Part shown: piece after piece, positions 1 through 64,000 of the stretch
Layout of the letters: each line of letters opens with the position of its first letter
How positions within the stretch are numbered: the stretch's first letter is position 1
Assembly: GCA_902763805.1 (NCBI GenBank)
Contig: CACWTN010000004.1
Span: 1-64,000, forward strand
Direction: 5' to 3'
Length of the DNA stretch: 64,000 bases
From: an uncultured bacterium
Lineage (GTDB): Bacteria > Cyanobacteriota > Vampirovibrionia > Gastranaerophilales > Gastranaerophilaceae
Position numbers and translations under genes: made by a program
Notes under the pieces: model-generated
What the model saw: only the letters and a program-made list of their open reading frames with translations
Database searches by the model: none
Told to the model about the DNA's origin: nothing

Positions 1-60
1 CGTGTCATGTATCCTTGCTGTTAACATCAGCAGTCTTGCTTGTGATGCCGCCATTCCCAT
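1..60 (-). CDS. Partial small protein of unknown function, sigma-28 driven
   Basis: Only the first 20 codons lie in the window, reading leftward from an ATG at 60. They begin MGMAASQARLL and stay open to the window edge. A Shine-Dalgarno-like AAAAGGA sits about 12 nt upstream (73-78 on the top strand). The gene is preceded by a perfect sigma-28 promoter (102-128), so I infer a product made together with the flagellar late genes. The Ala/Leu-rich start recalls the 144-residue protein at 19247. I remember similar N-termini in gut Gastranaerophilales proteins but know no function. The reading frame is short, so the call rests mainly on promoter, ribosome site and start codon fitting together. 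Confidence 0.6.
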   Translation of the reverse strand, partial: MGMAASQARLLMLTARIHDT

Positions 61-101
61 GAGTGTGTGTGTCCTTTTCGTTTGTCCCTTTTGTACTTTT
101 G

Positions 102-128
102 TTATCGGCACTTTTTAGGAAAACTTTA
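102..128 (-). promoter_or_regulatory. Sigma-28 (FliA/SigD) promoter
   Basis: Reading the bottom strand, TAAA (128-125) is followed by exactly 15 nt and then GCCGATAA (109-102). This is the textbook sigma-28 promoter with no mismatch. The expected transcription start is near 95, about 35 nt before the ATG at 60. An HLR1-type box (157-174) lies upstream of it. Confidence 0.88.
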
Positions 129-156
129 GGATTTTTTAGCATGTTTGACTTAAATT

Positions 157-174
157 GTTACATTTCGTTACATA
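157..174 (+). promoter_or_regulatory. HLR1-type direct repeat (perfect match)
   Basis: GTTACATT-TC-GTTACATA fits the cyanobacterial HLR1 consensus (G/T)TTACA(T/A)(T/A)NN(G/T)TTACA(T/A)(T/A) without a mismatch; the half-sites are 10 bp apart. It sits between the leftward sigma-28 promoter and the rightward udp promoter, so either could be the target. Binding by an RpaB-like response regulator is inferred. Confidence 0.65.
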
Positions 175-217
175 TATAGTATATATCAATAGGATATAAT
201 GTCCCATATAGAGTTTA

Positions 218-246
218 TTGACTTATATACCGAATATTGATAAAAT
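218..246 (+). promoter_or_regulatory. Sigma-70-type promoter of udp
   Basis: TTGACT (218-223), 17 nt, TAAAAT (241-246). Start of transcription is expected near 253, followed by the ribosome site AGGAG (258-262) and the ATG at 270. Confidence 0.65.
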
Positions 247-269
247 GTTAGTTTCACAGGAGATTTATT

Positions 270-1028
270 ATGAAATATTCATCAGACGGAACGCAGTATC
301 ATATCGGAATAAAAGAAGGAGACATAGGAGAATATGTAATATTACCGGGTGACCCTAAAAGGTGTGAAAAAATAGCCAAGTATTTTGATAATCCCGTGCT
401 TGTTGCAGACAGACGTGAGTTTATGACGTATACTGGGTATTTGAACGGTAAGAAAGTCAGTGTAACCTCAACGGGTATCGGCGGACCGTCAGCCTCTATA
501 GCACTTGAAGAACTGGTAAAAACAGGAGGTAAATATTTTATAAGAGTAGGAACATGTGGCGGAATGCAGAAAGAAGTTAAAAGCGGCGACCTGGTAATAG
601 CAACAGGTGCAATAAGAATGGAGGGAACTTCTAAAGAATATGCCCCTATTGAATATCCGGCCGTAGCCGATTATGATATTATAACCGCGCTTAAAACTTC
701 AGCAGATAAGCTGGGATTCCCTCACCATATAGGAGTTGTACAGTGCAAGGATGCTTTTTACGGTCAGCATAATCCCGAACTGATGCCTGTAAGTTATGAG
801 CTTGAAAACAAATGGCAGGCGTGGCTGAGAATGGGGTGTCTGGCTTCGGAAATGGAATCGGCTGCACTCTTTATTGCAGGAAGTTTTCTTAAAGTTAAAG
901 TCGGCTCAATATTTTTGGTAGTAGCTAATCAGGAAAGAGAAAAACTGGGACTTGATAACCCGGTTGTACATGACACGGATACTGCTATCAAAACAGCTGT
1001 TGAAGCAATAAAAATACTTATAAAGTAA
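270..1028 (+). CDS. udp: Uridine phosphorylase
   Basis: This cytosolic enzyme cleaves uridine with phosphate to uracil and ribose-1-phosphate, as part of pyrimidine salvage. The 252 residues match the usual length of the family (about 253). Visible signatures are the phosphate-site GDP at residues 27-29, STGIGGPS around 67-74, RVGTCGG at 92-98, and the nucleoside-binding EMES at 194-197, close to E196-E198 of the E. coli enzyme. AGGAG lies 8 nt before the ATG, and a sigma-70 promoter lies at 218-246. The gene stands alone, followed by tRNA-Gln. A CNT nucleoside transporter at 12427 would supply substrate. A related NP-I phosphorylase with other base preference is possible, but the EMES and RVGT context favours uridine. 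Confidence 0.9.
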
Positions 1029-1079
1029 AAACAGCGTAAAATCGTTTTATACACTTATCTTTGGCATATTATTATCAAC

Positions 1080-1110
1080 TTGACAATAAATCTTGATATT
1101 TTATTATAAT
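1080..1110 (+). promoter_or_regulatory. Promoter of tRNA-Gln
   Basis: TTGACA (1080-1085) is followed by ATTATA/TATAAT at 1103-1110 with 17-19 nt between, depending on which hexamer is used. The mature tRNA begins 17 nt after the -10 region. Confidence 0.65.
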
Positions 1111-1126
1111 AGTTGAACATTGTTAT

Positions 1127-1199
1127 TGGGACGTCGCCAAGTGGTAAGGCAGCTGGTTTTGGTCCAGCCATCTCGGAGGTTCGAATCCTTCCGTCCCAG
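1127..1199 (+). tRNA. tRNA-Gln (anticodon TTG)
   Basis: A full cloverleaf can be drawn. The acceptor stem TGGGACG (1127-1133) pairs with CGTCCCA (1192-1198) and the discriminator is G1199. The anticodon stem GCTGG/CCAGC encloses loop TTTTGGT, giving anticodon TTG. The T-arm contains GGTTCGAATCC. CCA is not encoded. A rho-independent terminator follows directly. Confidence 0.96.
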
Positions 1200-1204
1200 A
1201 TTTT

Positions 1205-1228
1205 AAAACTCCCCGGCGGGAGTTTTTT
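1205..1228 (+). terminator. Rho-independent terminator after tRNA-Gln
   Basis: AAAACTCCC (1205-1213) pairs with GGGAGTTTT (1218-1226) around a 4-nt loop, with the T-run merging into the stem. Confidence 0.85.
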
Positions 1229-1373
1229 GTTAAGGCAGGTCTTAACCTGAATATTTCAAAAATTTGTGTATTATACTAATATTAATTTTTGTAAATAAAA
1301 TGATTATACATGCCTATATTCTGGCAAAAATTATATTTAGGGGGTTTTATACATACGTAAGGAGTACGTGTAA

Positions 1374-4300
1374 GTGTTTATAAATAAGATTAACGGCATA
1401 TCTCAGAATATGGGATTTAAAGGGTACCAGCATATTAAAAATGATGTTGGCGAAACGATTTTTGAATTCAACTATCCATATGACTACAAAAACGGTAATG
1501 AAACCTGTGAAGTAGAGATATACAGTGTAAAGAAAAATGACAAGCTGAATTATATTATAAATCCATCTCCTATTGCCGTAATAAAGCTGGAAGAAGGCGG
1601 GAAAAAAGTTAATTTACAAAATGAAACGAATTTAGATAAAGACGAGACATTTGCATACAGAGTCGTAAGAAAGGATAAAAACGGTAAAGAGATTTGGAGC
1701 GGTGCAGACTCAGGCGTTAAAATGCATAAAGAAAACGGGGAATACGTATTCAGACTGCATAATGAACCTGTTGGATATGTACCTGATAAAAACCGAAAAT
1801 TAACGGATTCAAAGGGAAATCCAATTACGATAACCAAAGACGGCAAAGAGGTTGATAAACTTGATATCTGGTACAGATCCTCAGCATTAAGCGGACCTGA
1901 AGCAAAATACTGGCAATACACACTTGTAACACAAAACGGCACTACTCCGCTGGTTCAAGGTCCGGGATATCTTGCAATGCCTGACACATTCAGACCGGGA
2001 ATAAGGTACAAAGGTTTTAATGAAGAAGGAACAGGAGAACTTGCTGAAGACAAAGAGTATCAGCAAAAAATAGAAAAAATGGTAAAAACCGTTTCAAATA
2101 TGTACGGCGGCAGCATGGCAGGACTAGAGGCAAGCATTCCGTATCTTAAACAAATCGGAATTAAAAAGTTCTTTACAACACCACTTGCGAATGGCGATAA
2201 CAGAACTTCACACGGTTATTACAATAAAAATAACATGCAGATTCAAGATAATTTCGGCAACAGTGAAAATTATGATTCGTTAATGAAGGCTGAATTTAAG
2301 AACGGAATAAATCACGTATTTGATGCGACATTAACCTCAGAAGGTCTTGAAGGTATACATGTTAGATACGCATTAAGATGGGGCGATAAAGCGCAATCTG
2401 CGAAATGGTTCAGAATGAGCGGTTTAAAAGATTCGGGGCTTGCTCTCGGAGTTGTCCCCAGTGATGCAAGAAACTTGCGTCACAGACTTATTAACCCTCC
2501 GTTCTATTGCGCACCGCAAAATGACGGCACATATAAAATTGTACCGAATTTAAAATACAACAAAAATCAGGAAACCTTGCTTCAGATTTATGATGCAACA
2601 CAAGTCAGCGATAAACAGCTAAGCATGCTGAACAAACCGATTGACATGTACAGAGAGCTTAATGCCGGAAGAAATTTAAACATAACCTCCTACCATGACA
2701 CTACAATTTGTTATGTATTTGAAATTAATCCTGAAGAATACAAAAAAAATATCGCAAAGATTAACGACCTGGTAAAAAGTACAGGAAGACCGATTGAATT
2801 AAACAGCCCAGAAGGCACAATTATTGCATCAAACATGTCGAATTTCCGCATCAGTCATACAAGTGACGGTTATGTAGCATGGGATGACAACCCAGACATG
2901 GTCAAAATGAACTACGGCATATCAGCGTATGACGAAAAAGAATTACAGGCAATCCCGAACCTTACTGAAAGAGCCGTAGAAAGAGAAAAAATTGTTACAG
3001 CTACAAAAGAAGTTCAGGATATGGCTGTTCAGGTTGGTAAATACTGGGCAGATAAAACCAAAACTGCACATACAATGTACGCTGCTCAGACTTTAGGCAA
3101 AATCAGAACAGCCGAAGAACTTGAAAAATTAATAAAAGACGGAAAACTTCCAGAGGAAACAAGAATTTCTCAAGAAGTAATGAATAATATCTTAAACGCA
3201 GACTACTTACTTGAACCGAAAAATTATATGGATAAAGATGACGTAACGGTAAAAGCTCTTATGAAATTGCCGCTTGATACATTGGAATTCGGTGACAATA
3301 CCGTAGGCGTACTCTCAACATCATATTTCTCCAATCGTGCTACGACAGATGATACAATAGGAGTTTCCAGATTTGATTTAATGAAACAGGATAATCCGCA
3401 CTTACTGGGTAAATATGCAGGTGTTTATAACAAAGTAAACAAATTATATACAAACGAACTTAAAAACTTTGCGGAAGATGTAATAGAGCAGGTTAATAAA
3501 ACCAGCAGTGAACCGCTGTTTGACGAAGATAAGAATTACACCGAATACGGAGAATACGTAATCGACCTTCTCGGACGCAATATTGCAAAATATGCATTAT
3601 TGAAATCTCTTAGCGGTGACCGATTGAAATATAAAGTACTTCCTGACGGAACTATTACATACGATTATAAGGGACTAAAGAAAACAACAACTCTTGCAGC
3701 TCTCGGTATAAATGCAAGTTCTCCACAGGAAGAAGCAGAATTGCTTGAAAATAAAATACATCAGGGACTAAAAAAACTGAACAATCAGGATGTAATGAAT
3801 GTAGCCAAAGCAATAAGTACAGCTATTAAAAATACTGACACTAAGACATTCAGACTTGCTGAAGCTCTTGTAGAACGTTCAGGTTTGGGACTTGATTATC
3901 GTTTAGATGCAGCAAAAGATGTTATGGACATGGATTCAGTCAGAAACAGAGATGCTGATTTTAATGATATGTGGACAAATCTGATATCATTCTGGAAAAA
4001 ATATGTACAGGGCGTAAAATCCGTAAATCCTCACTCATACATTGTTGCTGAAATGACAAACGTAAACGACATAAGCGCAGATACATACGGAGGAAGCCTG
4101 GCATGCCCGTATAACGGCTGGACAAATATCAATAATCCGAAATATAACGGCGAACCCGATGCAATGACAAAATTCTTCAACGAAACTGGTATTACATCAG
4201 AAGCTGCTTACTCATACTTCTTTACGGAATTACTGACATCATTCTCTGCAGACTTTGAATCAGGAGAAAAAACAAGTATTACTCACGATGATTTCAAAAA

Positions 4301-6245
4301 GAAATATGACTTGTTAATCAATACAAGAAGCAGTGATTATTTAAGAAACTTATACACATTTATAGGAAACCACGATAAAACAAGAACTATCCACGGTTTA
4401 TCAGTAGATATGAGATTATTCCACTCACATCTGCAGGGCAAAAATGAGCAGGAACAAAGAGAAAAAGTTATTCAGGTATTATCAGGAGCAAAAAATATCA
4501 ATGAAGTTCCGCTTGAACTAAAATTAAACCTTGATAACCCTGATTATTTCAGAACAGTCAGCGCAAGAGCTGTTGCACAGTCAAAATTAATTATGGATTC
4601 AATTAATGAGGATTTGGGCAATCTTATCAGCAGCGAAGACAAAAAATTACTTAACGAAGCAATTATAGATATAACTAACGGAAATTACATGATTAGTAAA
4701 GATTCCGAAAAGGTGACAAAATTTAACTTACCTCAAATATCAAGTATTGAAAATGCAGTAAAGGAAGTTGCAAGACTAGCACAAAATCATGGTGTACGGC
4801 TTACTGACAATGAAATACAAACTATTATCACAAATGCAAATGAACTTAATTTTAAGGACTATCTGGTTGAAGGCGATTTATCAGATGTAGATGAACAAGG
4901 CAATAAAAATCGTAAATATCTTGCTGAAATAACCGGCAGCAGCGATAATGCATGTAAATATGCGCTGTATACAGTACAGATAGCAAGAATGATAAAACAA
5001 GCAGCAAACAATGCAAAACTTAATACAAATATTAATAATGCATTAAAAGATTTTGTTGAAACTTATGACAGACAAACCATAAGCGACAACATGGACAGTT
5101 ACAAAATGTTCGAAGATTTTGCGACGGCAAGAAAGAAAAACAGCTATGCCGCACAAGATTTCAGGGTTGCACTAGAAGAAATCTTTAATCAGGCAGAATT
5201 CAAGTCAGGAAGAACAATTAATAATAAAGATGAAATTATGGCTGTTGTATACAACTCAATTACAGAACCTGCAATTGAGAAACAAGCTATGCTTTTAACA
5301 TTCCTTGGGGCATTATGCGGTATTCCTACTATATTTTCAGGTGATGAATACGGTGATACAGGATACGAAGACAAAGCTAAAAACCCGAATGTTAAAAACA
5401 GAATGGCTTCAAGAGTATCAGAAATTTTTAACAATACTCTCATGGGCAAGATAATGGAAAGAAACAGCAGATACACACTTGAAACAATAAAAGATAAAGC
5501 AAACATAAAACCTTTAAATAACGGAACTTCATATTCAATGGACGTAATGGTAAATAACAAAAACAGAGAAGATTTACTGAAGCGTATTGCAGAAATTGAA
5601 GAAATAAAAAAATACGTAACCGATCCTGAGAAAAAGAATGAACTGGAACAAGAACTAAAAGAACTAAGGAAAGGTGAATCCACTCTGGCATATATGATGC
5701 AGGGCTCAAACGGAGATGTAGCAATATCCGTATTTAACGCATCGGGCATTGAGCACGGCAACAGAGTTAATTATTTTGATAAGTACAGAAAGTATACCGA
5801 CGCAGAAAAAGAACAATTTATAAGAGATAACAACATTACCAGAATTGAAGATTATAATACACCTGAGATGAATAAGTCACTCAGAAACAACAGAAAATAT
5901 AATCCGTATGTACCGATGCAGGAAAAAACCGAAATTGAAGCAATACTTATGGGTGCAGGTATTACGCTCCCTATAGGAACAATATTCTATAATGCTTGCA
6001 AAAACGATAAAACAGAATACATTGTCAAACAAATCAAAGATAAAATCGGCATCGTAAGAGCTGACGGCAAAAAGATTATAATGGATGGTCTGACCTCAAG
6101 ACACGGCGTAATGATGCTTACCAGCTTCAGAGGACATCAGCATACTAACGGATTTTATAACAAACAGTTTAACATTGTATCAAATCCATACAAAAAATCA
6201 CACAAGGTGTCTGAAGGCAAAAAACTTTCATTAATCGCAAAATAG
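1374..6245 (+). CDS. Giant GH13 (alpha-amylase superfamily) protein
   Basis: A 1623-residue protein with the complete GH13 catalytic set scattered through it. Region I-like INHVFDAT has D317. Region II GLDYRLDA has the nucleophile D845. Region III IVAEM has the acid/base E893. Region IV FIGNHDK has N999, H1000 and D1001. The closing strand GIPTIFSGDEYG is near residue 1315. A normal GH13 enzyme fits these within 300-400 residues; here about 525 residues lie between regions I and II and about 310 after region IV. No signal peptide or membrane segment is seen, so it is probably cytosolic and may act on storage or imported alpha-glucan. The start is GTG with AAGGAG about 10 nt upstream. It ends at the base next to the stop of convergent fliI. 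Catalytic competence is likely; the substrate is unknown. Confidence 0.8.
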   Translation: MFINKINGISQNMGFKGYQHIKNDVGETIFEFNYPYDYKNGNETCEVEIYSVKKNDKLNYIINPSPIAVIKLEEGGKKVNLQNETNLDKDETFAYRVVRKDKNGKEIWSGADSGVKMHKENGEYVFRLHNEPVGYVPDKNRKLTDSKGNPITITKDGKEVDKLDIWYRSSALSGPEAKYWQYTLVTQNGTTPLVQGPGYLAMPDTFRPGIRYKGFNEEGTGELAEDKEYQQKIEKMVKTVSNMYGGSMAGLEASIPYLKQIGIKKFFTTPLANGDNRTSHGYYNKNNMQIQDNFGNSENYDSLMKAEFKNGINHVFDATLTSEGLEGIHVRYALRWGDKAQSAKWFRMSGLKDSGLALGVVPSDARNLRHRLINPPFYCAPQNDGTYKIVPNLKYNKNQETLLQIYDATQVSDKQLSMLNKPIDMYRELNAGRNLNITSYHDTTICYVFEINPEEYKKNIAKINDLVKSTGRPIELNSPEGTIIASNMSNFRISHTSDGYVAWDDNPDMVKMNYGISAYDEKELQAIPNLTERAVEREKIVTATKEVQDMAVQVGKYWADKTKTAHTMYAAQTLGKIRTAEELEKLIKDGKLPEETRISQEVMNNILNADYLLEPKNYMDKDDVTVKALMKLPLDTLEFGDNTVGVLSTSYFSNRATTDDTIGVSRFDLMKQDNPHLLGKYAGVYNKVNKLYTNELKNFAEDVIEQVNKTSSEPLFDEDKNYTEYGEYVIDLLGRNIAKYALLKSLSGDRLKYKVLPDGTITYDYKGLKKTTTLAALGINASSPQEEAELLENKIHQGLKKLNNQDVMNVAKAISTAIKNTDTKTFRLAEALVERSGLGLDYRLDAAKDVMDMDSVRNRDADFNDMWTNLISFWKKYVQGVKSVNPHSYIVAEMTNVNDISADTYGGSLACPYNGWTNINNPKYNGEPDAMTKFFNETGITSEAAYSYFFTELLTSFSADFESGEKTSITHDDFKKKYDLLINTRSSDYLRNLYTFIGNHDKTRTIHGLSVDMRLFHSHLQGKNEQEQREKVIQVLSGAKNINEVPLELKLNLDNPDYFRTVSARAVAQSKLIMDSINEDLGNLISSEDKKLLNEAIIDITNGNYMISKDSEKVTKFNLPQISSIENAVKEVARLAQNHGVRLTDNEIQTIITNANELNFKDYLVEGDLSDVDEQGNKNRKYLAEITGSSDNACKYALYTVQIARMIKQAANNAKLNTNINNALKDFVETYDRQTISDNMDSYKMFEDFATARKKNSYAAQDFRVALEEIFNQAEFKSGRTINNKDEIMAVVYNSITEPAIEKQAMLLTFLGALCGIPTIFSGDEYGDTGYEDKAKNPNVKNRMASRVSEIFNNTLMGKIMERNSRYTLETIKDKANIKPLNNGTSYSMDVMVNNKNREDLLKRIAEIEEIKKYVTDPEKKNELEQELKELRKGESTLAYMMQGSNGDVAISVFNASGIEHGNRVNYFDKYRKYTDAEKEQFIRDNNITRIEDYNTPEMNKSLRNNRKYNPYVPMQEKTEIEAILMGAGITLPIGTIFYNACKNDKTEYIVKQIKDKIGIVRADGKKIIMDGLTSRHGVMMLTSFRGHQHTNGFYNKQFNIVSNPYKKSHKVSEGKKLSLIAK

Positions 6246-7601
6246 TTAAATATCGACTCCTGACATCATATTTACAAGAGTATCAATAGTGTTTTGCATA
6301 TTCACACTATCAGTAGTTTTTTGCTGTAAAAATGCATTAATCTTAGGCATCATCTCAATCGCAACATCAAGACGGGGATTAGTACCTGACTGATACATAC
6401 CGACATCAATTAAATCTTTATTTTCACGGTAAATTGACAACAAAGCACGCATTTTTGCTGCCGCTTCTTTATGTTCAGGAGAAGCTATAGAAGTCATAAG
6501 ACGCGAAATACTTCCAAGTACATCAATTGCAGGGTAATGATTTGATTCAGCAACTTTTCTTGATAAGAAAATGTGACCGTCAGTAATACCCCTAACTGTA
6601 TCAACAATTGGATCGGTAATATCATCGCCTTCCATAAGAACCGTATAAAATGCCGTTATAGAACCTTTTTCACTATTACCCGCACGTTCAAGAACTTTTT
6701 GAAGCCAAGAGAAAATAGAAGGCGGATAACCTTTCATAGTGGGAGGTTCACCAATAGACAAACCAACTTCACGCCCTGCCATCGCACAACGTGTAACCGT
6801 ATCAGTCATAAGAAAAACTTTTTTACCCTGGTCACGAAAATATTCACATACAGCGGTTGCTGTAAGTAAGCATTTTTGTCTGATAAGAGGAGGCTGATCA
6901 CCAGTTGAACAAACAAGCACGGAGCGTTTCATACCCTCAGGTCCGAGAGCATCCTCAACAAATTCTTTTACTTCCCTTCCACGTTCTCCAATTAGAGCTA
7001 CAACGTTCACATCAGCATCGGAATTTCTTGCAATCATACCCAAAAGTGTACTTTTACCGACACCTGAGCCTGCAAATAAACCCATACGTTGTCCGCAGCC
7101 GAATGTAAGACATGCATCTATAGCTCTTACGCCGGTTGAAAACATTTCTGTAATAATAGGACGTTCGAAAGGTCCTGGCGGAGGACCGTCGGAAGGACGC
7201 CATATAGCATTGGTTAAATCAAGAGGTCTGCCGTCAATAGGTTCGCCCATCGGATTAATTAATCTTCCTAATAAGAAATCACCTACAGGAATCATTATAG
7301 GACCCCCTGTTGTTGTAACAAGACTGCCCTGTCCTATCCCCGAACCGTCATATAGCAAAAGAAGCTGAGCCACATCACCTTTAAATGCAACAACCTCTGC
7401 TGGTTTACGTTCGCCGTTAGCCGCCTCTATATAGCACAAGTCACCTATTTTTAGTCCGGGAAGTTTTACCTCAACTGTCAGACCAAGCAATTTAGATACA
7501 CTTCCTTTATACTGATACAAATCAATATTAGAAAGTTTTTCATGAACCTTTTCTTTGAGATTATCTAAATACTGCTGATTAACACCTTCCATATTTATCA
7601 T
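6246..7601 (-). CDS. fliI: Flagellum-specific ATPase FliI
   Basis: This is the hexameric ATPase of the flagellar type III export apparatus, which unloads substrates at the inner membrane. The 451 residues match the family. Walker A GSGVGKST spans 178-185, GERGRE spans 205-210, Walker B KVFLMTD is at 261-267, and the FliI/YscN-type stretch GEPPTMKGYPPS follows at 281-292. The related F1 beta subunit and Rho are excluded by this stretch. It is a lone flagellar gene here, not in a fli operon. No Shine-Dalgarno sequence precedes the ATG at 7601; the second ATG at 7592 has TACAAT 7 nt upstream and could be a leaderless start. Its stop abuts the GH13 gene with no terminator. Confidence 0.95.
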   Translation of the reverse strand: MINMEGVNQQYLDNLKEKVHEKLSNIDLYQYKGSVSKLLGLTVEVKLPGLKIGDLCYIEAANGERKPAEVVAFKGDVAQLLLLYDGSGIGQGSLVTTTGGPIMIPVGDFLLGRLINPMGEPIDGRPLDLTNAIWRPSDGPPPGPFERPIITEMFSTGVRAIDACLTFGCGQRMGLFAGSGVGKSTLLGMIARNSDADVNVVALIGERGREVKEFVEDALGPEGMKRSVLVCSTGDQPPLIRQKCLLTATAVCEYFRDQGKKVFLMTDTVTRCAMAGREVGLSIGEPPTMKGYPPSIFSWLQKVLERAGNSEKGSITAFYTVLMEGDDITDPIVDTVRGITDGHIFLSRKVAESNHYPAIDVLGSISRLMTSIASPEHKEAAAKMRALLSIYRENKDLIDVGMYQSGTNPRLDVAIEMMPKINAFLQQKTTDSVNMQNTIDTLVNMMSGVDI

Positions 7602-7679
7602 TGTATCATATTTTTAATTATTTTTAATAATTAGTAAAGTGTATTTTTCTAATTGTCTTAATATAACTTTTTGTTGGTA

Positions 7680-7708
7680 TTGTAAAAGATTTTTTTTTAT
7701 ATTAATAT
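7680..7708 (+). promoter_or_regulatory. Probable promoter of tRNA-Cys
   Basis: TTGTAA (7680-7685), 17 nt, TAATAT (7703-7708). The mature tRNA starts 12 nt later. The -35 hexamer TTGTAA recurs with the same spacing before wecG and ruvC. Confidence 0.45.
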
Positions 7709-7719
7709 AAATTTTGTAA

Positions 7720-7790
7720 GGCGACATGGCCAAGTGGTAAGGCAGAAGCCTGCAAAGCTTTTATCCCCAGTTCGAATCTGGGTGTCGCCT
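7720..7790 (+). tRNA. tRNA-Cys (anticodon GCA)
   Basis: The acceptor stem GGCGACA (7720-7726) pairs with TGTCGCC (7783-7789). The discriminator is T7790, usual for tRNA-Cys. The anticodon stem GAAGC/GCTTT with loop CTGCAAA gives anticodon GCA. The T-arm CCCAG-TTCGAAT-CTGGG is intact. Confidence 0.95.
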
Positions 7791-7797
7791 TTTTTAT

Positions 7798-7826
7798 AAC
7801 CCTATCCTGACATAAGGAAGGGTTTT
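7798..7826 (+). terminator. Terminator between tRNA-Cys and dnaA
   Basis: AACCCT(A)TCCT (7798-7808) pairs with AGGAAGGGTT (7815-7824), with one bulged A, and is followed by TTTT. It separates the tRNA transcript from dnaA, whose ATG is 35 nt further on. Confidence 0.7.
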
Positions 7827-7861
7827 AAATTATAAACGGGACTAATCACAAATCGAAATAT

Positions 7862-9250
7862 ATGAACAATATAGAGTTAAAACGTTTCTGGGAGAAAGTT
7901 AAAGAAGAATTGACAGGGAGCCTGCCTGAAAGTGTGCACCCATGGATTTATTCGCTTGAAGTATCAGGTTACGACAAGGGAATTTTAACAGTTGTAACAG
8001 GTCAAGCAATGGCAAGAGATTGGCTGAGAAAAAATCACAGCGAACAAATGAACTCCATTTTAGCTAAAATTTCAAAGAACAGTAACGCCAGAATTCATAT
8101 TCTTTATGATGATAAAGCCGCAAAACAGCTTAAAAAAGAATCAGAAAAAATCCATAAAAAAGAAGTTGAGGCCCAGCTTAAAGAGCAGGCAATGGAAAAT
8201 CTGAGCCGTATGCGTTCTGAGGTAAATCTTAACCTCAAATATAAATTTGAAAACTTTGTTGTAGGAGAAAATAATAAGTTTGCGTACGATGCAGCAATTG
8301 CTGTTGCAAAAAATCCTGCAGTAAAATTTAATCCGCTATTTATATACGGAAATGCAGGTTTGGGTAAAACACATCTAATGCAGGCTATTGGGCATTATAT
8401 ATTATTTAATAATCCTGAAAAGCAAAAAGTTAAGTACACAAAAACCGACGACTATATAAGCGATTTCATTTCAAACACAAGAAAAACGAATGACTCAGTA
8501 TTAAATATGTCAAAATTTAATAAAAAATACACTGATATTGATATTATATTAATAGATGACATTCAGTTTATTGAATCAAAGTCAAAAACAATGGAAAGAA
8601 TGCAGCAGACATTTGACACTCTTTATGAGAAAGGGAAGCAAATAGTAATAACTTCTGACAGGCTACCGGAAGAAATTCCTAAAATTACAGATGCTCTTGC
8701 TTCACGTTTCAAAAGAGGTTTGATGGTAGAACTGACACCGCCTGATTTTGAAACAAGACTGGAAATTATTAAAAAACTGGCAAAAGATAACGATATACCG
8801 GCTGAAACAGAAGCTCTTGAATACATCGCAAAACATTTTTCAAAAAATGTAAGAGAGTTAGAAGGCGCATTTACTAAAGTTTGTGCATACGCTGAATTTA
8901 ACAACAGGGAAATAACTCTTGAGCTGGCAAGAGAAGTATTAAGATGCAAGGAAAATGAAAAACAAATTACATTTGAAAAAATTGCAGACGTTGCAGCAAA
9001 ATTTTTTGAAGTTGATATTAAAGATATTACGGGAACATCGAGAAATCAAAAAGTATCAACGGCAAGGCAAATTGCAATATATATATGCAGGGAATTAATG
9101 AACCTTAGTTTTGAACAAATCGGTGAATACCTGAACAGGAAACATACAACTATAATGTATTCACACGAACAGATTAAAACAAAAGTCAGTACTGACAAAA
9201 ATATTGCAACTGCCATCCGTGAGATAAAACAAGCACTAAAAGTTATATAA
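7862..9250 (+). CDS. dnaA: Chromosomal replication initiator DnaA
   Basis: This AAA+ initiator binds DnaA boxes and opens oriC. The 462 residues are in order: an N-terminal DnaB-interaction domain (about 1-85); a linker rich in Lys/Glu; an AAA+ core with Walker A GNAGLGKT at 163-170, Walker B LIDDIQF around 230-236 and the arginine-finger region DALASRFKRG; and domain IV with the box-binding signature RKHTTIMYSHEQI near the C-terminus. No Shine-Dalgarno sequence is visible before the ATG. Neither dnaN nor clustered DnaA boxes lie nearby, so the gene appears separated from the origin, as is common in Cyanobacteria. Confidence 0.97.
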   Translation: MNNIELKRFWEKVKEELTGSLPESVHPWIYSLEVSGYDKGILTVVTGQAMARDWLRKNHSEQMNSILAKISKNSNARIHILYDDKAAKQLKKESEKIHKKEVEAQLKEQAMENLSRMRSEVNLNLKYKFENFVVGENNKFAYDAAIAVAKNPAVKFNPLFIYGNAGLGKTHLMQAIGHYILFNNPEKQKVKYTKTDDYISDFISNTRKTNDSVLNMSKFNKKYTDIDIILIDDIQFIESKSKTMERMQQTFDTLYEKGKQIVITSDRLPEEIPKITDALASRFKRGLMVELTPPDFETRLEIIKKLAKDNDIPAETEALEYIAKHFSKNVRELEGAFTKVCAYAEFNNREITLELAREVLRCKENEKQITFEKIADVAAKFFEVDIKDITGTSRNQKVSTARQIAIYICRELMNLSFEQIGEYLNRKHTTIMYSHEQIKTKVSTDKNIATAIREIKQALKVI

Positions 9251-9297
9251 CCAACAGATTAGTCGTTTTTTTGCAGATTTTATGGTAAAAAAATAGT

Positions 9298-10329
9298 ATG
9301 TTAGATGACATCAAAAACTATTTAATGTTCAACTATGTAGATAAGTGTATCGGGGACAGAAATTACGATCTGGCCTTAGAAAAACTTAACTATCTTGTAG
9401 AACAGGAGTTTAAGCCTGCTGAAACAATGTTTAAGCGAGCTATGCTTTGCAGAAAACTTTTAATGTCTGAAGATGCGTATGCGGATTTTACGTACATAAT
9501 TGAAAACTTTGCAGATAAGCAAAGAGCATACTATGAAAGAATGAAGCTTAATTTTGAGATATCAAACTTTTATGAAGCAATTTCCGATGCAAATCAAATT
9601 TTAAACGACATTCCTGATAACACTGAATGTAAAACATATAAAATATTGTCATACATTTATGCAGGACAGCCGGATTTGGCAAAGAGTCTTACTTTAGATA
9701 TGTTTGACCAGAATATGTACAAAGCTCTGCAGTTTTTATTTAACGAAACAGCTAAAAACATTGCCTCAGACCAACTTGCAAGAGCATTAAAAGTTCTTGA
9801 TATTATTGAACTAATTGATGAAAACAATCCGATTAAAATATTTAAAGAATCAAATATATACGGACTTGCAGGAAATAAAGAAAAAGAAAATGAATTGCTA
9901 CAGAAACTGGATACAGTATTTGGAAGGTATTTTATTTCACATTTTAAATTTACAGATATGTACGAAGAAAGGGATTTACTTGAAACTTGTTTTTTGCTTG
10001 AACTGAGAATTTTTGACAAACAAAAGAATTTTGAGTATCAAATGAATATTCTGGACGGGTACAGAGCTCATTTGGAAGGACGAATTACGGATTCAAAAGA
10101 AGCATTTGAAAAAGCAATAGAACTGGAACCTGAAAAACCTGAAGGGTATGTTCTGCTAGGTCAGACATTGCAATTAATGTCAGGTTACGATAATCCGGCA
10201 TACCGACTGGATGCAGAGGCAAACTATAAAAAAGCCATGGCAATATATCAGAAAGAAAACCTGACCGCAAAAACAGAAGATATGATCAGGCAGATAAAAC
10301 ACCTGAACTCTACTTTAAGCCTTCATTGA
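9298..10329 (+). CDS. TPR-repeat protein
   Basis: A 343-residue, mostly helical protein without signal peptide or membrane segment. TPR-type units are visible in DYALEKLNYLVEQ-like form (residues 23-36), in NFYEAISDANQILNDIPDN (about 96-114), and best in ITDSKEAFEKAIELEPEKP at the C-terminal third, which includes the usual A-E-P spacing. The role is unknown; TPRs normally hold protein partners. It follows dnaA by 47 nt in the same direction and may be co-transcribed. Its last 20 nt overlap the 3' end of convergent nadE. No ribosome site is evident before the ATG. Confidence 0.75.
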   Translation: MLDDIKNYLMFNYVDKCIGDRNYDLALEKLNYLVEQEFKPAETMFKRAMLCRKLLMSEDAYADFTYIIENFADKQRAYYERMKLNFEISNFYEAISDANQILNDIPDNTECKTYKILSYIYAGQPDLAKSLTLDMFDQNMYKALQFLFNETAKNIASDQLARALKVLDIIELIDENNPIKIFKESNIYGLAGNKEKENELLQKLDTVFGRYFISHFKFTDMYEERDLLETCFLLELRIFDKQKNFEYQMNILDGYRAHLEGRITDSKEAFEKAIELEPEKPEGYVLLGQTLQLMSGYDNPAYRLDAEANYKKAMAIYQKENLTAKTEDMIRQIKHLNSTLSLH

Positions 10330-12328
10330 TATATTCTTCACTAACACCTTTATAATTTATTCTGGATGAAGTTATCGGCTGATGATAATCATATTTATTT
10401 ATTGAACGGGCTTCTACAATAACTGAAGGGGGAAGAATTGACCACTTATACAGCGCCGTTGACATTCGTCTGTAGAATTTATTAAGCCATTCTGTTTTTT
10501 GTTCTTTAGAAACTTTGTTATGCTTTTCATAAACAAATTCTATACCAAGAAAATCTTTATACGACTCATTTTTGTTTTCTATTCTCCAGATAATCTCATC
10601 CAGAAATTCATAAGGCATAAGTGCGTCTTCTGCGATTAAAGGTTTGCCGGTTTTAGGGTCAATAGCAAGCTCTGCCCCGGGTTTTTTAAGAATAATCGCT
10701 TCAGGTATAGCATTTTTTTCTTTTCGATTTGAGTTTAACCATCTGGCAAACGCAAAAAGTTTTGTTTTCGGCACGTCAGCTATCGGAGCAAAACCGCCTG
10801 ACATATCACCGTTTATTGTTGCATATCCCATATACAGTTCGGATTTATCAGATGTCGCAATAGGAATACAAGATGCGAACTCATTGCTTATACCCCACAA
10901 AAACATAGCTCTTGAGCGTGCCTGGATATTATCAGGGGTAAAAGAGGGATAACTATTATTTGGTTTATTTGTAAACGTACCTGTTTCACGGTCATAATAC
11001 TTTCCCCACCTTTTTTCAACCTTAGCGAACAAACTATTCAAACAATTAGTCGTTGTTTCTATCATATCCTTAATAGGCGCTTCCGCAAAATTTATACCAA
11101 GATTATTAGCAAGTTTTTCGGCATCAGATTTGCTTTCCTGACTAGTTATATGAGAAGGCATAGAAACACCGAATACGTTTTCTTTTCCCAAAGCATCAGC
11201 AAGCAAGACAGCACAGACGGTAGAATCCAAACCACCTGACAAACCTAGTACAGCACGTTTAAGACCGCATTTATTAAAATAATCTCTTATTCCCTGAATA
11301 ATTGTTTTATAAGTTCGCTCCAAATCAGATTCATACTCTAATGTGAAAACTTTTTGCTCAGTAAGAGACTTTTCAAGCCCTTTTGTTAAAGGATAAATTT
11401 TACCTATTTTCTTATAAGGATTAACTATCAAAAGCTGTTCTTCAAATGACTTTGCCCTGGCAATAAGTTTACCTTCCGAATCATACATTCTGCTTGTACC
11501 ATCAAAAGATATATTATCAATTGCACCTACCTGATTAACGTATATAAACGGAGTTTTGTACTTTGCCGAAACAAATGAGAGCATATTATGCTTCAGCTGT
11601 TCTTTTTTTGTTCTTGTCGGAGATGCAGAACAGTTTATAAATACACGAGGTTTTTCTTTATATAAGTCTTCAAGCGGATTTGCGGAATATAATTTTCTTT
11701 CAAAGAATTCACCATCATTCCAGCAATCTTCACAAATAGAAATTCCATATCCGTTGTACAACTTTGATACCTGTTCCGAATATTCTCCTGTACTCAATAA
11801 ATCAGGAGATTGACAGCCTGAAACTTCAGAAGGTTCAATATATCTGTAATCATTAAATTCCGAATATGTTGGGAGAAGCGATTTTCTTATAATTCCCTGT
11901 ATCTGTCCTTTTTGCAATACAGCAACTGAGTTGAAATATTTTTTCCCTTTACTGCAATTCCTCGGTTCAACAAAACCAACAAGGACAACAGTATTTTTTG
12001 AAAGCTTGGCAAGTCCTTTAAGCCATTTGATATTTTCTTCTACAATTACAGGATGTCTGTCTATAGTATCTTCTATCGGATATCCCATTAATGAGAGTTC
12101 GGGAAATACAAGACATTCAAGATTAATATCGTTTGCAAACTTAATGTATTTAGCAATTTTTTTTGTATTATATTCAATATCGCCGGCTACAGGATTAATC
12201 TGAGCCATACCGATATATCCGTTATCAGTGGTAATTTGCTTTAACTCACTTATAACTTTTTCATCAACTGTTTTATTGTTTAACAAACAATTATCTGCTA
12301 TTTCGGCTAATTCATAAAAATCTGACAT
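10310..12328 (-). CDS. nadE: Glutamine-dependent NAD+ synthase
   Basis: The enzyme amidates deamido-NAD to NAD using glutamine. At 672 residues it is the long two-domain form. The N-terminal nitrilase-type glutaminase shows the triad E77 (FPELSLMGYP), K149 (RKSLLPTYSEFND) and C199 (ICEDCW). The C-terminal synthase has the PP-loop SGGLDST at 364-370 and LRGLSG-like surroundings. The ATG at 12328 has AGAGGGA about 8 nt upstream, and a TATAAT lies a little before that. The long form releases ammonia internally through a channel. It converges on and overlaps the TPR gene by 20 nt. Confidence 0.96.
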   Translation of the reverse strand: MSDFYELAEIADNCLLNNKTVDEKVISELKQITTDNGYIGMAQINPVAGDIEYNTKKIAKYIKFANDINLECLVFPELSLMGYPIEDTIDRHPVIVEENIKWLKGLAKLSKNTVVLVGFVEPRNCSKGKKYFNSVAVLQKGQIQGIIRKSLLPTYSEFNDYRYIEPSEVSGCQSPDLLSTGEYSEQVSKLYNGYGISICEDCWNDGEFFERKLYSANPLEDLYKEKPRVFINCSASPTRTKKEQLKHNMLSFVSAKYKTPFIYVNQVGAIDNISFDGTSRMYDSEGKLIARAKSFEEQLLIVNPYKKIGKIYPLTKGLEKSLTEQKVFTLEYESDLERTYKTIIQGIRDYFNKCGLKRAVLGLSGGLDSTVCAVLLADALGKENVFGVSMPSHITSQESKSDAEKLANNLGINFAEAPIKDMIETTTNCLNSLFAKVEKRWGKYYDRETGTFTNKPNNSYPSFTPDNIQARSRAMFLWGISNEFASCIPIATSDKSELYMGYATINGDMSGGFAPIADVPKTKLFAFARWLNSNRKEKNAIPEAIILKKPGAELAIDPKTGKPLIAEDALMPYEFLDEIIWRIENKNESYKDFLGIEFVYEKHNKVSKEQKTEWLNKFYRRMSTALYKWSILPPSVIVEARSINKYDYHQPITSSRINYKGVSEEYINEGLK

Positions 12329-12426
12329 AAATTCCCTCTAAAATAATTATACATAGAAAATATTTTAGTTTAAATAAATATTAGTTTTTGATATAATCAA
12401 CTTATTGTTAGGAGTAAGAAAATTTT

Positions 12427-13695
12427 ATGGAAAGATTAATCGGCATAATCGGTATAATAGTTATATTTTTAATAGTTTTTGGTATGTCAAACAACAGAAA
12501 AGCCATTAATTATAAAACAATAGGTATAGGTTTTCTTCTTCAGTGGCTGCTTGCTATATTTATATTCAAAGTACCGCTGGGACAGAAAATCTTTCTGTAT
12601 ATAGGTCTGTTCATCAAAAAAATTCTTGATTTTGCACTGGAAGGCGGAGTATTTGTTTTTGGACCGCTTTTGCATAACCAAAGAATTGCAGAACTTTTCG
12701 ACCATAACGGAAGCATATTCGCTCTGCAGCTTATCTGTTCAATGATATTTATGATGGTGCTTGTTAATATTCTGTATTACTACGGAATAATGCAGAGGGT
12801 TGTTGCAATATTGGGAAAAGCAATGAACAAACTGATGCGTGTATCAGGCGCAGAAGCACTGTCAAATGTTGCAAGCGCATTTGTAGGTAATGTACTTGCG
12901 CAAATCATGATTAAGCCATACCTGGAAAAATTAACACGTTCGGAGCTTCTGGCATCATTATCGGGCAGTTTAGCCTGCGTATCAGGTTCAATGATGCCAG
13001 TATATATTAACTTGGGTATTCCCCCGCAATATATTTTAGCATCTTCTGTTATGGCTGTTCCCGGAGCATTAATCTTGTCCAAAATAGTTTATCCCGAAAC
13101 TGGTGAACCTGAGACAAGAGACAATATAAAAGTTTCAAGAAGAAGAACATACATTAACGTATTTGAAGCAATTTCAAACGGTGCAGGCGACGGTATTAAA
13201 GTAGCAATAAGTATCGTTGCAATGATACTTGCTCTTGTTGCACTTGTTGCATTTATAGACTGGACATTAGGAATAACAGGTGCGCTGATGTTTAAATATA
13301 TTCCGGGTTGTTCTCATCTGGCATTTTTAAACCACCTGTCTTTAAGCTATATCTTAGGTAAAATATTTATGTGGTTTGCACTTATAATCGGTGTACCATT
13401 CAAAGATGCCGCAATTGTCGGTTCACTGATGGGACAAAAACTTGTTCTTAACGAAATGGTTGCTTACGTAAATCTTACAAATGTCGCAAATATAATTACT
13501 CCTAAGAGTTTTATGCTTGCAAGTTTTGCTTTATGCAGTTTTGCAAACTTCGGCTCAATTGCAATACAAATCGGCGGTATCGGAGAACTTGCTCCAAACC
13601 AAAAAAAGAATATTGCAAGACTAAGCGTGAGAGCCCTGATTATCGGAACATTGAGTTGTTATATGTCTGCTGCAATTGTAGGCATACTTATGTAA
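12427..13695 (+). CDS. nupC: Concentrative nucleoside transporter (CNT/NupC family)
   Basis: A 422-residue inner-membrane protein that imports nucleosides with H+ or Na+. The N-terminus is a run of hydrophobic helices. The Nucleos_tra2 core shows IPPQYILASSVMAVPGAL and the gate-type repeats (SFALCSFANFGSIAIQIGGIGELAP) typical of CNTs. TTAGGAG lies 12 nt before the ATG, and a TATAAT lies upstream of it. It probably works with uridine phosphorylase (270-1028) in nucleoside scavenging. Its final 37 nt are overlapped by the antiparallel gene ending at 13659. Confidence 0.93.
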   Translation: MERLIGIIGIIVIFLIVFGMSNNRKAINYKTIGIGFLLQWLLAIFIFKVPLGQKIFLYIGLFIKKILDFALEGGVFVFGPLLHNQRIAELFDHNGSIFALQLICSMIFMMVLVNILYYYGIMQRVVAILGKAMNKLMRVSGAEALSNVASAFVGNVLAQIMIKPYLEKLTRSELLASLSGSLACVSGSMMPVYINLGIPPQYILASSVMAVPGALILSKIVYPETGEPETRDNIKVSRRRTYINVFEAISNGAGDGIKVAISIVAMILALVALVAFIDWTLGITGALMFKYIPGCSHLAFLNHLSLSYILGKIFMWFALIIGVPFKDAAIVGSLMGQKLVLNEMVAYVNLTNVANIITPKSFMLASFALCSFANFGSIAIQIGGIGELAPNQKKNIARLSVRALIIGTLSCYMSAAIVGILM

Positions 13696-13955
13696 GTCAA
13701 CTCTTGTTCTACAGATTTATTTAGCTTATTAATATATTTAATTTTATCTGACAATAAGGTCATTAACGACAGATACTCATTGCGTTCATTACTTATATTA
13801 TGTATAAATTTCTCGGGAATACCATAATATTCCCCGCGAAACTCTTTGTCCTTACAACAGCAAATTGCCGCATTTAAAAGAACATCCGCACAATACACCT
13901 CACTGAAAAGTTCTTCATTATAAGCCAATACATTACGTTGTTTTTTGGAATACAT
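13659..13955 (-). CDS. Hypothetical protein, 98 residues
   Basis: Not recognised. It contains a two-cysteine stretch AAICCCKDKE near residue 33, then predicted helices (EKFIHNISNERNEYLSLMTLLSDKIKYINKL) and no signal peptide or membrane segment. I accept it as real because GGGAG lies 8 nt before the ATG and it fills a gap otherwise empty of genes. Its last 37 nt overlap the end of nupC on the opposite strand, so the C-terminal 12 residues are constrained by both frames. Upstream, TTTACA repeats at 14056-14072 resemble an HLR1 box but have an 11-bp period. Confidence 0.6.
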   Translation of the reverse strand: MYSKKQRNVLAYNEELFSEVYCADVLLNAAICCCKDKEFRGEYYGIPEKFIHNISNERNEYLSLMTLLSDKIKYINKLNKSVEQELTYISMPTIAADI

Positions 13956-14088
13956 ACTGATTACTCCCGTAATAGTTAATATGTACGCTACTGCATATTT
14001 TCAGTATATTACATATAATAAAAAAGTCTTTAATATATTTTCCAATTTAAAAATTTTTACAAAATATTTACATAACGTAAATAAAAGA

Positions 14089-15186
14089 CTATTTGAAACT
14101 AATAAGTGCATTTAAGTATTGTACGAGCTCATTAAAATCAATATTTTTACCGCTTGATTCACGGTTCTTTAAATATTCATCAATAGTATTAAGTATTTCA
14201 ACAAATGTTGCTTCACTCAGATTACCCGTATAAAAATCTTCATATACATTGAGAATGTATGCATAAGTGTCAACGCCGTTATGTCTTTTTATATTAATAA
14301 ATGCATGTCTGATATCTTCATTTTTAAAATTCACATTCAAAATATTGGAATACAATGTGGCAGAACGTTTAATATTAGCAATAATAGTGTCTTTTTGCTG
14401 GTACTTCAGCATTGTTTCAAAGTAGTTAACAAAACTTTCATATAATCTTTCTGGAGAAAAATGTTTATAATTAAATTTAGTTATAAAGAAATCTCTCAGA
14501 AAAGAAGAAATGTCTTCCTTTTCTATACCGAACAAATCTTTAACTTCGCCCCAAACCTCAGACACACCTTTTTCTTTAATATAATCATCAATAAGCATTA
14601 TCTGATTAATTTTTCTGTTAGATTTATTGAGCTTATAATACAAATCACGTTTAGAAACGTCAGACGAATCAACAAGCACTACATCAATTTTCTGTAGCAT
14701 TTTAAAAATGTCAGCAGCCTGAAGCTTTTCTTCCTTAATTTGAAGCCAAAAGTTATGAAGTAAAGTAAACATCGGTCTGGATTTTTCATGACCGGAAAGA
14801 CGTTCTCCATTTATAATCTTTTCATAAAGATTAGCATCATCACCATGTAAATGGAGTTTCAGCCTTTTTGCATTAGCAAACAGGTATTTAGACCTGATAG
14901 TTTTTATTGCCTTATCATTTTTTGTTGATGTTTTTTTATAACATTCACAAATCGCATGCAACAGCAGCGACAATGAAACAATTCTGCTTAAACCGTCTAC
15001 TATTATGATTTTACCATCATCTTTAACGCTTACATAAATAATACCCAAATCAATCGAACGGGTAAATTGCTCATCTTCCACCATTAAGTCAAGGAAATTG
15101 ACCAAATCTCTGTTACACCTTGCAAAATCCAAGGCATACAAATCATGAGCACTATTCATAAATTTTAGCAGATTAACAACTTTCAT
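14089..15186 (-). CDS. Divergent DUF262 (GmrSD/ParB-fold)-like protein
   Basis: The 365 residues resemble the DUF262 domain of GmrSD-type enzymes. The signature usually written DGQQRxTTL appears here as VDGLSRIVSLSLLLH (D64, G65, R68). It is followed by the family's long helical part, including KLNKSNRKINQIMLIDDYI, where DUF262 proteins have the 'iN.rG..L...D' segment. The two Gln of the motif are replaced by Leu-Ser, so nuclease or NTPase activity is uncertain. No DUF1524 HNH domain is attached. It is translated directly after the winged-helix gene, with one nt between them, so they form a two-gene unit. The role is unknown; a regulatory or DNA-linked function fits the partner better than restriction. 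Confidence 0.55.
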   Translation of the reverse strand: MKVVNLLKFMNSAHDLYALDFARCNRDLVNFLDLMVEDEQFTRSIDLGIIYVSVKDDGKIIIVDGLSRIVSLSLLLHAICECYKKTSTKNDKAIKTIRSKYLFANAKRLKLHLHGDDANLYEKIINGERLSGHEKSRPMFTLLHNFWLQIKEEKLQAADIFKMLQKIDVVLVDSSDVSKRDLYYKLNKSNRKINQIMLIDDYIKEKGVSEVWGEVKDLFGIEKEDISSFLRDFFITKFNYKHFSPERLYESFVNYFETMLKYQQKDTIIANIKRSATLYSNILNVNFKNEDIRHAFINIKRHNGVDTYAYILNVYEDFYTGNLSEATFVEILNTIDEYLKNRESSGKNIDFNELVQYLNALISFK

Positions 15187-15187
15187 A

Positions 15188-15808
15188 CTAATCAGTTAAA
15201 ACAAAGCCGCCTGACGGAACATTTTTTAACTTATCACCCTCAATTTTAGCACGCAGGTTTTTAATATATTTATATACATAATCTCTGGGTAAATTCAGCA
15301 ATTTAGCCAAATCTTTTGCGTATACTGTTTTACCGATATTATTAAGCAAATAATCAAAAACCATCTGTTCTCTGTCTGTCAGAGATTTTTTCAGTACGAT
15401 TTGCGGTTCCTTATTCATATTTTCCTGAACAGCTTCAATAATTGATTTTTGAGCTGCTGATTTTTTAGGTAAAACTTTTTCAATTTTTTCATTTATATCT
15501 GATTTCTGTGTGCTTTTTACAGAAGTACTAGCTTTTTCTATTATATCTTTTTTTGTAATTGAAAACGGAGTATGAGAGATTTGGCGTTCACGAACAAATG
15601 CTCTTTCTGCTATTCTTGAAAAACCATCATTTAAGTTTGAACCTGTATTTGAAGATGTACCTTTTGACATTACAATATCAACAACATCATTAGTAGGTTT
15701 GCTTTCCTCAACAACCTTACCCAATCTTGCTGCATATTCTTCTAATGTTATCTTTTCTAAAGAACTTCTCCACTGTTTTATCTCTTCCTTAGTCAAATAA
15801 TTAGGCAT
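15188..15808 (-). CDS. Winged-helix DNA-binding protein, partner of the DUF262-like gene
   Basis: Residues 1-30 form a short conserved-looking helix (LTKEEIKQWRSSLEKITLEE). A low-complexity, Ser/Lys/Glu-rich linker follows, about 35-135. A C-terminal winged helix (about 140-206) reads LTDREQMVFDYLLNNIGKT, then AKDLAKLLNLPRDYVYKYIKNLR and a wing ending VPSGGFVL. This resembles the OmpR-type output domain but there is no receiver. AGGAG precedes the ATG by 8 nt. It is first in a unit with the DUF262-like gene. I infer a transcription factor; the target is unknown. Confidence 0.65.
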   Translation of the reverse strand: MPNYLTKEEIKQWRSSLEKITLEEYAARLGKVVEESKPTNDVVDIVMSKGTSSNTGSNLNDGFSRIAERAFVRERQISHTPFSITKKDIIEKASTSVKSTQKSDINEKIEKVLPKKSAAQKSIIEAVQENMNKEPQIVLKKSLTDREQMVFDYLLNNIGKTVYAKDLAKLLNLPRDYVYKYIKNLRAKIEGDKLKNVPSGGFVLTD

Positions 15809-15931
15809 TAATAATCTCCTATATTACCCTGTGATAGTCTTAATTCCCCATAACGGATTTCATATATATAATGTACCATAAAACTTAAAAAAAAAATCAA
15901 AATATTTCGTGATGTAAAGATTTTTTTTAAT

Positions 15932-16531
15932 TTAATTTTCCTGAACAATTCTGCCCGGCAAATTTGCTTTTTGAATTGTAGAGAGCATCATTTCAGCACT
16001 CTGCTTATTTTTAAATATACCGACCTGCAAAGTATAATTGTTTGCACCAATACATTTTACGATAGGATTTAACCCATTTCCCGATTCCATAATAATTTCT
16101 TTTGCAACTTTTGCCTGCTCTGCAGAAGTATAAGAACCTATAAATACTTTATATACAGTATCCGGAGTTACAGAAGAATAAGCAGCATCACTTCTTTCAG
16201 ACTGCATTGTATCAACATTCTGCTCGGCTGATGAATCTGCAGATTTTGGAGTATCAGTCGGATTCTGCATCATATCGGAAAAAGACTTGCTCTGGTCTTC
16301 ATTTTTAATCATTTCCAGTCTGTTATCAACAATATTTTTGTTTTCATCATCAAACTGCTGTTCTTTATAATCACCAATTGATGTATCAACAGACATTTTT
16401 TTCGCCATTGAATTTATTACAAACGTACACAAAAGCAGCATTCCAAAGAATGAGATTATAAAAATCTTAACCAATGGATGTCCCTGCCGGACGTCTTGCT
16501 TCATATATTTTTTATACCCTCGTGCTGTCAT
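15932..16531 (-). CDS. SPOR-domain membrane protein
   Basis: A 199-residue protein with a short basic N-terminus, one membrane helix (about 22-43, VKIFIISFFGMLLLCTFVI), an acidic, Ser-rich linker, and a C-terminal SPOR domain (about 125-199; YKVFIGSYTSAEQAKVAKEII and YTLQVGIFKNKQSAEMML repeats). SPOR domains bind denuded peptidoglycan glycans at division sites, so a cell-envelope or septal role is likely, with the domain outside the membrane. It is last in the leftward HEAT-queC-DUF366 run, 15 nt after DUF366. Confidence 0.85.
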   Translation of the reverse strand: MTARGYKKYMKQDVRQGHPLVKIFIISFFGMLLLCTFVINSMAKKMSVDTSIGDYKEQQFDDENKNIVDNRLEMIKNEDQSKSFSDMMQNPTDTPKSADSSAEQNVDTMQSERSDAAYSSVTPDTVYKVFIGSYTSAEQAKVAKEIIMESGNGLNPIVKCIGANNYTLQVGIFKNKQSAEMMLSTIQKANLPGRIVQEN

Positions 16532-16546
16532 TTTTTCCTTCTTTTA

Positions 16547-17107
16547 TTATTCTGTTACACCCCGAACTTTTGTACAGGCATAATTTATATCTTCAAGTTC
16601 TTCAGAGTATTTTTTCATAACTTCAAGTGCAAACGATTTAATATCATTAATACCTAGTTCGCTTTGAAGTCCCGATGCTTTTACCGGTGCTCCTTCAGAC
16701 AAAATATTCAAACCTGTGTGAATTAAGACAGAGGTAATAGATTTGGTTGCAATAGATACAGATAATTTCCTGTCGTCAACCATTAAATCATCGCCATTTC
16801 GTACGACAAATATTCCTCTCTGTTCCAATAATTCTTTAATTATACACATAAGCAAACGCTGTCTAAACACACCTTCAGAAAGACCAATACCAAACTGTTC
16901 TGTAATAAAGCTGAGCATATATTTGCTGTATATCGGTTCATTATTAATAACGTCTTCTATATCAACCATTTCAGACAAATCAACTTTACACTCACCAATA
17001 AACGCAACAATAGCATCACCCTGCAATTTAAAATTTTTATATATCCAATGTGGTGACAGTTGTGAACCTATGTATTTAATTTCCTCGTCGATATATTTTG
17101 TTTTCAT
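16547..17107 (-). CDS. DUF366 family protein
   Basis: The 186 residues match my memory of DUF366: a start with YIGSQLSPHW, GDAIVAFIGECKVDL near 31-45, MVDIEDVINNEPIYSKYML (47-65), and RNGDDLMVDDRKLSVSIATKS, VLIHTGLNI in the middle. The biochemical function is not known to me. Its start overlaps the end of queC by 4 nt, which argues for translational coupling and a part in deazaguanine metabolism or transport of its products. No membrane segment or signal peptide is seen. Confidence 0.8.
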   Translation of the reverse strand: MKTKYIDEEIKYIGSQLSPHWIYKNFKLQGDAIVAFIGECKVDLSEMVDIEDVINNEPIYSKYMLSFITEQFGIGLSEGVFRQRLLMCIIKELLEQRGIFVVRNGDDLMVDDRKLSVSIATKSITSVLIHTGLNILSEGAPVKASGLQSELGINDIKSFALEVMKKYSEELEDINYACTKVRGVTE

Positions 17108-17778
17108 TCTTCTCCAAACAAAAGTTTGATATATTTTAAAGCATTATTATTAATTAATGCGTTTTTAAGATGATTACAGGATTCGCATTTTCCGCAATGT
17201 TTTATTCCTGAAGCGTAACAACTCCTTATATATTCGAGCGGAACATTCCTCTCTATCGCAACTTTAACTATATCATCCTTGGTGTAATTAATCAAGGGAG
17301 CTACAACCTGCGGTTTAGCAAGGGTAGAGAGTTCAAAAACTTTTGATATATCACTCCTGAATTTTTCTGTATTATCAGGGAACGTTGCACCTTCGTCTTT
17401 GTTTGCACCAAAAATAATATAATTGTATCCGTATGAATCAGCATAAGCTGCTGCAATATTCAGGAATAATCCATTTCTGTTCGGCACCCAAACCTGTTTA
17501 GCACTCTCTGCAGTTCCAAAATCACTGTCAGGTATATCTTTATCCGAAACCAATGATGTCTGAGTTATATCTTTTAACCAGTCTAGTTTAATAATCTTAT
17601 GCTCGATATTATAGTATTCACAAATCTTTTTGGATGTCTCAATTTCAAATTTTGCGGATTTTTGACCATAATCAAATGTTAAAGCCAGTTCAATCCCGTA
17701 TTCGTCTTTACAAATACCCAGAGCTGCAAGAGAATCAAGCCCTCCAGATAAAAGTATTATAGATTTATTGTTCGGCAT
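17104..17778 (-). CDS. queC: 7-cyano-7-deazaguanine synthase
   Basis: QueC converts 7-carboxy-7-deazaguanine to preQ0 with ATP and ammonia, on the way to queuosine in tRNA. The 224 residues include the PP-loop SGGLDS at 11-16 and the zinc ligands C187, C195, C198 and C201 (CYASGIKHCGKCESC). No other que gene is in the window. It directly follows the HEAT-repeat gene (stop and start adjacent) and overlaps DUF366 by 4 nt, so the three genes are likely one message. Confidence 0.95.
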   Translation of the reverse strand: MPNNKSIILLSGGLDSLAALGICKDEYGIELALTFDYGQKSAKFEIETSKKICEYYNIEHKIIKLDWLKDITQTSLVSDKDIPDSDFGTAESAKQVWVPNRNGLFLNIAAAYADSYGYNYIIFGANKDEGATFPDNTEKFRSDISKVFELSTLAKPQVVAPLINYTKDDIVKVAIERNVPLEYIRSCYASGIKHCGKCESCNHLKNALINNNALKYIKLLFGEE

Positions 17779-18711
17779 TTATTCAGCCTCCTCGTATTCA
17801 TCAATCAAATTCTTTGCTTCATTTTTTAAAAATTCCGAATAACTTGGCAATGAAATAACTTCATCTAATATATCACGCCCAAGAATATTATATAACGCAA
17901 TTAATGCATTTCTCTGAACTTCTTCATCATCATCTTTAAGTGCCGACCTGATTAACTCAGGAGCATCTTCATATTCACTGTTCATCAATGCTTCTATAGC
18001 ATTAATCCTGACCATCGGCGATGAATCCATAAGTGACATTTTAAGAACTCTCAGTACATTGTTATTATCAATATTTAGTTTACCGAGTACCTCAATAATT
18101 TTCTCTTTAAGAAAAGAAAATTTGTCCATCAATCCCTGTTTCGCCTCCATAATCGCAACAAGAGGGTCAATCGCACTTGTATCGCCTATTAATCCGAGCG
18201 CAAAAGCAGCAGATTCTTTTACGTAAACAGATTTTTCTTCTTCATCCTTTACGACATCAATCAACGGTGCAACTGCATATTTATCACCAATCCTGCCCAA
18301 AGCATCCGCACAGGCCAGTCTGATTTTATAGTTTTCATTCTTATTATTTAAACAGGAGAGCAAAACATTAACAGTCGAAGTGTCTTTATAATTAGATATA
18401 GCTTTTGCACACAACACTCTTAAATTTATTTGCTCATCTGAGTCATCTTTTTCTCTTTTTTTTAGTAACAAAATATCAAGTAAAACATTGAGCGTAGATA
18501 AAGATTTATAAGAATCAGCCTGCTTTATTATTCCTGATAACAAATCATAGTCTTTTATATTAAGCAGCATATAATTAAAAATTTCTACAAGCTGAGATGC
18601 AGAATAAAATTCCTCTAATCCTGCAATTTTTCTTAAAACATCAACAGAATTATCTTTTTCAACTCCGCACTCTCTTAATATTTCACTGAAATTTAACGAC
18701 TCATTTTCCAC
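17779..18711 (-). CDS. HEAT-repeat protein
   Basis: About 310 residues of HEAT/PBS-lyase-like repeats: NVLLSCLNNKNENYKIRLACADALGRIGDK-type units recur with the D-A-ALG-IGD pattern near residues 125-185 and again at 215-280. It is a soluble scaffold, with no lyase chemistry implied. I place the start at GTG 18711 because TTGATA (18746-18741), 17 nt and TATTTT (18723-18718) end 6 nt before it, the leaderless pattern of several other genes here. An upstream in-frame TTG at 18726 is the alternative. It leads the queC-DUF366-SPOR operon. Confidence 0.75.
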   Translation of the reverse strand: MENESLNFSEILRECGVEKDNSVDVLRKIAGLEEFYSASQLVEIFNYMLLNIKDYDLLSGIIKQADSYKSLSTLNVLLDILLLKKREKDDSDEQINLRVLCAKAISNYKDTSTVNVLLSCLNNKNENYKIRLACADALGRIGDKYAVAPLIDVVKDEEEKSVYVKESAAFALGLIGDTSAIDPLVAIMEAKQGLMDKFSFLKEKIIEVLGKLNIDNNNVLRVLKMSLMDSSPMVRINAIEALMNSEYEDAPELIRSALKDDDEEVQRNALIALYNILGRDILDEVISLPSYSEFLKNEAKNLIDEYEEAE

Positions 18712-18717
18712 AAATAC

Positions 18718-18746
18718 AAAATACAATAAACAACCATATATATCAA
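18718..18746 (-). promoter_or_regulatory. Promoter of the HEAT-queC operon, probably leaderless
   Basis: On the bottom strand TTGATA, 17 nt, TATTTT, 6 nt, GTG. No Shine-Dalgarno sequence is present, so the transcript likely begins at or next to the start codon. Confidence 0.55.
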
Positions 18747-18785
18747 CAATAACAAAGTTTTTGGAATATTACACACAAATTTTCG

Positions 18786-18849
18786 TTTACAAAAGTTTAC
18801 ATTATCAAATTAAAAAGGCAATTATCGGAGACAGAAATACTTTATATAT
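18786..18849 (+). promoter_or_regulatory. HLR1-linked promoter, copy A
   Basis: A perfect HLR1 box (18786-18803, TTTACAAA-AG-TTTACATT) is followed by 14 nt, GCAATT (18818-18823), exactly 16 nt and CTTTATATAT (18840-18849). AAGGAG and the ATG at 18878 follow. The GCAATT element falls at the -35 position if CTTTATATAT holds the -10, placing HLR1 at roughly -70 to -53, where cyanobacterial RpaB sites activate. Confidence 0.75.
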
Positions 18850-18877
18850 ACATAAAGGTATTTTATAAGGAGTAATA

Positions 18878-19081
18878 ATGAAAGAAGAAGAACTTAATGC
18901 TACGATGTCAGTGATAGCAGATCCAATTAAAAATGTATATAAACTGGATTCAAGACAAGCTGTAGAAGAAATCCAGAGAATTTGCAGAATATTTGATATT
19001 GCAGATAAACAAGCCAATAAACATAAAATGCTTTCAATCAAGAATTTGGCAACATTCAGGCTTGTTTTAAGCAACAACTAA
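18878..19081 (+). CDS. Small helical protein, 67 residues, HLR1-linked
   Basis: Not recognised. The protein is acidic at the start (KEEELNATMSVIADPIKNVY) and then amphipathic helical (SRQAVEEIQRICRIFDIADKQANKH). There is no signal peptide or membrane segment. AAGGAG lies 6 nt before the ATG. It is a single-gene transcript with the shared tripartite promoter in front and a strong terminator behind, which is good evidence for a real gene. The function is open; expression is probably under the same regulator as the genes at 19247, 38848, 43616, 58203 and 62074. Confidence 0.75.
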   Translation: MKEEELNATMSVIADPIKNVYKLDSRQAVEEIQRICRIFDIADKQANKHKMLSIKNLATFRLVLSNN

Positions 19082-19098
19082 AAATTAAACGTATAAAC

Positions 19099-19136
19099 AA
19101 GAAGCCCTGCTGAATGCAGGGCTTCTTGCTATTTTT
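19099..19136 (+). terminator. Rho-independent terminator
   Basis: A 12-bp stem, AAGAAGCCCTGC (19099-19110) with GCAGGGCTTCTT (19116-19127), 5-nt loop, followed by GCTATTTTT. Confidence 0.9.
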
Positions 19137-19156
19137 ACCACATTAAACATGTAATT

Positions 19157-19219
19157 GTTAAGTTTTGTAACAAATAAAACAAAGCGTGAAATTAGATATT
19201 TTTGAAATACTTTATATAT
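19157..19219 (+). promoter_or_regulatory. HLR1-linked promoter, copy B
   Basis: A degenerate HLR1-like pair (19157-19174, GTTAAG-TTTT-GTAACAAA), GAAATT (19188-19193), exactly 16 nt, CTTTATATAT (19210-19219). The gene starts 27 nt later at 19247. Confidence 0.65.
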
Positions 19220-19246
19220 ATGTAAGATAACAAAAGGTATAAGAAA

Positions 19247-19681
19247 ATGTCAACAGCATCAAGTTTAGCAGCATTATTAAGAGTTCAGGCAGATCTTAGC
19301 TATGATACAAGCAGATTAAGCTTTGTCAGCCAAGAATACCAGACTGCTCATAAACAGCTTCAAGAGCAGGAAAAATACGCTACGAAATGGGAAAATGCAA
19401 AAGATGCTGCTCTTGACCCTGATAAAACCTGCAAAATCGGCAACCGTACCTGGAAGGAAAAAGATGAAGTTTTAAGCGAAGCAAGAGCAGAAGAATATGC
19501 AGACGCTAAGGTTAAACAATTTGACCAGGAATTATATGATTCATTATGTGAAAAAGACGTAGAATACGAAGCATTAAAAACACTTTATGAAACAGAAATA
19601 ACAATATTACAACAGGAAGAACAAAACCTCAAAACTCAGACCGGAACATTTGCTCAGGATACACACCTGTTACAGTCATAA
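19247..19681 (+). CDS. Coiled-coil protein, 144 residues, HLR1-linked
   Basis: Not recognised. After an Ala/Ser/Leu-rich start (MSTASSLAALLRVQ) the protein is almost entirely charged helix rich in Glu, Gln and Lys, with heptad-like spacing (about 30-60 and 80-135). It has no signal peptide. The start recalls the partial gene at 1-60, so they may belong to one loose family. AAAAGG precedes the ATG by about 8 nt. Transcription is expected from promoter copy B. It ends 1 nt short of the stop of convergent folD, with no terminator between. Confidence 0.7.
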   Translation: MSTASSLAALLRVQADLSYDTSRLSFVSQEYQTAHKQLQEQEKYATKWENAKDAALDPDKTCKIGNRTWKEKDEVLSEARAEEYADAKVKQFDQELYDSLCEKDVEYEALKTLYETEITILQQEEQNLKTQTGTFAQDTHLLQS

Positions 19682-19682
19682 A

Positions 19683-20504
19683 TCAATACACTTTAGATGC
19701 ATTGTACATCAAAGAAGCAATTGTCATAGGTCCTACCCCCCCGGGGACTGGAGATATAAAACCACAAGACGGAGATACAAAATCAAAGTCCACATCTCCG
19801 GTAAGCTTGCCGCTGGCATCTCTGAATATGCCGACGTCAATAACAACAGAATTTTTCTTAACCATCTTACATCTTACAATTTTTTTACCAACCGCAGATA
19901 CAACGATATCGGCGGTTTTTATTATGTCATCAATGTCTTTTGTATATGAATGGCACATCGTAACGGTTGCATTTCTGTTTAAAAGCATTTGAGCAACAGG
20001 TTTGCCAACAATATTGGAACGTCCGATAACAACGGCATTTCTACCCTCTATAGGAATATTATATTCATCGAGAAGCATTAATATTCCCTGCGGTGTTGCA
20101 GGATAGAAATACGGTTCAATACCTGTCAGCAATTTACCCTGGTTTTCCGGGTGAAAACCATCAACATCTTTTTGGGGATTTATAGTTGTAAACACATGGT
20201 GTTTATTAATCTGAAATGGCAGTGGAAGCTGAACCATTATTCCGGTTACGGAATTATCAGAATTTAAAACCGAGATAATATCAAGAAGTTCTGCCTCTGT
20301 TGTTTCGGAAGGGAGTTCAATAACTTTTGAACGAATACCAACCCTCTCAGCAGCTTTCTTCTTATTATTAACATAAATTTTGCTTGCAGCATCATCGCCG
20401 ACAAGAATTACAACCAAATAAGGCTGTTTTTTTAAACCGCTTACACGTTCTTTTACATCTGCTAATACTTTTTCAGAAACTTTTTTTCCATCTAATAATA
20501 TCAT
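19683..20504 (-). CDS. folD: Methylene-THF dehydrogenase/cyclohydrolase FolD
   Basis: This bifunctional cytosolic enzyme interconverts 5,10-methylene-, methenyl- and 10-formyl-tetrahydrofolate. The 273 residues include the active-site Y44 and K48 (YVNNK), PQKDVDGFH at 110-118, the Rossmann motif GRSNIVGKP at 161-169, and PVPGGVGPMT near the C-terminus. It overlaps the preceding CooC-like gene by 4 nt, so the two are coupled. In a strict fermenter it supplies one-carbon units for purine and Met synthesis; purB and a PurD-like gene are elsewhere in the window. Confidence 0.96.
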   Translation of the reverse strand: MILLDGKKVSEKVLADVKERVSGLKKQPYLVVILVGDDAASKIYVNNKKKAAERVGIRSKVIELPSETTEAELLDIISVLNSDNSVTGIMVQLPLPFQINKHHVFTTINPQKDVDGFHPENQGKLLTGIEPYFYPATPQGILMLLDEYNIPIEGRNAVVIGRSNIVGKPVAQMLLNRNATVTMCHSYTKDIDDIIKTADIVVSAVGKKIVRCKMVKKNSVVIDVGIFRDASGKLTGDVDFDFVSPSCGFISPVPGGVGPMTIASLMYNASKVY

Positions 20505-21259
20505 TGTTTATTTCTTTCCTGCGGTAAATTTAACCTGAAATAAAACTGTTCAACTGCATCAGTTACAATATCTGAATTCCAGTCTGAAGTACCTTCCGAG
20601 AGATTATCGTCATAAGGTATTACACCAAGAATTTCCAGTTCAGCCTCGTTCATTGTTTTATATACGGCATCCAAATTTTCGTTATTAACTTTATTAACAA
20701 CAACACCCAACTGACCGCCTGCAGCATGTTTTATAGAAAACTCCGCTATACGTTTAGCAAGTTTTACTGATTCTATAGTCGGGTTAGCGACTATCAATGC
20801 TAAATCTATATTCGTATCAACAAGCTGATTTAAATACTTTAAATCAAACTCACAGTCAAATATAACGAAATCATACCTTTCAATTAATTTTTGACAGGCA
20901 TCATTAATCTGAGCCGTAATAGGGCATCTGCAGTCTTTTGCCCCTACAAACCACGAAACGATTATATCTACATTATCATTAACAGGAACTAGTATATCCT
21001 CTATCGCCCATTCAACAAATTCGTGTTTAGACATCCCTTCAGGAATACCTGTTTTGTACTCATGTTTTCCGCTTCTGATACCGTAAATTGTATTACGTAT
21101 ATCCATACCGAAAGAATGTCCGAGTTCGCCGGTTAAATCATTATCAAAAAGTAAGATTGATTTTTCAGGAAAACTCTTTTGCAAAACATTTAGAAATGCT
21201 TTAACTATTGTAGTCTTACCACTGCCGCTTTTTCCCGTTATCGCTATTTTTGTTGTCAA
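20501..21259 (-). CDS. CooC-like MinD/Mrp-family ATPase
   Basis: A 252-residue SIMIBI-class P-loop protein. It has a modified P-loop GKSGSGKTT at 9-17, NKVNNENL in the middle and VIFDCEFDLKYLNQLVDTNID as the switch region. A C-X-C pair (C110, C112) sits where the nickel-inserting CooC ATPase of CO dehydrogenase has its C-X-C. CooC dimerises and delivers Ni2+ to the catalytic cluster. No CO dehydrogenase gene is in the window, so the client is unknown. Other MinD-like roles such as Fe-S delivery remain possible. The gene is translationally coupled to folD (4-nt overlap). Confidence 0.65.
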   Translation of the reverse strand: MTTKIAITGKSGSGKTTIVKAFLNVLQKSFPEKSILLFDNDLTGELGHSFGMDIRNTIYGIRSGKHEYKTGIPEGMSKHEFVEWAIEDILVPVNDNVDIIVSWFVGAKDCRCPITAQINDACQKLIERYDFVIFDCEFDLKYLNQLVDTNIDLALIVANPTIESVKLAKRIAEFSIKHAAGGQLGVVVNKVNNENLDAVYKTMNEAELEILGVIPYDDNLSEGTSDWNSDIVTDAVEQFYFRLNLPQERNKQ

Positions 21260-21300
21260 AACTTAATCCTCTCTTTTATTGATTTTATCATAAAAATTAA

Positions 21301-21332
21301 AAAGGCGGAACAGATAAATCTGTTCCGCCTTT
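21301..21332 (-). terminator. Terminator of the rpoBC1C2 operon
   Basis: AAAGGCGGAACAGAT (21301-21315) is complementary to ATCTGTTCCGCCTTT (21318-21332). On the bottom strand it is followed by a T-rich run (TTTAATTTTT). It lies 18 nt past the rpoC2 stop. Confidence 0.9.
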
Positions 21333-21350
21333 AATTATTTATATTGAAAA

Positions 21351-24300
21351 TTAATCTTCAATAATACTGTCACTACCTGCAGTTAATTCAGGAGCACCGA
21401 ACATACCTTCGATTTCTTCCAGAATTGCAGAAGGTTTGCGAGCCTGATTACGTTGAGCAGCTCTCTTCTGAGCTTCTTTATCACGTTCTTCGCTTGCAAA
21501 TGATAAGTGGTGGAAACCTGTACCCGCCGGTATTAATCTACCGATAATTACGTTTTCCTTAAGACCTCTTAACATATCCTTCTTACCGTCAACTGCTGCT
21601 TCTGTAAGGATTCTTGTGGTTTCCTGGAATGAAGCAGCTGAGATAAATGATTCGGTGTTCAATGAAGCTTTTGTAATACCGAGTAACATGTATTCACAAG
21701 TTGCTTCCTGACCGTCATGTTCTCTGACAGCTTTATTTTCATTTTCGAAAGTCTGTACTTCTACCAATTCACCCGGAAGTAAATTAGTATCACCTGAATC
21801 AACTATTCTTACTTTCTTAGTCATCTGACGAACAATAATTTCAACGTGTTTATCAGCGATTTCAACGCCTTGTGAACGATATACACGCTGTACTTCGTCT
21901 ACTAAGTATTGTTGAGCTTCTTCAGGACCACACAGTCTGATGATATCGTGCGGATTAAGAGGACCGCTTGTTAAAGGCTGACCTTTCTTAATCTTTTGAC
22001 CGTTTGTAACAACGATACTTGCATCAATTGCAAACTTGATTTCAGTTCTTGAACCTTCTTCATTTTCAAGATAAAGTCTCGGAACATCGTCTTCAATTTC
22101 AATTCTTGCTGTACCGTCGTATTCAGCCAAAATAGCACAATCTTTAGGTTTACGAGCTTCAAGAAGTTCTTCAACTCTCGGCAAACCTTGAACGATATCG
22201 CCTGTTTTTTCTCTTTCAAATACGAGTGATGCTAACATATCACCGTGTTGAACAAGAGAGCCTTCTTCAACCTGTAACATTGTACCTGGGCTGATTAAAT
22301 AAGGACGACCGTTTCTGATTGTTACCGATTTTGCAGATACATCTACAATCTTACCTGATACTGTAGCAACTTCGCCAGATGATGCAAGCTCTGCATCAAG
22401 CTTAATGAATGCACCTTTCTTAACGGAAGGTTTATTCTTTGTAGCAATTGTTGTTTCATAGTTTGCGCAATTTAACAGCAATCTTCTTGATTCGCTTACA
22501 TCGCCCTTAACAGAAGCTGAACCATCATTCAATGCTAATACTTCAGTTTTAGCAATAGGTGTTTTCGGTTCGATTACATCACCATTCTTAACAAGAAGTT
22601 CGGTTTGTAATGAGTTGTTCAGTTTAGAATTGCCTTCAAGTTCACGACGAACAATTAATGTTTCGAGAACAACAATCTTCAGGCTGCCTTTCTCATCAAG
22701 TTCAACCAAACCTTTAAGGTGTGATAAGTATCCCTGCATCTGAAGAACAAGAGATGTTCTTGTAAGAGTAGCACCGTCAAGATTTCTTACTCTTGCACCG
22801 TCTTTGTACTGTAATTGAGTTACAGGAACAATATTTATAAGCTCATCTGTAGATTCAAACTTAATAGAAACTTCTTTTGGTTCTACGTATATTGTTTGAA
22901 CAGGTCTTACCAAAATCTGAACAGGCTTGTCTTCTATTGATTCTTCTTCAAGAGAAGTTGTATCAATTTCTTCATCCAAGTCATCGATATCAAGATCATC
23001 AAAATCCATTTCCATCAATGTAACGATAGAAGTTTCTTTAACCTTGATACCTTTTGCGATTGTAGTACCTGCTTCAACAACAGAGCCTTCTTCAACTTTA
23101 AGTTCTGACATACTTGATAACGTATGAACTTCACCCGGACGGATAGTAATTTCGTGAATTACACCGTTGAATTCTTTGAACTCAACAATACCGTCGATGT
23201 GGCAATATACGTCTTTAACAACTTCAGTACCTGCTGTAACGAATGTACCGTTATCAACCATTCTCAAAGTTGCATCTTTATTCAGCTGATGAACTTCTTC
23301 AGGAACAAATACTACATTACCCGGTTTTGTAACGATTTGATTTTCGTCAACTTCGATATCTAAGTATTTAATTTCACCTGAAGATGAAACAGAACATTCA
23401 TCATCAATAAGCTCTGCAATAATCATACCGTTTTCAACAGTTGTATCGATAGGAGCTTTAACGATGTATTTTTCATCAGTTTTCTTAACAGTCCATAACT
23501 GTTCTTTCTTAGTTTGTTCAAATTTAGCATTTGAAGGAGCAAGAGAAGCAATAACGATTGTAATTTCCTTACCTGATACAATCTTATTGATTTTGTTCTT
23601 GCCTGACTTAATTTCTTCAACAACTAAATCTTCACCGTATCTGACTTCACCGCCGTGTTCAGAGATGATAAGAGTTTCTGCAAGTCTGTCACCTGCTTTA
23701 ACTTTTTGTTCATCTTCAACAAGAATTTTAGAACCGCCGGGTAAGTTATAAACATCACCGCCGATAACCCAAACGATACCGTTTTTGTTAGCAGTTCTTG
23801 AAATGTTACCCTGTCTGTCTTTCTTTTCGTCAGCAACAAAGTCTTCAAATGATACCATACCTGATATATCAGCGTTGATATCTTTTGTAGCTTTTTCTGT
23901 CAAACGCGATTCATTAGAAGATGGTTTAAACTCAGCAAGTTTAAAATCTTTTTCGATTTTCATACCGTCTTCAAAGAATACTGTTGCACCTGCCGGAATA
24001 TGAATTTTTTCAGATTTTTTACCTGATTTAACTTCAATATCAGCTTCATAAATAGATACTCTAACAACATCACCGTGACGTGTTCTGAGTTCTCTTGTTT
24101 TAAGCTTAGATTCAACAGTACCGGCAAGCGGTGAGTGGATTTCCTTGGTAGCTTCTTTAACGCCGACAGCACCACCTGTGTGGAATGTTCTCATTGTTAA
24201 CTGAGTACCGGGTTCACCAATTGACTGAGCTGCGATAATACCAATAGCTTCACCTATATCAACAAGTTTCTGAGAAGTAAGCGCCCAACCGTAACATTTT

Positions 24301-25211
24301 TGACATACACCGTATTCAAGAGAACAAGTCAAGCCTGAACGAACTTTTAATTCAGTTAAGTTCAGGTGAGAGATTTTCTTGATATCTTTTCTGTCCATTG
24401 TTGTATTTTTAGCAACCAACAATGTTTTACCGTCTTCATCAAAAATATCCTGAGCAACTGTTCTGCCTAGCAATCTGTCGAGCAGAGGAACAATAATTGC
24501 GTCGCCATCCATAATAGGTTTCATATTAATGAATTTTTCACCGCCGCAATCTGCGTCACGAATAATTACGTCTTGTGCAACGTCAACCAAACGTCTTGTT
24601 AAGTAACCAGAGTCAGCTGTTTTCAACGCTGTATCTACAAGACCTTTTCTTGCACCGTAAGAAGAAATGATGTATTCGGTAACGGATAAGCCTTCTTTAA
24701 AGTTAGATGTAATCGGCAAGTCGATGATTTGACCTTGTGCGTCTGCCATCAAACCTCTCATACCAACAAGCTGTGATACCTGAGATAAGTTACCTCTTGC
24801 ACCTGAGAATGCCATCATATATACAGGGTTAAGTTTGTCAAAGTTTTCTACAACCTGTTCAGTAAGTTTTGCGGTTGTTTCAGACCATGTATCAATAACC
24901 TTTGTATATCTTTCTACTTCGGTAATTTCACCTTTTAAATATCTGTGTGTTGATTTTTCAATCTCTTTTTCAGCTTCCTCTAAAAGAGCTTTCTTTGTAT
25001 CAGGAACCTGAAGGTCAGATATAGAAATCGTAACACCTGATTGAGTTGCCATTTTATAACCCAAATTCTTAAGAGTATCAGCAAGTTCAGCTGTTTTAGC
25101 TCCGCCGTATTCCAAATAGATTTGAGCCAGCAACTTATTCAAACCCTTTTTATCCATCTGTTTATTGATGAATTCAGGAGTATGAGTTTTGTGTGTGTAA
25201 GTATTTTCCAT
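21351..25211 (-). CDS. rpoC2: RNA polymerase beta' C-terminal subunit (RpoC2)
   Basis: This is the C-terminal part of beta' as a separate 1286-residue subunit, the cyanobacterial arrangement. Zinc ligands C222, C296, C303 and C306 are in place (RSGLTCSLEYGVCQKCYG). The trigger-loop base GEPGTQLTMRTFHTGG spans 333-348, and the matching GLPRVEELLEARKPK resumes near 1003. The intervening ~650 residues form a string of beta-rich SBHM-type repeats equal to the large SI3 insertion of cyanobacteria. E. coli SI3 is 188 residues. Within it a very acidic tract (DFDDLDIDDLDEE) is notable. It lies 40 nt after rpoC1 and ends the operon with a strong terminator. Confidence 0.97.
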   Translation of the reverse strand: MENTYTHKTHTPEFINKQMDKKGLNKLLAQIYLEYGGAKTAELADTLKNLGYKMATQSGVTISISDLQVPDTKKALLEEAEKEIEKSTHRYLKGEITEVERYTKVIDTWSETTAKLTEQVVENFDKLNPVYMMAFSGARGNLSQVSQLVGMRGLMADAQGQIIDLPITSNFKEGLSVTEYIISSYGARKGLVDTALKTADSGYLTRRLVDVAQDVIIRDADCGGEKFINMKPIMDGDAIIVPLLDRLLGRTVAQDIFDEDGKTLLVAKNTTMDRKDIKKISHLNLTELKVRSGLTCSLEYGVCQKCYGWALTSQKLVDIGEAIGIIAAQSIGEPGTQLTMRTFHTGGAVGVKEATKEIHSPLAGTVESKLKTRELRTRHGDVVRVSIYEADIEVKSGKKSEKIHIPAGATVFFEDGMKIEKDFKLAEFKPSSNESRLTEKATKDINADISGMVSFEDFVADEKKDRQGNISRTANKNGIVWVIGGDVYNLPGGSKILVEDEQKVKAGDRLAETLIISEHGGEVRYGEDLVVEEIKSGKNKINKIVSGKEITIVIASLAPSNAKFEQTKKEQLWTVKKTDEKYIVKAPIDTTVENGMIIAELIDDECSVSSSGEIKYLDIEVDENQIVTKPGNVVFVPEEVHQLNKDATLRMVDNGTFVTAGTEVVKDVYCHIDGIVEFKEFNGVIHEITIRPGEVHTLSSMSELKVEEGSVVEAGTTIAKGIKVKETSIVTLMEMDFDDLDIDDLDEEIDTTSLEEESIEDKPVQILVRPVQTIYVEPKEVSIKFESTDELINIVPVTQLQYKDGARVRNLDGATLTRTSLVLQMQGYLSHLKGLVELDEKGSLKIVVLETLIVRRELEGNSKLNNSLQTELLVKNGDVIEPKTPIAKTEVLALNDGSASVKGDVSESRRLLLNCANYETTIATKNKPSVKKGAFIKLDAELASSGEVATVSGKIVDVSAKSVTIRNGRPYLISPGTMLQVEEGSLVQHGDMLASLVFEREKTGDIVQGLPRVEELLEARKPKDCAILAEYDGTARIEIEDDVPRLYLENEEGSRTEIKFAIDASIVVTNGQKIKKGQPLTSGPLNPHDIIRLCGPEEAQQYLVDEVQRVYRSQGVEIADKHVEIIVRQMTKKVRIVDSGDTNLLPGELVEVQTFENENKAVREHDGQEATCEYMLLGITKASLNTESFISAASFQETTRILTEAAVDGKKDMLRGLKENVIIGRLIPAGTGFHHLSFASEERDKEAQKRAAQRNQARKPSAILEEIEGMFGAPELTAGSDSIIED

Positions 25212-25251
25212 ATTTATATTTCCTCAATTTCTCTATTTTTGTTTCTAACCT

Positions 25252-26961
25252 CTAAGCAAGAGCCTTTCTTACAGCTTCATTGAATAAAATTCTGCCGACT
25301 GTAGTTTCAATTCTCTTACCTTTTTCATCACGAACCACAATCTTGTCATGGTATGTAATTACCTTAGCTTCCAATGCAGCAATTGCATCCTGGAAGTTAT
25401 AGAAGTAACCTTTAACCTCCTGGTTAGGATCCTTCATAATTGTTAAGTAATACAAACCGAGAACCATATCTTGTGAGTGAGTAATAATCGGTTTTCCGTT
25501 AGCCGGAGCTAATATGTTGTTTGTAGCTAACATAAGCATTCTTGCTTCAGTTTGAGCTTCAATTGACAACGGTACGTGAACAGCCATTTGGTCACCGTCG
25601 AAGTCAGCATTGAATGCCGTACATACCAACGGGTGAAGCTGAATAGCACGTCCTTCAACCAATTTAGGTTCAAATGCCTGAATACCCAATCTGTGAAGGG
25701 TCGGAGCTCTGTTAAGCATTACCGGGTGTCCGTCAATTATTTCTTCCAATATATCCCAAACTTTTGCATCGGAACGTTCAATCATCTTCTTAGCAGATTT
25801 AATGTTTTGAACGTATCCTCTTTCAATAAGTTTGTTAACAACAAACGGCTTGAATAATTCAATTGCCATTTCCTTCGGCAAGCCGCACTGGTTAAGTTTC
25901 AGAGAAGGACCGACAACAATAACTGAACGACCTGAGTAGTCAACACGTTTACCTAATAAGTTTTGACGGAAACGACCCTGTTTACCTTCAATAATATTAG
26001 ATAATGATTTCAGTGCTCTGTTGTTAGGACCAACAACTGTTCTTCCGCGTCTGCCGTTATCTATAAGCGCATCAACAGCTTCCTGAAGCATTCTCTTTTC
26101 ATTTCTTACGATAATTTCAGGAGCACCCATTTCCAGTAATCTCTGTAAACGGTTGTTTCTGTTGATAACTCTTCTGTATAAATCGTTCAAATCAGATGTA
26201 GCAAATCTGCCGCCGTCTAACTGTACCATAGGTCTTAAGTCAGGCGGTGTAACAGGAAGTACATTCATTATCATCCAGGTAGGTTCTGTTTCTGAAGAAA
26301 TAAGAGAATCTAATAATCTCAATCTCTTAATCAGTTTACCTTTCTTTTGAACGGATGTTACACCCTGAGCAAGCTCAGTTCTGATTTCTTCAGCAAGTTC
26401 CTTAGTATTAATTTCACCGAGTAACTTCTGAATAGCTTCAGCACCGATACCTACTTCAAGTTTAGATTCTTCATTTTCTAAGATAAAATCTTCGTATTCT
26501 TCTTCACTCAATAATTGGAATTTCTTGAACGGAGAATCTGCAGGATCAATTACAACATAGTTATTAAAATAAATAACCTGTTCCAAATCCTTCAAAGTCA
26601 TATCAAGAAGCAAACCAAGATATGAAGGAATACCTTTTAAGAACCAAATGTGAGAAACAGGAGCAGCAAGTTTAATGTGTCCCATTCTGTGACGTCTTAC
26701 CTTACTATCCGTAACTTCAACACCACAGCGTTCGCAGATAATACCTTTATGACGTACTCTTTTATACTTTCCGCAATAGCATTCCCAGTCCTTTGTAGGT
26801 CCAAAAATTCTTTCGCAGAACAAACCGTCTCTTTCCGGTTTTAAGGTTCTGTAGTTAATAGTTTCAGGTTTTGTAACCTCGCCGTAAGACCACTTCAGAA
26901 TCCTTTCGGGAGAAGCGATGCTTATGCGTATATAATCAAAATAATCAATACTTGTAGACAA
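25252..26961 (-). CDS. rpoC1: RNA polymerase gamma/beta' N-terminal subunit (RpoC1)
   Basis: This is the N-terminal part of beta' as a separate 569-residue subunit. Zinc ribbon cysteines are C61, C63, C76 and C79. The catalytic Mg-binding [12 protein letters not shown] is near 445-456 and is preceded by the lid/rudder region [11 protein letters not shown]. Splitting beta' at this site is characteristic of Cyanobacteria, their non-photosynthetic sister lineages and plastids. It is 12 nt downstream of rpoB and 40 nt upstream of rpoC2. Confidence 0.98.
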
Positions 26962-26973
26962 TTTCCTATCTCC

Positions 26974-29900
26974 TTATATTTCGCCTAACGTTGTTGAAGT
27001 TTCAAAGAAGTTGATATTCAAGAGTTCTGAATCTATATCAGATAAAGTTCTCTTTGGAGCAGCCTTTCTAAGGTCGTCCATATCAGACATCAAATCTACT
27101 TCAGTACCGTTTTTCTTAGCAACTGTAATATCTAAACCGATACTTTGCAATTCTCTTACAAGTACCTTAAATGATTCAGGAATACCCGGTCTCGGAATAT
27201 TGTCGCCCTTAACAATAGCTTCGTATGCTCTGTTACGTCCATTAACATCATCTGATTTGATAGTTAACATTTCTTGCAGAGTATAAGCTGCGCCGTATGC
27301 TTCAAGCGCCCAAACTTCCATTTCTCCGAATCTTTGTCCGCCGAACTGAGCCTTACCACCTAAAGGTTGTTGTGTTACCAATGAGTAAGGACCTGTTGAA
27401 CGAGCGTGAATCTTATCATCAACCAAGTGAACAAGTTTAAGGATGTATGAAAGACCTACTGCAATAGGTTCATCAAACGGTTCGCCGGTTCTGCCGTCGA
27501 TTAAGTATACTTTACCGTCAGGTCTTACCCAGTCACAGCCTGATTCTTTAATACCTCTCATAAGTTCTGCTTTAGTTGCGATTTCTGATTGGTTATCACC
27601 ATATCTTTCATCGAAAGAAGGTGCTTCATAATGGTCTTTTGTTAAGTATGCTGCTAAACCTAACAAGCATTCATAAGTTTGACCAACGTTCATACGAGAA
27701 GGTACACCAAGAGGGTTAAGAACTATATCAACCGGTGTTCCGTCAGGTAAGAACGGCATGTCTTCCTTCGGTAATATTCTTGAAACAATACCCTTGTTTC
27801 CGTGACGACCTGAAAGTTTATCACCAACAGATACTTTACGTTTTTGAGCAATGTAAACTCTGATAACTGTATTTGCTCCCGGCGGAAGTTCGTCGCCTTT
27901 TTCTCTGTCGAATACCTTAACATCGACAACACGACCGCCTTCACCGTGAGGAACTCTTAATGAGTTATCTTTTACATCTCTTGCTTTTTCAGCGAAGATA
28001 GCTCTCAAAAGTTTTTCTTCCGGCGGATGTTCACTTTCACCCTTCGGAGTAACTTTACCAACAAGAATATCATCTGCATAAACTCTTGCACCGATACGAA
28101 CAATACCTCTTTCGTCCAAGTGTCTTAATGCTTCTTCTGACACATTCGGAATTTCTCTGGTAATTTCTTCAGGTCCGAGTTTTGTTTGTCTTGCATCTAT
28201 TTCTAATTTTTCGATGTGAACTGATGTAAAGATATCATCGTGTACGCATCTTTCAGAAAGTAAGATAGCATCTTCGAAGTTATATCCTTCCCAAGGCATA
28301 TATGCTACCAAAATGTTTTTACCAATTGAAAGTTCTCCGCAGCTTGTTGATGCACCGTCTGCAATTACATCACCTGCTTTAACCTTGTCACCTTCGTGAA
28401 CAATTGGTTTTTGGTTAATACAAGTATCCTGGTTAGAACGAACATATTTCATTAATGTATGTAAGTGAGCTTTTCCGTGTACGTCACGAATAACAATTTC
28501 TTCACCTACAACTCTTTCAACAGTACCGTCACATTTAGCACAAACTACCATACCTGAGTCTTTTGCAACACGGCGTTCCATACCTGTACCTACTACAGGT
28601 CTTTCTGTAATAAGAAGCGGTACTGACTGACGTTGCATGTTTGAACCCATCAGAGCACGGTTAGCATCATCGTGTTCAATAAACGGAATCATTGAAGTTG
28701 CAACCGAGATAATCTGAATTGGGCAAACACCAACGAAGTCTACCTTTGAAGAATCTGACATAATAAATTCAGATTTATATCTTACAGGAACCTGTTTCTG
28801 TTTGAATGTATTATCTTTATTCAACTGAACGTCAGCAGGAGCACAACGGAAGTTTTCGTCTTCGTCAGCTGTCATATAAACAACTTCGTCAGTAACCTTA
28901 CCGTCTTTAACTACAAAGAACGGAGATTCAACGAAACCATAATCGTTAACTCTTGCGTGAGTTGCTAATGAACCTATCAAACCAGCGTTCGGACCTTCAG
29001 GTGTTTCTACCGGACAAATACGACCGTAGTGAGAAGGGTGAATATCACGAACTGCAAAACCTGCTCTTTCTCTCTGTAAACCGCCAGGTCCTAATGCAGA
29101 AACACGTCTTTTGTGAGTAAGTTCTGCGAGCGGGTTAATCTGGTCCATAAACTGAGATAACTGTGAACTTCCGAAGAATTCCTTCAAAGAAGCTACCAAC
29201 GGTTTTGTGTTCAGCAAGTTTAACGGAGTAAGTGTTTCAGAGTCCTGCAATGTCATTCTTTCTTTTACAATTCTTTCAATTCTTGAAAGACCAACTCTGA
29301 ATTGATTTTGAAGAAGTTCACCGACTGAACGGATTCTTCTGTTTCCTAAGTGGTCGATATCATCCAAAGTACCTTCATCATAAGTTAAGTTGATTAAGTA
29401 CTCAATTGAAGCAACGATATCCTGAACTGTTAATGTTCTCTGGTTCTTAGGAATGTTCAGGTTTAATTTTTTGTTTAATTTATAACGACCAACACGACCT
29501 ATATCGTATTTCTTTTCATCAAAGAATCTTGATTCAAGAATTTGACGTCCGCCCTGTGCAGATGCAGGATCGCCAGGTCTTAATTTCTTGTACAAATCAA
29601 TTAAAGCATCATCTGTAGTTTCTGTTGTATCTTTATCCAAAGTCTTTTTCAAGAATTCAAAGTGTGTGAACAAAGATTCCATTTCAGTAACAGTGATACC
29701 CATAGCTTTAAGTAATGTTGTAGCAAGGATTTTTCTGTTTTTATCAATCTTAACGTAGATTACGTCATTTGAATCTGTTTCAATTTTCAACCATGCTCCT
29801 CTGTTAGGAATCATAGTTGCGTTATATAATCTCTTACCAGTTGGAGAGATTTCTCTCTTGAAGTAAACGCCAGGTGAACGAACGATTTGAGAAACGATAA

Positions 29901-30288
29901 CACGTTCTGCACCGTTTACAATGAATGTACCTTTATCAGTCATTGTAGGAATATCACCAATGTATACTTCCTGTTCTTTAATTTCACCGCTGTCACGGTT
30001 AACTAATCTAACCATTACACGAAGCTGTTTAGCATAGGTCGTATCATGGATACGAGCTTCTTCAATCGTGTACTTTGCGTTGTCAAACGTGTAGTTAGGC
30101 AGAAAATGAAGTTCAAGTCTTCCCGTATAATCTTTTACAGGAGAAAAAGCAAGTAATTCTTCTTTAAGCCCTTCCTTTAAAAACCATTCAAATGATTTTT
30201 TTTGCACGTCAATTAAATCCGGTAAATCGTCCAAACGAGTATTTGGTATACCCATTGGCGTTACTCTTTTTGCGTATTCTGTCGACAT
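26974..30288 (-). CDS. rpoB: RNA polymerase beta subunit
   Basis: A full beta subunit of 1104 residues. It contains the rifampicin-pocket region ([22 protein letters not shown], with the HKRR core around residue 394), [10 protein letters not shown], and the C-terminal [24 protein letters not shown] that contacts beta'. A Glu-rich trailing segment follows. AGGTG precedes the ATG. The usual rplJL genes are not upstream; a small unknown gene is there instead. Transcription is expected from the promoter at 30484-30511, leaving a leader of about 190 nt. Confidence 0.98.
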
Positions 30289-30483
30289 TAATTCACCTCA
30301 TTTGTTCTATAGTGATGTACGTTATAATTTATATATTTCAGGGTAGTCAAACGTAACTAAGACTGCGACATACCTTTTAATTATTCAATTTTCATAATCC
30401 CGTGAAGTCTGCTCCACGCTTTTATATTTCAACTTCTCTCATTTGGTCACAGGTATCCCATGTACATGACCGCATGTTATTTC
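30289..30483 (-). other. Leader region of rpoB
   Basis: About 190 nt of untranslated leader between the predicted start of transcription (near 30477) and the rpoB ATG. It has a compact hairpin, bottom strand CGTGGAG-CAGA-CTTCACG (near 30401-30419). No T-run follows it, so attenuation is not proven. No open frame of note was found. Confidence 0.45.
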
Positions 30484-30511
30484 ATCATACGCGGTAAAAA
30501 TCTGTAGTCAA
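30484..30511 (-). promoter_or_regulatory. Promoter of rpoB-rpoC1-rpoC2
   Basis: On the bottom strand TTGACT (30511-30506), 16 nt, TATGAT (30489-30484). The triple HLR1-like repeat at 30550-30577 lies just upstream. Confidence 0.65.
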
Positions 30512-30549
30512 CAAACAAGGGTATTTTTTACAATTTTTCAAGGGGGAAA

Positions 30550-30577
30550 TTTACAAAATTTTACAAAAATTTACAAA
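30550..30577 (+). promoter_or_regulatory. Triple HLR1-type repeat upstream of rpoB
   Basis: TTTACA occurs at 30550, 30560 and 30570 with an exact 10-bp period. Each adjacent pair satisfies the HLR1 consensus. Relative to the rpoB start of transcription it spans about -73 to -100, on the strand opposite to the gene. The stretch also follows the stop of the small gene at 30593. Confidence 0.65.
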
Positions 30578-30592
30578 TATATATAAAAGAAC

Positions 30593-30925
30593 TTATTTTT
30601 GCTGATTTAAATACTCTTGCTTTTGAATTGCAAATCGTTTTTTCTTGATTTTAAATATCTGATTATTTATTGAATCAATTGCTTCCTGCAAAAAGAATAA
30701 TTTATATCTGCATTTTTCTTTTTGATATCCGGTCAGATGTTTATTTATATTTAACGTGCTGATTACTTGACCTGCTTCATTTTCAAGACGAGAAAGTTCT
30801 TTCTTGAGAAGTTTTATTTTATCAATTTCCAAGAAATTCAAATCCAGTTTCGGACCTTTATATGATGACAGAGGTATAAGTCGTCTGCCAGTAAGCGTAA
30901 TAATCGGCTGAATATTTGAGTTCAT
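30593..30925 (-). CDS. Hypothetical protein, 110 residues
   Basis: Not recognised. The N-terminus is Pro/Leu-rich (IQPIITLTGRRLIPLSSYKGP). The rest is basic helical with coiled-coil character (LLKKELSRLENEAGQVI; EAIDSINNQIFKIKKKRF). It has no signal peptide. AAGGGG lies 7 nt before the ATG, supporting a real gene. It stands in the place that rplL occupies in many bacteria but shows no L7/L12 similarity. Confidence 0.6.
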   Translation of the reverse strand: MNSNIQPIITLTGRRLIPLSSYKGPKLDLNFLEIDKIKLLKKELSRLENEAGQVISTLNINKHLTGYQKEKCRYKLFFLQEAIDSINNQIFKIKKKRFAIQKQEYLNQQK

Positions 30926-30975
30926 GTTTAACCCCTTATATCAAGACAAAAACGTATAAAAAATAAATTTGCTAT

Positions 30976-32265
30976 CTAAGAAAATCTTGCAAAAACTTTA
31001 TCTATATTTTTCAGATAATCATTTACATCAAAACAAGCTTCCAACTCATCGTTTGAAATTTTTGACATAACATCATTATCATTAAGGAGTCCCTGTTTAA
31101 AATTACCGCCGTTAAGAGCATTGAGGGCATGTTTCTGAACAATTCTGTACGCTTCTTCTCTTGTATATCCTTTATCAACCAAAGAGAGCATCACCTTCTG
31201 AGAATAAACAACTCCGCCGTAAAGCCGTGTGTTTTTTAGCATATTATCTTCATGGACCACAAGATTTCTCATAACTTCAGTAAACCTGTGAAGCATAAAA
31301 TCAACAAGGATGAGCGAATCCGGGAAAATAATACGTTCTGCAGAACTGTGCGATATATCACGTTCGTGCCATAAATTAATATTCTCGAAAGCTGTCAGCA
31401 TATTTGAGCGTACAACTCTGGCAAGACCACACAGATTTTCGCATAAAACAGGGTTCTTTTTATGAGGCATAGCGCTTGAACCTTTTTGATTTTTACCAAA
31501 CCCTTCCTCAACCTCTCTTACTTCCGTTTTTTGCAAATGTCTTATCTCCGTTGCAAACTGTTCAATTATTGCCGCAATTGAAGCCAATGCCGACATAAAT
31601 TTAGCATGTCTGTCACGGGAAATTATCTGGGTTGAAATCTTAGCAGGAGGTAAATTTAAAATTTCACAAGCCAGTTTTTCAACTTCAGGTGAAACATTAC
31701 TATACGTACCAACAGGTCCTGATATTTGACCTGCTGACACTTCTTCAAGTGCAAACTCAAAACTTTTCTTAGCTCTGTTCAAAGAATCCAGCCAGTTTAA
31801 AAGTTTAAAACCAAACGTTGTTACTTCCGCATGAACTCCGTGCGAACGACCGATACAAACAGTATTCTTATATTTGAAAGCAAGTTCTTTTAACAATTTA
31901 GCCAACTCTTCAATATCACTCAGTATAATTTTTGAAGAATCCACAATTTGAAGCGCAAACGCTGTATCTATAACATCAGAACTTGTTAAACCCAAGTGAA
32001 TATATTTTGCATTTTCTTTACCGACATTTTCGTTAACATTAGTAAGAAAAGCAATAACATCATGCTTGACTTCTCTCTCAATTTCATCAATTCTTTCAAC
32101 AGAAAATGATGCTTTTTCCCTGATTTCGTCAAGACTTTTCTGAGGAATCTGTCCCAGTTTTGCATAAGCTTCACAAACAGCAAGTTCAACTTTCAAATAA
32201 TAACTGAACTTTTTTTCCAAATCCCATATTTTTTTAATTTCTTCTCTTGAATATCTGTCTATCAT
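30976..32265 (-). CDS. purB: Adenylosuccinate lyase
   Basis: PurB removes fumarate from SAICAR and adenylosuccinate in purine synthesis; it acts as a cytosolic tetramer. The fumarase-superfamily signature SSAMPHKKNP is near residue 263, and GRSHGVHAEVTTFG supplies the catalytic His region. The length (429) is normal. I start at ATG 32265 (MIDRYSREEI, the usual family start) rather than 32280, because TATAAT (32277-32272) ends 6 nt before it. The upstream ATG would overlap the -10 element. No Shine-Dalgarno sequence is present, so a leaderless message is likely. Confidence 0.95.
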   Translation of the reverse strand: MIDRYSREEIKKIWDLEKKFSYYLKVELAVCEAYAKLGQIPQKSLDEIREKASFSVERIDEIEREVKHDVIAFLTNVNENVGKENAKYIHLGLTSSDVIDTAFALQIVDSSKIILSDIEELAKLLKELAFKYKNTVCIGRSHGVHAEVTTFGFKLLNWLDSLNRAKKSFEFALEEVSAGQISGPVGTYSNVSPEVEKLACEILNLPPAKISTQIISRDRHAKFMSALASIAAIIEQFATEIRHLQKTEVREVEEGFGKNQKGSSAMPHKKNPVLCENLCGLARVVRSNMLTAFENINLWHERDISHSSAERIIFPDSLILVDFMLHRFTEVMRNLVVHEDNMLKNTRLYGGVVYSQKVMLSLVDKGYTREEAYRIVQKHALNALNGGNFKQGLLNDNDVMSKISNDELEACFDVNDYLKNIDKVFARFS

Positions 32266-32271
32266 AATATT

Positions 32272-32300
32272 ATTATACATGAAAAAAGGGCGGTTATAAA
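32272..32300 (-). promoter_or_regulatory. Leaderless-type promoter of purB
   Basis: Bottom strand TTTATA (32300-32295), 17 nt, TATAAT (32277-32272), 6 nt, ATG. The -35 half lies inside the terminator hairpin of the preceding gene. Confidence 0.6.
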
Positions 32301-32315
32301 ATAACCGCCCTTTTT
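32283..32315 (-). terminator. Terminator of the secreted coiled-coil gene
   Basis: AAAAAGGGCGGTTAT (32283-32297) pairs with ATAACCGCCCTTTTT (32301-32315) around a 3-nt loop. Flanking A and T runs make it look active in both directions. Confidence 0.9.
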
Positions 32316-32327
32316 AAACTGTTTAAA

Positions 32328-32702
32328 CTATTTCCAGAATTTTAAGCTCTTCCAGAAAGAGATTTCTTGATCTACATTCTTTTTTGTATCATTGTAAGCT
32401 TTTTTCTGAGCTTCCTGCTGAGCTTTGATTTTAGCTTTTTCAGCTTCGTAAGCTTTCTTCTGAGCTTCCTGCTGTTTCTTCAGTGCTGCTGCCTGTGCAT
32501 CAGCTTTCTTTTGTGCTTCAGCTCTTTGTTTTGCTCTTTGTGCCTGAGCATTGTCAATCTTATTGTTTAATTGTTGCTCTTTTTTATTAAGAGTGTTAAT
32601 ACCATTGCTTACTGAATTGTTAAATTTGGTAAGTGCATTTGCAGCAAATGCTGTAGAACTTGTGAATGCAACAATAGCTAAAACTGTTAAAAACTTTTTC
32701 AT
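32328..32702 (-). CDS. Secreted Lys/Ala/Gln-rich coiled-coil protein
   Basis: The 124 residues begin with a classical signal peptide (MKKFLTVLAIVAFTSSTAFA, cleavage expected after residue 20). A highly charged coiled coil follows, containing a near-perfect duplicated block QQEAQKKAY (about 78-86 and 95-103), and ends FWKSLKFWK. AAAGGAG lies 8 nt before the ATG and a strong terminator follows. It is probably periplasmic or envelope-associated. It resembles alanine-rich cell-wall spacer proteins in composition only; no family is assigned. Confidence 0.75.
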   Translation of the reverse strand: MKKFLTVLAIVAFTSSTAFAANALTKFNNSVSNGINTLNKKEQQLNNKIDNAQAQRAKQRAEAQKKADAQAAALKKQQEAQKKAYEAEKAKIKAQQEAQKKAYNDTKKNVDQEISFWKSLKFWK

Positions 32703-32761
32703 TATGAACTCCTTTCTTATTTAACAAGATTTTAAAATAGTTTAATCAGATTTTCAAGTAA

Positions 32762-32790
32762 TTGTAATTTTTGTTAACTATATATATAAT
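32762..32790 (+). promoter_or_regulatory. Leaderless-type promoter of wecG
   Basis: TTGTAA (32762-32767), exactly 17 nt, TATAAT (32785-32790), 6 nt, ATG at 32797. Confidence 0.7.
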
Positions 32791-32796
32791 ATACTT

Positions 32797-33516
32797 ATGT
32801 CAGTTGAACTAATGGGAACAGAGATAAATAATTATTCTTTCGAAGAAGCAGTGGATAAGGGATTGGAACTTATACGCTCAGGGAAGGTTGCTCAGGTAGT
32901 TACGATTAATCCTGAGATGTTTAAAGAAGCCGAAACTAATGAAGAATTTAAACAAATCATAGATGAAGCCGAGATGGTAATCCCGGACGGTGTAGGAATA
33001 AAACTGGCGCTTCTGCTCAAAGGCAAAAGAGTTGCACGCATACCGGGAATTGATTATGCGAGAGTACTTCTTGAAGAATGTGCAAAAGTCGGTGATACAG
33101 TAGCAATAATTGGTGCAAAAGAAGAAATTGTTACAAAAGCAGTTCAAAATTTAAAAAATGAAATCGAAAGACTTAATATAGTTTATTACCACAACGGGTA
33201 TTTCGACGATAACAACGAAATATACCAAAAGCTGAAAGAAGCACGTCCAAATTTAATCCTTATTGCACTCGGTTCACCAAAACAGGAATTTTTTATTTAT
33301 AATGCTAAAAACATATTATCACCTTGTCTTATGGTTGGTATTGGCGGCAGCCTTGATGTTTGGTCGGGTGTTGTAAAAAGAGCTCCTGAGTTTTGGCAGA
33401 AACTCGGACTTGAATGGTTATACAGGACAGTAACTCAGCCGGAAAGATTTAAAAGAATATTTCCGACATTACCGCTTTTTTTGCTGAAAGTTTTAACATA
33501 CAGAAGGAAAAAATAA
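32797..33516 (+). CDS. WecG/TagA/CpsF-family glycosyltransferase (GT26)
   Basis: The 239 residues carry the GT26 pattern: a [10 protein letters not shown] start, IPDGVGI (about 67-73), [13 protein letters not shown], and the hallmark [32 protein letters not shown]. Members transfer ManNAc(A)-type sugars onto lipid-linked intermediates for cell-surface polymers, acting at the inner face of the membrane. The start codon is set by the leaderless promoter geometry. The stop overlaps the ATG of the transketolase gene by one base (TAATG), so translation is coupled. The sugar and polymer are unknown. Confidence 0.9.
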   Translation: [239 protein letters not shown]

Positions 33517-34352
33517 TGCTGACAGAAAACGAAATTAACAAGCTTAGAGAGGCTTCCAAAAAGACAAGAATGAACATTGTAAGAATGGTTCATTCGGCAA
33601 AATCCGGACATCCGGGCGGTTCGCTTTCAGGCGCAGACATACTGAACGTGTTATATGCAAAATGTCTTAATATTCCTGCTGAATGGGATAAATCACCTGA
33701 TTTTGAAAAAAGGGACAGATTTATTCTTTCAAAAGGACACGCATCGCCACTATTATATTCAATACTTGCTCAGTATGGTTTTATCAGCGAAAAAGAATTA
33801 ATGAGTTTCAGAAAATTCGGTTCCAAACTTCAGGGACACCCTTCAAAGAAACTTTTAAACGGAGTAGAAACTTCTACAGGTTCTTTGGGACAGGGACTTT
33901 CAATCGGGTGTGGAGTAGCATTAGGGCTTAAAGCTGACAGTAATCCCGCAACAGTTGTTGTATACACAGGTGACGGCGAACTTCAGGAAGGCTCTTGCTG
34001 GGAGGCATTTATGGAAGCCGGACACCAAAAACTTGACAATCTAATTGCGGTTATTGACAGGAACAGACTTCAAATCGACGGCTGCACAGAAAACGTAATG
34101 GCTCTTGATAATCTTAACGACAAAATCAGAGCATTTAACTGGAACGTGATTGAAATCAACGGACACGACTATAACCAGATATATTCGGCATTTATGCAGG
34201 CAAAAAAACAGACAAAGCCTAGCGCAATTATTGCCAATACCATAAAGGGCAAAGGGGTATCATTTATGGAAAATCAGGCAGGATGGCACGGTAAAGCACC
34301 AAATGACGAACAATTAGAACAGGCTTTAAAAGAACTTGAGGAGGAAATATAA
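33516..34352 (+). CDS. Transketolase, N-terminal (TPP-binding) subunit
   Basis: The 278 residues correspond to the pyrophosphate-binding half of transketolase: SGHPGGSLSGAD at 30-41, RFILSKGHASPLLYS at 68-82 and the TPP motif GDGELQEG-(CWEAFMEAGHQKLDN)-LIAVIDRN. In split transketolases the C-terminal pyrimidine-binding half is normally the next gene; here the next gene is a 65-residue unknown. The partner must lie outside the window or be absent. Context with wecG may mean sugar precursor supply. Confidence 0.92.
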   Translation: MLTENEINKLREASKKTRMNIVRMVHSAKSGHPGGSLSGADILNVLYAKCLNIPAEWDKSPDFEKRDRFILSKGHASPLLYSILAQYGFISEKELMSFRKFGSKLQGHPSKKLLNGVETSTGSLGQGLSIGCGVALGLKADSNPATVVVYTGDGELQEGSCWEAFMEAGHQKLDNLIAVIDRNRLQIDGCTENVMALDNLNDKIRAFNWNVIEINGHDYNQIYSAFMQAKKQTKPSAIIANTIKGKGVSFMENQAGWHGKAPNDEQLEQALKELEEEI

Positions 34353-34550
34353 ATGACATGTCCGTTCAGTTCAAGACAATGTGATAACACTTGTCCTCTG
34401 TTTATATCACCGGAAGATTTAAACGAATTTGTGGTTGCAAGACTCTCCAGTATCGGCATAATGAACAGAACAAAAGGTGACTGTTCAATTAAAATGCTGG
34501 CACTGAGCCAAGGCAGAGCTATTTTTGAAAATACTAAATCACGGGGATAA
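34353..34550 (+). CDS. Small Cys-containing protein, 65 residues
   Basis: Not recognised. Four cysteines (3, 10, 14, 44), the first three in CPFSSRQCDNTC, suggest a metal or Fe-S site, but no known ferredoxin spacing. GAGGAGG lies 6 nt upstream, overlapping the end of the transketolase gene, and the ATG directly follows its stop. Coupled translation supports a real gene. It ends 7 nt from convergent DUF3326. Confidence 0.65.
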   Translation: MTCPFSSRQCDNTCPLFISPEDLNEFVVARLSSIGIMNRTKGDCSIKMLALSQGRAIFENTKSRG

Positions 34551-34557
34551 TAGCAAC

Positions 34558-35517
34558 TTATATAATGTCTAAAATCTCCTGATAAGATTTTACCATTTTT
34601 ATATTTAACCCAAGTTTTTCCTGCGTAACATCAAGAACTGTTTGATTTTCTTTTACAGCATAAACGGGAATATTTCTTTTATTTGCTTCAAAAACAGGAA
34701 TACTGCCAAGTGAATTATAAGGCATAACCAGAAAATCCAAATCAGCAATACTTATTCCATCTGTGCTTAAGAGTTTAGGCGCCTGACTAAGCCCTATCAA
34801 AATACACGGCAAAAATGTAGGTGTAATATACTCTGCAGAACATCTGGCATCAACCGTATCGGTAGAAATAGTAATATTTTCAAACGCCGGAGAATGCGCA
34901 CAGGGAACCCGTAATTCCTTAGATATGTAGTGCGATATAATTGCTTCAACTCCGCCTACAGGATCAGCACCTATACCGTTAGCGTAATTTTCTGATTCCT
35001 CATCAGGGAAAAGGCAAACAATTGCTATAGCGTCAGCACCCCGTTTGATAAGTTTTTCGGAAGCAGTTTTGAGCGTTATGAGATTACTTACATTTCCTGT
35101 TGAAATACCTGATTCATTAACAAAAAAATCAACTCCGACAGGTTCTTCCGTAATTTCGTACCCGATTACATCAATACCGTAAACCGTTTTAACAGCATTT
35201 ATTGTATTAATATGAACATTCAAAACAGCCTGTGAAATTGATTTATCAAAAACAACGCCCACTTTATTATTTTTTGAAGGAAGCAGTCTGCACTTTCCCC
35301 TGAAAAATTCATCAAGAGAATATCCTTCAACATAAAGCATTTTATCATTAATACCCGAAAAACAGGCAGCATTAACAACATTAGGATTAACAATAAGCCT
35401 GCATTTTTCAGTAAGCATTCTCGCAGAAGCACTTGCATCACCTGCAAATCCGCCTATCGACGCACCAACGCCTGTTGGTACAATAAATGCCCCTAGTTTC
35501 TGACCGTCAGATAACAC
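34558..35517 (-). CDS. DUF3326 family protein
   Basis: The 319 residues begin near FIVPTGVGASIGGFAGDAS and continue RLIVNPNVVNAACFSGI, as I remember for DUF3326, a family found mainly in Cyanobacteria. It has no signal peptide or membrane helices; Rossmann-like alternation suggests an enzyme, function unknown. The start is GTG at 35517 with AGGAG 9 nt upstream. The lepB stop is 15 nt before it, so prenyl synthase, lepB and this gene may form one message. It is useful as a lineage marker. Confidence 0.8.
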   Translation of the reverse strand: MLSDGQKLGAFIVPTGVGASIGGFAGDASASARMLTEKCRLIVNPNVVNAACFSGINDKMLYVEGYSLDEFFRGKCRLLPSKNNKVGVVFDKSISQAVLNVHINTINAVKTVYGIDVIGYEITEEPVGVDFFVNESGISTGNVSNLITLKTASEKLIKRGADAIAIVCLFPDEESENYANGIGADPVGGVEAIISHYISKELRVPCAHSPAFENITISTDTVDARCSAEYITPTFLPCILIGLSQAPKLLSTDGISIADLDFLVMPYNSLGSIPVFEANKRNIPVYAVKENQTVLDVTQEKLGLNIKMVKSYQEILDII

Positions 35518-35532
35518 TTATCCGTTCTCCTG

Positions 35533-36192
35533 TTACCTTAGAACTTTTACCCTGTTTAAAGGCCAGAATACAAAAACTGCTCTGCCGATAAACCTTTCTC
35601 TCGGGAGCGTACCCCAGAAACGACTGTCCAGAGAATTACCTCTGTTATCTCCCATCATAAAATACTGTCCTTCGGGTATAATCAGAGGACCGCAATACAT
35701 ATCGGCTTTGCAAGGATGAAAATCAAATTCGCTCATTATATAGTCTTCTTTTAGCGGTTTGTCATTAATATAGACACGATAAATACCTGTTGTTTTGTCA
35801 TGTTTTATTTCTAATTTTTCTCCCGGAAGTCCGATAACCCTTTTAATATATGCAACATCCTTACAGAAAAATCCTGTCAAACGACTAAATACGGCTATAG
35901 GATTTGTTTCAAGCTTGACAAAAGGCGGATAAAAAATCATTATATCTCCGCGTTTCGGTTCATCTTCAAATCTGTGATACTTAATTACATTCGGGAATTT
36001 TGACAGTTTTTCAACGACAATCCTGTCACCAACCAGCCCCTGACCGCCAACTAAAGTCGGAAGCATAGAACCTGACGGAATCCATCTCAATTCAGCTATA
36101 AAAAACCTTATTAAAATAACGGCAACTACAACAAATATAATTGTTTCCCAAGTTTCCTTTATTCCCGCTCTTACTTTTTCTTTATCAATCAT
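35533..36192 (-). CDS. lepB: Signal peptidase I
   Basis: This membrane-bound Ser/Lys protease removes signal peptides on the outer face of the cytoplasmic membrane. An N-terminal membrane helix (about 16-32) precedes box B WIPSGSMLPTL with catalytic S42. The catalytic base is K117 (YIKRVIGLPGE), and box E GDNRGNSLDSRFWG is near the C-terminus. The length (219) is typical. The start overlaps the prenyl synthase stop by 4 nt. It would process the exported proteins at 32328 and 42823. Confidence 0.96.
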   Translation of the reverse strand: MIDKEKVRAGIKETWETIIFVVVAVILIRFFIAELRWIPSGSMLPTLVGGQGLVGDRIVVEKLSKFPNVIKYHRFEDEPKRGDIMIFYPPFVKLETNPIAVFSRLTGFFCKDVAYIKRVIGLPGEKLEIKHDKTTGIYRVYINDKPLKEDYIMSEFDFHPCKADMYCGPLIIPEGQYFMMGDNRGNSLDSRFWGTLPRERFIGRAVFVFWPLNRVKVLR

Positions 36193-36989
36193 AATAACCT
36201 AATCAAATCCTCAATTCCTGTTTTATATTTATTATCAGGAACATTTAACAATAAATTACTCAACTCTTCTTTATAATTATCTTTTAAATCCAAAGTTTTT
36301 TCAATACCTATTATATCAACAACAGTATTTAAATGGTTTTCTTTATCGTTTTTTACAGACTCCTCTTTCATATCATTATTTACCTGAAATAGAGTACCAA
36401 ACTTCAACGCAAAATTTTCAGCTTGATTTATATCCAATGCTGCCAAAAGTGACACCGATGCCAAACAAGCCCTGAACAGAGAAGCCGTTTTTCCTTCTGC
36501 TGTTTTTAAATACAAATCCAGAGAAATATCACGCCCCCTGTTATTGAACTGAATAATCTCCGTTTCACTCATTATTTTAGTTGAGTTTAAAAACTTTTTA
36601 AGAATTTCCGTATTACCCAGTTCTAACAGAGTTTCAACCGCAAATGACAACAAATAATCGCCGGAAAGAACTGATACTTTTGAACCGTATTTGCTGTACA
36701 GAGTAGGAATTCCGCGTCTGTATTCCGAATTGTCAATTACGTCATCGTGCAATAAAGACGCATTATGAATAAGCTCTGTAGAGAATAAAAGTTTTATAAT
36801 ATCTTTAGTAATAATTTTATTATTTGCTTTTAAATATAACAGACAAATCAGAGATCTTATACGTTTAGATTTCCCCAAAAGAAAATCATTTAACTCTGCA
36901 AAAATTCCGTTATTTACTGAAAAAATATTATCAAAACATTTTTCAATAAGACTTAACTCGTCTAAAACTAAAGCTCTGATGTTATCCAT
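36189..36989 (-). CDS. Polyprenyl diphosphate synthase-like protein
   Basis: A trans-prenyltransferase-fold protein of 266 residues, shorter than the usual ~320. The first aspartate-rich motif is intact (HDDVID, D82-D86), with the adjacent RRGIPTLYSKYG. GKTASLF is also present. The second motif, normally DDxxD after FQ, reads FQVNNDMKE (N205, D206, E209), so two of three Asp are changed. Such changes often mark slow or non-catalytic subunits. It may make quinone or undecaprenyl precursors, or be the small subunit of a heteromer. AGGA lies 7 nt before the ATG. Confidence 0.8.
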   Translation of the reverse strand: MDNIRALVLDELSLIEKCFDNIFSVNNGIFAELNDFLLGKSKRIRSLICLLYLKANNKIITKDIIKLLFSTELIHNASLLHDDVIDNSEYRRGIPTLYSKYGSKVSVLSGDYLLSFAVETLLELGNTEILKKFLNSTKIMSETEIIQFNNRGRDISLDLYLKTAEGKTASLFRACLASVSLLAALDINQAENFALKFGTLFQVNNDMKEESVKNDKENHLNTVVDIIGIEKTLDLKDNYKEELSNLLLNVPDNKYKTGIEDLIRLL

Positions 36990-37045
36990 ATCCGTATCCT
37001 ATCATAAATAAATTTAATATTTTATTACATTATGGCACAAAAAAG

Positions 37046-37071
37046 AAAAAGGCACCGTTAAGCGCCTTTTT
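37046..37071 (-). terminator. Terminator of flagellin 1
   Basis: AAAAAGGC (37046-37053) pairs with GCCTTTTT (37064-37071), with an inner GCGC/… extension partly closing a 10-nt loop. On the bottom strand it ends in TTTTTCTTTTTT. Confidence 0.75.
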
Positions 37072-37162
37072 CACCACATAGAATATATTATTCTAAATCA
37101 CAATCCCTAACCAACAGCATTGCAGGATATTTTAATTTTGAACATATTCTACCTCATTCTTC

Positions 37163-38239
37163 TTATATCAGGTTAAGTGCAATACTCGGTGATTGGTTAG
37201 CTGTTGCTAACAGAGTTGCAGAAGCCTGTTGAAGAATCTGAGATTGGATATATTTTGATGATTCACTTGCGACATCAGTATCACGTAATGTAGATAATGA
37301 TGAAATCAAGTTTTGAGACTGTATATCAATTGCTGATATTGCAGAATCAATTCTGTTTTGTGAAGCACCAATTTTTGTAACACGTCTAGAAAGTTCTTCA
37401 ATAGCGTTATCAATAAATCCTATCATTGCAGAAGCACCTTGAGAGCTGGAATCAGCAAGTAAATAATATTTACCTTCACCCTCAGCAGCAGTCGCATTTG
37501 GTACATATTTTAATGCACTGCACGCAGCTGCCATTGCTCTTAAGCCATCCTGTGTATTAAGAGCGGCAACACTGCCTCCCGCAGCCTGCAGTACCTCATC
37601 AAGTGTCTTAGTCGTAGTAGTTTGGTCTCCTCTTCCGTCCCTGCCATAAATAATAACAGAACCACCTCTGAACAAACTACTAATCTGAGCACTTTTGAAA
37701 AGTTCTACACCCAGGTTAATAACTGAATCGTTGTCATTGTACAAACCTACCTGTACATCAATACCATAGGCTGTCATACCGATACCTTTGTTCTTTGCAG
37801 TTTCAGAAGGATTATCGATGTACTTCATTAACTTTACACCGTTAAATTCAGTGTTAGATGAAATACGGTTAATCTCCTGAAGTCTTGCATAAATTTCCTT
37901 TTGGATTGCCTTCAATGATGTTGAACCATAGGTTCCGTTGGCTGCCTGAACCGTTAAATCTCTTACACGTTGTAAATGGTCTGATAAAATACCATAACTC
38001 TGTTCTGCTGTTGATAACAGGTCAACACCGGTAGATGCGTTGTCTGTTGCAACATCAAGAGATGTAATTTGTGTATCCCATTTATCAGCAATAGAATACC
38101 CTGCCGCATTGTCACCTGCTCTGTTAATAGTATAACCTGTAGTTAACCTTTCCAAAGACCTGTTCAATGCATTCGTCGCACTTGTCAAGTTGCGTTGTGC
38201 AACTAAGGATGCAACGTTTGTGTTGATTGTGAGTGTCAT
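37163..38239 (-). CDS. Flagellin 1 (358 residues)
   Basis: A filament protein exported through the flagellar type III apparatus. The N-terminal D0/D1 reads INTNVASLVAQRNL...ERLTTGYTINRAGDNAAGYSIA, and the C-terminal D1/D0 ends SESSKYIQSQILQQASATLLATANQSPSIALNLI. The centre is short (no D2/D3), but this copy is 40-65 residues longer than the four other flagellins and is the most divergent (AGYSIADKWDTQ instead of ARNWEAQ). GAAAGGAG lies 7 nt before the ATG. It has a terminator and a long upstream region. Confidence 0.95.
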   Translation of the reverse strand: MTLTINTNVASLVAQRNLTSATNALNRSLERLTTGYTINRAGDNAAGYSIADKWDTQITSLDVATDNASTGVDLLSTAEQSYGILSDHLQRVRDLTVQAANGTYGSTSLKAIQKEIYARLQEINRISSNTEFNGVKLMKYIDNPSETAKNKGIGMTAYGIDVQVGLYNDNDSVINLGVELFKSAQISSLFRGGSVIIYGRDGRGDQTTTTKTLDEVLQAAGGSVAALNTQDGLRAMAAACSALKYVPNATAAEGEGKYYLLADSSSQGASAMIGFIDNAIEELSRRVTKIGASQNRIDSAISAIDIQSQNLISSLSTLRDTDVASESSKYIQSQILQQASATLLATANQSPSIALNLI

Positions 38240-38768
38240 AGATTGATCTCCTTTCTCTCTTACGATACGTACTTTAGCTATGCTTCCTTACACAGCTTTT
38301 ATCTATGTTGTTCTCTCTTATCTGCTCGTTTACGGTAAAAAAGCGCAGTTTCTCCCATGGCAGCATTTATTTATAAATAAACGCAGTCCTGCTAAGCCTT
38401 ATTTAAAGGCTTTTTGGGGGGCATTTTTCAGAAGATTATGCCTGCTATTGGGATGTGTAATAAATGGCTCTGCTCTCTCTTACCATTTACTTGCCGGTAA
38501 ATACAAAAAATCAATTTTGTGTATTTATCCGTTTTGTGGGAAATAATAAGTAAAAAAACGACCTTTTTTGTATTCAGCTCAACCTTCCTTGCTGTGCTTT
38601 GAATACTCCTTAGTATTTCCTTCTGTAAACCATATCCGTTACGTTGTTCGGTATCCTTACCCCGAATACATTTACCCTTTTTTTGATTGTGATATTTAAG
38701 ATATATACTTTTTACTAATACATTATTGCAACAGTATGTAAAAAAAGTAAATATATATGTCAAATTTT
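38240..38768 (-). other. Long region upstream of flagellin 1, no supported gene
   Basis: About 530 nt between the flagellin ATG and the HLR1 box at 38769. It contains several GGA motifs on the flagellin strand (for example GTAAGGAT, AAGGAAATACTAAGGAG, CAAGGAAGG) and small hairpins: AAGCCTT/AAGGCTT at 38394-38412, and TTTAC-TTGCC-GGTAAA near 38485-38502. Open frames on either strand lack ribosome sites and look non-coding in composition. No clear sigma-28 or sigma-70 promoter could be fixed. It could be a long regulated leader. Confidence 0.4.
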
Positions 38769-38833
38769 GTTACATATCTTTACAAAAATATGATAAAACA
38801 GGCAATTTTTTTAGACAATTTATCTTTATAAAT
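38769..38833 (+). promoter_or_regulatory. HLR1-linked promoter, copy C
   Basis: A perfect HLR1 box (38769-38786, GTTACATA-TC-TTTACAAA), 15 nt, GCAATT (38802-38807), exactly 16 nt, CTTTATAAAT (38824-38833). It serves the gene at 38848. The same 16-nt core recurs at 48543 before flagellin 4. Confidence 0.75.
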
Positions 38834-38847
38834 ATAAGAGGATTATT

Positions 38848-39447
38848 ATGAGTTTAAATAATTACGTAACAAATTTATTTGACGGCAAAACATCACACGG
38901 CACACTCGCCAGCAATGGCAGAGCCAGCATTGTTAAATCCTCAGAAGGAAGAATATACGTAATTATAGACGGCGTTACGTATTCAGCAAACAGAGATGAT
39001 TTGTTCGGAATTAATGATAACATTAATGTCTGGCTAGACAGTTACGTAAAAAAACACGATTTGGAAATTAAAAAACATGAATTTAATGACGAAAGCGAAA
39101 GAAGAATTTCCAAAATATTAACAAACATGAAAAAAACTGATGAACAAATTGAAATATCGAGAAAAAAACAACTTAAAATAACAGAAAATATAAAAATTTT
39201 AAAAGAAAAATTTTACAATTATCTTGAAGAATGCGGAGTAACCTCAAAAGGCCAGCTGGTTGGTGAGCAGAAAACACATGCAAATAATCTGTATAATGAA
39301 CGATGGGCAGAAATATTTAACAAGACAAGCGAGGGAATAAAAGAAGACCGCTTGCTTTCCGATAATTGTTCACTCGCATTTGATAAGGGCAAAGTTGAAA
39401 GACAAATAGCATTTAATAATCTAATACTTGAAAACATTTATACTTAA
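38848..39447 (+). CDS. Hypothetical protein, 199 residues, HLR1-linked
   Basis: Not recognised. Residues 1-75 look like a small beta-containing domain (GRASIVKSSEGRIYVIIDGVTYSANRDDLFGI). Residues 85-135 are a strongly charged coiled coil (RRISKILTNMKKTDEQIEISRKKQLKITENIKILKEK). It has no signal peptide. AGAGGA lies 8 nt before the ATG. It shares the tripartite promoter with five other genes, and the start is only 14 nt from CTTTATAAAT. Placement beside flagellin 1 may hint at an envelope or motility link, but nothing in the sequence proves it. Confidence 0.7.
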   Translation: MSLNNYVTNLFDGKTSHGTLASNGRASIVKSSEGRIYVIIDGVTYSANRDDLFGINDNINVWLDSYVKKHDLEIKKHEFNDESERRISKILTNMKKTDEQIEISRKKQLKITENIKILKEKFYNYLEECGVTSKGQLVGEQKTHANNLYNERWAEIFNKTSEGIKEDRLLSDNCSLAFDKGKVERQIAFNNLILENIYT

Positions 39448-39519
39448 ACATAATACGGTTGTGGAATAGAATATAGTTTATTAATTATACATACTCATTG
39501 TGAATAGGAGTACAATGAG

Positions 39520-40527
39520 ATGAATCTGTTATTTTTTGATCTGCGTGAATCAGAAAAAGCTTTTTTTGAAAAAAATAAATTCTGCGATTTTAATATTAAA
39601 TTCTTTGAAAACCCGTTAACCGAAAAAACAAAACTGACTGATGAAGAATATGAAAACACAGGTATTCTATGTGTTTACAGGTCATCAATTCTTACCGGAA
39701 AAGTTCTTAAAAGATTTAAAAATCTGAGATTGATAGCAACACGTTCTCACGGTTTTACTCATATAGATTTGGACTATTGCATAAAAAACCGTATTAATGT
39801 ACTTAACACGGAACAGTACGGAGAAGAAGCCGTAGCGGAGTTTGCATTAGGCGTAATAATTGATTTAACAAGAAAAATCAAGGCATGTATGCTTGATATA
39901 AGAAAGAAGCATATTGTTCCAAAAGAGTATGAAGGCGAACTTTTAAATAAAAAAACAATTGGTATTATAGGGTGCGGAAAAGTCGGTTTAAAACTTGCAA
40001 AAATAGCTGACTTTTTTAATATGAAAGTTCTTGTTTCTTCATATAAAGAGTCGCCGCAATTTGAAAAAGTGTGTAATATTGTGCCGTTTGATACGTTATT
40101 ATCCGAATCTGACATAATTTACCTTCACATGCCTTTTACCACAGAAAATTATCAAATACTGGGAAACGAAGAATTTAAAAAAATGAAACAGGGTGTATAT
40201 ATAGTTAACACTTCAAGCATTGAGCTTTTAGATTTAAACGCTCTATACGACAATCTGCTTACGGGAAAAGTTAAGGGGGCAGGTCTTGATATACTTGAGA
40301 GCGATTATATAAAAGGAAAAAGTTCGCACACAAATGAACTGGGCGGAGAAACAATGAATACAAAACATAATTATAAAATTACGGAAAAATTACTGGATAT
40401 GCCGAATGTTATCATAACCCCTCACCTTGCTTATAATACGAAAGAATATATAGACTACGTACTTGAATACACTTTTAATAACATAAGAGATAATATTAAA
40501 GGCGACTATAAAAATCGAATATGCTAA
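39520..40527 (+). CDS. D-2-hydroxyacid dehydrogenase-like protein
   Basis: A 335-residue NAD-dependent enzyme of the D-lactate/2-hydroxyacid dehydrogenase family. The Rossmann motif is IGIIGCGKVG (147-156), GVYIVNTSS is at 225-233, GAGLDILE at 253-260, and the catalytic His region ITPHLAYNT with H302. The family's substrate-binding Arg, normally NTxRG, is missing: here N230-T231-S232-S233-I234. So the usual 2-oxoacid reduction may be lost or altered. It has AGGAG about 10 nt before the ATG. D-lactate formation is a natural guess in a fermenter, weakened by the missing Arg. Confidence 0.8.
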   Translation: MNLLFFDLRESEKAFFEKNKFCDFNIKFFENPLTEKTKLTDEEYENTGILCVYRSSILTGKVLKRFKNLRLIATRSHGFTHIDLDYCIKNRINVLNTEQYGEEAVAEFALGVIIDLTRKIKACMLDIRKKHIVPKEYEGELLNKKTIGIIGCGKVGLKLAKIADFFNMKVLVSSYKESPQFEKVCNIVPFDTLLSESDIIYLHMPFTTENYQILGNEEFKKMKQGVYIVNTSSIELLDLNALYDNLLTGKVKGAGLDILESDYIKGKSSHTNELGGETMNTKHNYKITEKLLDMPNVIITPHLAYNTKEYIDYVLEYTFNNIRDNIKGDYKNRIC

Positions 40528-40541
40528 AAAAATACACAAAA

Positions 40542-40570
40542 TGACTTGATAACCGTATTTATGCTATAAT
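40542..40570 (+). promoter_or_regulatory. Leaderless-type promoter of ruvB
   Basis: TATAAT (40565-40570) ends exactly 6 nt before the ruvB ATG. The -35 (TGACTT, 40542-40547, 17-nt spacing) is weak. No Shine-Dalgarno sequence is present. Confidence 0.55.
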
Positions 40571-40576
40571 TAATCT

Positions 40577-41647
40577 ATGGCAATTTTATCAGACAATGAG
40601 AGATTTGGGGAGAATAAAGGTTCTTTTAACAAAAAGAACCCGATTATTAAGCCTGAAAATATAGAATATGACAAAACCTTTGAAAACAGCATCAGACCAA
40701 AGGATTTTGACAGTTATATCGGTCAAAGCGCACTTAAAGAAACGCTGAAAATTACGCTTGAAGCTGCAAAGCTCAGAGAAAAGCCGCTTGATCATCTTTT
40801 GTTTTACGGCCCGCCCGGACTTGGAAAAACAACAATAGCAGGTGTAATTGCCGCACAGATGGGAGTTGATATCAGGATAACATCTGCTCCGGCACTTGAG
40901 CGTCCCAGAGATATCATCGGAATATTGATGTCTTTGAAAGGCGGTGAAATTTTATTTATTGATGAAATTCACAGATTAAATAAAGTTGCGGAAGAAATTT
41001 TATATCCTGCAATGGAAGACTTTACTTTAGATATGACTACAGGTAAGAGTCAGACAGCAAAAACGCTGAGAGTACCAATTCCAAAATTCACACTAATAGG
41101 TGCAACAACCAAAGCCGGCGAACTTTCAGGACCGTTACGTGACAGATTTGGAATGATTTACAGGCTTGAGTTTTACACAGTTGAAGAACTCGCTCTGGTT
41201 ATAAAAAGGACTGCAAAAATACTAAACATCAACATTACAGATAGCGGTGCAAAGGCTATTGCAATGAGATCAAGAGGAACTCCAAGAATAGCTAACAGGC
41301 TAGTAAAAAGGGTTTCCGATTTTGCTATCGTAAAATACAACGGAGTGATTGATGAAAAAGTTGCAAATGAATCACTCGATACCCTGAAAATTGATGAATT
41401 CGGACTTGATAATACTGACAGGGCTCTGTTAAATCTAATTATTGAAAAATATGACGGCGGTCCTGTCGGCATAGAAACAATTGCAGCAGCTTTAAGCGAG
41501 GACGTAAGAACCATTGAAGATGTATGTGAGCCATATTTGCTGCAGGCAGGACTGCTTCAGCGCACTCCGAGAGGCAGAAAGGTTTCTCCTGAAGGATACA
41601 GACATCTGGGACTAAAAACGCTGTCAGAACAAACAAGACTATTTTAA
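40577..41647 (+). CDS. ruvB: Holliday junction helicase RuvB
   Basis: The AAA+ motor that drives branch migration with RuvA. Walker [10 protein letters not shown] is at 78-86, Walker [12 protein letters not shown] about 40 residues on, and the arginine-finger region SGPLRDRFG and C-terminal winged helix ([20 protein letters not shown]) are present. At 356 residues it is slightly long owing to an N-terminal tail of about 30. ruvC is 15 kb away, and ruvA is not in the window. Likely leaderless start. Confidence 0.97.
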
Positions 41648-41661
41648 CACCGGGGTTTATT

Positions 41662-42768
41662 ATGAATATTAAAAATATTATTTTAGTCATATTGTCATTC
41701 TTTGTAACTCTGCCGATTTTTGCAGACGAAGCAAAAATTCTTCCGTCAGAAACAGGAATTATTGAAAGCGTGAACTATGTTGATACTGATAATGAGTACG
41801 CACAGACAAAGCAGGAAGTATTAGTAAGACTGTTGTCAGGAGAGTTTAAAGGTGAAACGGTTGAGCTGGAAAATATTTTAACAGGAAATCCTTATTACGA
41901 TATTAAACTTAAAAAAGGGGTTAAAGTAATACTTCACGCAGAAGATAATGACGGTGCCGTTGAATACTCGATTGAAGACATAAAACGTGCAGGCATACTC
42001 GGCTGGTTATCGTTACTATTTTGCGGACTGCTCATTTATGTCGGAAAAAGAAAAGGATTAAACAGTCTTATATCAATTGCATTGACTGTTGTTTTAATTA
42101 CCCATTGTCTTTCTCCGCTTGTACTTATAGGTATTAATCCTATATTTGCGGCATTTTTGATATGCGTAATTTCAACGTTGGTTACTATGTATCTTGTAGG
42201 CGGATTTAATGCAAAAAGCACATCTGCAGCGGCAGGTGCGATATTAAGTCTGATATTTGCGGGCACGCTTTCCGGCATAACAATGTTAACAGCTCACTTA
42301 ACAGGCTTTAACGGCGAAAATACAACATTTTTGTATTCTGCCCATCCCGAACTGGATTTTATCGGGCTTACCGTTTCAATGATGGTTCTGGCAACTTTAG
42401 GCGCGGTTATGGACGTTGCAATGTCTATAGCCAGTACTATTAATGAGATATATATTACCGACAATACAAAAGGCATAAAAGAACTTTTTAAATCAGGAAT
42501 GAATGTCGGACGGGATATTATAGGCACAATGGCAAACACATTGATTCTTGTATACCTTGGAGGTTCGCTGCCGTTAGTACTGCTTGCCGGAAACATAGAT
42601 TTAATGAAATTTATCAACCTTAATCAGGTTGTAACCGAAATTGCATCGGCTCTTATCGGAAGTATTGCAATAGTAATTTGCGTACCGTTTACGGCTTTAA
42701 CAGCCTCAACGCTGATACACAAATATGCAAAAAAAGCAGAACAAGAACAAATTCCGTTTCAGGAATAA
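41662..42768 (+). CDS. YibE/F family membrane protein
   Basis: A 368-residue protein. Residues 1-21 look like a signal peptide (FVTLPIFADEA). A soluble extracytoplasmic part of about 100 residues follows, then some seven or eight membrane helices (from GWLSLLFCGLLIYVG onward). The family motif is visible in SMMVLATLGAVMDVAMSIASTINEI and MNVGRDIIGTMANTLILVYLGGSLPL. The family is membrane-bound with no settled function. It follows ruvB by 14 nt and may share its transcript. Confidence 0.88.
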   Translation: MNIKNIILVILSFFVTLPIFADEAKILPSETGIIESVNYVDTDNEYAQTKQEVLVRLLSGEFKGETVELENILTGNPYYDIKLKKGVKVILHAEDNDGAVEYSIEDIKRAGILGWLSLLFCGLLIYVGKRKGLNSLISIALTVVLITHCLSPLVLIGINPIFAAFLICVISTLVTMYLVGGFNAKSTSAAAGAILSLIFAGTLSGITMLTAHLTGFNGENTTFLYSAHPELDFIGLTVSMMVLATLGAVMDVAMSIASTINEIYITDNTKGIKELFKSGMNVGRDIIGTMANTLILVYLGGSLPLVLLAGNIDLMKFINLNQVVTEIASALIGSIAIVICVPFTALTASTLIHKYAKKAEQEQIPFQE

Positions 42769-42822
42769 AATTGCATTAAATTATTTCAGGTGATAGAATA
42801 TTACCTGTAGAGGAGAGGATAG

Positions 42823-43506
42823 ATGAAAAAATTATTTATATTAACATTAATGATGATGTTTGCATCAATGAATATAAGTTTGGCAGGAACATTTAAGGCA
42901 GACGCAAAAACGAAAAGAATAGCAGCCGGAACTCAGTTTCAGCTTGTATTCCTTCAGCCTGTTTCAACCTCAGCAAACAGTGAAGGTGACTTCTTTACAG
43001 CAGCAATTAAAAATGAGCTCAGAACAGAAAATAATACTGTAATCCTGCCGCAAGGATCTGTAGTAAGAGGAAGCATAGCAGATGTAAAAACAACAAAAAG
43101 ATTTTCAAGAGGTGCAAAACTTTATCTTGATTTTGACCACGTAGTTACTCCAAACGGAAGACAAATTCCGCTTGACTTGTCAGTAAGAAGTTATGACAGA
43201 ATTTATTACGACGGTGGTCTATACAAAAATCTCGGTTACGGAGAAGCAATAAAAGAAAATTATGAAAAAGGTGTAGAAATAACAAAAAAATCAACCAATT
43301 ACGGATTAAGCGTCGGCGATGACCACCCCGGATTACAATATCTTACAACACCGTTCTGCGCTGCAGGCGGATTCATCGGAGGAGTCGGATACTGGTTTGG
43401 AGATTCCATTGCAGATATGTTCAGAAAAGGAAAAGAGGTTTATATTCAAAAAGGTGAAATGCTGAACGTACAGCTCATAAATCCGATTGATGTACCTGTG
43501 TATTAA
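42823..43506 (+). CDS. Exported protein of unknown function, 227 residues
   Basis: A signal peptide (MKKLFILTLMMMFASMNISLAG) is clear. The mature part alternates beta-strands: FQLVFLQPVSTSANSEGDFFTAAIK, VILPQGSVVRGSIADVKTTKRFSRGAKLYLDFDHVV, and ends VYIQKGEMLNVQLINPIDVPVY. The PQGS-RG pattern recalls the beta-barrel cores of TrbI/VirB10-like proteins, but no conjugation gene is near and I do not assign the family. A Gly-rich turn (CAAGGFIGGVGYWFG) is near residue 175. AGGAGAGG lies 6 nt before the ATG. Confidence 0.7.
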   Translation: MKKLFILTLMMMFASMNISLAGTFKADAKTKRIAAGTQFQLVFLQPVSTSANSEGDFFTAAIKNELRTENNTVILPQGSVVRGSIADVKTTKRFSRGAKLYLDFDHVVTPNGRQIPLDLSVRSYDRIYYDGGLYKNLGYGEAIKENYEKGVEITKKSTNYGLSVGDDHPGLQYLTTPFCAAGGFIGGVGYWFGDSIADMFRKGKEVYIQKGEMLNVQLINPIDVPVY

Positions 43507-43523
43507 TAGTGCAAATTATTATT

Positions 43524-43586
43524 GTAAAGTTTTGTAACAAAACACTTAAACGCTGAAATTAGGCATAAAATAAATACTTTATATAT
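43524..43586 (+). promoter_or_regulatory. HLR1-linked promoter, copy D
   Basis: A degenerate HLR1-like pair (43524-43541, GTAAAG-TTTT-GTAACAAA), GAAATT (43555-43560), exactly 16 nt, CTTTATATAT (43577-43586). Copies B and D share both the half-site variant and GAAATT. Confidence 0.65.
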
Positions 43587-43615
43587 ATAAGATGTATAAA
43601 TAAGAGGTATTTATT

Positions 43616-44815
43616 ATGAGCAGTAAAATTGCCAGAATACAGTGTCATAGTCCGTTTCAGCACTATGTAAATAGTCACCGTAACGATCGCGGATACGATA
43701 ACAGCATATTTATTAATACCACATATAATATTGAATGCTGTGGTATAGGCGGCGGATGGGGCAGCATTCTGAGCGGTGTTGGAATGGGCATAGGTGCGTG
43801 GCTGGCACGACTGATTAACTGCAATATATATGGCGGCTATCCGATGGGCGGCTATCCGATGGGCGGCTATCCGATGGGTGGCTATCCGATGGGCGGCGGC
43901 TACCCGGTGGGCGGAGGATACGGCGGCAGACAAAAAGACAGTGTCGGAGGAGAAAAGAAAGATACCGAACATTGCAAAGGTAAAGATGCCGAATACTTAC
44001 ACAAATTAAGAACAAGACTTAACAAACTTGATGAAGATGACAATCCTGCTGAAGCAGCTAAAAAATTATACAATGATATTGCATCAGTAATTGCAAAACA
44101 AAAAGATGATGATCATAACGATATTGATGAAGCAAACTATAAAGATTTAAAATCAGACCTGGAAAAGAAATGGAAATTTACACTTAAAGACGGCAAAGCG
44201 GAAAGTGCAGAACCTATAAAGCCGAGCAAAGAGTCAACAGATGACGGCAAAAAACAGGTAACAGCAGCACAGGTAAATACAGGCAACACAGATAAAAATA
44301 AAGAAAGCGCGTCACCATTACAGGTAACTACTGACAACAATGGAAAGACCCGGGTTGAAATCCGGTTTGCAATACACGACGGAAAAGAACTGCTTGATAA
44401 TGAAATAAAAGGCAAATTGTGCGGTATTGCACTAAAAGCAGACAAAAAACTTAATTACTACGTAGTTGACTGTGATACAAAAGACAGTAAATTTAAACTA
44501 AGATACAAAATTACAAAAATAGATGAGAACACATACAATGTAAAATGCATCAGCTTGAATCATCACTGCGAAGAATTCAAGAACAGAAACCTGTATGCAA
44601 ACAAAAATGGAGTAAATTACACTGTAGTCGGCGATAAACTCGTATCTGACGGAGATGATACAGTCGTATCAATACGTAAAAAAGAAGGATACGATATACC
44701 TATTAAATATGTAAAAGGTAAAGTAAATGAAAAAGAAGATTACGTAAAAATGGACTATTCCGACATTGATAACGAAAAAATCGAAATAATCAAAAAAGAA
44801 TTAACTAACGATTAA
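43616..44815 (+). CDS. GGYPM-repeat protein, 399 residues, HLR1-linked
   Basis: Not recognised. Residues 1-68 include ECCGIGGGWGSILSGVGMGIGAWLARLINC, a glycine-rich amphipathic or membrane-active stretch. Residues 73-102 are tandem GGYPM repeats ending GGYPVGGGYGG. A charged Lys/Asp/Glu region follows (110-245), then a C-terminal part with beta character (VEIRFAIHDGKELLDNEIKG...). No signal peptide. Gly/Tyr/Pro repeats are known in self-associating or adhesive proteins; that is analogy only. The ribosome site is weak (AAGAGG). It has promoter copy D and a terminator, so it is a single-gene unit. Confidence 0.7.
   Translation: MSSKIARIQCHSPFQHYVNSHRNDRGYDNSIFINTTYNIECCGIGGGWGSILSGVGMGIGAWLARLINCNIYGGYPMGGYPMGGYPMGGYPMGGGYPVGGGYGGRQKDSVGGEKKDTEHCKGKDAEYLHKLRTRLNKLDEDDNPAEAAKKLYNDIASVIAKQKDDDHNDIDEANYKDLKSDLEKKWKFTLKDGKAESAEPIKPSKESTDDGKKQVTAAQVNTGNTDKNKESASPLQVTTDNNGKTRVEIRFAIHDGKELLDNEIKGKLCGIALKADKKLNYYVVDCDTKDSKFKLRYKITKIDENTYNVKCISLNHHCEEFKNRNLYANKNGVNYTVVGDKLVSDGDDTVVSIRKKEGYDIPIKYVKGKVNEKEDYVKMDYSDIDNEKIEIIKKELTND
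43832..43891 (+). repeat. Four tandem 15-bp repeats encoding GGYPM
   Basis: Four copies of GGCGGCTATCCGATG, identical except for one C-to-T in the fourth (GGTGGC...). Near identity of synonymous sites indicates recent expansion or strong conversion. A degenerate fifth unit (GGCGGCGGCTACCCGGTG) follows. The GC content of this tract is well above its surroundings. Confidence 0.9.
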
Positions 44816-44834
44816 ACGAACAGTAACAATAACT

Positions 44835-44864
44835 AAAAAGGCTGACAATACGCCAGCCTTTTTT
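44835..44864 (+). terminator. Terminator after the GGYPM gene
   Basis: AAAAAGGCTG (44835-44844) pairs with CAGCCTTTTTT (from 44854). It overlaps the stop codon of the opposite gene at 44863. Confidence 0.85.
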
Positions 44865-45063
44865 ATTTGACAAAAATATATCTGCTTCCGAATCGTCCGA
44901 TTTCAGGTTTATTCTTTCTCGTCTTGATATACAAAGACAAATCGTACTCGATTGGATTTGCGGAATACTTTGAGCTTTCTATACCTTCAGGAGCGTCCTG
45001 CCTTTTCAGGATTTCCCGATTTGTAAGAATATTTGTTACAACATCTTCGCTTGATAAACTCAT
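44863..45063 (-). CDS. Hypothetical protein, 66 residues
   Basis: Not recognised. Reads MSLSSEDVVTNILTNREIL, then a basic C-terminus (YIKTRKNKPEIGRFGSRYIFVK). I start at ATG 45063, which has AAGGG 7 nt upstream, rather than the in-frame GTG two codons earlier. No signal peptide. An antiparallel frame of similar size covers the same bases but lacks a ribosome site. Confidence 0.5.
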   Translation of the reverse strand: MSLSSEDVVTNILTNREILKRQDAPEGIESSKYSANPIEYDLSLYIKTRKNKPEIGRFGSRYIFVK

Positions 45064-45114
45064 ACACACACCCTTAATATTTAAAATTATATTATCATTA
45101 TTTTAAAATTTGTG

Positions 45115-45150
45115 CAAGAAAAAAGAAAGCAAGGAACCTGTCCTTGCTTT
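45115..45150 (-). terminator. Terminator of flagellin 2
   Basis: AAAGCAAGGA (45126-45135) pairs with TCCTTGCTTT (45141-45150). On the bottom strand it ends in CTTTTTTC. Confidence 0.85.
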
Positions 45151-45224
45151 TAATGTTGGTAAATGTAGATTTTTGAATCCTGCAGAGTATTAGGCGCCTC
45201 TGCCTATCTAATTTACATTTCCGG

Positions 45225-46178
45225 CTATAAAAGGTTCAGCGCAATACTTGGCGACTGGTTAGCAGTTGCAAGCAGTGTTGCTGATGCCTGTTGTAATATT
45301 TGTGCCTTGATATAGTTTGAAGATTCTGTTGCTACATCTGCATCTCTGAGTGTCGATAATGATGATGTGATATTTTCTGACTGAACACCAATTGACTCAA
45401 TTGCTGATTCTATTCTGTTCTGAGCAGCACCTAATGTGGTTATACGATCGGAAATTCTTGCAATAACCTTATCCAATGTTCCTAACATATCGGTTGATGT
45501 TTTGTGACCGGAATAGGTACTTGTACCGGCACAGTCTTTTGCAAGGTTTGCGACTTTTCGTTCAAATTTTGCATCAGTACTTGATGGAGATGATTCACCG
45601 CTATTATTAGCTTCCGTTGGTGTATAAGCACCGTTACCGGTAATAGCAAAAAGTGAATCAATCTTTGCACTTGCGAACAAATCTGCAGCCAGAGATATCT
45701 GACTCTTTGATGCAGTACCGTCAATACCTACCTGAATAGATTTTGCACTGTTATTTGTACCATCCATCATCTTAATACCGTTATATTCACAGTTAACTGC
45801 TATACGGTTAATTTCATCCAAACGTGCCTTGATTTCAGCTTCAATTGCTTTCTTTGACTGTTCGCCATAGGTTCCGTTTGCTGCCTGCTCGGTCAAATCT
45901 CTTACACGTTGAACGTGAGATGAAATTAATGCATAATGGTCTTCTAATGTAGATAACATATCTGCACCCATTGCCGCGTTATCGGCTGCTATATCAAGTG
46001 AACTTATCTGTGCTTCCCAATTCCTGGCGATAGAATAACCTGCCGCATTATCTGCTGCGTGGTTAATTTTATAACCGGTAGTCATTCTCTCAATGGCATT
46101 ATTTAATGCTGTAGTTGACTTGTTCAAGTTGTTCTGAACTATCATTGAAGAGATATTTGTATTTACTGTAATTGCCAT
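45225..46178 (-). CDS. Flagellin 2 (317 residues)
   Basis: The N-terminus INTNISSMIVQNNLNKSTTALN...AADNAAGYSIARNWEAQ and the C-terminus SSNYIKAQILQQASATLLATANQSPSIALNLL are the conserved D0/D1 helices. The short variable middle has Ser/Thr-rich TEANNSGESSPSSTD (about 190-205), which may be surface exposed. First gene at the 3' end of the four-gene flagellin row; all four share almost the same terminal halves. GGAAAGGAG lies about 9 nt before the ATG. Its leader lacks the GGA cluster and HLR1 box of its three neighbours. Confidence 0.95.
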   Translation of the reverse strand: MAITVNTNISSMIVQNNLNKSTTALNNAIERMTTGYKINHAADNAAGYSIARNWEAQISSLDIAADNAAMGADMLSTLEDHYALISSHVQRVRDLTEQAANGTYGEQSKKAIEAEIKARLDEINRIAVNCEYNGIKMMDGTNNSAKSIQVGIDGTASKSQISLAADLFASAKIDSLFAITGNGAYTPTEANNSGESSPSSTDAKFERKVANLAKDCAGTSTYSGHKTSTDMLGTLDKVIARISDRITTLGAAQNRIESAIESIGVQSENITSSLSTLRDADVATESSNYIKAQILQQASATLLATANQSPSIALNLL

Positions 46179-46272
46179 TTTTACTTACTCCTTTCCGGCA
46201 TTTCATGAATTGTTTTATATAACTAAAATCCCTTTCAATACCTTCGTTGATTTATCTTTGATTTTGTGAAAT

Positions 46273-46315
46273 AGAAGCAAAGATATCGGATTATATTTTC
46301 AATACCCTTGCTTCT
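46273..46315 (-). repeat. Inverted repeat between flagellins 3 and 2
   Basis: GAAGCAA (46274-46280) is complementary to TTGCTTC (46308-46314) across a 27-nt loop. It could act as a weak terminator for flagellin 3, but no clean T-run follows. The loop contains TCCGATAT on the bottom strand (46290-46283), close to a sigma-28 -10 but without TAAA at the right distance. Confidence 0.35.
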
Positions 46316-46344
46316 TTTCGGGTAAATTATATGTATTTTGAAAA

Positions 46345-47244
46345 TTACAACAAGTTCAGAGCGATACTTGGTGTTTGGTTAGCAGTTGCAAGTAATGTTG
46401 CAGATGCCTGTTGAAGAATTTGTGCCTTAATATAATTTGAAGATTCAGTTGCAACATCAGCATCTCTTAATGTAGATAATGATGACATAATGTTTTCAGA
46501 CTGAACACCAATTGATTCAACAGCAGAATCGATTCTGTTTCTTGCAGCACCTAATGTAGTAATACGAGAAGAAATTGTATTGATTACATCATCAATATTT
46601 GCAAGCATAGAACTTGCTGTTGTACCGGATTTCAATCCTGCACATTTTGTAGCTAAATCTTCTCTTGCTGCTTTCTTTTGTTCATCAGTAACAGAATCAG
46701 AATCATCGTTATTAAATAATGCTTTTACGTCACCTCTCTTAAATAAGTCACCTGCAAGGGCGATTTGAGATTTAGCAGCATTACCGTCAATACCTACCTG
46801 AATTCCAAGACCTGCTTTTAAAGAACCATTCATCATGTACTGACCGCTGAATTCGCAGTTAGCAGCAATACGGTCGATTTCTTCAAGTCTAGCGTTGATT
46901 TCTGATTTAATTGCTTTTAATGACTGAGTACCGTAAGTACCGTTTGCAGCCTGTTCGGTCAAGTCTCTTACACGTTGTACGTGTGTTGAAACTAATGCAT
47001 AATGGTCTTCAAGTGTTGATAACATATCTGCACCTGTTGCTGCGTTTGCAGCTGCTACTTCTAATGAACCAAGCTGTGCTTCCCAGTTTCTTGCAATTGA
47101 ATAACCTGCTGCGTTATCTGCTGCGTGGTTAATTTTGAAACCGGTTGTCATTCTTTCGATTGCTTTGTTCAATGAAAATGTAGCTTTTGATAAGTTTGAT
47201 TGAACGATCATTGAAGATAAATTAGTGTTAATAGTGATTGCCAT
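46345..47244 (-). CDS. Flagellin 3 (299 residues)
   Basis: Start set at ATG 47244 (MAITINTNLSSMIV), matching the sister flagellins. An in-frame ATG 25 codons upstream would consume the leader and its ribosome site. Terminal helices are conserved (ADNAAGYSIARNWEAQLG; ILQQASATLLATANQTPSIALNLL). The middle is the acidic NDDSDSVTDEQKKAAREDL (about 201-219). AAAGGAG lies 7 nt before the start. The leader has a perfect CsrA-like site and an HLR1 box lies further upstream. Confidence 0.95.
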   Translation of the reverse strand: MAITINTNLSSMIVQSNLSKATFSLNKAIERMTTGFKINHAADNAAGYSIARNWEAQLGSLEVAAANAATGADMLSTLEDHYALVSTHVQRVRDLTEQAANGTYGTQSLKAIKSEINARLEEIDRIAANCEFSGQYMMNGSLKAGLGIQVGIDGNAAKSQIALAGDLFKRGDVKALFNNDDSDSVTDEQKKAAREDLATKCAGLKSGTTASSMLANIDDVINTISSRITTLGAARNRIDSAVESIGVQSENIMSSLSTLRDADVATESSNYIKAQILQQASATLLATANQTPSIALNLL

Positions 47245-47322
47245 GTGATACTCCTTTCTGGCGTTACATCCTTGTAGACATGCGATCCTTGCACATCTCT
47301 TACTTTTGTCTAGTTCCACATT
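47245..47322 (-). promoter_or_regulatory. Flagellin 3 leader with CsrA-like GGA sites
   Basis: On the bottom strand: TGTGGAAC (47320-47313), TGCAAGGATCGCA (47293-47281) and TACAAGGATGTA (47276-47265), then the ribosome site AAAGGAG. The last palindrome equals the core of the CsrA consensus RUACARGGAUGU with GGA in the loop. Control by CsrA is inferred, as known for flagellins of Bacillus and Campylobacter. Confidence 0.55.
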
Positions 47323-47354
47323 TTTCTATGTGAATAACAAATCCTGTATTTTTT

Positions 47355-47372
47355 GTTACAATTCTTAACAAT
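47355..47372 (+). promoter_or_regulatory. HLR1-like box upstream of flagellin 3
   Basis: GTTACAAT-TC-TTAACAAT, one mismatch to HLR1. It lies 111-128 bp upstream of the start codon, on the strand opposite to the gene. Its TGTAACAAA edge is exactly 29 nt from AATGTGGAA, as for flagellins 4 and 5. Confidence 0.5.
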
Positions 47373-47474
47373 TACTTTTTCGTTCACGGTTCACCGCGGG
47401 GTAATAATTGCATCCTTATGCGAAATTTCAGCTGCATTTTTATCATTCCTTGATATAAATAATTCGATACACAA

Positions 47475-47507
47475 AAGGACAAGGGTTCTATCCTTAACCC
47501 TTGTCCG
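47475..47507 (-). terminator. Terminator of flagellin 4
   Basis: GGACAAGGGTT (47477-47487) pairs with AACCCTTGTCC (47496-47506); on the bottom strand TTTTG follows. Confidence 0.85.
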
Positions 47508-47519
47508 ATATACCTGCTA

Positions 47520-48434
47520 TTACAGTAAGTTCAAAGCAATACTTGGAGACTGGTTAGCTGTTGCTAACAATGTTGCTGATGCCTGTTGTAATATTTGTGC
47601 CTTGATATAGTTTGAAGATTCTGTTGCTACATCTGCATCTCTCAGAGTTGATAATGATGATGTGATATTTTCTGACTGAACACCAATTGATTCAATTGCT
47701 GATTCTATTCTGTTCTGTGCTGCACCTAATGTAGTTATTCTGCTTGAGATTTTATTAATAACCTGATCTATGGTTCCAAGCATATCTGTAGGTGATTTAG
47801 CACCTGTACCGGTACTTGTACCTGCACAATCCTTTGCCAATTTTGCAAGTTTTGCATCTTCATCTGCACCTGTTGGTGAATATGCACCGTCACCGGTTAT
47901 TGCAAATAAAGAAGATATTTTACCGCTTGCAAATAAGTCTGCTGATAAGGATATCTGGCTTTTTGCCGCATTACCGTCAATACCTACCTGAATAGATTTT
48001 GCTGATGTATTTGTTCCATCCATCATCTTGATACCATTAAATTCACAGTTCGAAGCAATACGGTTAATTTCTTCCAATCTTGCTTTAATTTCGGCTTCAA
48101 TTGCTTTTTTTGACTGTTCGCCATAGGTTCCGTTTGCTGCCTGTTCAGTAAGGTCTCTTACACGTTGTACGTGTGATGATACTAATGCATAATGATCTTC
48201 TAATGTAGATAACATATCTGCACCTGTTGCCGCATTATCTGCTGCTATATCAAGTGAACTTATCTGTGCTTCCCAATTTCTGGCGATAGAATAACCTGCC
48301 GCATTATCTGCTGCGTGATTAATTTTATATCCTGTGGTCATCCTCTCAATAGCGCTGTTAAGTGCAGTTGTAGATTTTGCCAAATTATTCTGTACTATCA
48401 TTGAAGATATATTAGTATTTATTGTAATAGCCAT
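47520..48434 (-). CDS. Flagellin 4 (304 residues)
   Basis: Conserved ends INTNISSMIVQNNLAKSTTALNSAIERMTTG and TLRDADVATESSNYIKAQILQQASATLLATANQSPSIALNLL. Nearly identical to flagellin 2 outside the middle (ITGDGAYSPTGADEDAKLAKLAKDCAGTSTGTG). GAAAGGAG lies about 7 nt before the ATG. It is its own transcription unit, with a terminator behind and a leader with GGA motifs plus a perfect HLR1 box in front. Confidence 0.95.
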   Translation of the reverse strand: MAITINTNISSMIVQNNLAKSTTALNSAIERMTTGYKINHAADNAAGYSIARNWEAQISSLDIAADNAATGADMLSTLEDHYALVSSHVQRVRDLTEQAANGTYGEQSKKAIEAEIKARLEEINRIASNCEFNGIKMMDGTNTSAKSIQVGIDGNAAKSQISLSADLFASGKISSLFAITGDGAYSPTGADEDAKLAKLAKDCAGTSTGTGAKSPTDMLGTIDQVINKISSRITTLGAAQNRIESAIESIGVQSENITSSLSTLRDADVATESSNYIKAQILQQASATLLATANQSPSIALNLL

Positions 48435-48510
48435 TTTTTACTCCTTTCAGGCATTCATACATATGGCATGCAATCCTTGCATTTATCCTACGTTTGTTAG
48501 GTTCCACATT
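48435..48510 (-). promoter_or_regulatory. Flagellin 4 leader with CsrA-like GGA sites
   Basis: Bottom strand: TGTGGAAC (48508-48501), GTAGGATA, then TGCAAGGATTGCA (48481-48469), a palindrome that would put GGA in a hairpin loop, and the ribosome site AAAGGAG. The order and spacing match the leaders of flagellins 3 and 5. Confidence 0.5.
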
Positions 48511-48542
48511 TTCATTTACGAATAACAATTAATAAAAAATTT

Positions 48543-48560
48543 GTTACATATCTTTACATT
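48543..48560 (+). promoter_or_regulatory. HLR1 box upstream of flagellin 4 (perfect match)
   Basis: GTTACATA-TC-TTTACATT, no mismatch to HLR1. It is 109-126 bp upstream of the start codon and on the opposite strand. The 16-nt core is identical to that of promoter copy C at 38769. Confidence 0.65.
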
Positions 48561-48591
48561 ACAAATTTCAAATTGGTATAAATAAAACAAA

Positions 48592-48623
48592 TAGGACAAG
48601 GATTAAAATAAAACCTTGTCCTA
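48592..48623 (-). terminator. Terminator of flagellin 5
   Basis: TAGGACAAGG (48592-48601) pairs with CCTTGTCCTA (48614-48623), 12-nt loop; on the bottom strand TTTGTTTTATTT follows. Confidence 0.8.
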
Positions 48624-48653
48624 ATATATCTGTTATTAAAGCTTTAAATTTAT

Positions 48654-49535
48654 TTATAACAAATTCAAAGCAATACTTGGTGACTGGTTAGCTGTTGCTA
48701 ACAGTGTTGCTGATGCCTGTTGTAATATCTGTGCCTTGATGTAGTTTGAAGATTCTGTTGCTACATCTGCATCACGTAATGTTGACAGTGATGATGTGAT
48801 ATTTTCAGACTGAACACCAATTGATTCAATTGCAGATTCTATTCTGTTCTGAGCTGCACCTAATGTTGTAATACGTTCTGATATTGTAGAGATTACTGTA
48901 TCAATTGCAGAAAGCTGTTCCTGAGCAGTGTTGCCTGTTCCAGTAACCTGACCTGAACATTTTTTTGCAAGATTTGTAGAGTTAGCAAATAAACCTGCTA
49001 CTTTACCATTTGCGAATAAAGATTTATCAAGGTGAATTCTGCTCTTAGAAGCAGTACCGTCGATACCTACCTGAATATCAAGACCAACATCGCCGGCATC
49101 GCCTGTTGCAGTAGAACCTGCCATCAACTTAATACCGTTAAATTCGCAGTTTGCAGCAATACGGTCAATTTCATCAAGTCTTGCCTGAATTTCTGACTCA
49201 ATTGCTTTCTTAGACTGTTCTCCGTATGTTCCGTTAGCAGCCTGTTCGGTCAAGTCTCTTACACGTTGTACGTGTGATGAGATTAATGCATAATTATCTT
49301 CTAACGTAGATAACATATCTGCACCTGTTGCCGCGTTGTCTGCTGCTACATCTAACGAACTTATCTGTGCTTCCCAATTCCTTGCAATAGAATAACCTGC
49401 AGCGTTATCTGCTGCGTGGTTAATTTTGTAACCTGTTGTCATTCTCTCAATAGCAGAATTTAACGCCGTAGTTGACTTTGCCAAATTGTTCTGAACTATC
49501 ATTGAAGAGATGTTTGTATTAACTGTAATAGCCAC
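48654..49535 (-). CDS. Flagellin 5 (293 residues)
   Basis: The shortest of the five. GTG start (49535) with AAAGGAG about 7 nt upstream; the three others in the row use ATG. Conserved ends as in its neighbours; the middle contains GSTATGDAGDVGLDIQVGIDGTASKSRIHLDKSLF. First in the leftward row and divergent from the ferredoxin gene at 49723. Confidence 0.95.
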   Translation of the reverse strand: MAITVNTNISSMIVQNNLAKSTTALNSAIERMTTGYKINHAADNAAGYSIARNWEAQISSLDVAADNAATGADMLSTLEDNYALISSHVQRVRDLTEQAANGTYGEQSKKAIESEIQARLDEIDRIAANCEFNGIKLMAGSTATGDAGDVGLDIQVGIDGTASKSRIHLDKSLFANGKVAGLFANSTNLAKKCSGQVTGTGNTAQEQLSAIDTVISTISERITTLGAAQNRIESAIESIGVQSENITSSLSTLRDADVATESSNYIKAQILQQASATLLATANQSPSIALNLL

Positions 49536-49621
49536 CTGATACTCCTTTCGGAAATTTAATTATTTATTTCTTTTCACTGATATACATCCCTGCATATCCT
49601 ACACTTACCAAATTCCACATT
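49536..49621 (-). promoter_or_regulatory. Flagellin 5 leader with CsrA-like GGA sites
   Basis: Bottom strand: TGTGGAAT (49619-49612), GTAGGATA, TGCAGGGATGTA (49594-49583), then AAAGGAG. The GGGATGT core is one base from the CsrA consensus. Confidence 0.5.
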
Positions 49622-49653
49622 TTGAGGTATCATTAACGCAATATTTAATATTT

Positions 49654-49671
49654 GTTACAAATCTTAATAAT
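49654..49671 (+). promoter_or_regulatory. HLR1-like box upstream of flagellin 5
   Basis: GTTACAAA-TC-TTAATAAT: the first half-site is perfect and the second has two mismatches. It is 119-136 bp upstream of the start codon, between this gene and the rightward oxidoreductase operon. Confidence 0.45.
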
Positions 49672-49722
49672 ATATGCCTGGAAATATTATTTTTGCTATA
49701 CTTTTAATTAATAGGAGCGGCT

Positions 49723-49932
49723 ATGGGGAAAATAATTATAGACAACAATAAGTGCAAATCTTGCTATATTTGCACAGAAACCTGTCCTAAAAAACTTATT
49801 AAAAAAAGTGAAAAAACAAACAGACTCGGTGACTATATGGTCGAATTTAATGACCCGAACGGAGAATGCATAGGCTGCGCTATGTGCGCAAAAAGATGCC
49901 CGGACCTGGCTATTACCGAAGTCTGGAGATAA
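49723..49932 (+). CDS. korD: 2-oxoacid:ferredoxin oxidoreductase, delta (ferredoxin) subunit
   Basis: A 69-residue two-cluster ferredoxin. C11, C14, C17 and C21 (CKSCYICTETCP) and C49, C52, C55 and C59 (CIGCAMCAKRCP) give two 4Fe-4S centres, which pass electrons between the catalytic subunits and external ferredoxin. AGGAG lies 8 nt before the ATG. It opens the operon with the alpha, beta and gamma genes. Naming as Kor (2-oxoglutarate) rather than Vor (branched-chain) is a guess; the family alone does not decide. Confidence 0.88.
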   Translation: MGKIIIDNNKCKSCYICTETCPKKLIKKSEKTNRLGDYMVEFNDPNGECIGCAMCAKRCPDLAITEVWR

Positions 49933-49980
49933 AATACTATATCGATTCAATATATTTATTATAAATAGTGGGAAGATAAA

Positions 49981-51060
49981 ATGAATAGTTCTGAAAAAGT
50001 TTTAATAAAGGGAAATTATGCAATAGCACAGGCTGCTGTTAATGCAGGCTGCCAATGTTATTTCGGATACCCGATTACACCGCAGACAGAAATAGGTGAA
50101 TATTTGAGCGGAAAAATGCAGGAGCTTAAACGAGGTTACGTTTGCGCAGAAAGCGAACTTGCAGCAATTAATATGGTAATAGGTGCTGTTTCAACAGGTG
50201 TAAAAGCAATGACATCATCATCTTCCTGTGCGGTATCGCTTATGCAGGAAGCCTTATCTTATGCTGCCTCGGACGAACTGCCGGTAGTACTTGTTAACGT
50301 TATGAGAGCGGGCCCGGGTTTGGGCTATATCTACCCTGCGCAGGGTGACTATAATCAGGCTGTCTATGGCGGCGGAAACGGAGATTATAAAATCATAGTA
50401 CTTGCACCGTCAACGGTTCAGGAATGTATAGATTATACGTACAGAGCCTTTTATCTTGCGCATAAATACAGAAATCCTGTAATTTTGCTTGCTGACGGGC
50501 TTCTTGGACAAATGATGGAACCTGCAAGTTTCGGTGAATACCCGTACCCTGAGATTGATAATTCATCCTGGGCGCTCACAGGGGCAAAAAACAGAGCTTC
50601 AAGAGCTATTTATTCTTGCGCCAGAGATGAAAAGAAACAAATTGAACATATTAAAAACTTATTTAAAAAATTTGATTTAATCTCACAAAACGAAACATCT
50701 TGGGAAGAATTCAAAACGGAAGATGCCGACATTATTTTAACGGCATTCGGGTCTATGACAAGAAATATTAAAGCGGCTATGAATGTTTTAAGAGAAAAAG
50801 GTATTAAAGCAGGCTGTTTCCGTCCGATAACGTTAAGTCCGTTCCCCAACAACAGAATAGAAGAACTTGCCAAAGAAGGTAAAGACTTTATCGTTGTTGA
50901 AATGAACATGGGACAAATGTTTAAAGACGTAAAATATGCAATAAACGGAGCAGCAAAAGCCGAACTTATTAACCGCCCGTGCGGTGAATGGCTGAGTGTA
51001 GAAGATATCGTATCTTCTGTAGAAAAGTTTATGGAGAAAAATTATGCAGCAAGTATTTAG
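49981..51060 (+). CDS. korA: 2-oxoacid:ferredoxin oxidoreductase, alpha subunit
   Basis: The 359 residues carry the pyrimidine-binding domain: GNYAIAQAAVNAGCQCYFGYPITPQTEIGE and the loop MTSSSSCAVSLMQEALSYAASDELPVVLVNVMRAGPGLG, then the domain II segment ending in RPITLSPFP and the C-terminal VVEMNMGQMFKDV. The enzyme oxidatively decarboxylates a 2-oxoacid to acyl-CoA and reduced ferredoxin, or runs in reverse. Related subunits serve 2-oxoglutarate, 2-oxoisovalerate or pyruvate. The gene overlaps the beta gene by 17 nt. Confidence 0.92.
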   Translation: MNSSEKVLIKGNYAIAQAAVNAGCQCYFGYPITPQTEIGEYLSGKMQELKRGYVCAESELAAINMVIGAVSTGVKAMTSSSSCAVSLMQEALSYAASDELPVVLVNVMRAGPGLGYIYPAQGDYNQAVYGGGNGDYKIIVLAPSTVQECIDYTYRAFYLAHKYRNPVILLADGLLGQMMEPASFGEYPYPEIDNSSWALTGAKNRASRAIYSCARDEKKQIEHIKNLFKKFDLISQNETSWEEFKTEDADIILTAFGSMTRNIKAAMNVLREKGIKAGCFRPITLSPFPNNRIEELAKEGKDFIVVEMNMGQMFKDVKYAINGAAKAELINRPCGEWLSVEDIVSSVEKFMEKNYAASI

Positions 51061-51790
51061 TATTCCAAAATCTTTTAAAGAGGACTTTAAATACACGTTT
51101 TGTCCTGGGTGTGACCACGGGATTGCAATAAGACTGCTTGCAGAAGTTTTGGACGAGCTTGGAATACAAGACAAAACAATCTGCGCAGCATCTATCGGCT
51201 GCTCAGTATTTATATATGACTTTCTAAATGTAGACAGCATAGAATCTCCTCACGGCAGAGCTATGGCAGAAGCAACGGGTGTGAAAAGAGCAAGACCTGA
51301 TAAAGTAGTATTTACTTATCAGGGAGACGGCGATTTTGCATCAATCGGTCTTGCAGAATCAATGCACGCAGCATTCAGAGGCGAAAGAATAACGGCATTT
51401 ATGCTGAATAATACAACATACGGAATGACCGGCGGTCAGCACGGACCTACTACAATGATGGGACAAATTACAACAACATCACCTACCGGAAGAAACCGTG
51501 AATACTACGGATATCCTGCAAGAATGGCCGAACAAATTGCATTAGCAGACGGTTGTGCTTTCTCCGCCCGTGTTGCGCTTGATTCAATTCCGCATATTAA
51601 TGATGCAAAAAAAGCCATAAAAAAAGCTTTTCAGGTTCAGCTTGACGGAACAGGTCTGGGATTTGTCGAAATTCTTTCGACTTGTCCGACAAACTGGCAT
51701 ATGACACCGGAACAGGCTCACGCAAGAGTAAGAGATGATATGACAAAAACATTCCCGCTTGGGATTTTTAAAGATACAACGGAGGAATAA
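51044..51790 (+). CDS. korB: 2-oxoacid:ferredoxin oxidoreductase, beta (TPP) subunit
   Basis: The 248 residues bind thiamine diphosphate: FCPGCDHGIAIRL near the start, SIGCSVFIYDFLNVD, and the TPP/Mg motif GDGDFASIGLAESMHAAFRG-ERITAFMLNNTTYGMTGGQ. Cys of CPGC fits the conserved proximal cluster ligand. It overlaps korA by 17 nt and is followed without gap by the 44-codon gene. Confidence 0.93.
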   Translation: MQQVFSIPKSFKEDFKYTFCPGCDHGIAIRLLAEVLDELGIQDKTICAASIGCSVFIYDFLNVDSIESPHGRAMAEATGVKRARPDKVVFTYQGDGDFASIGLAESMHAAFRGERITAFMLNNTTYGMTGGQHGPTTMMGQITTTSPTGRNREYYGYPARMAEQIALADGCAFSARVALDSIPHINDAKKAIKKAFQVQLDGTGLGFVEILSTCPTNWHMTPEQAHARVRDDMTKTFPLGIFKDTTEE

Positions 51791-51925
51791 ATGAAAATAC
51801 CACCAATCTCTAAGGACATTAAACCTGTAATCAATAAAGCTATTAAAAACAAAAAAAATACCGCAGAAACTGTAAAACCGATAAAAAATTACAGTGATTA
51901 TCTGAAAGAATACGGTATAAAATAG
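51791..51925 (+). CDS. Small protein of 44 residues inside the Kor operon
   Basis: An ATG directly follows the korB stop, with GGAGG 5 nt upstream, and the frame runs to TAG at 51923-51925. The product is basic, begins MKIPPISKDIKPVINK and ends YSDYLKEYGIK. It has no known domain, no cysteine, no membrane segment. Position between beta and gamma genes and a strong ribosome site make it a likely real gene, perhaps a small accessory subunit of the complex. The role is unproven. Confidence 0.65.
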   Translation: MKIPPISKDIKPVINKAIKNKKNTAETVKPIKNYSDYLKEYGIK

Positions 51926-51936
51926 AAGGATTAAGA

Positions 51937-52479
51937 ATGGAAAAGAACTTTATATTAGCCGGATTTGGCGGACAGGGCATACTGCTGGCAGGAACAATAC
52001 TTGCCAATGCTTTTATGCTGGATGAGAAAAACGTAACCTGGTATCCTTGTTACGGCGCAGAGATGAGAGGCGGAACCGTTAACTGCGAAGTTGTTGTATC
52101 GGATACGGAAGTCAGTTCTGTTCACAAAAGAGAATGTGATTATGCCCTTGTTTTAAACCAGCAATCCTTCGACAGATTTGTAAAAATCGTTAAATCAGGC
52201 GGAACTATTATTGCTAATTCAACTCTTGTAGCAGAAGCAAACCCCAGAGCTGATATTGAGTACGTATTTGCGCCTATGGGTAAGTTAGCAAACGATTTGG
52301 GAACAAGCAAAGTCACAAATGTTGTGTCATTAGGCGTTCTGTCTTCTGTTGTTGACATGATATCAAAAGATGCACTCAAACTCGCAATAGAAAAAGTTTT
52401 AGGCGCTAAGAAAAAAGACTTGTTACCGCTCAATATGAAAGCACTTGAAGCAGGTGCAGACCTTACAGCTAAAGTCTAA
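51937..52479 (+). CDS. korC: 2-oxoacid:ferredoxin oxidoreductase, gamma subunit
   Basis: The 180 residues show the gamma-domain start ILAGFGGQGILLAGTILANAFM, WYPCYGAEMRGGTVNCEVVVSD and VNVVSLGVL-like middle. It completes the D-A-B-C set. AGGATTAAG precedes the ATG. It ends 2 nt from the stop of convergent polA with no terminator visible. Confidence 0.92.
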   Translation: MEKNFILAGFGGQGILLAGTILANAFMLDEKNVTWYPCYGAEMRGGTVNCEVVVSDTEVSSVHKRECDYALVLNQQSFDRFVKIVKSGGTIIANSTLVAEANPRADIEYVFAPMGKLANDLGTSKVTNVVSLGVLSSVVDMISKDALKLAIEKVLGAKKKDLLPLNMKALEAGADLTAKV

Positions 52480-52481
52480 GA

Positions 52482-55175
52482 CTATTGTTCCTTCCACGAT
52501 GGGCCGTAATTTATATCAACATCAAGAGGCACTCTGAGAGGCTGACCCAGCTCCATTGCTTTAAGAACAAGCGCTTTGACACCCTCAAGTTCTTCTTTCG
52601 GAACTTCAAAGATAAGTTCGTCGTGAACCTGCATAATCATCTTTGTTTTATAATTACCTTCTTTAAGAAGTTTATCAACTTCTATCATAGCCATTTTTAT
52701 TAAGTCGGCAGCAGTTCCCTGCAACGGCTGATTTATTGCGGCACGCTGAGCAAACTCTCTTATCTGATAGTTAGGACTTGCAAGTTCTGTAGCAAGATAA
52801 CGTTTTCTGCCGAAAATTGTTTCGACATATCCGTTAGTATTAACAAACTCAACCTCATTAAGCATATAATCTCTGACTTTAGGATATGTTTCAAAATATT
52901 TATCAATAAATTCCTGAGCTTCCGCATTTGATATGCCAATGCTTTTGGCAAGTCCATACTTAGACTGTCCGTAAACAATACCAAAGTTTACAGCCTTTGC
53001 TTTCCTTCTCATATCTTTGGTCACTTCGTCAACACCAACACCGAATACTTTTGCCGCAGTCATAGTATGAACATCTTCTCCTGATGTAAATGCATTGATA
53101 AGGTGTTCATCTCCTGAAACATGTGCTAACAGTCTTAACTCTATCTGTGAATAATCAGCACTTAAAATCAGACAGTTTTCTTTATCTTCGGCACAAAACG
53201 CAGCTCGGATTTTATTACCTTCTTCCGAGCGGATAGGTATATTCTGCAGATTAGGATTTGAAGATGAAAGCCTTCCCGTAACCGTTAGCGCCTGATTATA
53301 AGTCGTATGAATTCTGCCGTCACGTTTGCTGATAAGCGTCGGTAAAACGTCTGTATATGTTGATTTCAGCTTTGAGAATTTTCTGTGTTCAAGAATATAT
53401 TCACATATTTCATACTCCTGAGCAAGTTCTTCAAGAACTTCCGCACTTGTTGAACGGGATTTTTTCTTCTTGGTTTTGAGTTCAAGTTTATCAAACAAAA
53501 TCTCGGCAACTTGTTTCGGAGAGTTGATATTAAAGCTTTCCCCCGCAAGCTGGAATATTAAATCTTCAAGCTCTGCAAGTTTTTCCGTCATATAATCAGA
53601 CAACTCTTTTAAATAATTCACATCAATTGCAACGCCTGTATGCTCCATTTTTGCAAGAACAACCGTCAGAGGCATTTCTACATCTTTAACAAGTTTTTGT
53701 TCATCTTCATCAAGATGTGTCTGCCAGTATTCATAAAGTTTAAATATTGTAAACACTTCATCACAGGCAAATTTTTCCGTTTCATAAGGCTGACACATTA
53801 TGTGGTTTAAGAAATCCAAAGCCTGAGCATCAAGCGTGTGTTTACGATTAGGGTCTTTGACATAACTTGCAAGAAGTACATCATATTCCAAACCTTTAGG
53901 TGAAAAATCGTTATTCAAAAGCAAATGGTACTCGGATTTTGTATCATAACCCAGCTTTTTAATATCGGGACTTTCTATAATATGTTTTAGATCAGAGATA
54001 TATTTATCGCCAAAATAATACGATATATCCCCGTTTGATATTGCTGCCGAAGATATTTGTCCTTCCTGTTCTCCGTACCTTATTGCAAGACGGGGTTCTT
54101 TTGCTAATTTATCAATTACAGACTTAATATTAGCATCATTTACCACTTCATATTCAAAAGAAGTATCATCAATATTTTCTTTAATTGCCTGACTGAATAA
54201 TCCCTGCTGAACAGGCTCAAATGAACTTGTAACGGCAGGCTGCTGAGCAAAGACGCTCAGATTTTCAGGCTGAACTTTTTCACCGTTAAATGAAGATAAT
54301 ATTTTATCAATATTTTTAATAAACGTATAAAACTGCATTCTGCGAAGAAATTCAGAAACTTTCGGAAGGCTTGGAAGCGTAACAGATGCCGTCTTTATAT
54401 CAAAATTAACATCAACATCTCTGATAATCGTTGCCAAATCCTTTGATAAAACTGCAATTTCTTTCCCGTCGCATATTTTTTGTCTGACTGCATTTTCAGG
54501 AATATTTTCAGAATCCTCTAATACAGCCTCAAGATTAGGATACCTGTTGAGAAGTTTTTGCGCTGTTTTTTCACCGATACCCTTAACTCCAGGGATATTA
54601 TCCGAAGTATCACCTCTTAAACCTTTGTAATCAGTTATCTGATTTGGGTAAACTCCAAGCTTTTCATATACTTTATTCCAGTCATATTCTATAAGTTCGC
54701 CTTTAGAAGGAATAAGCACCTTAACGGTTCCTTCTCTGTCAATAAGCTGAAAGCTGTCCTGATCGCCCGTAAGAATAAGGGTGTTATGACCATTCTCAGA
54801 TGCAATTCTTGATATAGTACCTATAACGTCATCAGCTTCAAAGCCTTCTTTAGTGTATATAGGGATATCAAAAGCCTGCAAACCTTCACAAATCAAACCG
54901 ATTTGCGAACGCAGTGTATCAGGCATAGCCTCTCTCTGCGCCTTGTATTCCTCATACTTTTCTACTCTGAAGGTCTGACGTCCGACATCAAAAGCTACAG
55001 CAATAAAATCAGGCTGGATTTTTGCCAGCAAGTCAAATATCGCTTTAAAAAATCCATATACCGCCCAAGTAGGCTGATTTTCAGAATTTTTCATATTAGT
55101 TCTTTCAAGAGCAAAAAATTGTCTGAAAGCTAAAGCGTGACCATCAATCAGTATTAAAGTCTTTTTATCGGACAT
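52482..55175 (-). CDS. polA: DNA polymerase I
   Basis: An 897-residue polymerase. The 5'-3' exonuclease (1-290; LILIDGHALAFRQFFA, GFEADDVIGT, DYKGLRGDTSDNIPGVKGIGEKTA) is intact. The polymerase palm and fingers have motif A SADYSQIELR near 668, motif B RRKAKAVNFGIVYGQ near 730 and motif C MQVHDELIFE near 848. In the middle domain the proofreading motif DxE is absent (LAIRYGEQEGQ), while the later YDVLLASYV Asp remains. So 3'-5' proofreading is probably lost, as in Taq and Bacillus enzymes. It is transcribed after the DUF2229 gene, 13 nt upstream. Confidence 0.96.
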   Translation of the reverse strand: MSDKKTLILIDGHALAFRQFFALERTNMKNSENQPTWAVYGFFKAIFDLLAKIQPDFIAVAFDVGRQTFRVEKYEEYKAQREAMPDTLRSQIGLICEGLQAFDIPIYTKEGFEADDVIGTISRIASENGHNTLILTGDQDSFQLIDREGTVKVLIPSKGELIEYDWNKVYEKLGVYPNQITDYKGLRGDTSDNIPGVKGIGEKTAQKLLNRYPNLEAVLEDSENIPENAVRQKICDGKEIAVLSKDLATIIRDVDVNFDIKTASVTLPSLPKVSEFLRRMQFYTFIKNIDKILSSFNGEKVQPENLSVFAQQPAVTSSFEPVQQGLFSQAIKENIDDTSFEYEVVNDANIKSVIDKLAKEPRLAIRYGEQEGQISSAAISNGDISYYFGDKYISDLKHIIESPDIKKLGYDTKSEYHLLLNNDFSPKGLEYDVLLASYVKDPNRKHTLDAQALDFLNHIMCQPYETEKFACDEVFTIFKLYEYWQTHLDEDEQKLVKDVEMPLTVVLAKMEHTGVAIDVNYLKELSDYMTEKLAELEDLIFQLAGESFNINSPKQVAEILFDKLELKTKKKKSRSTSAEVLEELAQEYEICEYILEHRKFSKLKSTYTDVLPTLISKRDGRIHTTYNQALTVTGRLSSSNPNLQNIPIRSEEGNKIRAAFCAEDKENCLILSADYSQIELRLLAHVSGDEHLINAFTSGEDVHTMTAAKVFGVGVDEVTKDMRRKAKAVNFGIVYGQSKYGLAKSIGISNAEAQEFIDKYFETYPKVRDYMLNEVEFVNTNGYVETIFGRKRYLATELASPNYQIREFAQRAAINQPLQGTAADLIKMAMIEVDKLLKEGNYKTKMIMQVHDELIFEVPKEELEGVKALVLKAMELGQPLRVPLDVDINYGPSWKEQ

Positions 55176-55188
55176 TTTTTATAAAACC

Positions 55189-56265
55189 CTATTTATTAAT
55201 AAACAAAGAGTCGCAAATATTTGTCTGAGGAATATAATCGTATTCCTGCATTTCAACATCTGCCATAATTTTTGAACGTTTCTTACGGAAAAGCATATCG
55301 ATAAAAGCTTCCAAACGTGTAATAAATCCTGCTTCGCCTGTCTGTTCATCAATAGTCAGAACCAAAAGTGGTTTTCCGAACTCTTTTGCTTTTCTTGTAA
55401 TTCTGTCAACCATTAATGAATCAGGTCCACAGCCAAAAGCATTAATCGATATAATACCGTCAATTTTATTATCTTTAAGGTAATGACCGGCAGTACCCGT
55501 CATTTCATGTTCGTTTGCCCAATATTTTTTCTGACCGAATGCTGCAATACCTTCTGCCATTTGTTCGTCCGTAAGCTGGAGAGATGTAAACACTTTTACA
55601 TCCATCTTTTCAAGCTTATCAAAGATTTTCATGGTTGCACGTTCATCGTACATATTATATCCGTGAGATATTAAAGCAACATTAATCGGAGCTTCTTTTT
55701 TCTTGTCCTGTTCCTCAATGAAAACTTTACCGCTCAATGCGTAGTGCATAGCTTTCTTATAGCTCATACCCGAACGTGCCATAACAAGGAAGTTATTATA
55801 TACCTTCCAGCCCTGTTTTGATGCAGTCTTAATCTGTTCAAAATCAGTAATACCAAATGGTTTTACAGATTCTTTAAGAAATTCATACAATCCCTGGTTT
55901 TTTGCCGATTTATCCAGTGTCGGCTCTATTATATTAATATCAGCTTTAATTACATTTCTGACCAAATCGGGAAGTCCTCTGATTTTTGAGCAGTTATAAA
56001 TCTTTGGCGCTATTGATTGCAAAGACGGCACAAATATATTCTTAACCCCTTTTGATATAAGATTTAAAATATGTCCCAGATATATCTTAATCGGCAGACA
56101 AGTTTCTGTAACAACAAGCGCTGCACCGTCAGTCATAGTCTGTTTCGTTGTCGGGTCTGATAAAACTATCTTAATACCAAGTGCCGTAAAAAAGCCGTAC
56201 CAAAACGGATAATTATTATAAAATGACATTCCTCTGGGAATACCAATTACCTTTTCATTTTCCAT
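55189..56265 (-). CDS. DUF2229/acyl-CoA dehydratase activase-related protein
   Basis: The 358 residues begin IGIPRGMSFYNNYPFWYGFFTALGIKIVLS, as in DUF2229 and the C-terminal part of large 2-hydroxyacyl-CoA dehydratase activators. Cysteines in VVTETCLPIKIYLGH and NAFGCGPDSLM are placed like Fe-S or substrate ligands in the dehydratase subunits. The ASKHA ATPase domain of true activators is absent, so this is the stand-alone form. Role unknown; an Fe-S radical-type reaction is a fair guess. GAAAGGGA lies about 11 nt before the ATG. It leads into polA. Confidence 0.75.
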   Translation of the reverse strand: MENEKVIGIPRGMSFYNNYPFWYGFFTALGIKIVLSDPTTKQTMTDGAALVVTETCLPIKIYLGHILNLISKGVKNIFVPSLQSIAPKIYNCSKIRGLPDLVRNVIKADINIIEPTLDKSAKNQGLYEFLKESVKPFGITDFEQIKTASKQGWKVYNNFLVMARSGMSYKKAMHYALSGKVFIEEQDKKKEAPINVALISHGYNMYDERATMKIFDKLEKMDVKVFTSLQLTDEQMAEGIAAFGQKKYWANEHEMTGTAGHYLKDNKIDGIISINAFGCGPDSLMVDRITRKAKEFGKPLLVLTIDEQTGEAGFITRLEAFIDMLFRKKRSKIMADVEMQEYDYIPQTNICDSLFINK

Positions 56266-56324
56266 AAAAAACTTTTCCCTTTCGTCAATATCGTATAATA
56301 AATATACCTAAAAGTCACGGTATA

Positions 56325-56353
56325 TTGTAATAATATTAAGTAATTGATATAAT
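56325..56353 (+). promoter_or_regulatory. Leaderless-type promoter of ruvC
   Basis: TTGTAA (56325-56330), exactly 17 nt, TATAAT (56348-56353), 6 nt, ATG at 56360. Identical architecture to the wecG promoter. Confidence 0.7.
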
Positions 56354-56359
56354 CAGGTT

Positions 56360-56830
56360 ATGAAGATTTTGGGAATAGACCCCGGAATGGCTATTGTGGG
56401 GTACGGATTAATAGAGATAGAAAATACCAAGCCTGTTCTTCTCGCATCAGGCTCTGTTCAGACTGACAAAAGTCTGTCTGATTCAAAAAGATTACTTGAG
56501 ATTTTCAATGATTTATCAACAATTATTGAAAAATATCAGCCTGACTGCGCTTCTGTTGAGAATTTGTTTTTCTTCAAAAATCAGAAAACTGTTATTCCCG
56601 TAGCTGAGGCAAGGGGAGTTATTTTAACCGTTCTTGAAAAATACAATATACCTGCTTTCAGCTATACACCGATGGAAGTTAAACAGGTGTTAACAGGATA
56701 CGGCAGAGCTGAGAAAAAAGAAGTTGAGCAAATGGTTAAAATTGCGCTTGAAACAGATAATCTGCCAAAGCTCGATGATACAGTCGACGCTATAGCAATT
56801 GCCATCTGCCACTCAAGAAATATCATCTGA
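56360..56830 (+). CDS. ruvC: Holliday junction endonuclease RuvC
   Basis: The 156 residues include the four acidic catalytic positions D7 (GIDPG), E67 (SVENLFF), D140 and D143 (LDDTVDAIAIA). It resolves junctions made accessible by RuvAB. Length normal. No Shine-Dalgarno sequence; leaderless start likely. Followed by the PurD-like gene 24 nt on, which has its own TATAAT. Confidence 0.96.
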   Translation: MKILGIDPGMAIVGYGLIEIENTKPVLLASGSVQTDKSLSDSKRLLEIFNDLSTIIEKYQPDCASVENLFFFKNQKTVIPVAEARGVILTVLEKYNIPAFSYTPMEVKQVLTGYGRAEKKEVEQMVKIALETDNLPKLDDTVDAIAIAICHSRNII

Positions 56831-56842
56831 TTTTGAATATGG

Positions 56843-56848
56843 TATAAT
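56843..56848 (+). promoter_or_regulatory. -10 element 6 nt before the PurD-like gene
   Basis: TATAAT ends 6 nt before the ATG at 56855, matching the leaderless spacing of ruvC, ruvB, wecG and purB. The -35 is weak. Confidence 0.5.
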
Positions 56849-56854
56849 AGAACT

Positions 56855-58093
56855 ATGACTAAGAAAATTTTAATAATCGGAAACGGAGCAAAAGAATACG
56901 CTCTGGCAAAAAAATTATCAGAAAATAATGAAATTTATATAACACCTTCAAGTGATACACTGAAAGAGTTTACAACCTGCCTTGATATAAGAGAAGACAG
57001 CGTTCACGAAATTCTGGAATACGTTATGGAAAACGGCATTGATATGACAATAGCCGTCTCCGATAAAGCCGTAAATTCAGATATTGCATCATTATTTAAC
57101 CAGCACAAACAGCCGATATTTGCACCGTCTGCAAAAGCAAATGAAATTGTGACAAATAAAGCTGCAGCAAAAAAAGTTCTCTACAAGCTCCGAATTCCGA
57201 CGCCAAAATTCGGAATCTTCGAAAAGCTTAACCTTACACTGGATTACATAAAAAATCAAAAATACCCGTTTGTAATAAAAACAAACGATAATAACAGCGC
57301 AACAATAGTAACATCTGATAAAACTGCAAAAAATATACTTGAATCAATCTTTCTGGAAAAGAATAAAAAAGCAGTTATAGAAGATTATATATACGGCACT
57401 CCGTTTTCTTTTTACACACTTACAGACGGATACAAAGCAATTCCCATAGGAAGTTCCCTTTCCTACAAGCACTCTCTTGAAGGTAACGGAGGACAGCTTA
57501 CAAACGGAATGGGCGCCTGTGTTCCGAACTACAAGCTTTCGGAAGAAAACGAATATTTCCTTATGAATAACGTAATTCTTCCAACCCTCGATTATCTTGA
57601 AATATCAGGTAATCCGTATTTGGGTATTCTCGGCGTTAACGGAATTTTAACGGAAGAAGGACAGCTTATGATTCTGGGCTGGCAATCATTTACACAGGAT
57701 TTTGACTCAGACGCAATATTCGGCAGTATCAATGATAACTTATATGACTTATTTGAATCCTGCATAATAGGTTCTTTCAGCGACGAGGTCGAATCCATAA
57801 GCATAAACCAAAATCAGTCGGTTTCACTGGTTTTGACCTGCAAAAACAAAGATAACAATGCAAATATAATTAACGGACTTGATTACCTTGAAGACGATAC
57901 ACATATAAGCTTCTATCCGTCTGTCACAAAAAATAAATATCTTGAATTTGAAGCCGCTAACGGACCTGTTCTCGTTATGACTTCATCTGCTTCCTCATTA
58001 TCAAGAGCAAGAGATAAAGTTTATACAGATGCCAATGATATAGCATTTTCAGGGATATCGTATAGAAAAGATATATGCAATATTAATAATTAG
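56855..58093 (+). CDS. Degenerate PurD-like ATP-grasp protein
   Basis: The 412 residues follow the order of phosphoribosylamine-glycine ligase: IGNGAKEYALAKKL (for GGREHAL), PSAKANEIVTNKAAAKKVLYKLRIPTPKFG, EDYIYGTPFSFYTLTDGYKAIPIGSS, GGQLTNGMGACVP (for GPNTGGMGAYSP), and ILGVNGILTEEGQLMILGWQ. Key deviations are the loss of the ATP-binding KAxGLAxGKGV (here KTNDNNSATIV), the DHKR/GD motifs and much of the E-R-F-GDPE end (ILGWQSFTQDF). A true PurD is likely elsewhere; this may be a paralog with another ligase role or a decayed copy kept under selection. The frame is intact. Confidence 0.6.
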   Translation: MTKKILIIGNGAKEYALAKKLSENNEIYITPSSDTLKEFTTCLDIREDSVHEILEYVMENGIDMTIAVSDKAVNSDIASLFNQHKQPIFAPSAKANEIVTNKAAAKKVLYKLRIPTPKFGIFEKLNLTLDYIKNQKYPFVIKTNDNNSATIVTSDKTAKNILESIFLEKNKKAVIEDYIYGTPFSFYTLTDGYKAIPIGSSLSYKHSLEGNGGQLTNGMGACVPNYKLSEENEYFLMNNVILPTLDYLEISGNPYLGILGVNGILTEEGQLMILGWQSFTQDFDSDAIFGSINDNLYDLFESCIIGSFSDEVESISINQNQSVSLVLTCKNKDNNANIINGLDYLEDDTHISFYPSVTKNKYLEFEAANGPVLVMTSSASSLSRARDKVYTDANDIAFSGISYRKDICNINN

Positions 58094-58095
58094 TC

Positions 58096-58159
58096 TTAAC
58101 ATTTCTTTACATATTAAAATAAAAAAGGCAATTCTTTAAAAAGAAAATACTTTATATAT
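58096..58159 (+). promoter_or_regulatory. HLR1-linked promoter, copy E
   Basis: A near-perfect HLR1 box (58096-58113, TTAACATT-TC-TTTACATA, one mismatch), GCAATT (58128-58133), exactly 16 nt, CTTTATATAT (58150-58159), then AAGGAG and the ATG at 58203. Confidence 0.72.
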
Positions 58160-58202
58160 ATATCAGATGAAAACACAGAGATATTTATAAAAGGAGAAAC
58201 AA

Positions 58203-58391
58203 ATGGCAAGAGTATTAATTTCCATGCCTGAAAGTTTTTTAGGCAAAATTGACGAAGTAGCAGAAAATGAAAGCCGCTCACGTTCTGAGCTTATCAGAGA
58301 AGCTTTAAGAAGCTACATTACACGTTCACAAGTAAGACAAAACACACTGGCAGACAAAAATGCACGTATTTTAGAAGCGCTGCTGGACTAA
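58203..58391 (+). CDS. Ribbon-helix-helix (CopG/Arc-type) protein, 62 residues
   Basis: The N-terminal strand MARVLISMPESFLGKIDEVAENESRSRSELIREALRSYI is a typical RHH unit: a beta-strand that enters the DNA major groove as a dimer, followed by two helices. The last 20 residues are a polar tail. RHH proteins are repressors, antitoxins or NikR-like regulators; no toxin gene adjoins, so an antitoxin role is not supported. AAAGGAG lies 8 nt before the ATG. Promoter copy E makes it the one recognised DNA-binding protein of the HLR1-linked group. Confidence 0.85.
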   Translation: MARVLISMPESFLGKIDEVAENESRSRSELIREALRSYITRSQVRQNTLADKNARILEALLD

Positions 58392-58495
58392 AAGTTTTGA
58401 GCTTAAACGGCGAAAAAGGGAAAAGGAGAAACACCTTTTAATAAAGGTAAACACAGAGGAAAATAGAGAAACAGTTGTAAAAAGAAAACAACCAT
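58392..58495 (+). other. Purine-rich 3' region after the RHH gene
   Basis: About 100 nt rich in A and G (GGGAAAAGGAGAAACACC, AGAGGAAAATAGAGAAACAG) with a small hairpin AAAAGG/CCTTTT near 58423-58440. No frame of note. It is retained between the stop codon and the terminator, so the transcript has a long, nearly unpaired tail that could be functional RNA or a ribosome or regulator-binding segment. No family is recognised. Confidence 0.35.
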
Positions 58496-58529
58496 GGGAT
58501 TCTGCATTAAAAAAGAATCCCTTTTTTTT
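58496..58529 (+). terminator. Terminator of the RHH unit
   Basis: GGGATTC (58496-58502) pairs with GAATCCC (58515-58521), followed by eight T (58522-58529). Confidence 0.88.
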
Positions 58530-58550
58530 GTTCATTTATGCACATAATCT

Positions 58551-58579
58551 TTGACAAGGATAATAGTTTGCGTTATTTT
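58551..58579 (+). promoter_or_regulatory. Promoter of the MFS gene
   Basis: TTGACA (58551-58556), 17 nt, TATTTT (58574-58579). The ATG at 58589 is 9 nt on, so a very short or absent leader is expected. Confidence 0.6.
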
Positions 58580-58588
58580 AGCTTTGGG

Positions 58589-59830
58589 ATGGACAAGAAA
58601 AAGAACATAATTTTAAGCGCTATACTCATATTTCTCGGAACAATATTTTATTTCTTCGCGAATTTTCAGCGGATAGCAATACCCGGGGCAATATTTGACA
58701 TACTTGAACAGGAGCTGCATGTAACAGCACCTTATATAACTGCGTTTGGTGCAATTTATATGTATGTATATGCCTTCACACAGCTTATTAACGGTGTACT
58801 TGTTGACCGTTTCGGAGGCTTCAGAATAATGTTTGCAGGAGGTGCAATACTTTCTGCCGGTGCTTTATTATTCCCGGTAAGTTCAAATCTTCTGATTATG
58901 TACCTGTCAAGAGGGTTGATAGGAATAGGAAGCAGTATGTTTTACCTGAGTCTTATCAAAGAACTGAGAGAAGTTGTTTCTGAAAAGAATTTTGGTATAG
59001 CAATCTCAGTAATGCTTTTTATAGGATACACAGGCGGAATCTTTGCAAACGCTCCATTCGTTTATGCAATGTGTTTTGCTTCCTGGAGAGATATACTAAC
59101 AGTTATGGCGGCTATAGCATGTATTTTACTTCTGGTATTCTTCATAATCTTATTCTCTGTAAAGCTTCCAAAGGTAAATAATAAGGTAAAAATCAGAACT
59201 CTGCCGTTCAGGCTTGTATTACATAAGCGCCACAACAGAAACCTGTTCAGCTTTGCGTGTTGTAACTTTGCAATCTTTTACACAATACAAACCGTAATCG
59301 GCAAAAAATTCCTTGAAGATTTTTGCCTGATGAGTGTTTCGAAATCATCATTGTTTCTGTCCTCCATGGCAGTAATAGCAGCTGTATTTAATATAGTAAA
59401 CGCATACGTTTGCAAACTCTCACACAACCACAGGGTTAAATTCTTAAAACATGCATCTGTTATAACATTCGGCTGCTTATTAATAATATTTCTGGCAATA
59501 ATGTTCAATATCAAAACGTACATAATCGCAAGTATATTCTGTATACTGGCAGCTAATGCCAGTTTATCAGCAATTTTGGTACCTGTATTACACCTGTCTA
59601 ACAGAAAAATGGTATCAGGAACTGCTGTAAGTATAATGAACTTCTGTTTCTTCATGATGGTAGGAATTTTAGGAACCGCTACCGGATTTCTCCTTGATAT
59701 ATTTGAGCCTGTAAAAAGAGGAAACATAACCGTTTATACAAATGAATCTTACCTGCTTGTATTCGGTATGTTTTTAGCTTTGAGTATATTTGAAATGTAC
59801 AAAGCTATGAAGCTTTCAAACAAATACTAG
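58589..59830 (+). CDS. Major facilitator superfamily transporter
   Basis: A 413-residue inner-membrane protein of about 12 helices. The MFS motif A is visible between helices 2 and 3 (NGVLVDRFGGFRIM), with the half-repeat loop near residue 190 (SVKLPKVNNKVKIRTLPFR). I start at ATG 58589 (MDKKKNIILS), because the earlier in-frame ATG at 58538 precedes the promoter. The region FLSRGLIGIGSSMFYLSLIKEL is like hexuronate/anion symporters, but the substrate cannot be fixed. It ends 9 nt from convergent coaE. Confidence 0.82.
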   Translation: MDKKKNIILSAILIFLGTIFYFFANFQRIAIPGAIFDILEQELHVTAPYITAFGAIYMYVYAFTQLINGVLVDRFGGFRIMFAGGAILSAGALLFPVSSNLLIMYLSRGLIGIGSSMFYLSLIKELREVVSEKNFGIAISVMLFIGYTGGIFANAPFVYAMCFASWRDILTVMAAIACILLLVFFIILFSVKLPKVNNKVKIRTLPFRLVLHKRHNRNLFSFACCNFAIFYTIQTVIGKKFLEDFCLMSVSKSSLFLSSMAVIAAVFNIVNAYVCKLSHNHRVKFLKHASVITFGCLLIIFLAIMFNIKTYIIASIFCILAANASLSAILVPVLHLSNRKMVSGTAVSIMNFCFFMMVGILGTATGFLLDIFEPVKRGNITVYTNESYLLVFGMFLALSIFEMYKAMKLSNKY

Positions 59831-59839
59831 AAATAAATT

Positions 59840-60400
59840 TTATAAAGTATCGGCAAAAGCTTTAATCTGTTCACAAAGGTTTTCTTTTGTTGAATTATTT
59901 ACAATTACATAATCAGCTTTTTTTATTTTTTCTTCCTGAGGCATTTGAGAAGAAATTCGTCTTTGAGCTTCCTCTTTGGAATAATTGTTTCTTTCCATAA
60001 GACGTTTTAACTGTATATCATTATCAACAGACACAAATATAACTTTATCAAATATATCTTCAAACCCTGCTTCATACAAAAGAGGAATTGATACAAAGAT
60101 ATATTTGTCATTTTTATGTACTGTAAAAAGTTCAAGGATTTTGGCTTTTATTAAAGGATGAGTTAATTCTTCCAGTTTTGCTCTCAGACTGCTGTCAGAA
60201 AACACAAGTTCCCCAAGTTTTTTCCTGTCGATTTTACCATCAGTAAAAACATCATAGCCGTAAAAATCAGTTAAAGTATCCAGAACATTATGTGCAATTT
60301 TGTCGGAATCATACACAACATAACCTAACTCTGCAAGAGTTTTTTCGACCTGAGATTTTCCTGATGCGATATTACCCGTTATTGCAAACTTTACGACCAA
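59840..60400 (-). CDS. coaE: Dephospho-CoA kinase
   Basis: CoaE phosphorylates the 3'-OH of dephospho-CoA, the last step of CoA synthesis. 186 residues with P-loop GNIASGKS at 9-16, LTHPLI and VSIPLLYEAGFEDIFDKVIFVSVD (the family's core), and QLKRLMERNNYS-AQRRISSQMP. The start is TTG at 60400, with AGGAACAGG overlapping the end of rluB. It is last in the rluB-coaE pair after the thioesterase. Confidence 0.94.
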   Translation of the reverse strand: MVVKFAITGNIASGKSQVEKTLAELGYVVYDSDKIAHNVLDTLTDFYGYDVFTDGKIDRKKLGELVFSDSSLRAKLEELTHPLIKAKILELFTVHKNDKYIFVSIPLLYEAGFEDIFDKVIFVSVDNDIQLKRLMERNNYSKEEAQRRISSQMPQEEKIKKADYVIVNNSTKENLCEQIKAFADTL

Positions 60401-60401
60401 G

Positions 60402-61145
60402 CTACACCTGTTCCTTTTGGATTTTTGCCAAATAAGCCTGAAGCTGTTTAACCTGTTTTGGTTTTAACGGTTTTACCTGTCCCTTTTTAAGTCCTTCAAG
60501 AGTAATTATTGCATGCTGAATACGTTTAAGAACCTCAACTTCAAACCCGAGTTTTGCAAACATTTTTCTTATCTGACGGTTAATCCCCTGATACAAGACA
60601 ACCTGTACAACAGACTTTTTATTGGTAACATCAACAGGCATGGTTTCGGCATAAGCCATCTTTTTTTCTCCAGTATCAGTCACAATTTCAATTCCGTCAA
60701 ACATCTCTTTAGCCTGTACTTCGGTAAATCTTCCGTTAATTGTTACCATATATACTTTAGGAACTTTTATTGACGGATGCGTCATCTGATTAATAAGTTC
60801 ACCGTCATTAGTAAGAATAAGCAGTCCCGTTGAATCTTTATCAAGCCTTCCTACAGGTTTAAGATATTTAAGCTCAGGCGAAATGACATCATATATTGTC
60901 TTTCTGCCTTTTTCATCTTCCTGGGTTGTAATATATCCTGCAGGTTTATAAAAACGGTAATATTCAAGTTTCTGAGGATGAACAGCTTTACCGTCAACAG
61001 TAACTTTATCCTTTTCCCTGACATAAAACCCAAGCTCTGTAACCACTTTTCCGTTCACGGCAACTTTGCCTTCAGATATAAGCTCATCAGCTTTTCTGCG
61101 TGACGTTAAACCTGTTGATGCAATATATTTATTAAGCCTTGGCAT
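60402..61145 (-). CDS. rluB: 16S/23S rRNA pseudouridine synthase (RsuA/RluB family)
   Basis: An S4 RNA-binding domain (1-60; LNKYIASTGLTSRRKADELISEGKVAVNG) is followed by the catalytic domain with GRLDKDSTGLLILTNDGEL (catalytic D102) and the KL-related end NRQIRKMFAKLGFEV-L-R. Target in 23S versus 16S rRNA cannot be told apart here; RluB is the best match by length and by S4 linkage. Its ATG is 2 nt after the thioesterase stop, and coaE follows. Confidence 0.9.
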   Translation of the reverse strand: MPRLNKYIASTGLTSRRKADELISEGKVAVNGKVVTELGFYVREKDKVTVDGKAVHPQKLEYYRFYKPAGYITTQEDEKGRKTIYDVISPELKYLKPVGRLDKDSTGLLILTNDGELINQMTHPSIKVPKVYMVTINGRFTEVQAKEMFDGIEIVTDTGEKKMAYAETMPVDVTNKKSVVQVVLYQGINRQIRKMFAKLGFEVEVLKRIQHAIITLEGLKKGQVKPLKPKQVKQLQAYLAKIQKEQV

Positions 61146-61147
61146 CG

Positions 61148-61558
61148 TTACACCGCCATTGATTTTTCACAGGGAACTCTTAAAATATCCGGAATTCTTC
61201 TGTAAATTTTACCTTCATTGGATACTGCAACAACCTCTATAGTACCTATAGTATAGGTTTTTCCTGTTTCTTTGTTCTTAATAACCTGAGTAAACTGGAC
61301 AACAATAGGAGTCATTTTGGTAATCTCAGTTTCAACAATAATTCTCTCATCAAGGAGAGCAGAAGCTTTATATCTGATATTAAGGTTAGTAACAGGAATA
61401 GCCACATCCTGTCTTTTCATTTCAACAAGGTCTATACCTATTGCACGGCAGAATTCAACCCTTGCCTGCTCCATCCATCTCAGATATGAGCCGTGCCATG
61501 CAACACCATAAGCATCAGTGTCACCATAATATACTGTTTGTTCAAAAATATGTTTCAT
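61148..61558 (-). CDS. Acyl-CoA thioesterase, YbgC/4HBT family
   Basis: 136 residues with the hot-dog fold start: FEQTVYYGDTDAYGVAWHGSYLRWMEQARVEF. D15 and H22 are the catalytic pair in this family. Hydrolyses short acyl-CoA or acyl-ACP thioesters; in Gram-negative bacteria YbgC sits with Tol-Pal, but no tol gene is here. TATAAT (61572-61567) ends 8 nt before the ATG, so the start is probably leaderless. Heads a likely operon with rluB and coaE. Confidence 0.87.
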   Translation of the reverse strand: MKHIFEQTVYYGDTDAYGVAWHGSYLRWMEQARVEFCRAIGIDLVEMKRQDVAIPVTNLNIRYKASALLDERIIVETEITKMTPIVVQFTQVIKNKETGKTYTIGTIEVVAVSNEGKIYRRIPDILRVPCEKSMAV

Positions 61559-61562
61559 AATG

Positions 61563-61572
61563 TATAATTATA
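61563..61572. promoter_or_regulatory. Back-to-back overlapping -10 elements
   Basis: The palindrome TATAATTATA holds TATAAT on both strands: rightward 61563-61568 for glyoxalase I and leftward 61572-61567 for the thioesterase. Only one polymerase can bind at a time, so the two transcripts should compete. Confidence 0.65.
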
Positions 61573-61598
61573 CCATAAGGATTAACTACGGAGGAAAT

Positions 61599-61982
61599 AT
61601 GAAATTTTTACACACTATGATAAGAGTTAAAAACATAGAAAAATCACTAAAATTCTACACAGAGCTCATGGATATGGAGCTGGTTGAGAAAAGACGTCTG
61701 GAAGATTGCTGGCTGTACTTTTTAACAGATAAAGACAAAACCTGCATGCTTGAACTAACATACAACGACGATACTCCCAAAAACGGATATAATATCGGAA
61801 GCGGCTTCGGTCATTTGGCTTTTGAAACAAAATCTCTTGAAGATTTTACGGCAAAACTTAACAAACTTGGATACAACTATCTTTACGAACCGTTTGATTT
61901 AACGGGGAAAGGTTCAATGATAGCGTTTATACAAGACCCAGACGGATATGAAATAGAGCTTATTGAACAAGTTAAATGGTAA
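61599..61982 (+). CDS. gloA: Glyoxalase I (lactoylglutathione lyase)
   Basis: 127 residues with all metal ligands in place: H5, E52, H72 and E120 (LHTMIRV; LELTY; FGHLAFE; GYEIELIE). It detoxifies methylglyoxal as its thiol hemithioacetal. I start at ATG 61599, which follows GGAGG; the frame extends 13 codons further up but that part overlaps the promoter. The thiol cofactor in this lineage is unknown. Confidence 0.92.
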   Translation: MKFLHTMIRVKNIEKSLKFYTELMDMELVEKRRLEDCWLYFLTDKDKTCMLELTYNDDTPKNGYNIGSGFGHLAFETKSLEDFTAKLNKLGYNYLYEPFDLTGKGSMIAFIQDPDGYEIELIEQVKW

Positions 61983-61988
61983 AACGTG

Positions 61989-62041
61989 TTAACATTTTGT
62001 AACATTCAGGCAATTTTCAAGAAAAAATAACCTTTATATAT
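61989..62041 (+). promoter_or_regulatory. HLR1-linked promoter, copy F
   Basis: A degenerate HLR1-like pair (61989-62006, TTAACATT-TT-GTAACATT), GCAATT (62010-62015), exactly 16 nt, CTTTATATAT (62032-62041). Here the gap from the second half-site to GCAATT is only 5 nt; the first half-site is 15 nt away, so the register differs from copies A-E. Confidence 0.6.
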
Positions 62042-62073
62042 ATGTAAAGGTTATTTTAATATTGGAGGTTGTT

Positions 62074-62226
62074 ATGAATTTAGCGTACAGAAAATTGGCA
62101 ATGCTTGAAAGAGAATTTATCGAAAGAGAACAGGCTGCAAAAATTGAAGGAACAATATCAAGTCCTATCGACAGAGATTTTAAAGAAAAAATTACAAAAC
62201 TGCTCGATCAGGTAAGATATATATAG
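62074..62226 (+). CDS. Small protein of 50 residues, HLR1-linked
   Basis: ATG at 62074 with TTGGAGG 7 nt upstream; stop TAG at 62224-62226. The product is charged and helical (LAYRKLAMLEREFIEREQAAKIEGTISSPIDRDF, ending KITKLLDQVRYI), with no known domain. It is a stand-alone gene between promoter copy F and a terminator, which argues for real expression. Function unknown. Confidence 0.7.
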   Translation: MNLAYRKLAMLEREFIEREQAAKIEGTISSPIDRDFKEKITKLLDQVRYI

Positions 62227-62253
62227 TTCACTAAAAAACTGAATAATGTTTGT

Positions 62254-62285
62254 AAAGATGCAATACAAGTATTGCATCTTTTAGT
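62254..62285 (+). terminator. Terminator of the 50-codon gene
   Basis: AAAGATGCAATAC (62254-62266) pairs with GTATTGCATCTTT (62269-62281), followed by TAGTTT. Confidence 0.85.
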
Positions 62286-62368
62286 TTATTAAAAAATAAT
62301 TAAGTATAATATTCAGAAATGTATAATATGTTATAATATCAGAGTAAGAGAGTACAAGGAGGATATTA

Positions 62369-63094
62369 ATGTCTAACCCTATTTTAAACGAAAACAGGTT
62401 TAACGAGCAGGAAAGAATACTTGAAGGAGCTCCGATGACAGTAAACGGGACGATACAGATAACCGCGTTTTTAGGTTTATTGCTTATCGTTTCAGCATCA
62501 TTTGTCTGGTCAAGAATGAGCGCCGGATATATGGATTTGGCAGTAATGCTCATGAGCGGAGGATTAATTGTAGGATTTATTCTGGCTCTGATAATAACTT
62601 TTACAAAAAATAAATACTTAATCCCTGTATATGCAGTTTGTGAAGGCTGCGCATTGGGCGGTATATCCGCATCTTTTGAAACAATGTACCCTGGAATTGT
62701 AATACAAGCAATAGCAGGAACATTTGCAGCACTGTTTTCAATGCTTGTTTTATACAAAATGAGATTAATACAGGCAACTGATAAATTCAGAAGTGTTATT
62801 TTTATAACAACATTATCAATTGCTGCAGTCTACTTAGTTGATTTAATCGGCAGTTTCTTCCACATGCACGTTCCGCTTATCAATTCGGCATCACCTGCAG
62901 GCATTGCAATTAGTATATTTATCGTCGCAGTTGCCGCACTTAACTTAATCCTTGATTTTGATTTCATTGAAAAGGGCGAACAAATGATGCTTCCGAAAGA
63001 CTACGAATGGTATGGCGCTTTCGGACTTATGCTGACACTTGTATGGTTATACCTGGAAATACTTAAGCTGTTGGCTAAAATTAACAGAAAGTAA
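62369..63094 (+). CDS. BAX inhibitor-1/YccA-like membrane protein
   Basis: 241 residues with a short polar start (MSNPILNENRFNEQERILEGAP) and seven hydrophobic helices. The C-terminal part holds the family's DFDFIEKGEQMMLPKDYEWYGAFGLMLTLVWLYLEILKLLA, in which the acidic pair is the pH/Ca-leak sensor region in BI-1 homologues. Function in bacteria is little known. GGAGG lies 7 nt before the ATG. A terminator follows. Confidence 0.88.
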   Translation: MSNPILNENRFNEQERILEGAPMTVNGTIQITAFLGLLLIVSASFVWSRMSAGYMDLAVMLMSGGLIVGFILALIITFTKNKYLIPVYAVCEGCALGGISASFETMYPGIVIQAIAGTFAALFSMLVLYKMRLIQATDKFRSVIFITTLSIAAVYLVDLIGSFFHMHVPLINSASPAGIAISIFIVAVAALNLILDFDFIEKGEQMMLPKDYEWYGAFGLMLTLVWLYLEILKLLAKINRK

Positions 63095-63114
63095 AATATT
63101 TTACATGGAACAAA

Positions 63115-63147
63115 TATAGACCGTAAAACAATGCGGTCTATATTTTT
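63115..63147 (+). terminator. Terminator after the BAX-inhibitor-like gene
   Basis: TATAGACCG (63115-63123) pairs with CGGTCTATA (63134-63142), followed by TTTTT. Confidence 0.85.
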
Positions 63148-63162
63148 AAGAACGGAGTGAGG

Positions 63163-64000
63163 ATGGATTTAATTTCAGGCTATATTATTGTTTTTATACT
63201 CGGTGTGTTATTTTCTGCAATAGTATCAGTTATTATTGTCAACAAGCTTAAAAACACTATAAGCAGTGAGTTCGCAAAAATAGCAAACAATACTATTAAA
63301 AGTGAGCAGGAAGACCTGAGAAAGCAAAACAGAGAAGCGCTTGAAGAAAAAATACTTCCGCTTGCAAAACAGCTTAACGAATTTAAAGATAAAGTTGAAA
63401 AATTCAATATTTCAGGAGTTGAAAACACTGCACGAATAACGGAACAGCTTGCCGTTTTAGAAAAAAACAACAAAACAATCGAGCAGGAAGCCAAAAATCT
63501 TACGGAAGCACTGACAAAGAACCAAAACATCAAAGGTGCATACGGAGAAGAAATATTAGACACAATCCTTCAAAACTCAGGTTTAACGGAAGGAATACAT
63601 TATTATAAGCAGTATTCAACAAAAAGCGAAAGCCTGAAAGACGAAAATATTCATAACATCAGACCGGATGTAGTAATTAATCTGCCGGATAACAGACATC
63701 TTGTAATAGACTCAAAAGTAACATTAACGAGCTATCTTGAATGCGTAAAGGATTCTGCAAAACTTAAAAACTTTAAATCAGAAGTTAAACAAAGAATAAA
63801 GGATCTTGCAGGCAAAAATTACCAAAACGCAGACGATATAAATCAACCTGATTTTATACTTATGTATATGCCAATAGATTCCTCCGTAGGTTTAATTTAT
63901 GAAGATTCTGAAATAATTGATTTAGCGTACAGGTCAAATATAATAATTGTAGGAACAGCATCTCTGCTTGTAGCAATAAAACTTGTCAGCAGATTATTTG
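63163..64000 (+). CDS. rmuC: DNA recombination protein RmuC (5' part)
   Basis: The ATG at 63163 has GGAGTGAGG directly upstream. The frame is open through the window edge (279 codons seen). An N-terminal membrane helix (YIIVFILGVLFSAIVSVIIV) is followed by a long coiled coil (35-110) and the start of the nuclease-like core: GAYGEEILDTILQNSGL, RPDVVINLPDNRHLVIDSKV and DFILMYMPIDSSVGLIYE. RmuC limits inversions at short inverted repeats. The C-terminus lies outside the window. Confidence 0.93.
   Translation, partial: MDLISGYIIVFILGVLFSAIVSVIIVNKLKNTISSEFAKIANNTIKSEQEDLRKQNREALEEKILPLAKQLNEFKDKVEKFNISGVENTARITEQLAVLEKNNKTIEQEAKNLTEALTKNQNIKGAYGEEILDTILQNSGLTEGIHYYKQYSTKSESLKDENIHNIRPDVVINLPDNRHLVIDSKVTLTSYLECVKDSAKLKNFKSEVKQRIKDLAGKNYQNADDINQPDFILMYMPIDSSVGLIYEDSEIIDLAYRSNIIIVGTASLLVAIKLVSRLF

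Follow-up and report, generated by a model that had tools for sequence, protein, structure and literature searches.

The response regulator RpaB and the kinase NblS have been studied as a photosynthesis switch, and what the pair does beyond photosynthesis was a question raised in 2013 for the lineage that concerns us here. In photosynthetic cyanobacteria the consensus of the RpaB-binding element HLR1 and its positions have been described, the activating position being −66 to −45 (PMC13421787). Homologues of RpaA, RpaB and NblS were reported in Melainabacteria by Di Rienzi et al. in 2013 (PMC3787301) and Soo et al. in 2014 (PMC4040986), and the former proposed a different function for them; the portions of the two papers drawn on here treat the same lineage and genes but give no binding sites, targets or promoter architecture. 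Gastranaerophilales are described as being without photosynthesis and respiration genes, both by Di Rienzi et al. (PMC3787301) and in a termite-gut study (PMC5877343). The stretch of DNA analysed here (hereafter the window, the first 64,000 nt of contig C4 in a Gastranaerophilales genome of 1.96 Mb) nevertheless carries HLR1-like boxes, and thereby raises the question of what reads them and what they control.

We searched for the boxes with the pattern KTTACAWWNNKTTACAWW, testing for the consensus form KTTACAWW-NN-KTTACAWW, with a period of 10, within promoters. The window contains seven exact boxes, every one intergenic. All of the exact matches in an earlier sequence-only reading (at 157, 18786, 30550, 38769 and 48543) were recovered, as were its near matches at 47355 and 58096, with one mismatch in each; its list had however overlooked one exact box, at 43521-43538 on the minus strand. 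Shuffling the whole window gave an expectation of about 0.01 exact boxes, and shuffling the AT-rich intergenic DNA (6.6 kb) alone gave 0.0055 (largest 1 in 2000). Since both shuffles yield far fewer than the seven observed, chance and AT-richness were rejected as the source of the boxes. Across the genome there are 45 exact boxes, against 6 for the reversed pattern, and all 45 lie outside called genes. The same holds for each of the 34 boxes in one genome of the same genus and each of the 16 found across three genomes from another family. Among the first 100 pairs of TTACA listed, the period was 10 in 35 and 11 in 5. The boxes thus combine the consensus, the period of 10 and the promoter location expected of HLR1 elements, and their presence in this genome is confirmed. 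The sites and genes of the window to which we refer below are as follows.

1-60, minus strand: protein start MGMAASQARLLMLTARIHDT, truncated by the contig end; target of the promoter at 103-174, with the same start on contig C14.
103-128, minus strand: sigma-28 (FliA-type) promoter TAAAGTTT-N-CCGATA, reading leftward.
157-174, plus strand: exact HLR1 box, reverse, lying 28 nt ahead of the sigma-28 promoter at 103-128.
18786-18803, plus strand: exact HLR1 box in forward orientation; TACTTTATATATA at 18838 lies 34 nt downstream of it.
18838-18850, plus strand: TACTTTATATATA promoter element, preceding the open reading frame (ORF) 18878-19081.
19154-19171, minus strand: HLR1 box with one mismatch, reverse, 36 nt upstream of TACTTTATATATA at 19208, followed by ORF 19247-19681.
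30550-30577, plus strand: two exact HLR1 boxes that overlap, making three TTTACA repeats; downstream of them, at a distance of 261 nt, gene 26974-30288 (minus strand) starts.
38769-38786, plus strand: exact HLR1 box, 61 nt ahead of ORF 38848-39447.
43521-43538, minus strand: exact HLR1 box, reverse, 36 nt upstream of TACTTTATATATA at 43575.
43616-44815, plus strand: glycine-rich protein without a Pfam family, target of the box at 43521.
47355-47372, plus strand: HLR1-like box with one mismatch, upstream of the flagellin gene 46345-47319 (minus strand; probable start 47244).
47520-48434, minus strand: flagellin, by Pfam matches (PF00669, PF00700).
48543-48560, plus strand: exact HLR1 box, reverse; flagellin 47520-48434 starts 108 nt away.
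49654-49671, plus strand: HLR1-like box with two mismatches, upstream of flagellin 48654-49535 (minus strand).
58096-58113, plus strand: HLR1 box with one mismatch, in forward orientation; TACTTTATATATA at 58148 lies 34 nt downstream of it, and a ribbon-helix-helix gene follows at 58203.

At 45-50 kb there are four flagellin genes, and three of them are preceded by a box at a distance of 108-118 nt, measured for the second from the likely ATG at 47244. The start of gene 26974-30288 resembles that of RNA polymerase beta.

When the target promoters were aligned, the box mostly pointed away from the gene, reading TGTAAM...TGTAAM, and many promoters carried CTAAAGTTT-N-GCCGATA, the sigma-28 consensus. 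Using the pattern TAAAGTTT-N10/11-GCCGATA, we found 36 sigma-28 (FliA) promoters in the genome and none with the reversed control; the assignment is based on the consensus form and on a late flagellar target, FliD. An exact box accompanies 15 of the 36, always in reverse orientation and at a gap of 16, 17, 18, 27 or 28 nt, so that 15 of the 45 exact boxes of the genome are accounted for by this arrangement. Allowing one mismatch at gaps of 16-18 or 26-28 nt raised the number of sigma-28 promoters with a box to 24, two mismatches to 27 and three to 33, whereas no box with one mismatch or fewer turned up in 7200 shuffled controls, of which 0.13% had one with two. Most sigma-28 promoters of this genome are therefore tied to an activator-type site. 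A FliA-family sigma factor is present in a genome of the same genus (G006; TIGR02479 score 230.9, cut-off 189.6); in the stretches of the present genome that we examined, around the sites and at a few clusters, fliA was not found.

These composite promoters also bear on the assignment of the box at 157-174. The nucleoside phosphorylase gene at 270 was considered as its target and set aside, because the sigma-28 promoter and the box phased with it read leftward; the box belongs to that leftward promoter and not clearly to the rightward gene. The sequence-only reading had missed three things: the link to sigma-28, the preference for reverse orientation and the actual target of this box. Also rejected as targets were ilvC and some other forward neighbours, as they adjoin a reverse-oriented sigma-28 promoter.

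The spacing between box and promoter is restricted. Although gaps of 14-29 nt were allowed in the composite search, all 121 composites listed from eight genomes of the genus have a gap of either 16-18 nt (91) or 27-28 nt (30). The two classes are one helical turn apart and, with transcription starts placed by convention, centre the box near −60 and −71. This bimodal spacing is the pattern of a class I activator. At class I promoters of E. coli CRP, activator sites likewise lie near −61 and −71, one turn apart; the present case differs in having direct repeats, sigma-28 promoters and an OmpR-family protein as the presumed activator.

A second kind of promoter, marked by the element TACTTTATATATA, has its HLR1 box at equally fixed gaps, nearly all of them reverse 36-38, forward 34 or forward 23-24. 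Of 19 TACTTTATATA sites in the 481 kb sampled, 14 are accompanied by a box with two mismatches or fewer. As the sample was drawn from the surroundings of boxes and sigma-28 sites, this fraction is biased upwards; the fixed gaps are unaffected by the choice. Two further TACTTTATATATA sites have a three-mismatch box at the same gap. Four boxes in the window are of this type (18786, 19154, 43521 and 58096), and it was found also in another family of the order. The placement of the box at about −70 to −53, proposed from the window sequence alone, fits both the TACTTTATATATA and the sigma-28 promoters with start sites set by convention, and the accompanying suggestion that this is an activating position is now backed by fixed, helically phased spacing. 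At three other loci (L042, L050 and L064:9461), boxes are followed by GGCAATTTT and the palindrome-like AAGTTCAGTGAACTT or a close variant, an arrangement that is possibly a third promoter type or the site of a second regulator.

We conclude that the boxes are almost certainly activator sites in composite promoters. That they are instead repressor sites, roadblocks or AT-rich DNA resembling an UP element has some basis, in that RpaB of photosynthetic cyanobacteria represses where HLR1 overlaps the start site (PMC13421787) and several boxes here are far from any recognised promoter. We consider this quite improbable, however, as the main classes occupy two helically phased positions ahead of the −35 element, which is a hallmark of class I activation, and an 18-bp pattern of this specificity does not suit an UP element.

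We then asked which protein might read the boxes. The proposal that RpaB does so depended on the genome encoding an RpaB-like regulator, and among its four OmpR-family regulators one (L031:1486-2268) scores 355.8 bits with the RpaB model NF045944, above the equivalog cut-off of 330, whereas the other three fail the model. A maximum-likelihood tree of 52 proteins places this RpaB together with photosynthetic RpaB and separates it from both RpaA and non-cyanobacterial regulators; the joining fork has support of 89/97 and is not fully starred. Its recognition helix, DTRVVDVHISRLRSKLE, differs between gut and photosynthetic forms only at one S/A position, and the form DTRVVDVHISRLR[SA]KLE is present. 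Proteins of Candidatus Gastranaerophilales and of related uncultured genomes, several of which come from rumen and horse faeces, share 81-97% identity with it. RpaB is likely to be the protein that binds the boxes.

Two other classes of reader were weighed. An RpaA orthologue lies at C4:64751, 750 nt to the right of the window (tree support 99/89), and its recognition helix has VHI..LRSK in common with that of RpaB; it, or either of the other two OmpR-family regulators, could have acquired an HLR1-like specificity. This seems unlikely, since the RpaA helix differs from that of RpaB at several positions, the RpaB helix is the one found in organisms with known HLR1 binding, and the 18-bp consensus is exactly the published RpaB site (PMC13421787).

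Alternatively, the boxes might be direct repeats of TGTWAH or TTTACA of the WalR, PhoB or PhoP type, unrelated to HLR1 and read by a WalR- or PhoB-like protein. RpaB and WalR are relatives with similar half-sites, the regulator and kinase families of the WalRK (YycFG) system of Bacillota are related to those considered here, WalRK uses direct-repeat half-sites of TGTAA type, and the present genome encodes a PhoB-like regulator with an adjacent kinase. WalR and Pho boxes, however, have a period of 11 bp, whereas that of the boxes here is 10 (by 35 to 5 in the pairs counted above), and no regulator of the genome reaches the WalR (YycF) or PhoB model cut-offs; with the WalR model NF040534 the score is 219.8 against a cut-off of 340. 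Boxes of the WalR or Pho type do not fit these observations, and we regard this explanation as highly improbable. An OmpR-family activator, most likely the RpaB orthologue, thus probably binds the boxes and acts as a class I activator.

Although its DNA-recognition helix is conserved, RpaB of this genome differs in its receiver domain. The single receiver cysteine C59 is a thioredoxin target in Synechocystis RpaB (PMC4361706); it is a feature of the RpaB proteins that have been studied and lies outside the definition of NF045944. The corresponding residue is threonine in this genome, in most Gastranaerophilales and in three Vampirovibrionales-type sequences, the cysteine being kept in Obscuribacterales, in f8 (a related family of the class) and in a few Gastranaerophilales. 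The redox cysteine appears, from this distribution, to have undergone lineage-specific loss or change.

The genome also encodes an NblS-like kinase, at C1:211495, with the architecture HAMP-PAS-HisKA-HATPase. Its best matches among photosynthetic genomes are NblS; of the four that were tested, three (L306, L307 and L309, at 1134-1150) exceed the NF045911 cut-off. The kinase itself falls far below this cut-off (319.9 against 1000) and aligns only over residues 157-599; the N-terminal 156 residues are unaligned, such that the cytoplasmic half matches the model and the sensor half is not conserved. Given the lineage and this divergence of the kinase, it is plausible that the system responds to a signal other than high light, as the sequence-only reading had proposed.

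Within about 1 kb upstream of rpaB there is no box with fewer than two mismatches, and autoregulation of rpaB was rejected as the region holds only boxes with two or three; upstream of the nblS-like gene there is none within three mismatches.

Exact box–sigma-28 composites occur in 37 of the 72 genomes searched, the reversed control being zero in all 72. They are present in all 22 genomes of the genus that were searched (3-32 per genome), and other genera and families within the order carry smaller numbers. Nine genomes belonging to other classes of the phylum gave none, and neither did f8. The number of boxes is highest in one genus. With sigma-28 promoters alone counted in the same 72 genomes as denominators, the box is tied to about half or more of exact sigma-28 promoters across the genus. 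Orthologous promoters within the genus, which are 55-62% alike, retain both box and sigma-28 element, and the changes between them mostly fit the consensus. As f8 has an RpaB with the same helix and almost no boxes, use of this exact box by RpaB need not be universal.

Besides FliD, the sigma-28 composites lie upstream of EF-hand-like and coiled-coil proteins, many short proteins without a Pfam family and a multi-copy family with the common N terminus MG[LM]SASQARLL. At least seven members of this family are encoded, all with a sigma-28 promoter and box, and they share long predicted N- and C-terminal helices around a variable middle; a structure model is of low confidence (pLDDT 48), with only the N- and C-terminal helices well predicted. 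The 157 box and the sigma-28 site at 103 precede a member cut by the contig end. Window positions 1-60 (minus strand) and C14:1-60 are identical in sequence, inside the gene MGMAASQARLLMLTARIHDT; as two contigs start alike, the assembly evidently broke in a duplicated gene. Boxes were also noted upstream of rplS (L19; L041:4914) and rpsJ (S10; L044:3267).

The system therefore resembles photosynthetic RpaB–HLR1 in its 18-bp consensus, its orthologous regulator and recognition helix and its activating position upstream of −35. It differs in that the targets are flagellar, lineage-specific and in some cases housekeeping rather than photosynthetic, in the sigma-28 composites, in the threonine at C59 and in the kinase sensor half. 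The DNA code thus appears to have been kept while regulon, kinase sensor and redox cysteine changed, which suggests that a light-response switch does a different job in this lineage. We found no report of the boxes, their targets or an HLR1–sigma-28 promoter in the open-access literature.

In the mechanism we propose, each of the two TGTAAM (KTTACA) repeats would be occupied by one of two RpaB subunits, sitting on the same face of the DNA at a spacing of 10 bp. With the centre of the box near −60, or a further turn away at about −71, RpaB would contact RNA polymerase from upstream of the −35 element in class I style and activate transcription. One geometry would serve two kinds of promoter, those of sigma-28, for late flagellar and lineage-specific proteins, and those with TACTTTATATATA and a poor −35. 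The NblS-like kinase would be the partner of RpaB and its input an envelope or gut signal rather than light, so that a cyanobacterial light-response regulator would gate motility and surface or exported proteins. The boxes make this testable by supplying a target list, a predicted geometry and box mutation as a control. More speculatively, RpaB–HLR1 may predate its role in photosynthesis, having served, as perhaps still in Gastranaerophilales, as a global activator of class I type, controlling motility and lineage-specific surface or exported proteins through sigma-28 and the second promoter type and under a kinase with a different sensor, the code then being re-used for light in photosynthetic cyanobacteria; we hold this broader possibility only tentatively.

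As to how such proteins might leave the cell, the genome encodes two full-length FlhA homologues, and it is our guess that the targets are exported by the two FlhA-type systems. In addition to the flagellar operon on contig C6, a second operon on contig C10 (L250:8871-14493) encodes FliF, an unknown protein, FliH and an FlhA-like protein, the last of which falls below NCBI's cut-offs for both FlhA and SctV. Matches to part of the FHIPEP profile also occur at C7:36931-37977, in a frame of 490 amino acids, and at C1:140336-140602, in one of 220.

Follow-up and report, generated by a model that had tools for sequence, protein, structure and literature searches.

The window, the whole 64,000-nucleotide stretch of DNA that was analysed, carries on its minus strand rpoB (26974–30288, with the ATG at 30288; TIGR02013, 1657.6 bits), rpoC1 (gamma; 25252–26961) and rpoC2 (21351–25211; TIGR02388, 1257.9 bits). 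The rpoC function is split between rpoC1 and rpoC2, both downstream of rpoB, and the profile matches confirmed the three genes that the first-pass annotation had read there. For rpoC1, the score of 954.3 bits with TIGR02387 is slightly below the cut-off of 975.9, and that of 965.2 bits with TIGR02386 is above the cut-off of 963.5. The rpoB promoter (30484–30511, minus strand) consists of a −35 element TTGACT (30511–30506), a 16-bp spacer and a −10 element TATGAT (30489–30484), and is thus of a strong, consensus housekeeping type with an inferred start at about 30477. The inferred leader of 189 nt (30289–30477, minus strand) had no match in Rfam, and a known structured rpoB leader was rejected on that ground.

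The gap between the stop side of a 110-aa ORF (30593–30925, minus strand) and the rpoB ATG is 304 bp long and contains, on the plus strand, copies of TTTACA at 30550, 30560 and 30570, exactly 10 bp apart, as the first-pass annotation had reported. In the direction of rpoB, the array reads TGTAAA-N4-TGTAAA-N4-TGTAAA, and a fourth TGTAAA follows 23 bp closer to the promoter. The three in-phase copies form two overlapping HLR1-type boxes on the plus strand: a proximal one (30550–30567; TTTACAAA-N2-TTTACAAA, or TGTAAA-N4-TGTAAA in the rpoB direction), which lies at −73 to −90 from the inferred start and is conserved in the genus, and a distal one (30560–30577), which supplies the third half-site (30570–30575). 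Both are full matches to the 18-bp HLR1 consensus KTTACAWW-N2-KTTACAWW given in the available text of PMC13421787, in agreement with the HLR1 identity proposed for them. The fourth TTTACA (30527–30532, plus strand), 21 bp upstream of the −35 element, is out of the 10-bp series and is kept by most relatives. The position of −73 to −100 from the rpoB start given earlier holds for the inferred, unmapped transcription start, from which the array spans −73 to −98, but not for the ATG, from which it spans −262 to −287. The stretch is very AT-rich, with runs of T every 10 bp. Because the 110-aa ORF runs in the same direction as rpoB and has its stop codon at 30593, rpoB is the sole gene downstream of the boxes, and a role of the boxes in serving the ORF was rejected.

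Box enrichment in the window and the genome

Single copies of TTTACA are not enriched in the window, with 81 observed and 80 expected. Pairs of KTTACA at a period of 10 were found seven times in the 64-kb window, together with one triple, where the simulated means were about 0.15 and 0, and none of the 600 simulated 64-kb windows (Markov order 2 and order 5, 300 windows each) contained an in-phase triple. The whole genome contains 63 copies of KTTACA-N4-KTTACA and 8 of the reversed pattern, and 57 of the 63 boxes were intergenic by a simple ORF caller; intergenic enrichment of HLR1 is what is expected of an RpaB regulon. When pairs of TTACA with any gap of 0–24 were listed, a period of 10 was the most frequent spacing, accounting for 17 of the first 100 pairs listed, and every other period reached at most 9. 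The density of 63 boxes in 1.96 Mb far exceeds that in most of the photosynthetic genomes examined.

Five other exact boxes lie in the window, at positions 157, 18786, 38769, 43523 and 48543. The first of these has a sigma-28-like promoter 28 bp away, those at 18786 and 38769 adjoin GGCAATT boxes on the KTTACA side, and the one at 48543 is upstream of a flagellin gene. Two contigs of the genome (G000:C4 and G000:C14) carry a box and a sigma-28-like promoter at identical coordinates, about 1–172 in both, as a repeated element at contig ends.

The tandem upstream of rpoB in relatives

We obtained rpoB starts in 30 of the 37 genomes searched, counting the genome itself and its relatives; 18 were from the genus, for which 22 genomes were searched. 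The repeat is not absent before rpoB in close relatives: the exact tandem TGTAAM-N4-TGTAAM was present within 700 bp upstream of rpoB at 17 of the 18 same-genus loci, the eighteenth having a single mismatch. At 16 of the 18, 38 or 39 bp separated the exact tandem from the −35 element, and at one locus (L040) the exact tandem was about one turn further out. Mean identity to the commonest base at the same-genus loci was 0.96 in the tandem cores versus 0.47 in the 40-bp upstream flank. A third in-phase copy was found in 4 of the 18 same-genus promoters aligned at the usual 44/45-bp position. The conserved unit is thus two half-sites and the third copy is a local feature, so that the claim of three half-sites stands for rpoB in this genome but not for a conserved unit. 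The fourth half-site was an exact TGTAAM at 21–22 bp in 9 of the 18 same-genus loci and had at most one mismatch in 17.

When 58 genomes of the genus were scanned for the tandem, a free gap (10–40 allowed) and a promoter, 48 gave matches and none did so with the reversed pattern; among the 68 places listed, the rpoB-type match of exact tandem, 38/39-bp gap and promoter was represented in 44 of the 58 genomes. A separate collection with named records provided 80 rpoB loci, mostly from Candidatus Gastranaerophilales and from bins of rumen or gut origin. Grouped as genus-like or other by the match start, 40 of the 43 assessable genus-like loci had the exact tandem versus 7 of the 35 others, two of the 80 (L246 and L274) being too short to assess.

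In the family's other genera, the exact tandem in the same orientation was present at 4 of 27 rpoB loci (L065, L066, L087 and L090). The half-site 45 bp before the −35 element was exact at 8 of 27 and had at most one mismatch at 13 of 27, with position means of 0.25 and 0.82; these half-site counts omit L078, with 6 bp of upstream sequence, and L092, a piece of a split rpoB. The rpoB core promoter itself is also kept in these genera and in the order's other families. An exact box within 700 bp upstream of rpoB was found at 0 of 12 loci in the order's other families, 0 of 4 in the class and 0 of 25 in the rest of the phylum. Since rpoB lacks the exact box outside the family, the link between HLR1 and rpoB is a derived trait, limited to the family, strong in two of its genera and not general to cyanobacteria; an ancestral cyanobacterial trait was rejected.

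Other features of these promoters were also seen. The stretch between the tandem and the −35 element (window 30512–30544, CTTGAAAAATTGTA..ATACCCTTATTA) is itself highly conserved within the genus and may serve another factor or a second promoter. Many same-genus rpoB leaders also share their first transcribed bases (ACATGCGGTCATGTACATGGGAT..., window 30440–30480). At ten loci of the order's other families where the HLR1 tandem is absent (L052, L053, L055–L058 and L060–L063), an inverted repeat of variable sequence, identified by eye, abuts or just precedes the −35 element of the conserved rpoB promoter; it could be a terminator of the upstream gene or an element acting at the DNA level. In genome G005 (L064), rpoB is interrupted near the N-terminus and consists of two pieces with one stop, and in G226 (L092 and L093) it is found in two places on different contigs; both are likely assembly faults.

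Promoters paired with the boxes

The layout at rpoB recurs at rpsJ (Pfam S10), the first gene of the S10 ribosomal operon, where a box at −89 to −74 precedes TTGACA-N17-TACGAT in the same orientation; the corresponding placement at rpoB is −88 to −73. At same-genus rpsJ loci, the tandem was exact in 17 of 20 (16 by script and L210 by eye), with one mismatch in one and two mismatches in two, and its gap to the −35 element was 37–39 or 26–29 bp at the loci with a script-placed promoter. None of the 8 rpsJ loci in other genera had the exact tandem.

Twenty-four of the 63 genomic boxes are upstream of sites resembling TAAAGTTT-N10-12-GCCGATA (at most 3 mismatches of 15), with gaps of 16–18 bp (15 boxes), 27–28 bp (8 boxes) and 32 bp (1 box), all in the TGTAA direction; pairings in the opposite direction numbered two, both being second boxes of the same regions. 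We call these sites sigma-28-like after the E. coli sigma-28 promoter, which we take to be TAAAGTTT-N11-GCCGATAA. Exact matches to the sigma-28 pattern number 26 in the genome, versus 0 for its reverse. The composite of a box and a sigma-28-like site was present in 51 of 292 sampled phylum genomes, all of the same family or order, and every reversed control gave 0; among the 132 matches listed, the gaps were 17–20 or 27–29 and none fell at 21–26, with 15–29 allowed. Eleven of the genomic boxes have a GGCAAWW box at a distance of 15–17 bp, which lies on the TGTAA side in 9 cases. At same-genus housekeeping-type promoters, the gaps from box to −35 element were only 15, 17–20, 29 and 38–39 bp among the 68 places listed (10–40 allowed). 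The gaps of about 17, 28 and 38 bp are steps of one DNA turn.

The relatives also contain a second family of housekeeping-type promoters, TGTAACGAAATGTAAATAGCAAA..TTGACAAT..TTGATGATnTAAGAT, in which the box is 17–20 bp from the −35 element (matches of 61–64 nt, e.g., G011:C55:13275–13336). Among the ORFs neighbouring boxes, 25 of 60 had a Pfam match. Several boxes lie beside dnaN, relA/spoT, ilvC, mutS, rplS and rnpA, but we do not claim a "growth regulon", because the TGTAA direction there points to the other gene and in the clear cases TGTAA faces the promoter. The two genes with a good and correctly directed housekeeping promoter, with the top scores, are rpoB and rpsJ.

RpaB and its predicted action

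The genome encodes four OmpR-family DNA-binding regulators, and one of them (G000:C9, 78112–78891) is an RpaB equivalog, with 355.8 bits on NF045944, above the cut-off of 330, and 219.8 bits on the YycF model, below the cut-off of 340. The RpaB-like protein assumed by the first-pass annotation therefore exists. Its identity is 71–73% to RpaB from four other members of the phylum and 68% to that of another family of the class (f8), and its recognition-helix segment DTRVVDVHISRLR, of cyanobacterial type, is identical in every aligned RpaB row (own, f8 and phylum-level). Family f8 has RpaB but no enrichment of HLR1 (0–2 matches per strand). Of 30 genomes searched for RpaB, three (G011, G017 and G026) yielded none, though the rpoB tandem is present in the first two and composites of a box and a sigma-28-like site in the third; assembly gaps are likely, as searches of G026 also returned no rpoB. 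In the available portions of PMC3787301 and PMC5877343, rpaB is reported from melainabacterial genomes with its targets not known, and the former also reports the NblS kinase there and describes the host lineage as non-photosynthetic.

RpaB is indicated as the reader of the boxes by their consensus, their 10-bp period and the presence of an RpaB equivalog, and it very probably binds the one at rpoB. A direct-repeat binder that holds a fixed face towards the polymerase at distances varying by whole turns behaves as an upstream activator, and we are confident that RpaB, once bound, would activate. The tandem is thus probably a site where RpaB binds and from which, lying upstream, it activates the promoter that the housekeeping sigma uses for rpoB-rpoC1-rpoC2. 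Two TGTAAA half-sites would hold a head-to-tail dimer of RpaB; the gap of 38/39 bp to the −35 element, amounting to whole turns of the helix, would keep the dimer on one fixed face of the DNA, where it would assist the binding of RNA polymerase at the rpoB promoter; a second dimer might be bound via the third and fourth half-sites. The control at rpoB proposed by the first-pass annotation is supported by these results; that RpaB binds and drives rpoB we infer, along with activation over repression and a signal passed by an NblS-like kinase. For an inhabitant of the gut, light is an implausible signal; redox is a guess.

It is unlikely that RpaB at the rpoB box acts as a repressor or brake. Many cyanobacterial genes are repressed by RpaB according to the available text of PMC13421787, and an array of four half-sites could loop the DNA or be a hindrance, but the repressing HLR1 sites described in the same source overlap the start, at −38 to +23, whereas 38 bp separate the rpoB box from the −35 element downstream of it and the spacing shifts by whole turns. 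Reading of the boxes by another OmpR-family regulator of the genome is highly unlikely: three more are present and some box-bearing assemblies have no detected RpaB, but the three score 205.7, 200.1 and 152.4 bits on NF045944, all below 330, their recognition helix differs, and the box is the known RpaB consensus. We give very little credence to protein-free curvature from A-tracts or a UP element for the alpha subunit of the polymerase, which would suit the high AT content and the 10-bp steps of the T-runs; the TGTAA cores are conserved beyond mere AT-richness, the sigma-28-like pairings are 24 in one orientation versus 2 in the other, and the rpoB box is further out than the usual UP element. 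That the array arose in this AT-rich DNA by chance, or as a slipped tandem repeat of 10 bp, in keeping with single TTTACA being at chance level, has a practically negligible probability and was rejected on the lack of triples in the simulations and on the retention of the tandem by 17 of 18 relatives with diverged flanks.

With RpaB as a predicted activator of rpoB, an HLR1-type site, of the kind familiar from light acclimation in cyanobacteria, appears to set RNA polymerase output in a non-photosynthetic gut relative of cyanobacteria, and the ribosomes and some flagellar-type genes are probably under a site of the same type. There is about an even chance that RpaB is a general co-activator, docking whole turns upstream of promoters for the housekeeping sigma (rpoB and the S10 operon), for sigma-28 (many genes) and of the GGCAAWW type, almost always in one orientation, and that the supply of polymerase and ribosomes is thereby coupled to the flagellar-sigma programme. 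RpaB is known for the regulation of photosynthesis genes, yet it is kept by non-photosynthetic relatives, and the available part of PMC3787301 leaves its function there open; the boxes offer a concrete list of targets for RpaB in such a lineage. A two-component regulator that directly governs the operon for the RNA polymerase core, and likewise the S10 operon, would if true be unusual. Our literature search recognised no paper on HLR1 boxes in Gastranaerophilales/Melainabacteria or on rpoB as an RpaB target, although most subscription papers were outside its reach and absence is not proven. The regulator and the box are already known; the target, the host and the promoter partners are new.

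The closest known system is the NblS–RpaB/HLR1 regulon of photosynthetic cyanobacteria, which shares the regulator family (NF045944 above cut-off), the 18-bp consensus, the head-to-tail half-sites at 10 bp and the placing of the box before the promoter. In Synechocystis, activating HLR1 sites lie at about −45 to −66 in the available text of PMC13421787, and that of PMC11633204 gives an activating distance of about 50–100. The rpoB box, which spans −73 to −98 relative to the inferred start, lies outside the Synechocystis position, on the same face and about whole turns further out, and we regard that position as a property of the known Synechocystis targets, not of the motif. The system described here differs in its non-photosynthetic host, its RNA polymerase and S10 operon targets, the greater upstream distance of the box and the sigma-28-like pairings. 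WalR/YycF of Firmicutes is likewise an OmpR-family regulator acting on direct repeats of the TGTAA type, but WalR half-sites are 11 bp apart, whereas a period of 10 dominates here, with 17 versus 3 among the 100 pairs listed. Sites of PhoB-type OmpR-family activators share the head-to-tail direct repeats upstream of a promoter and the helical phasing, but PhoB boxes overlap the −35 element, whereas the gap from box to −35 element is 17–39 bp in the promoters described here.
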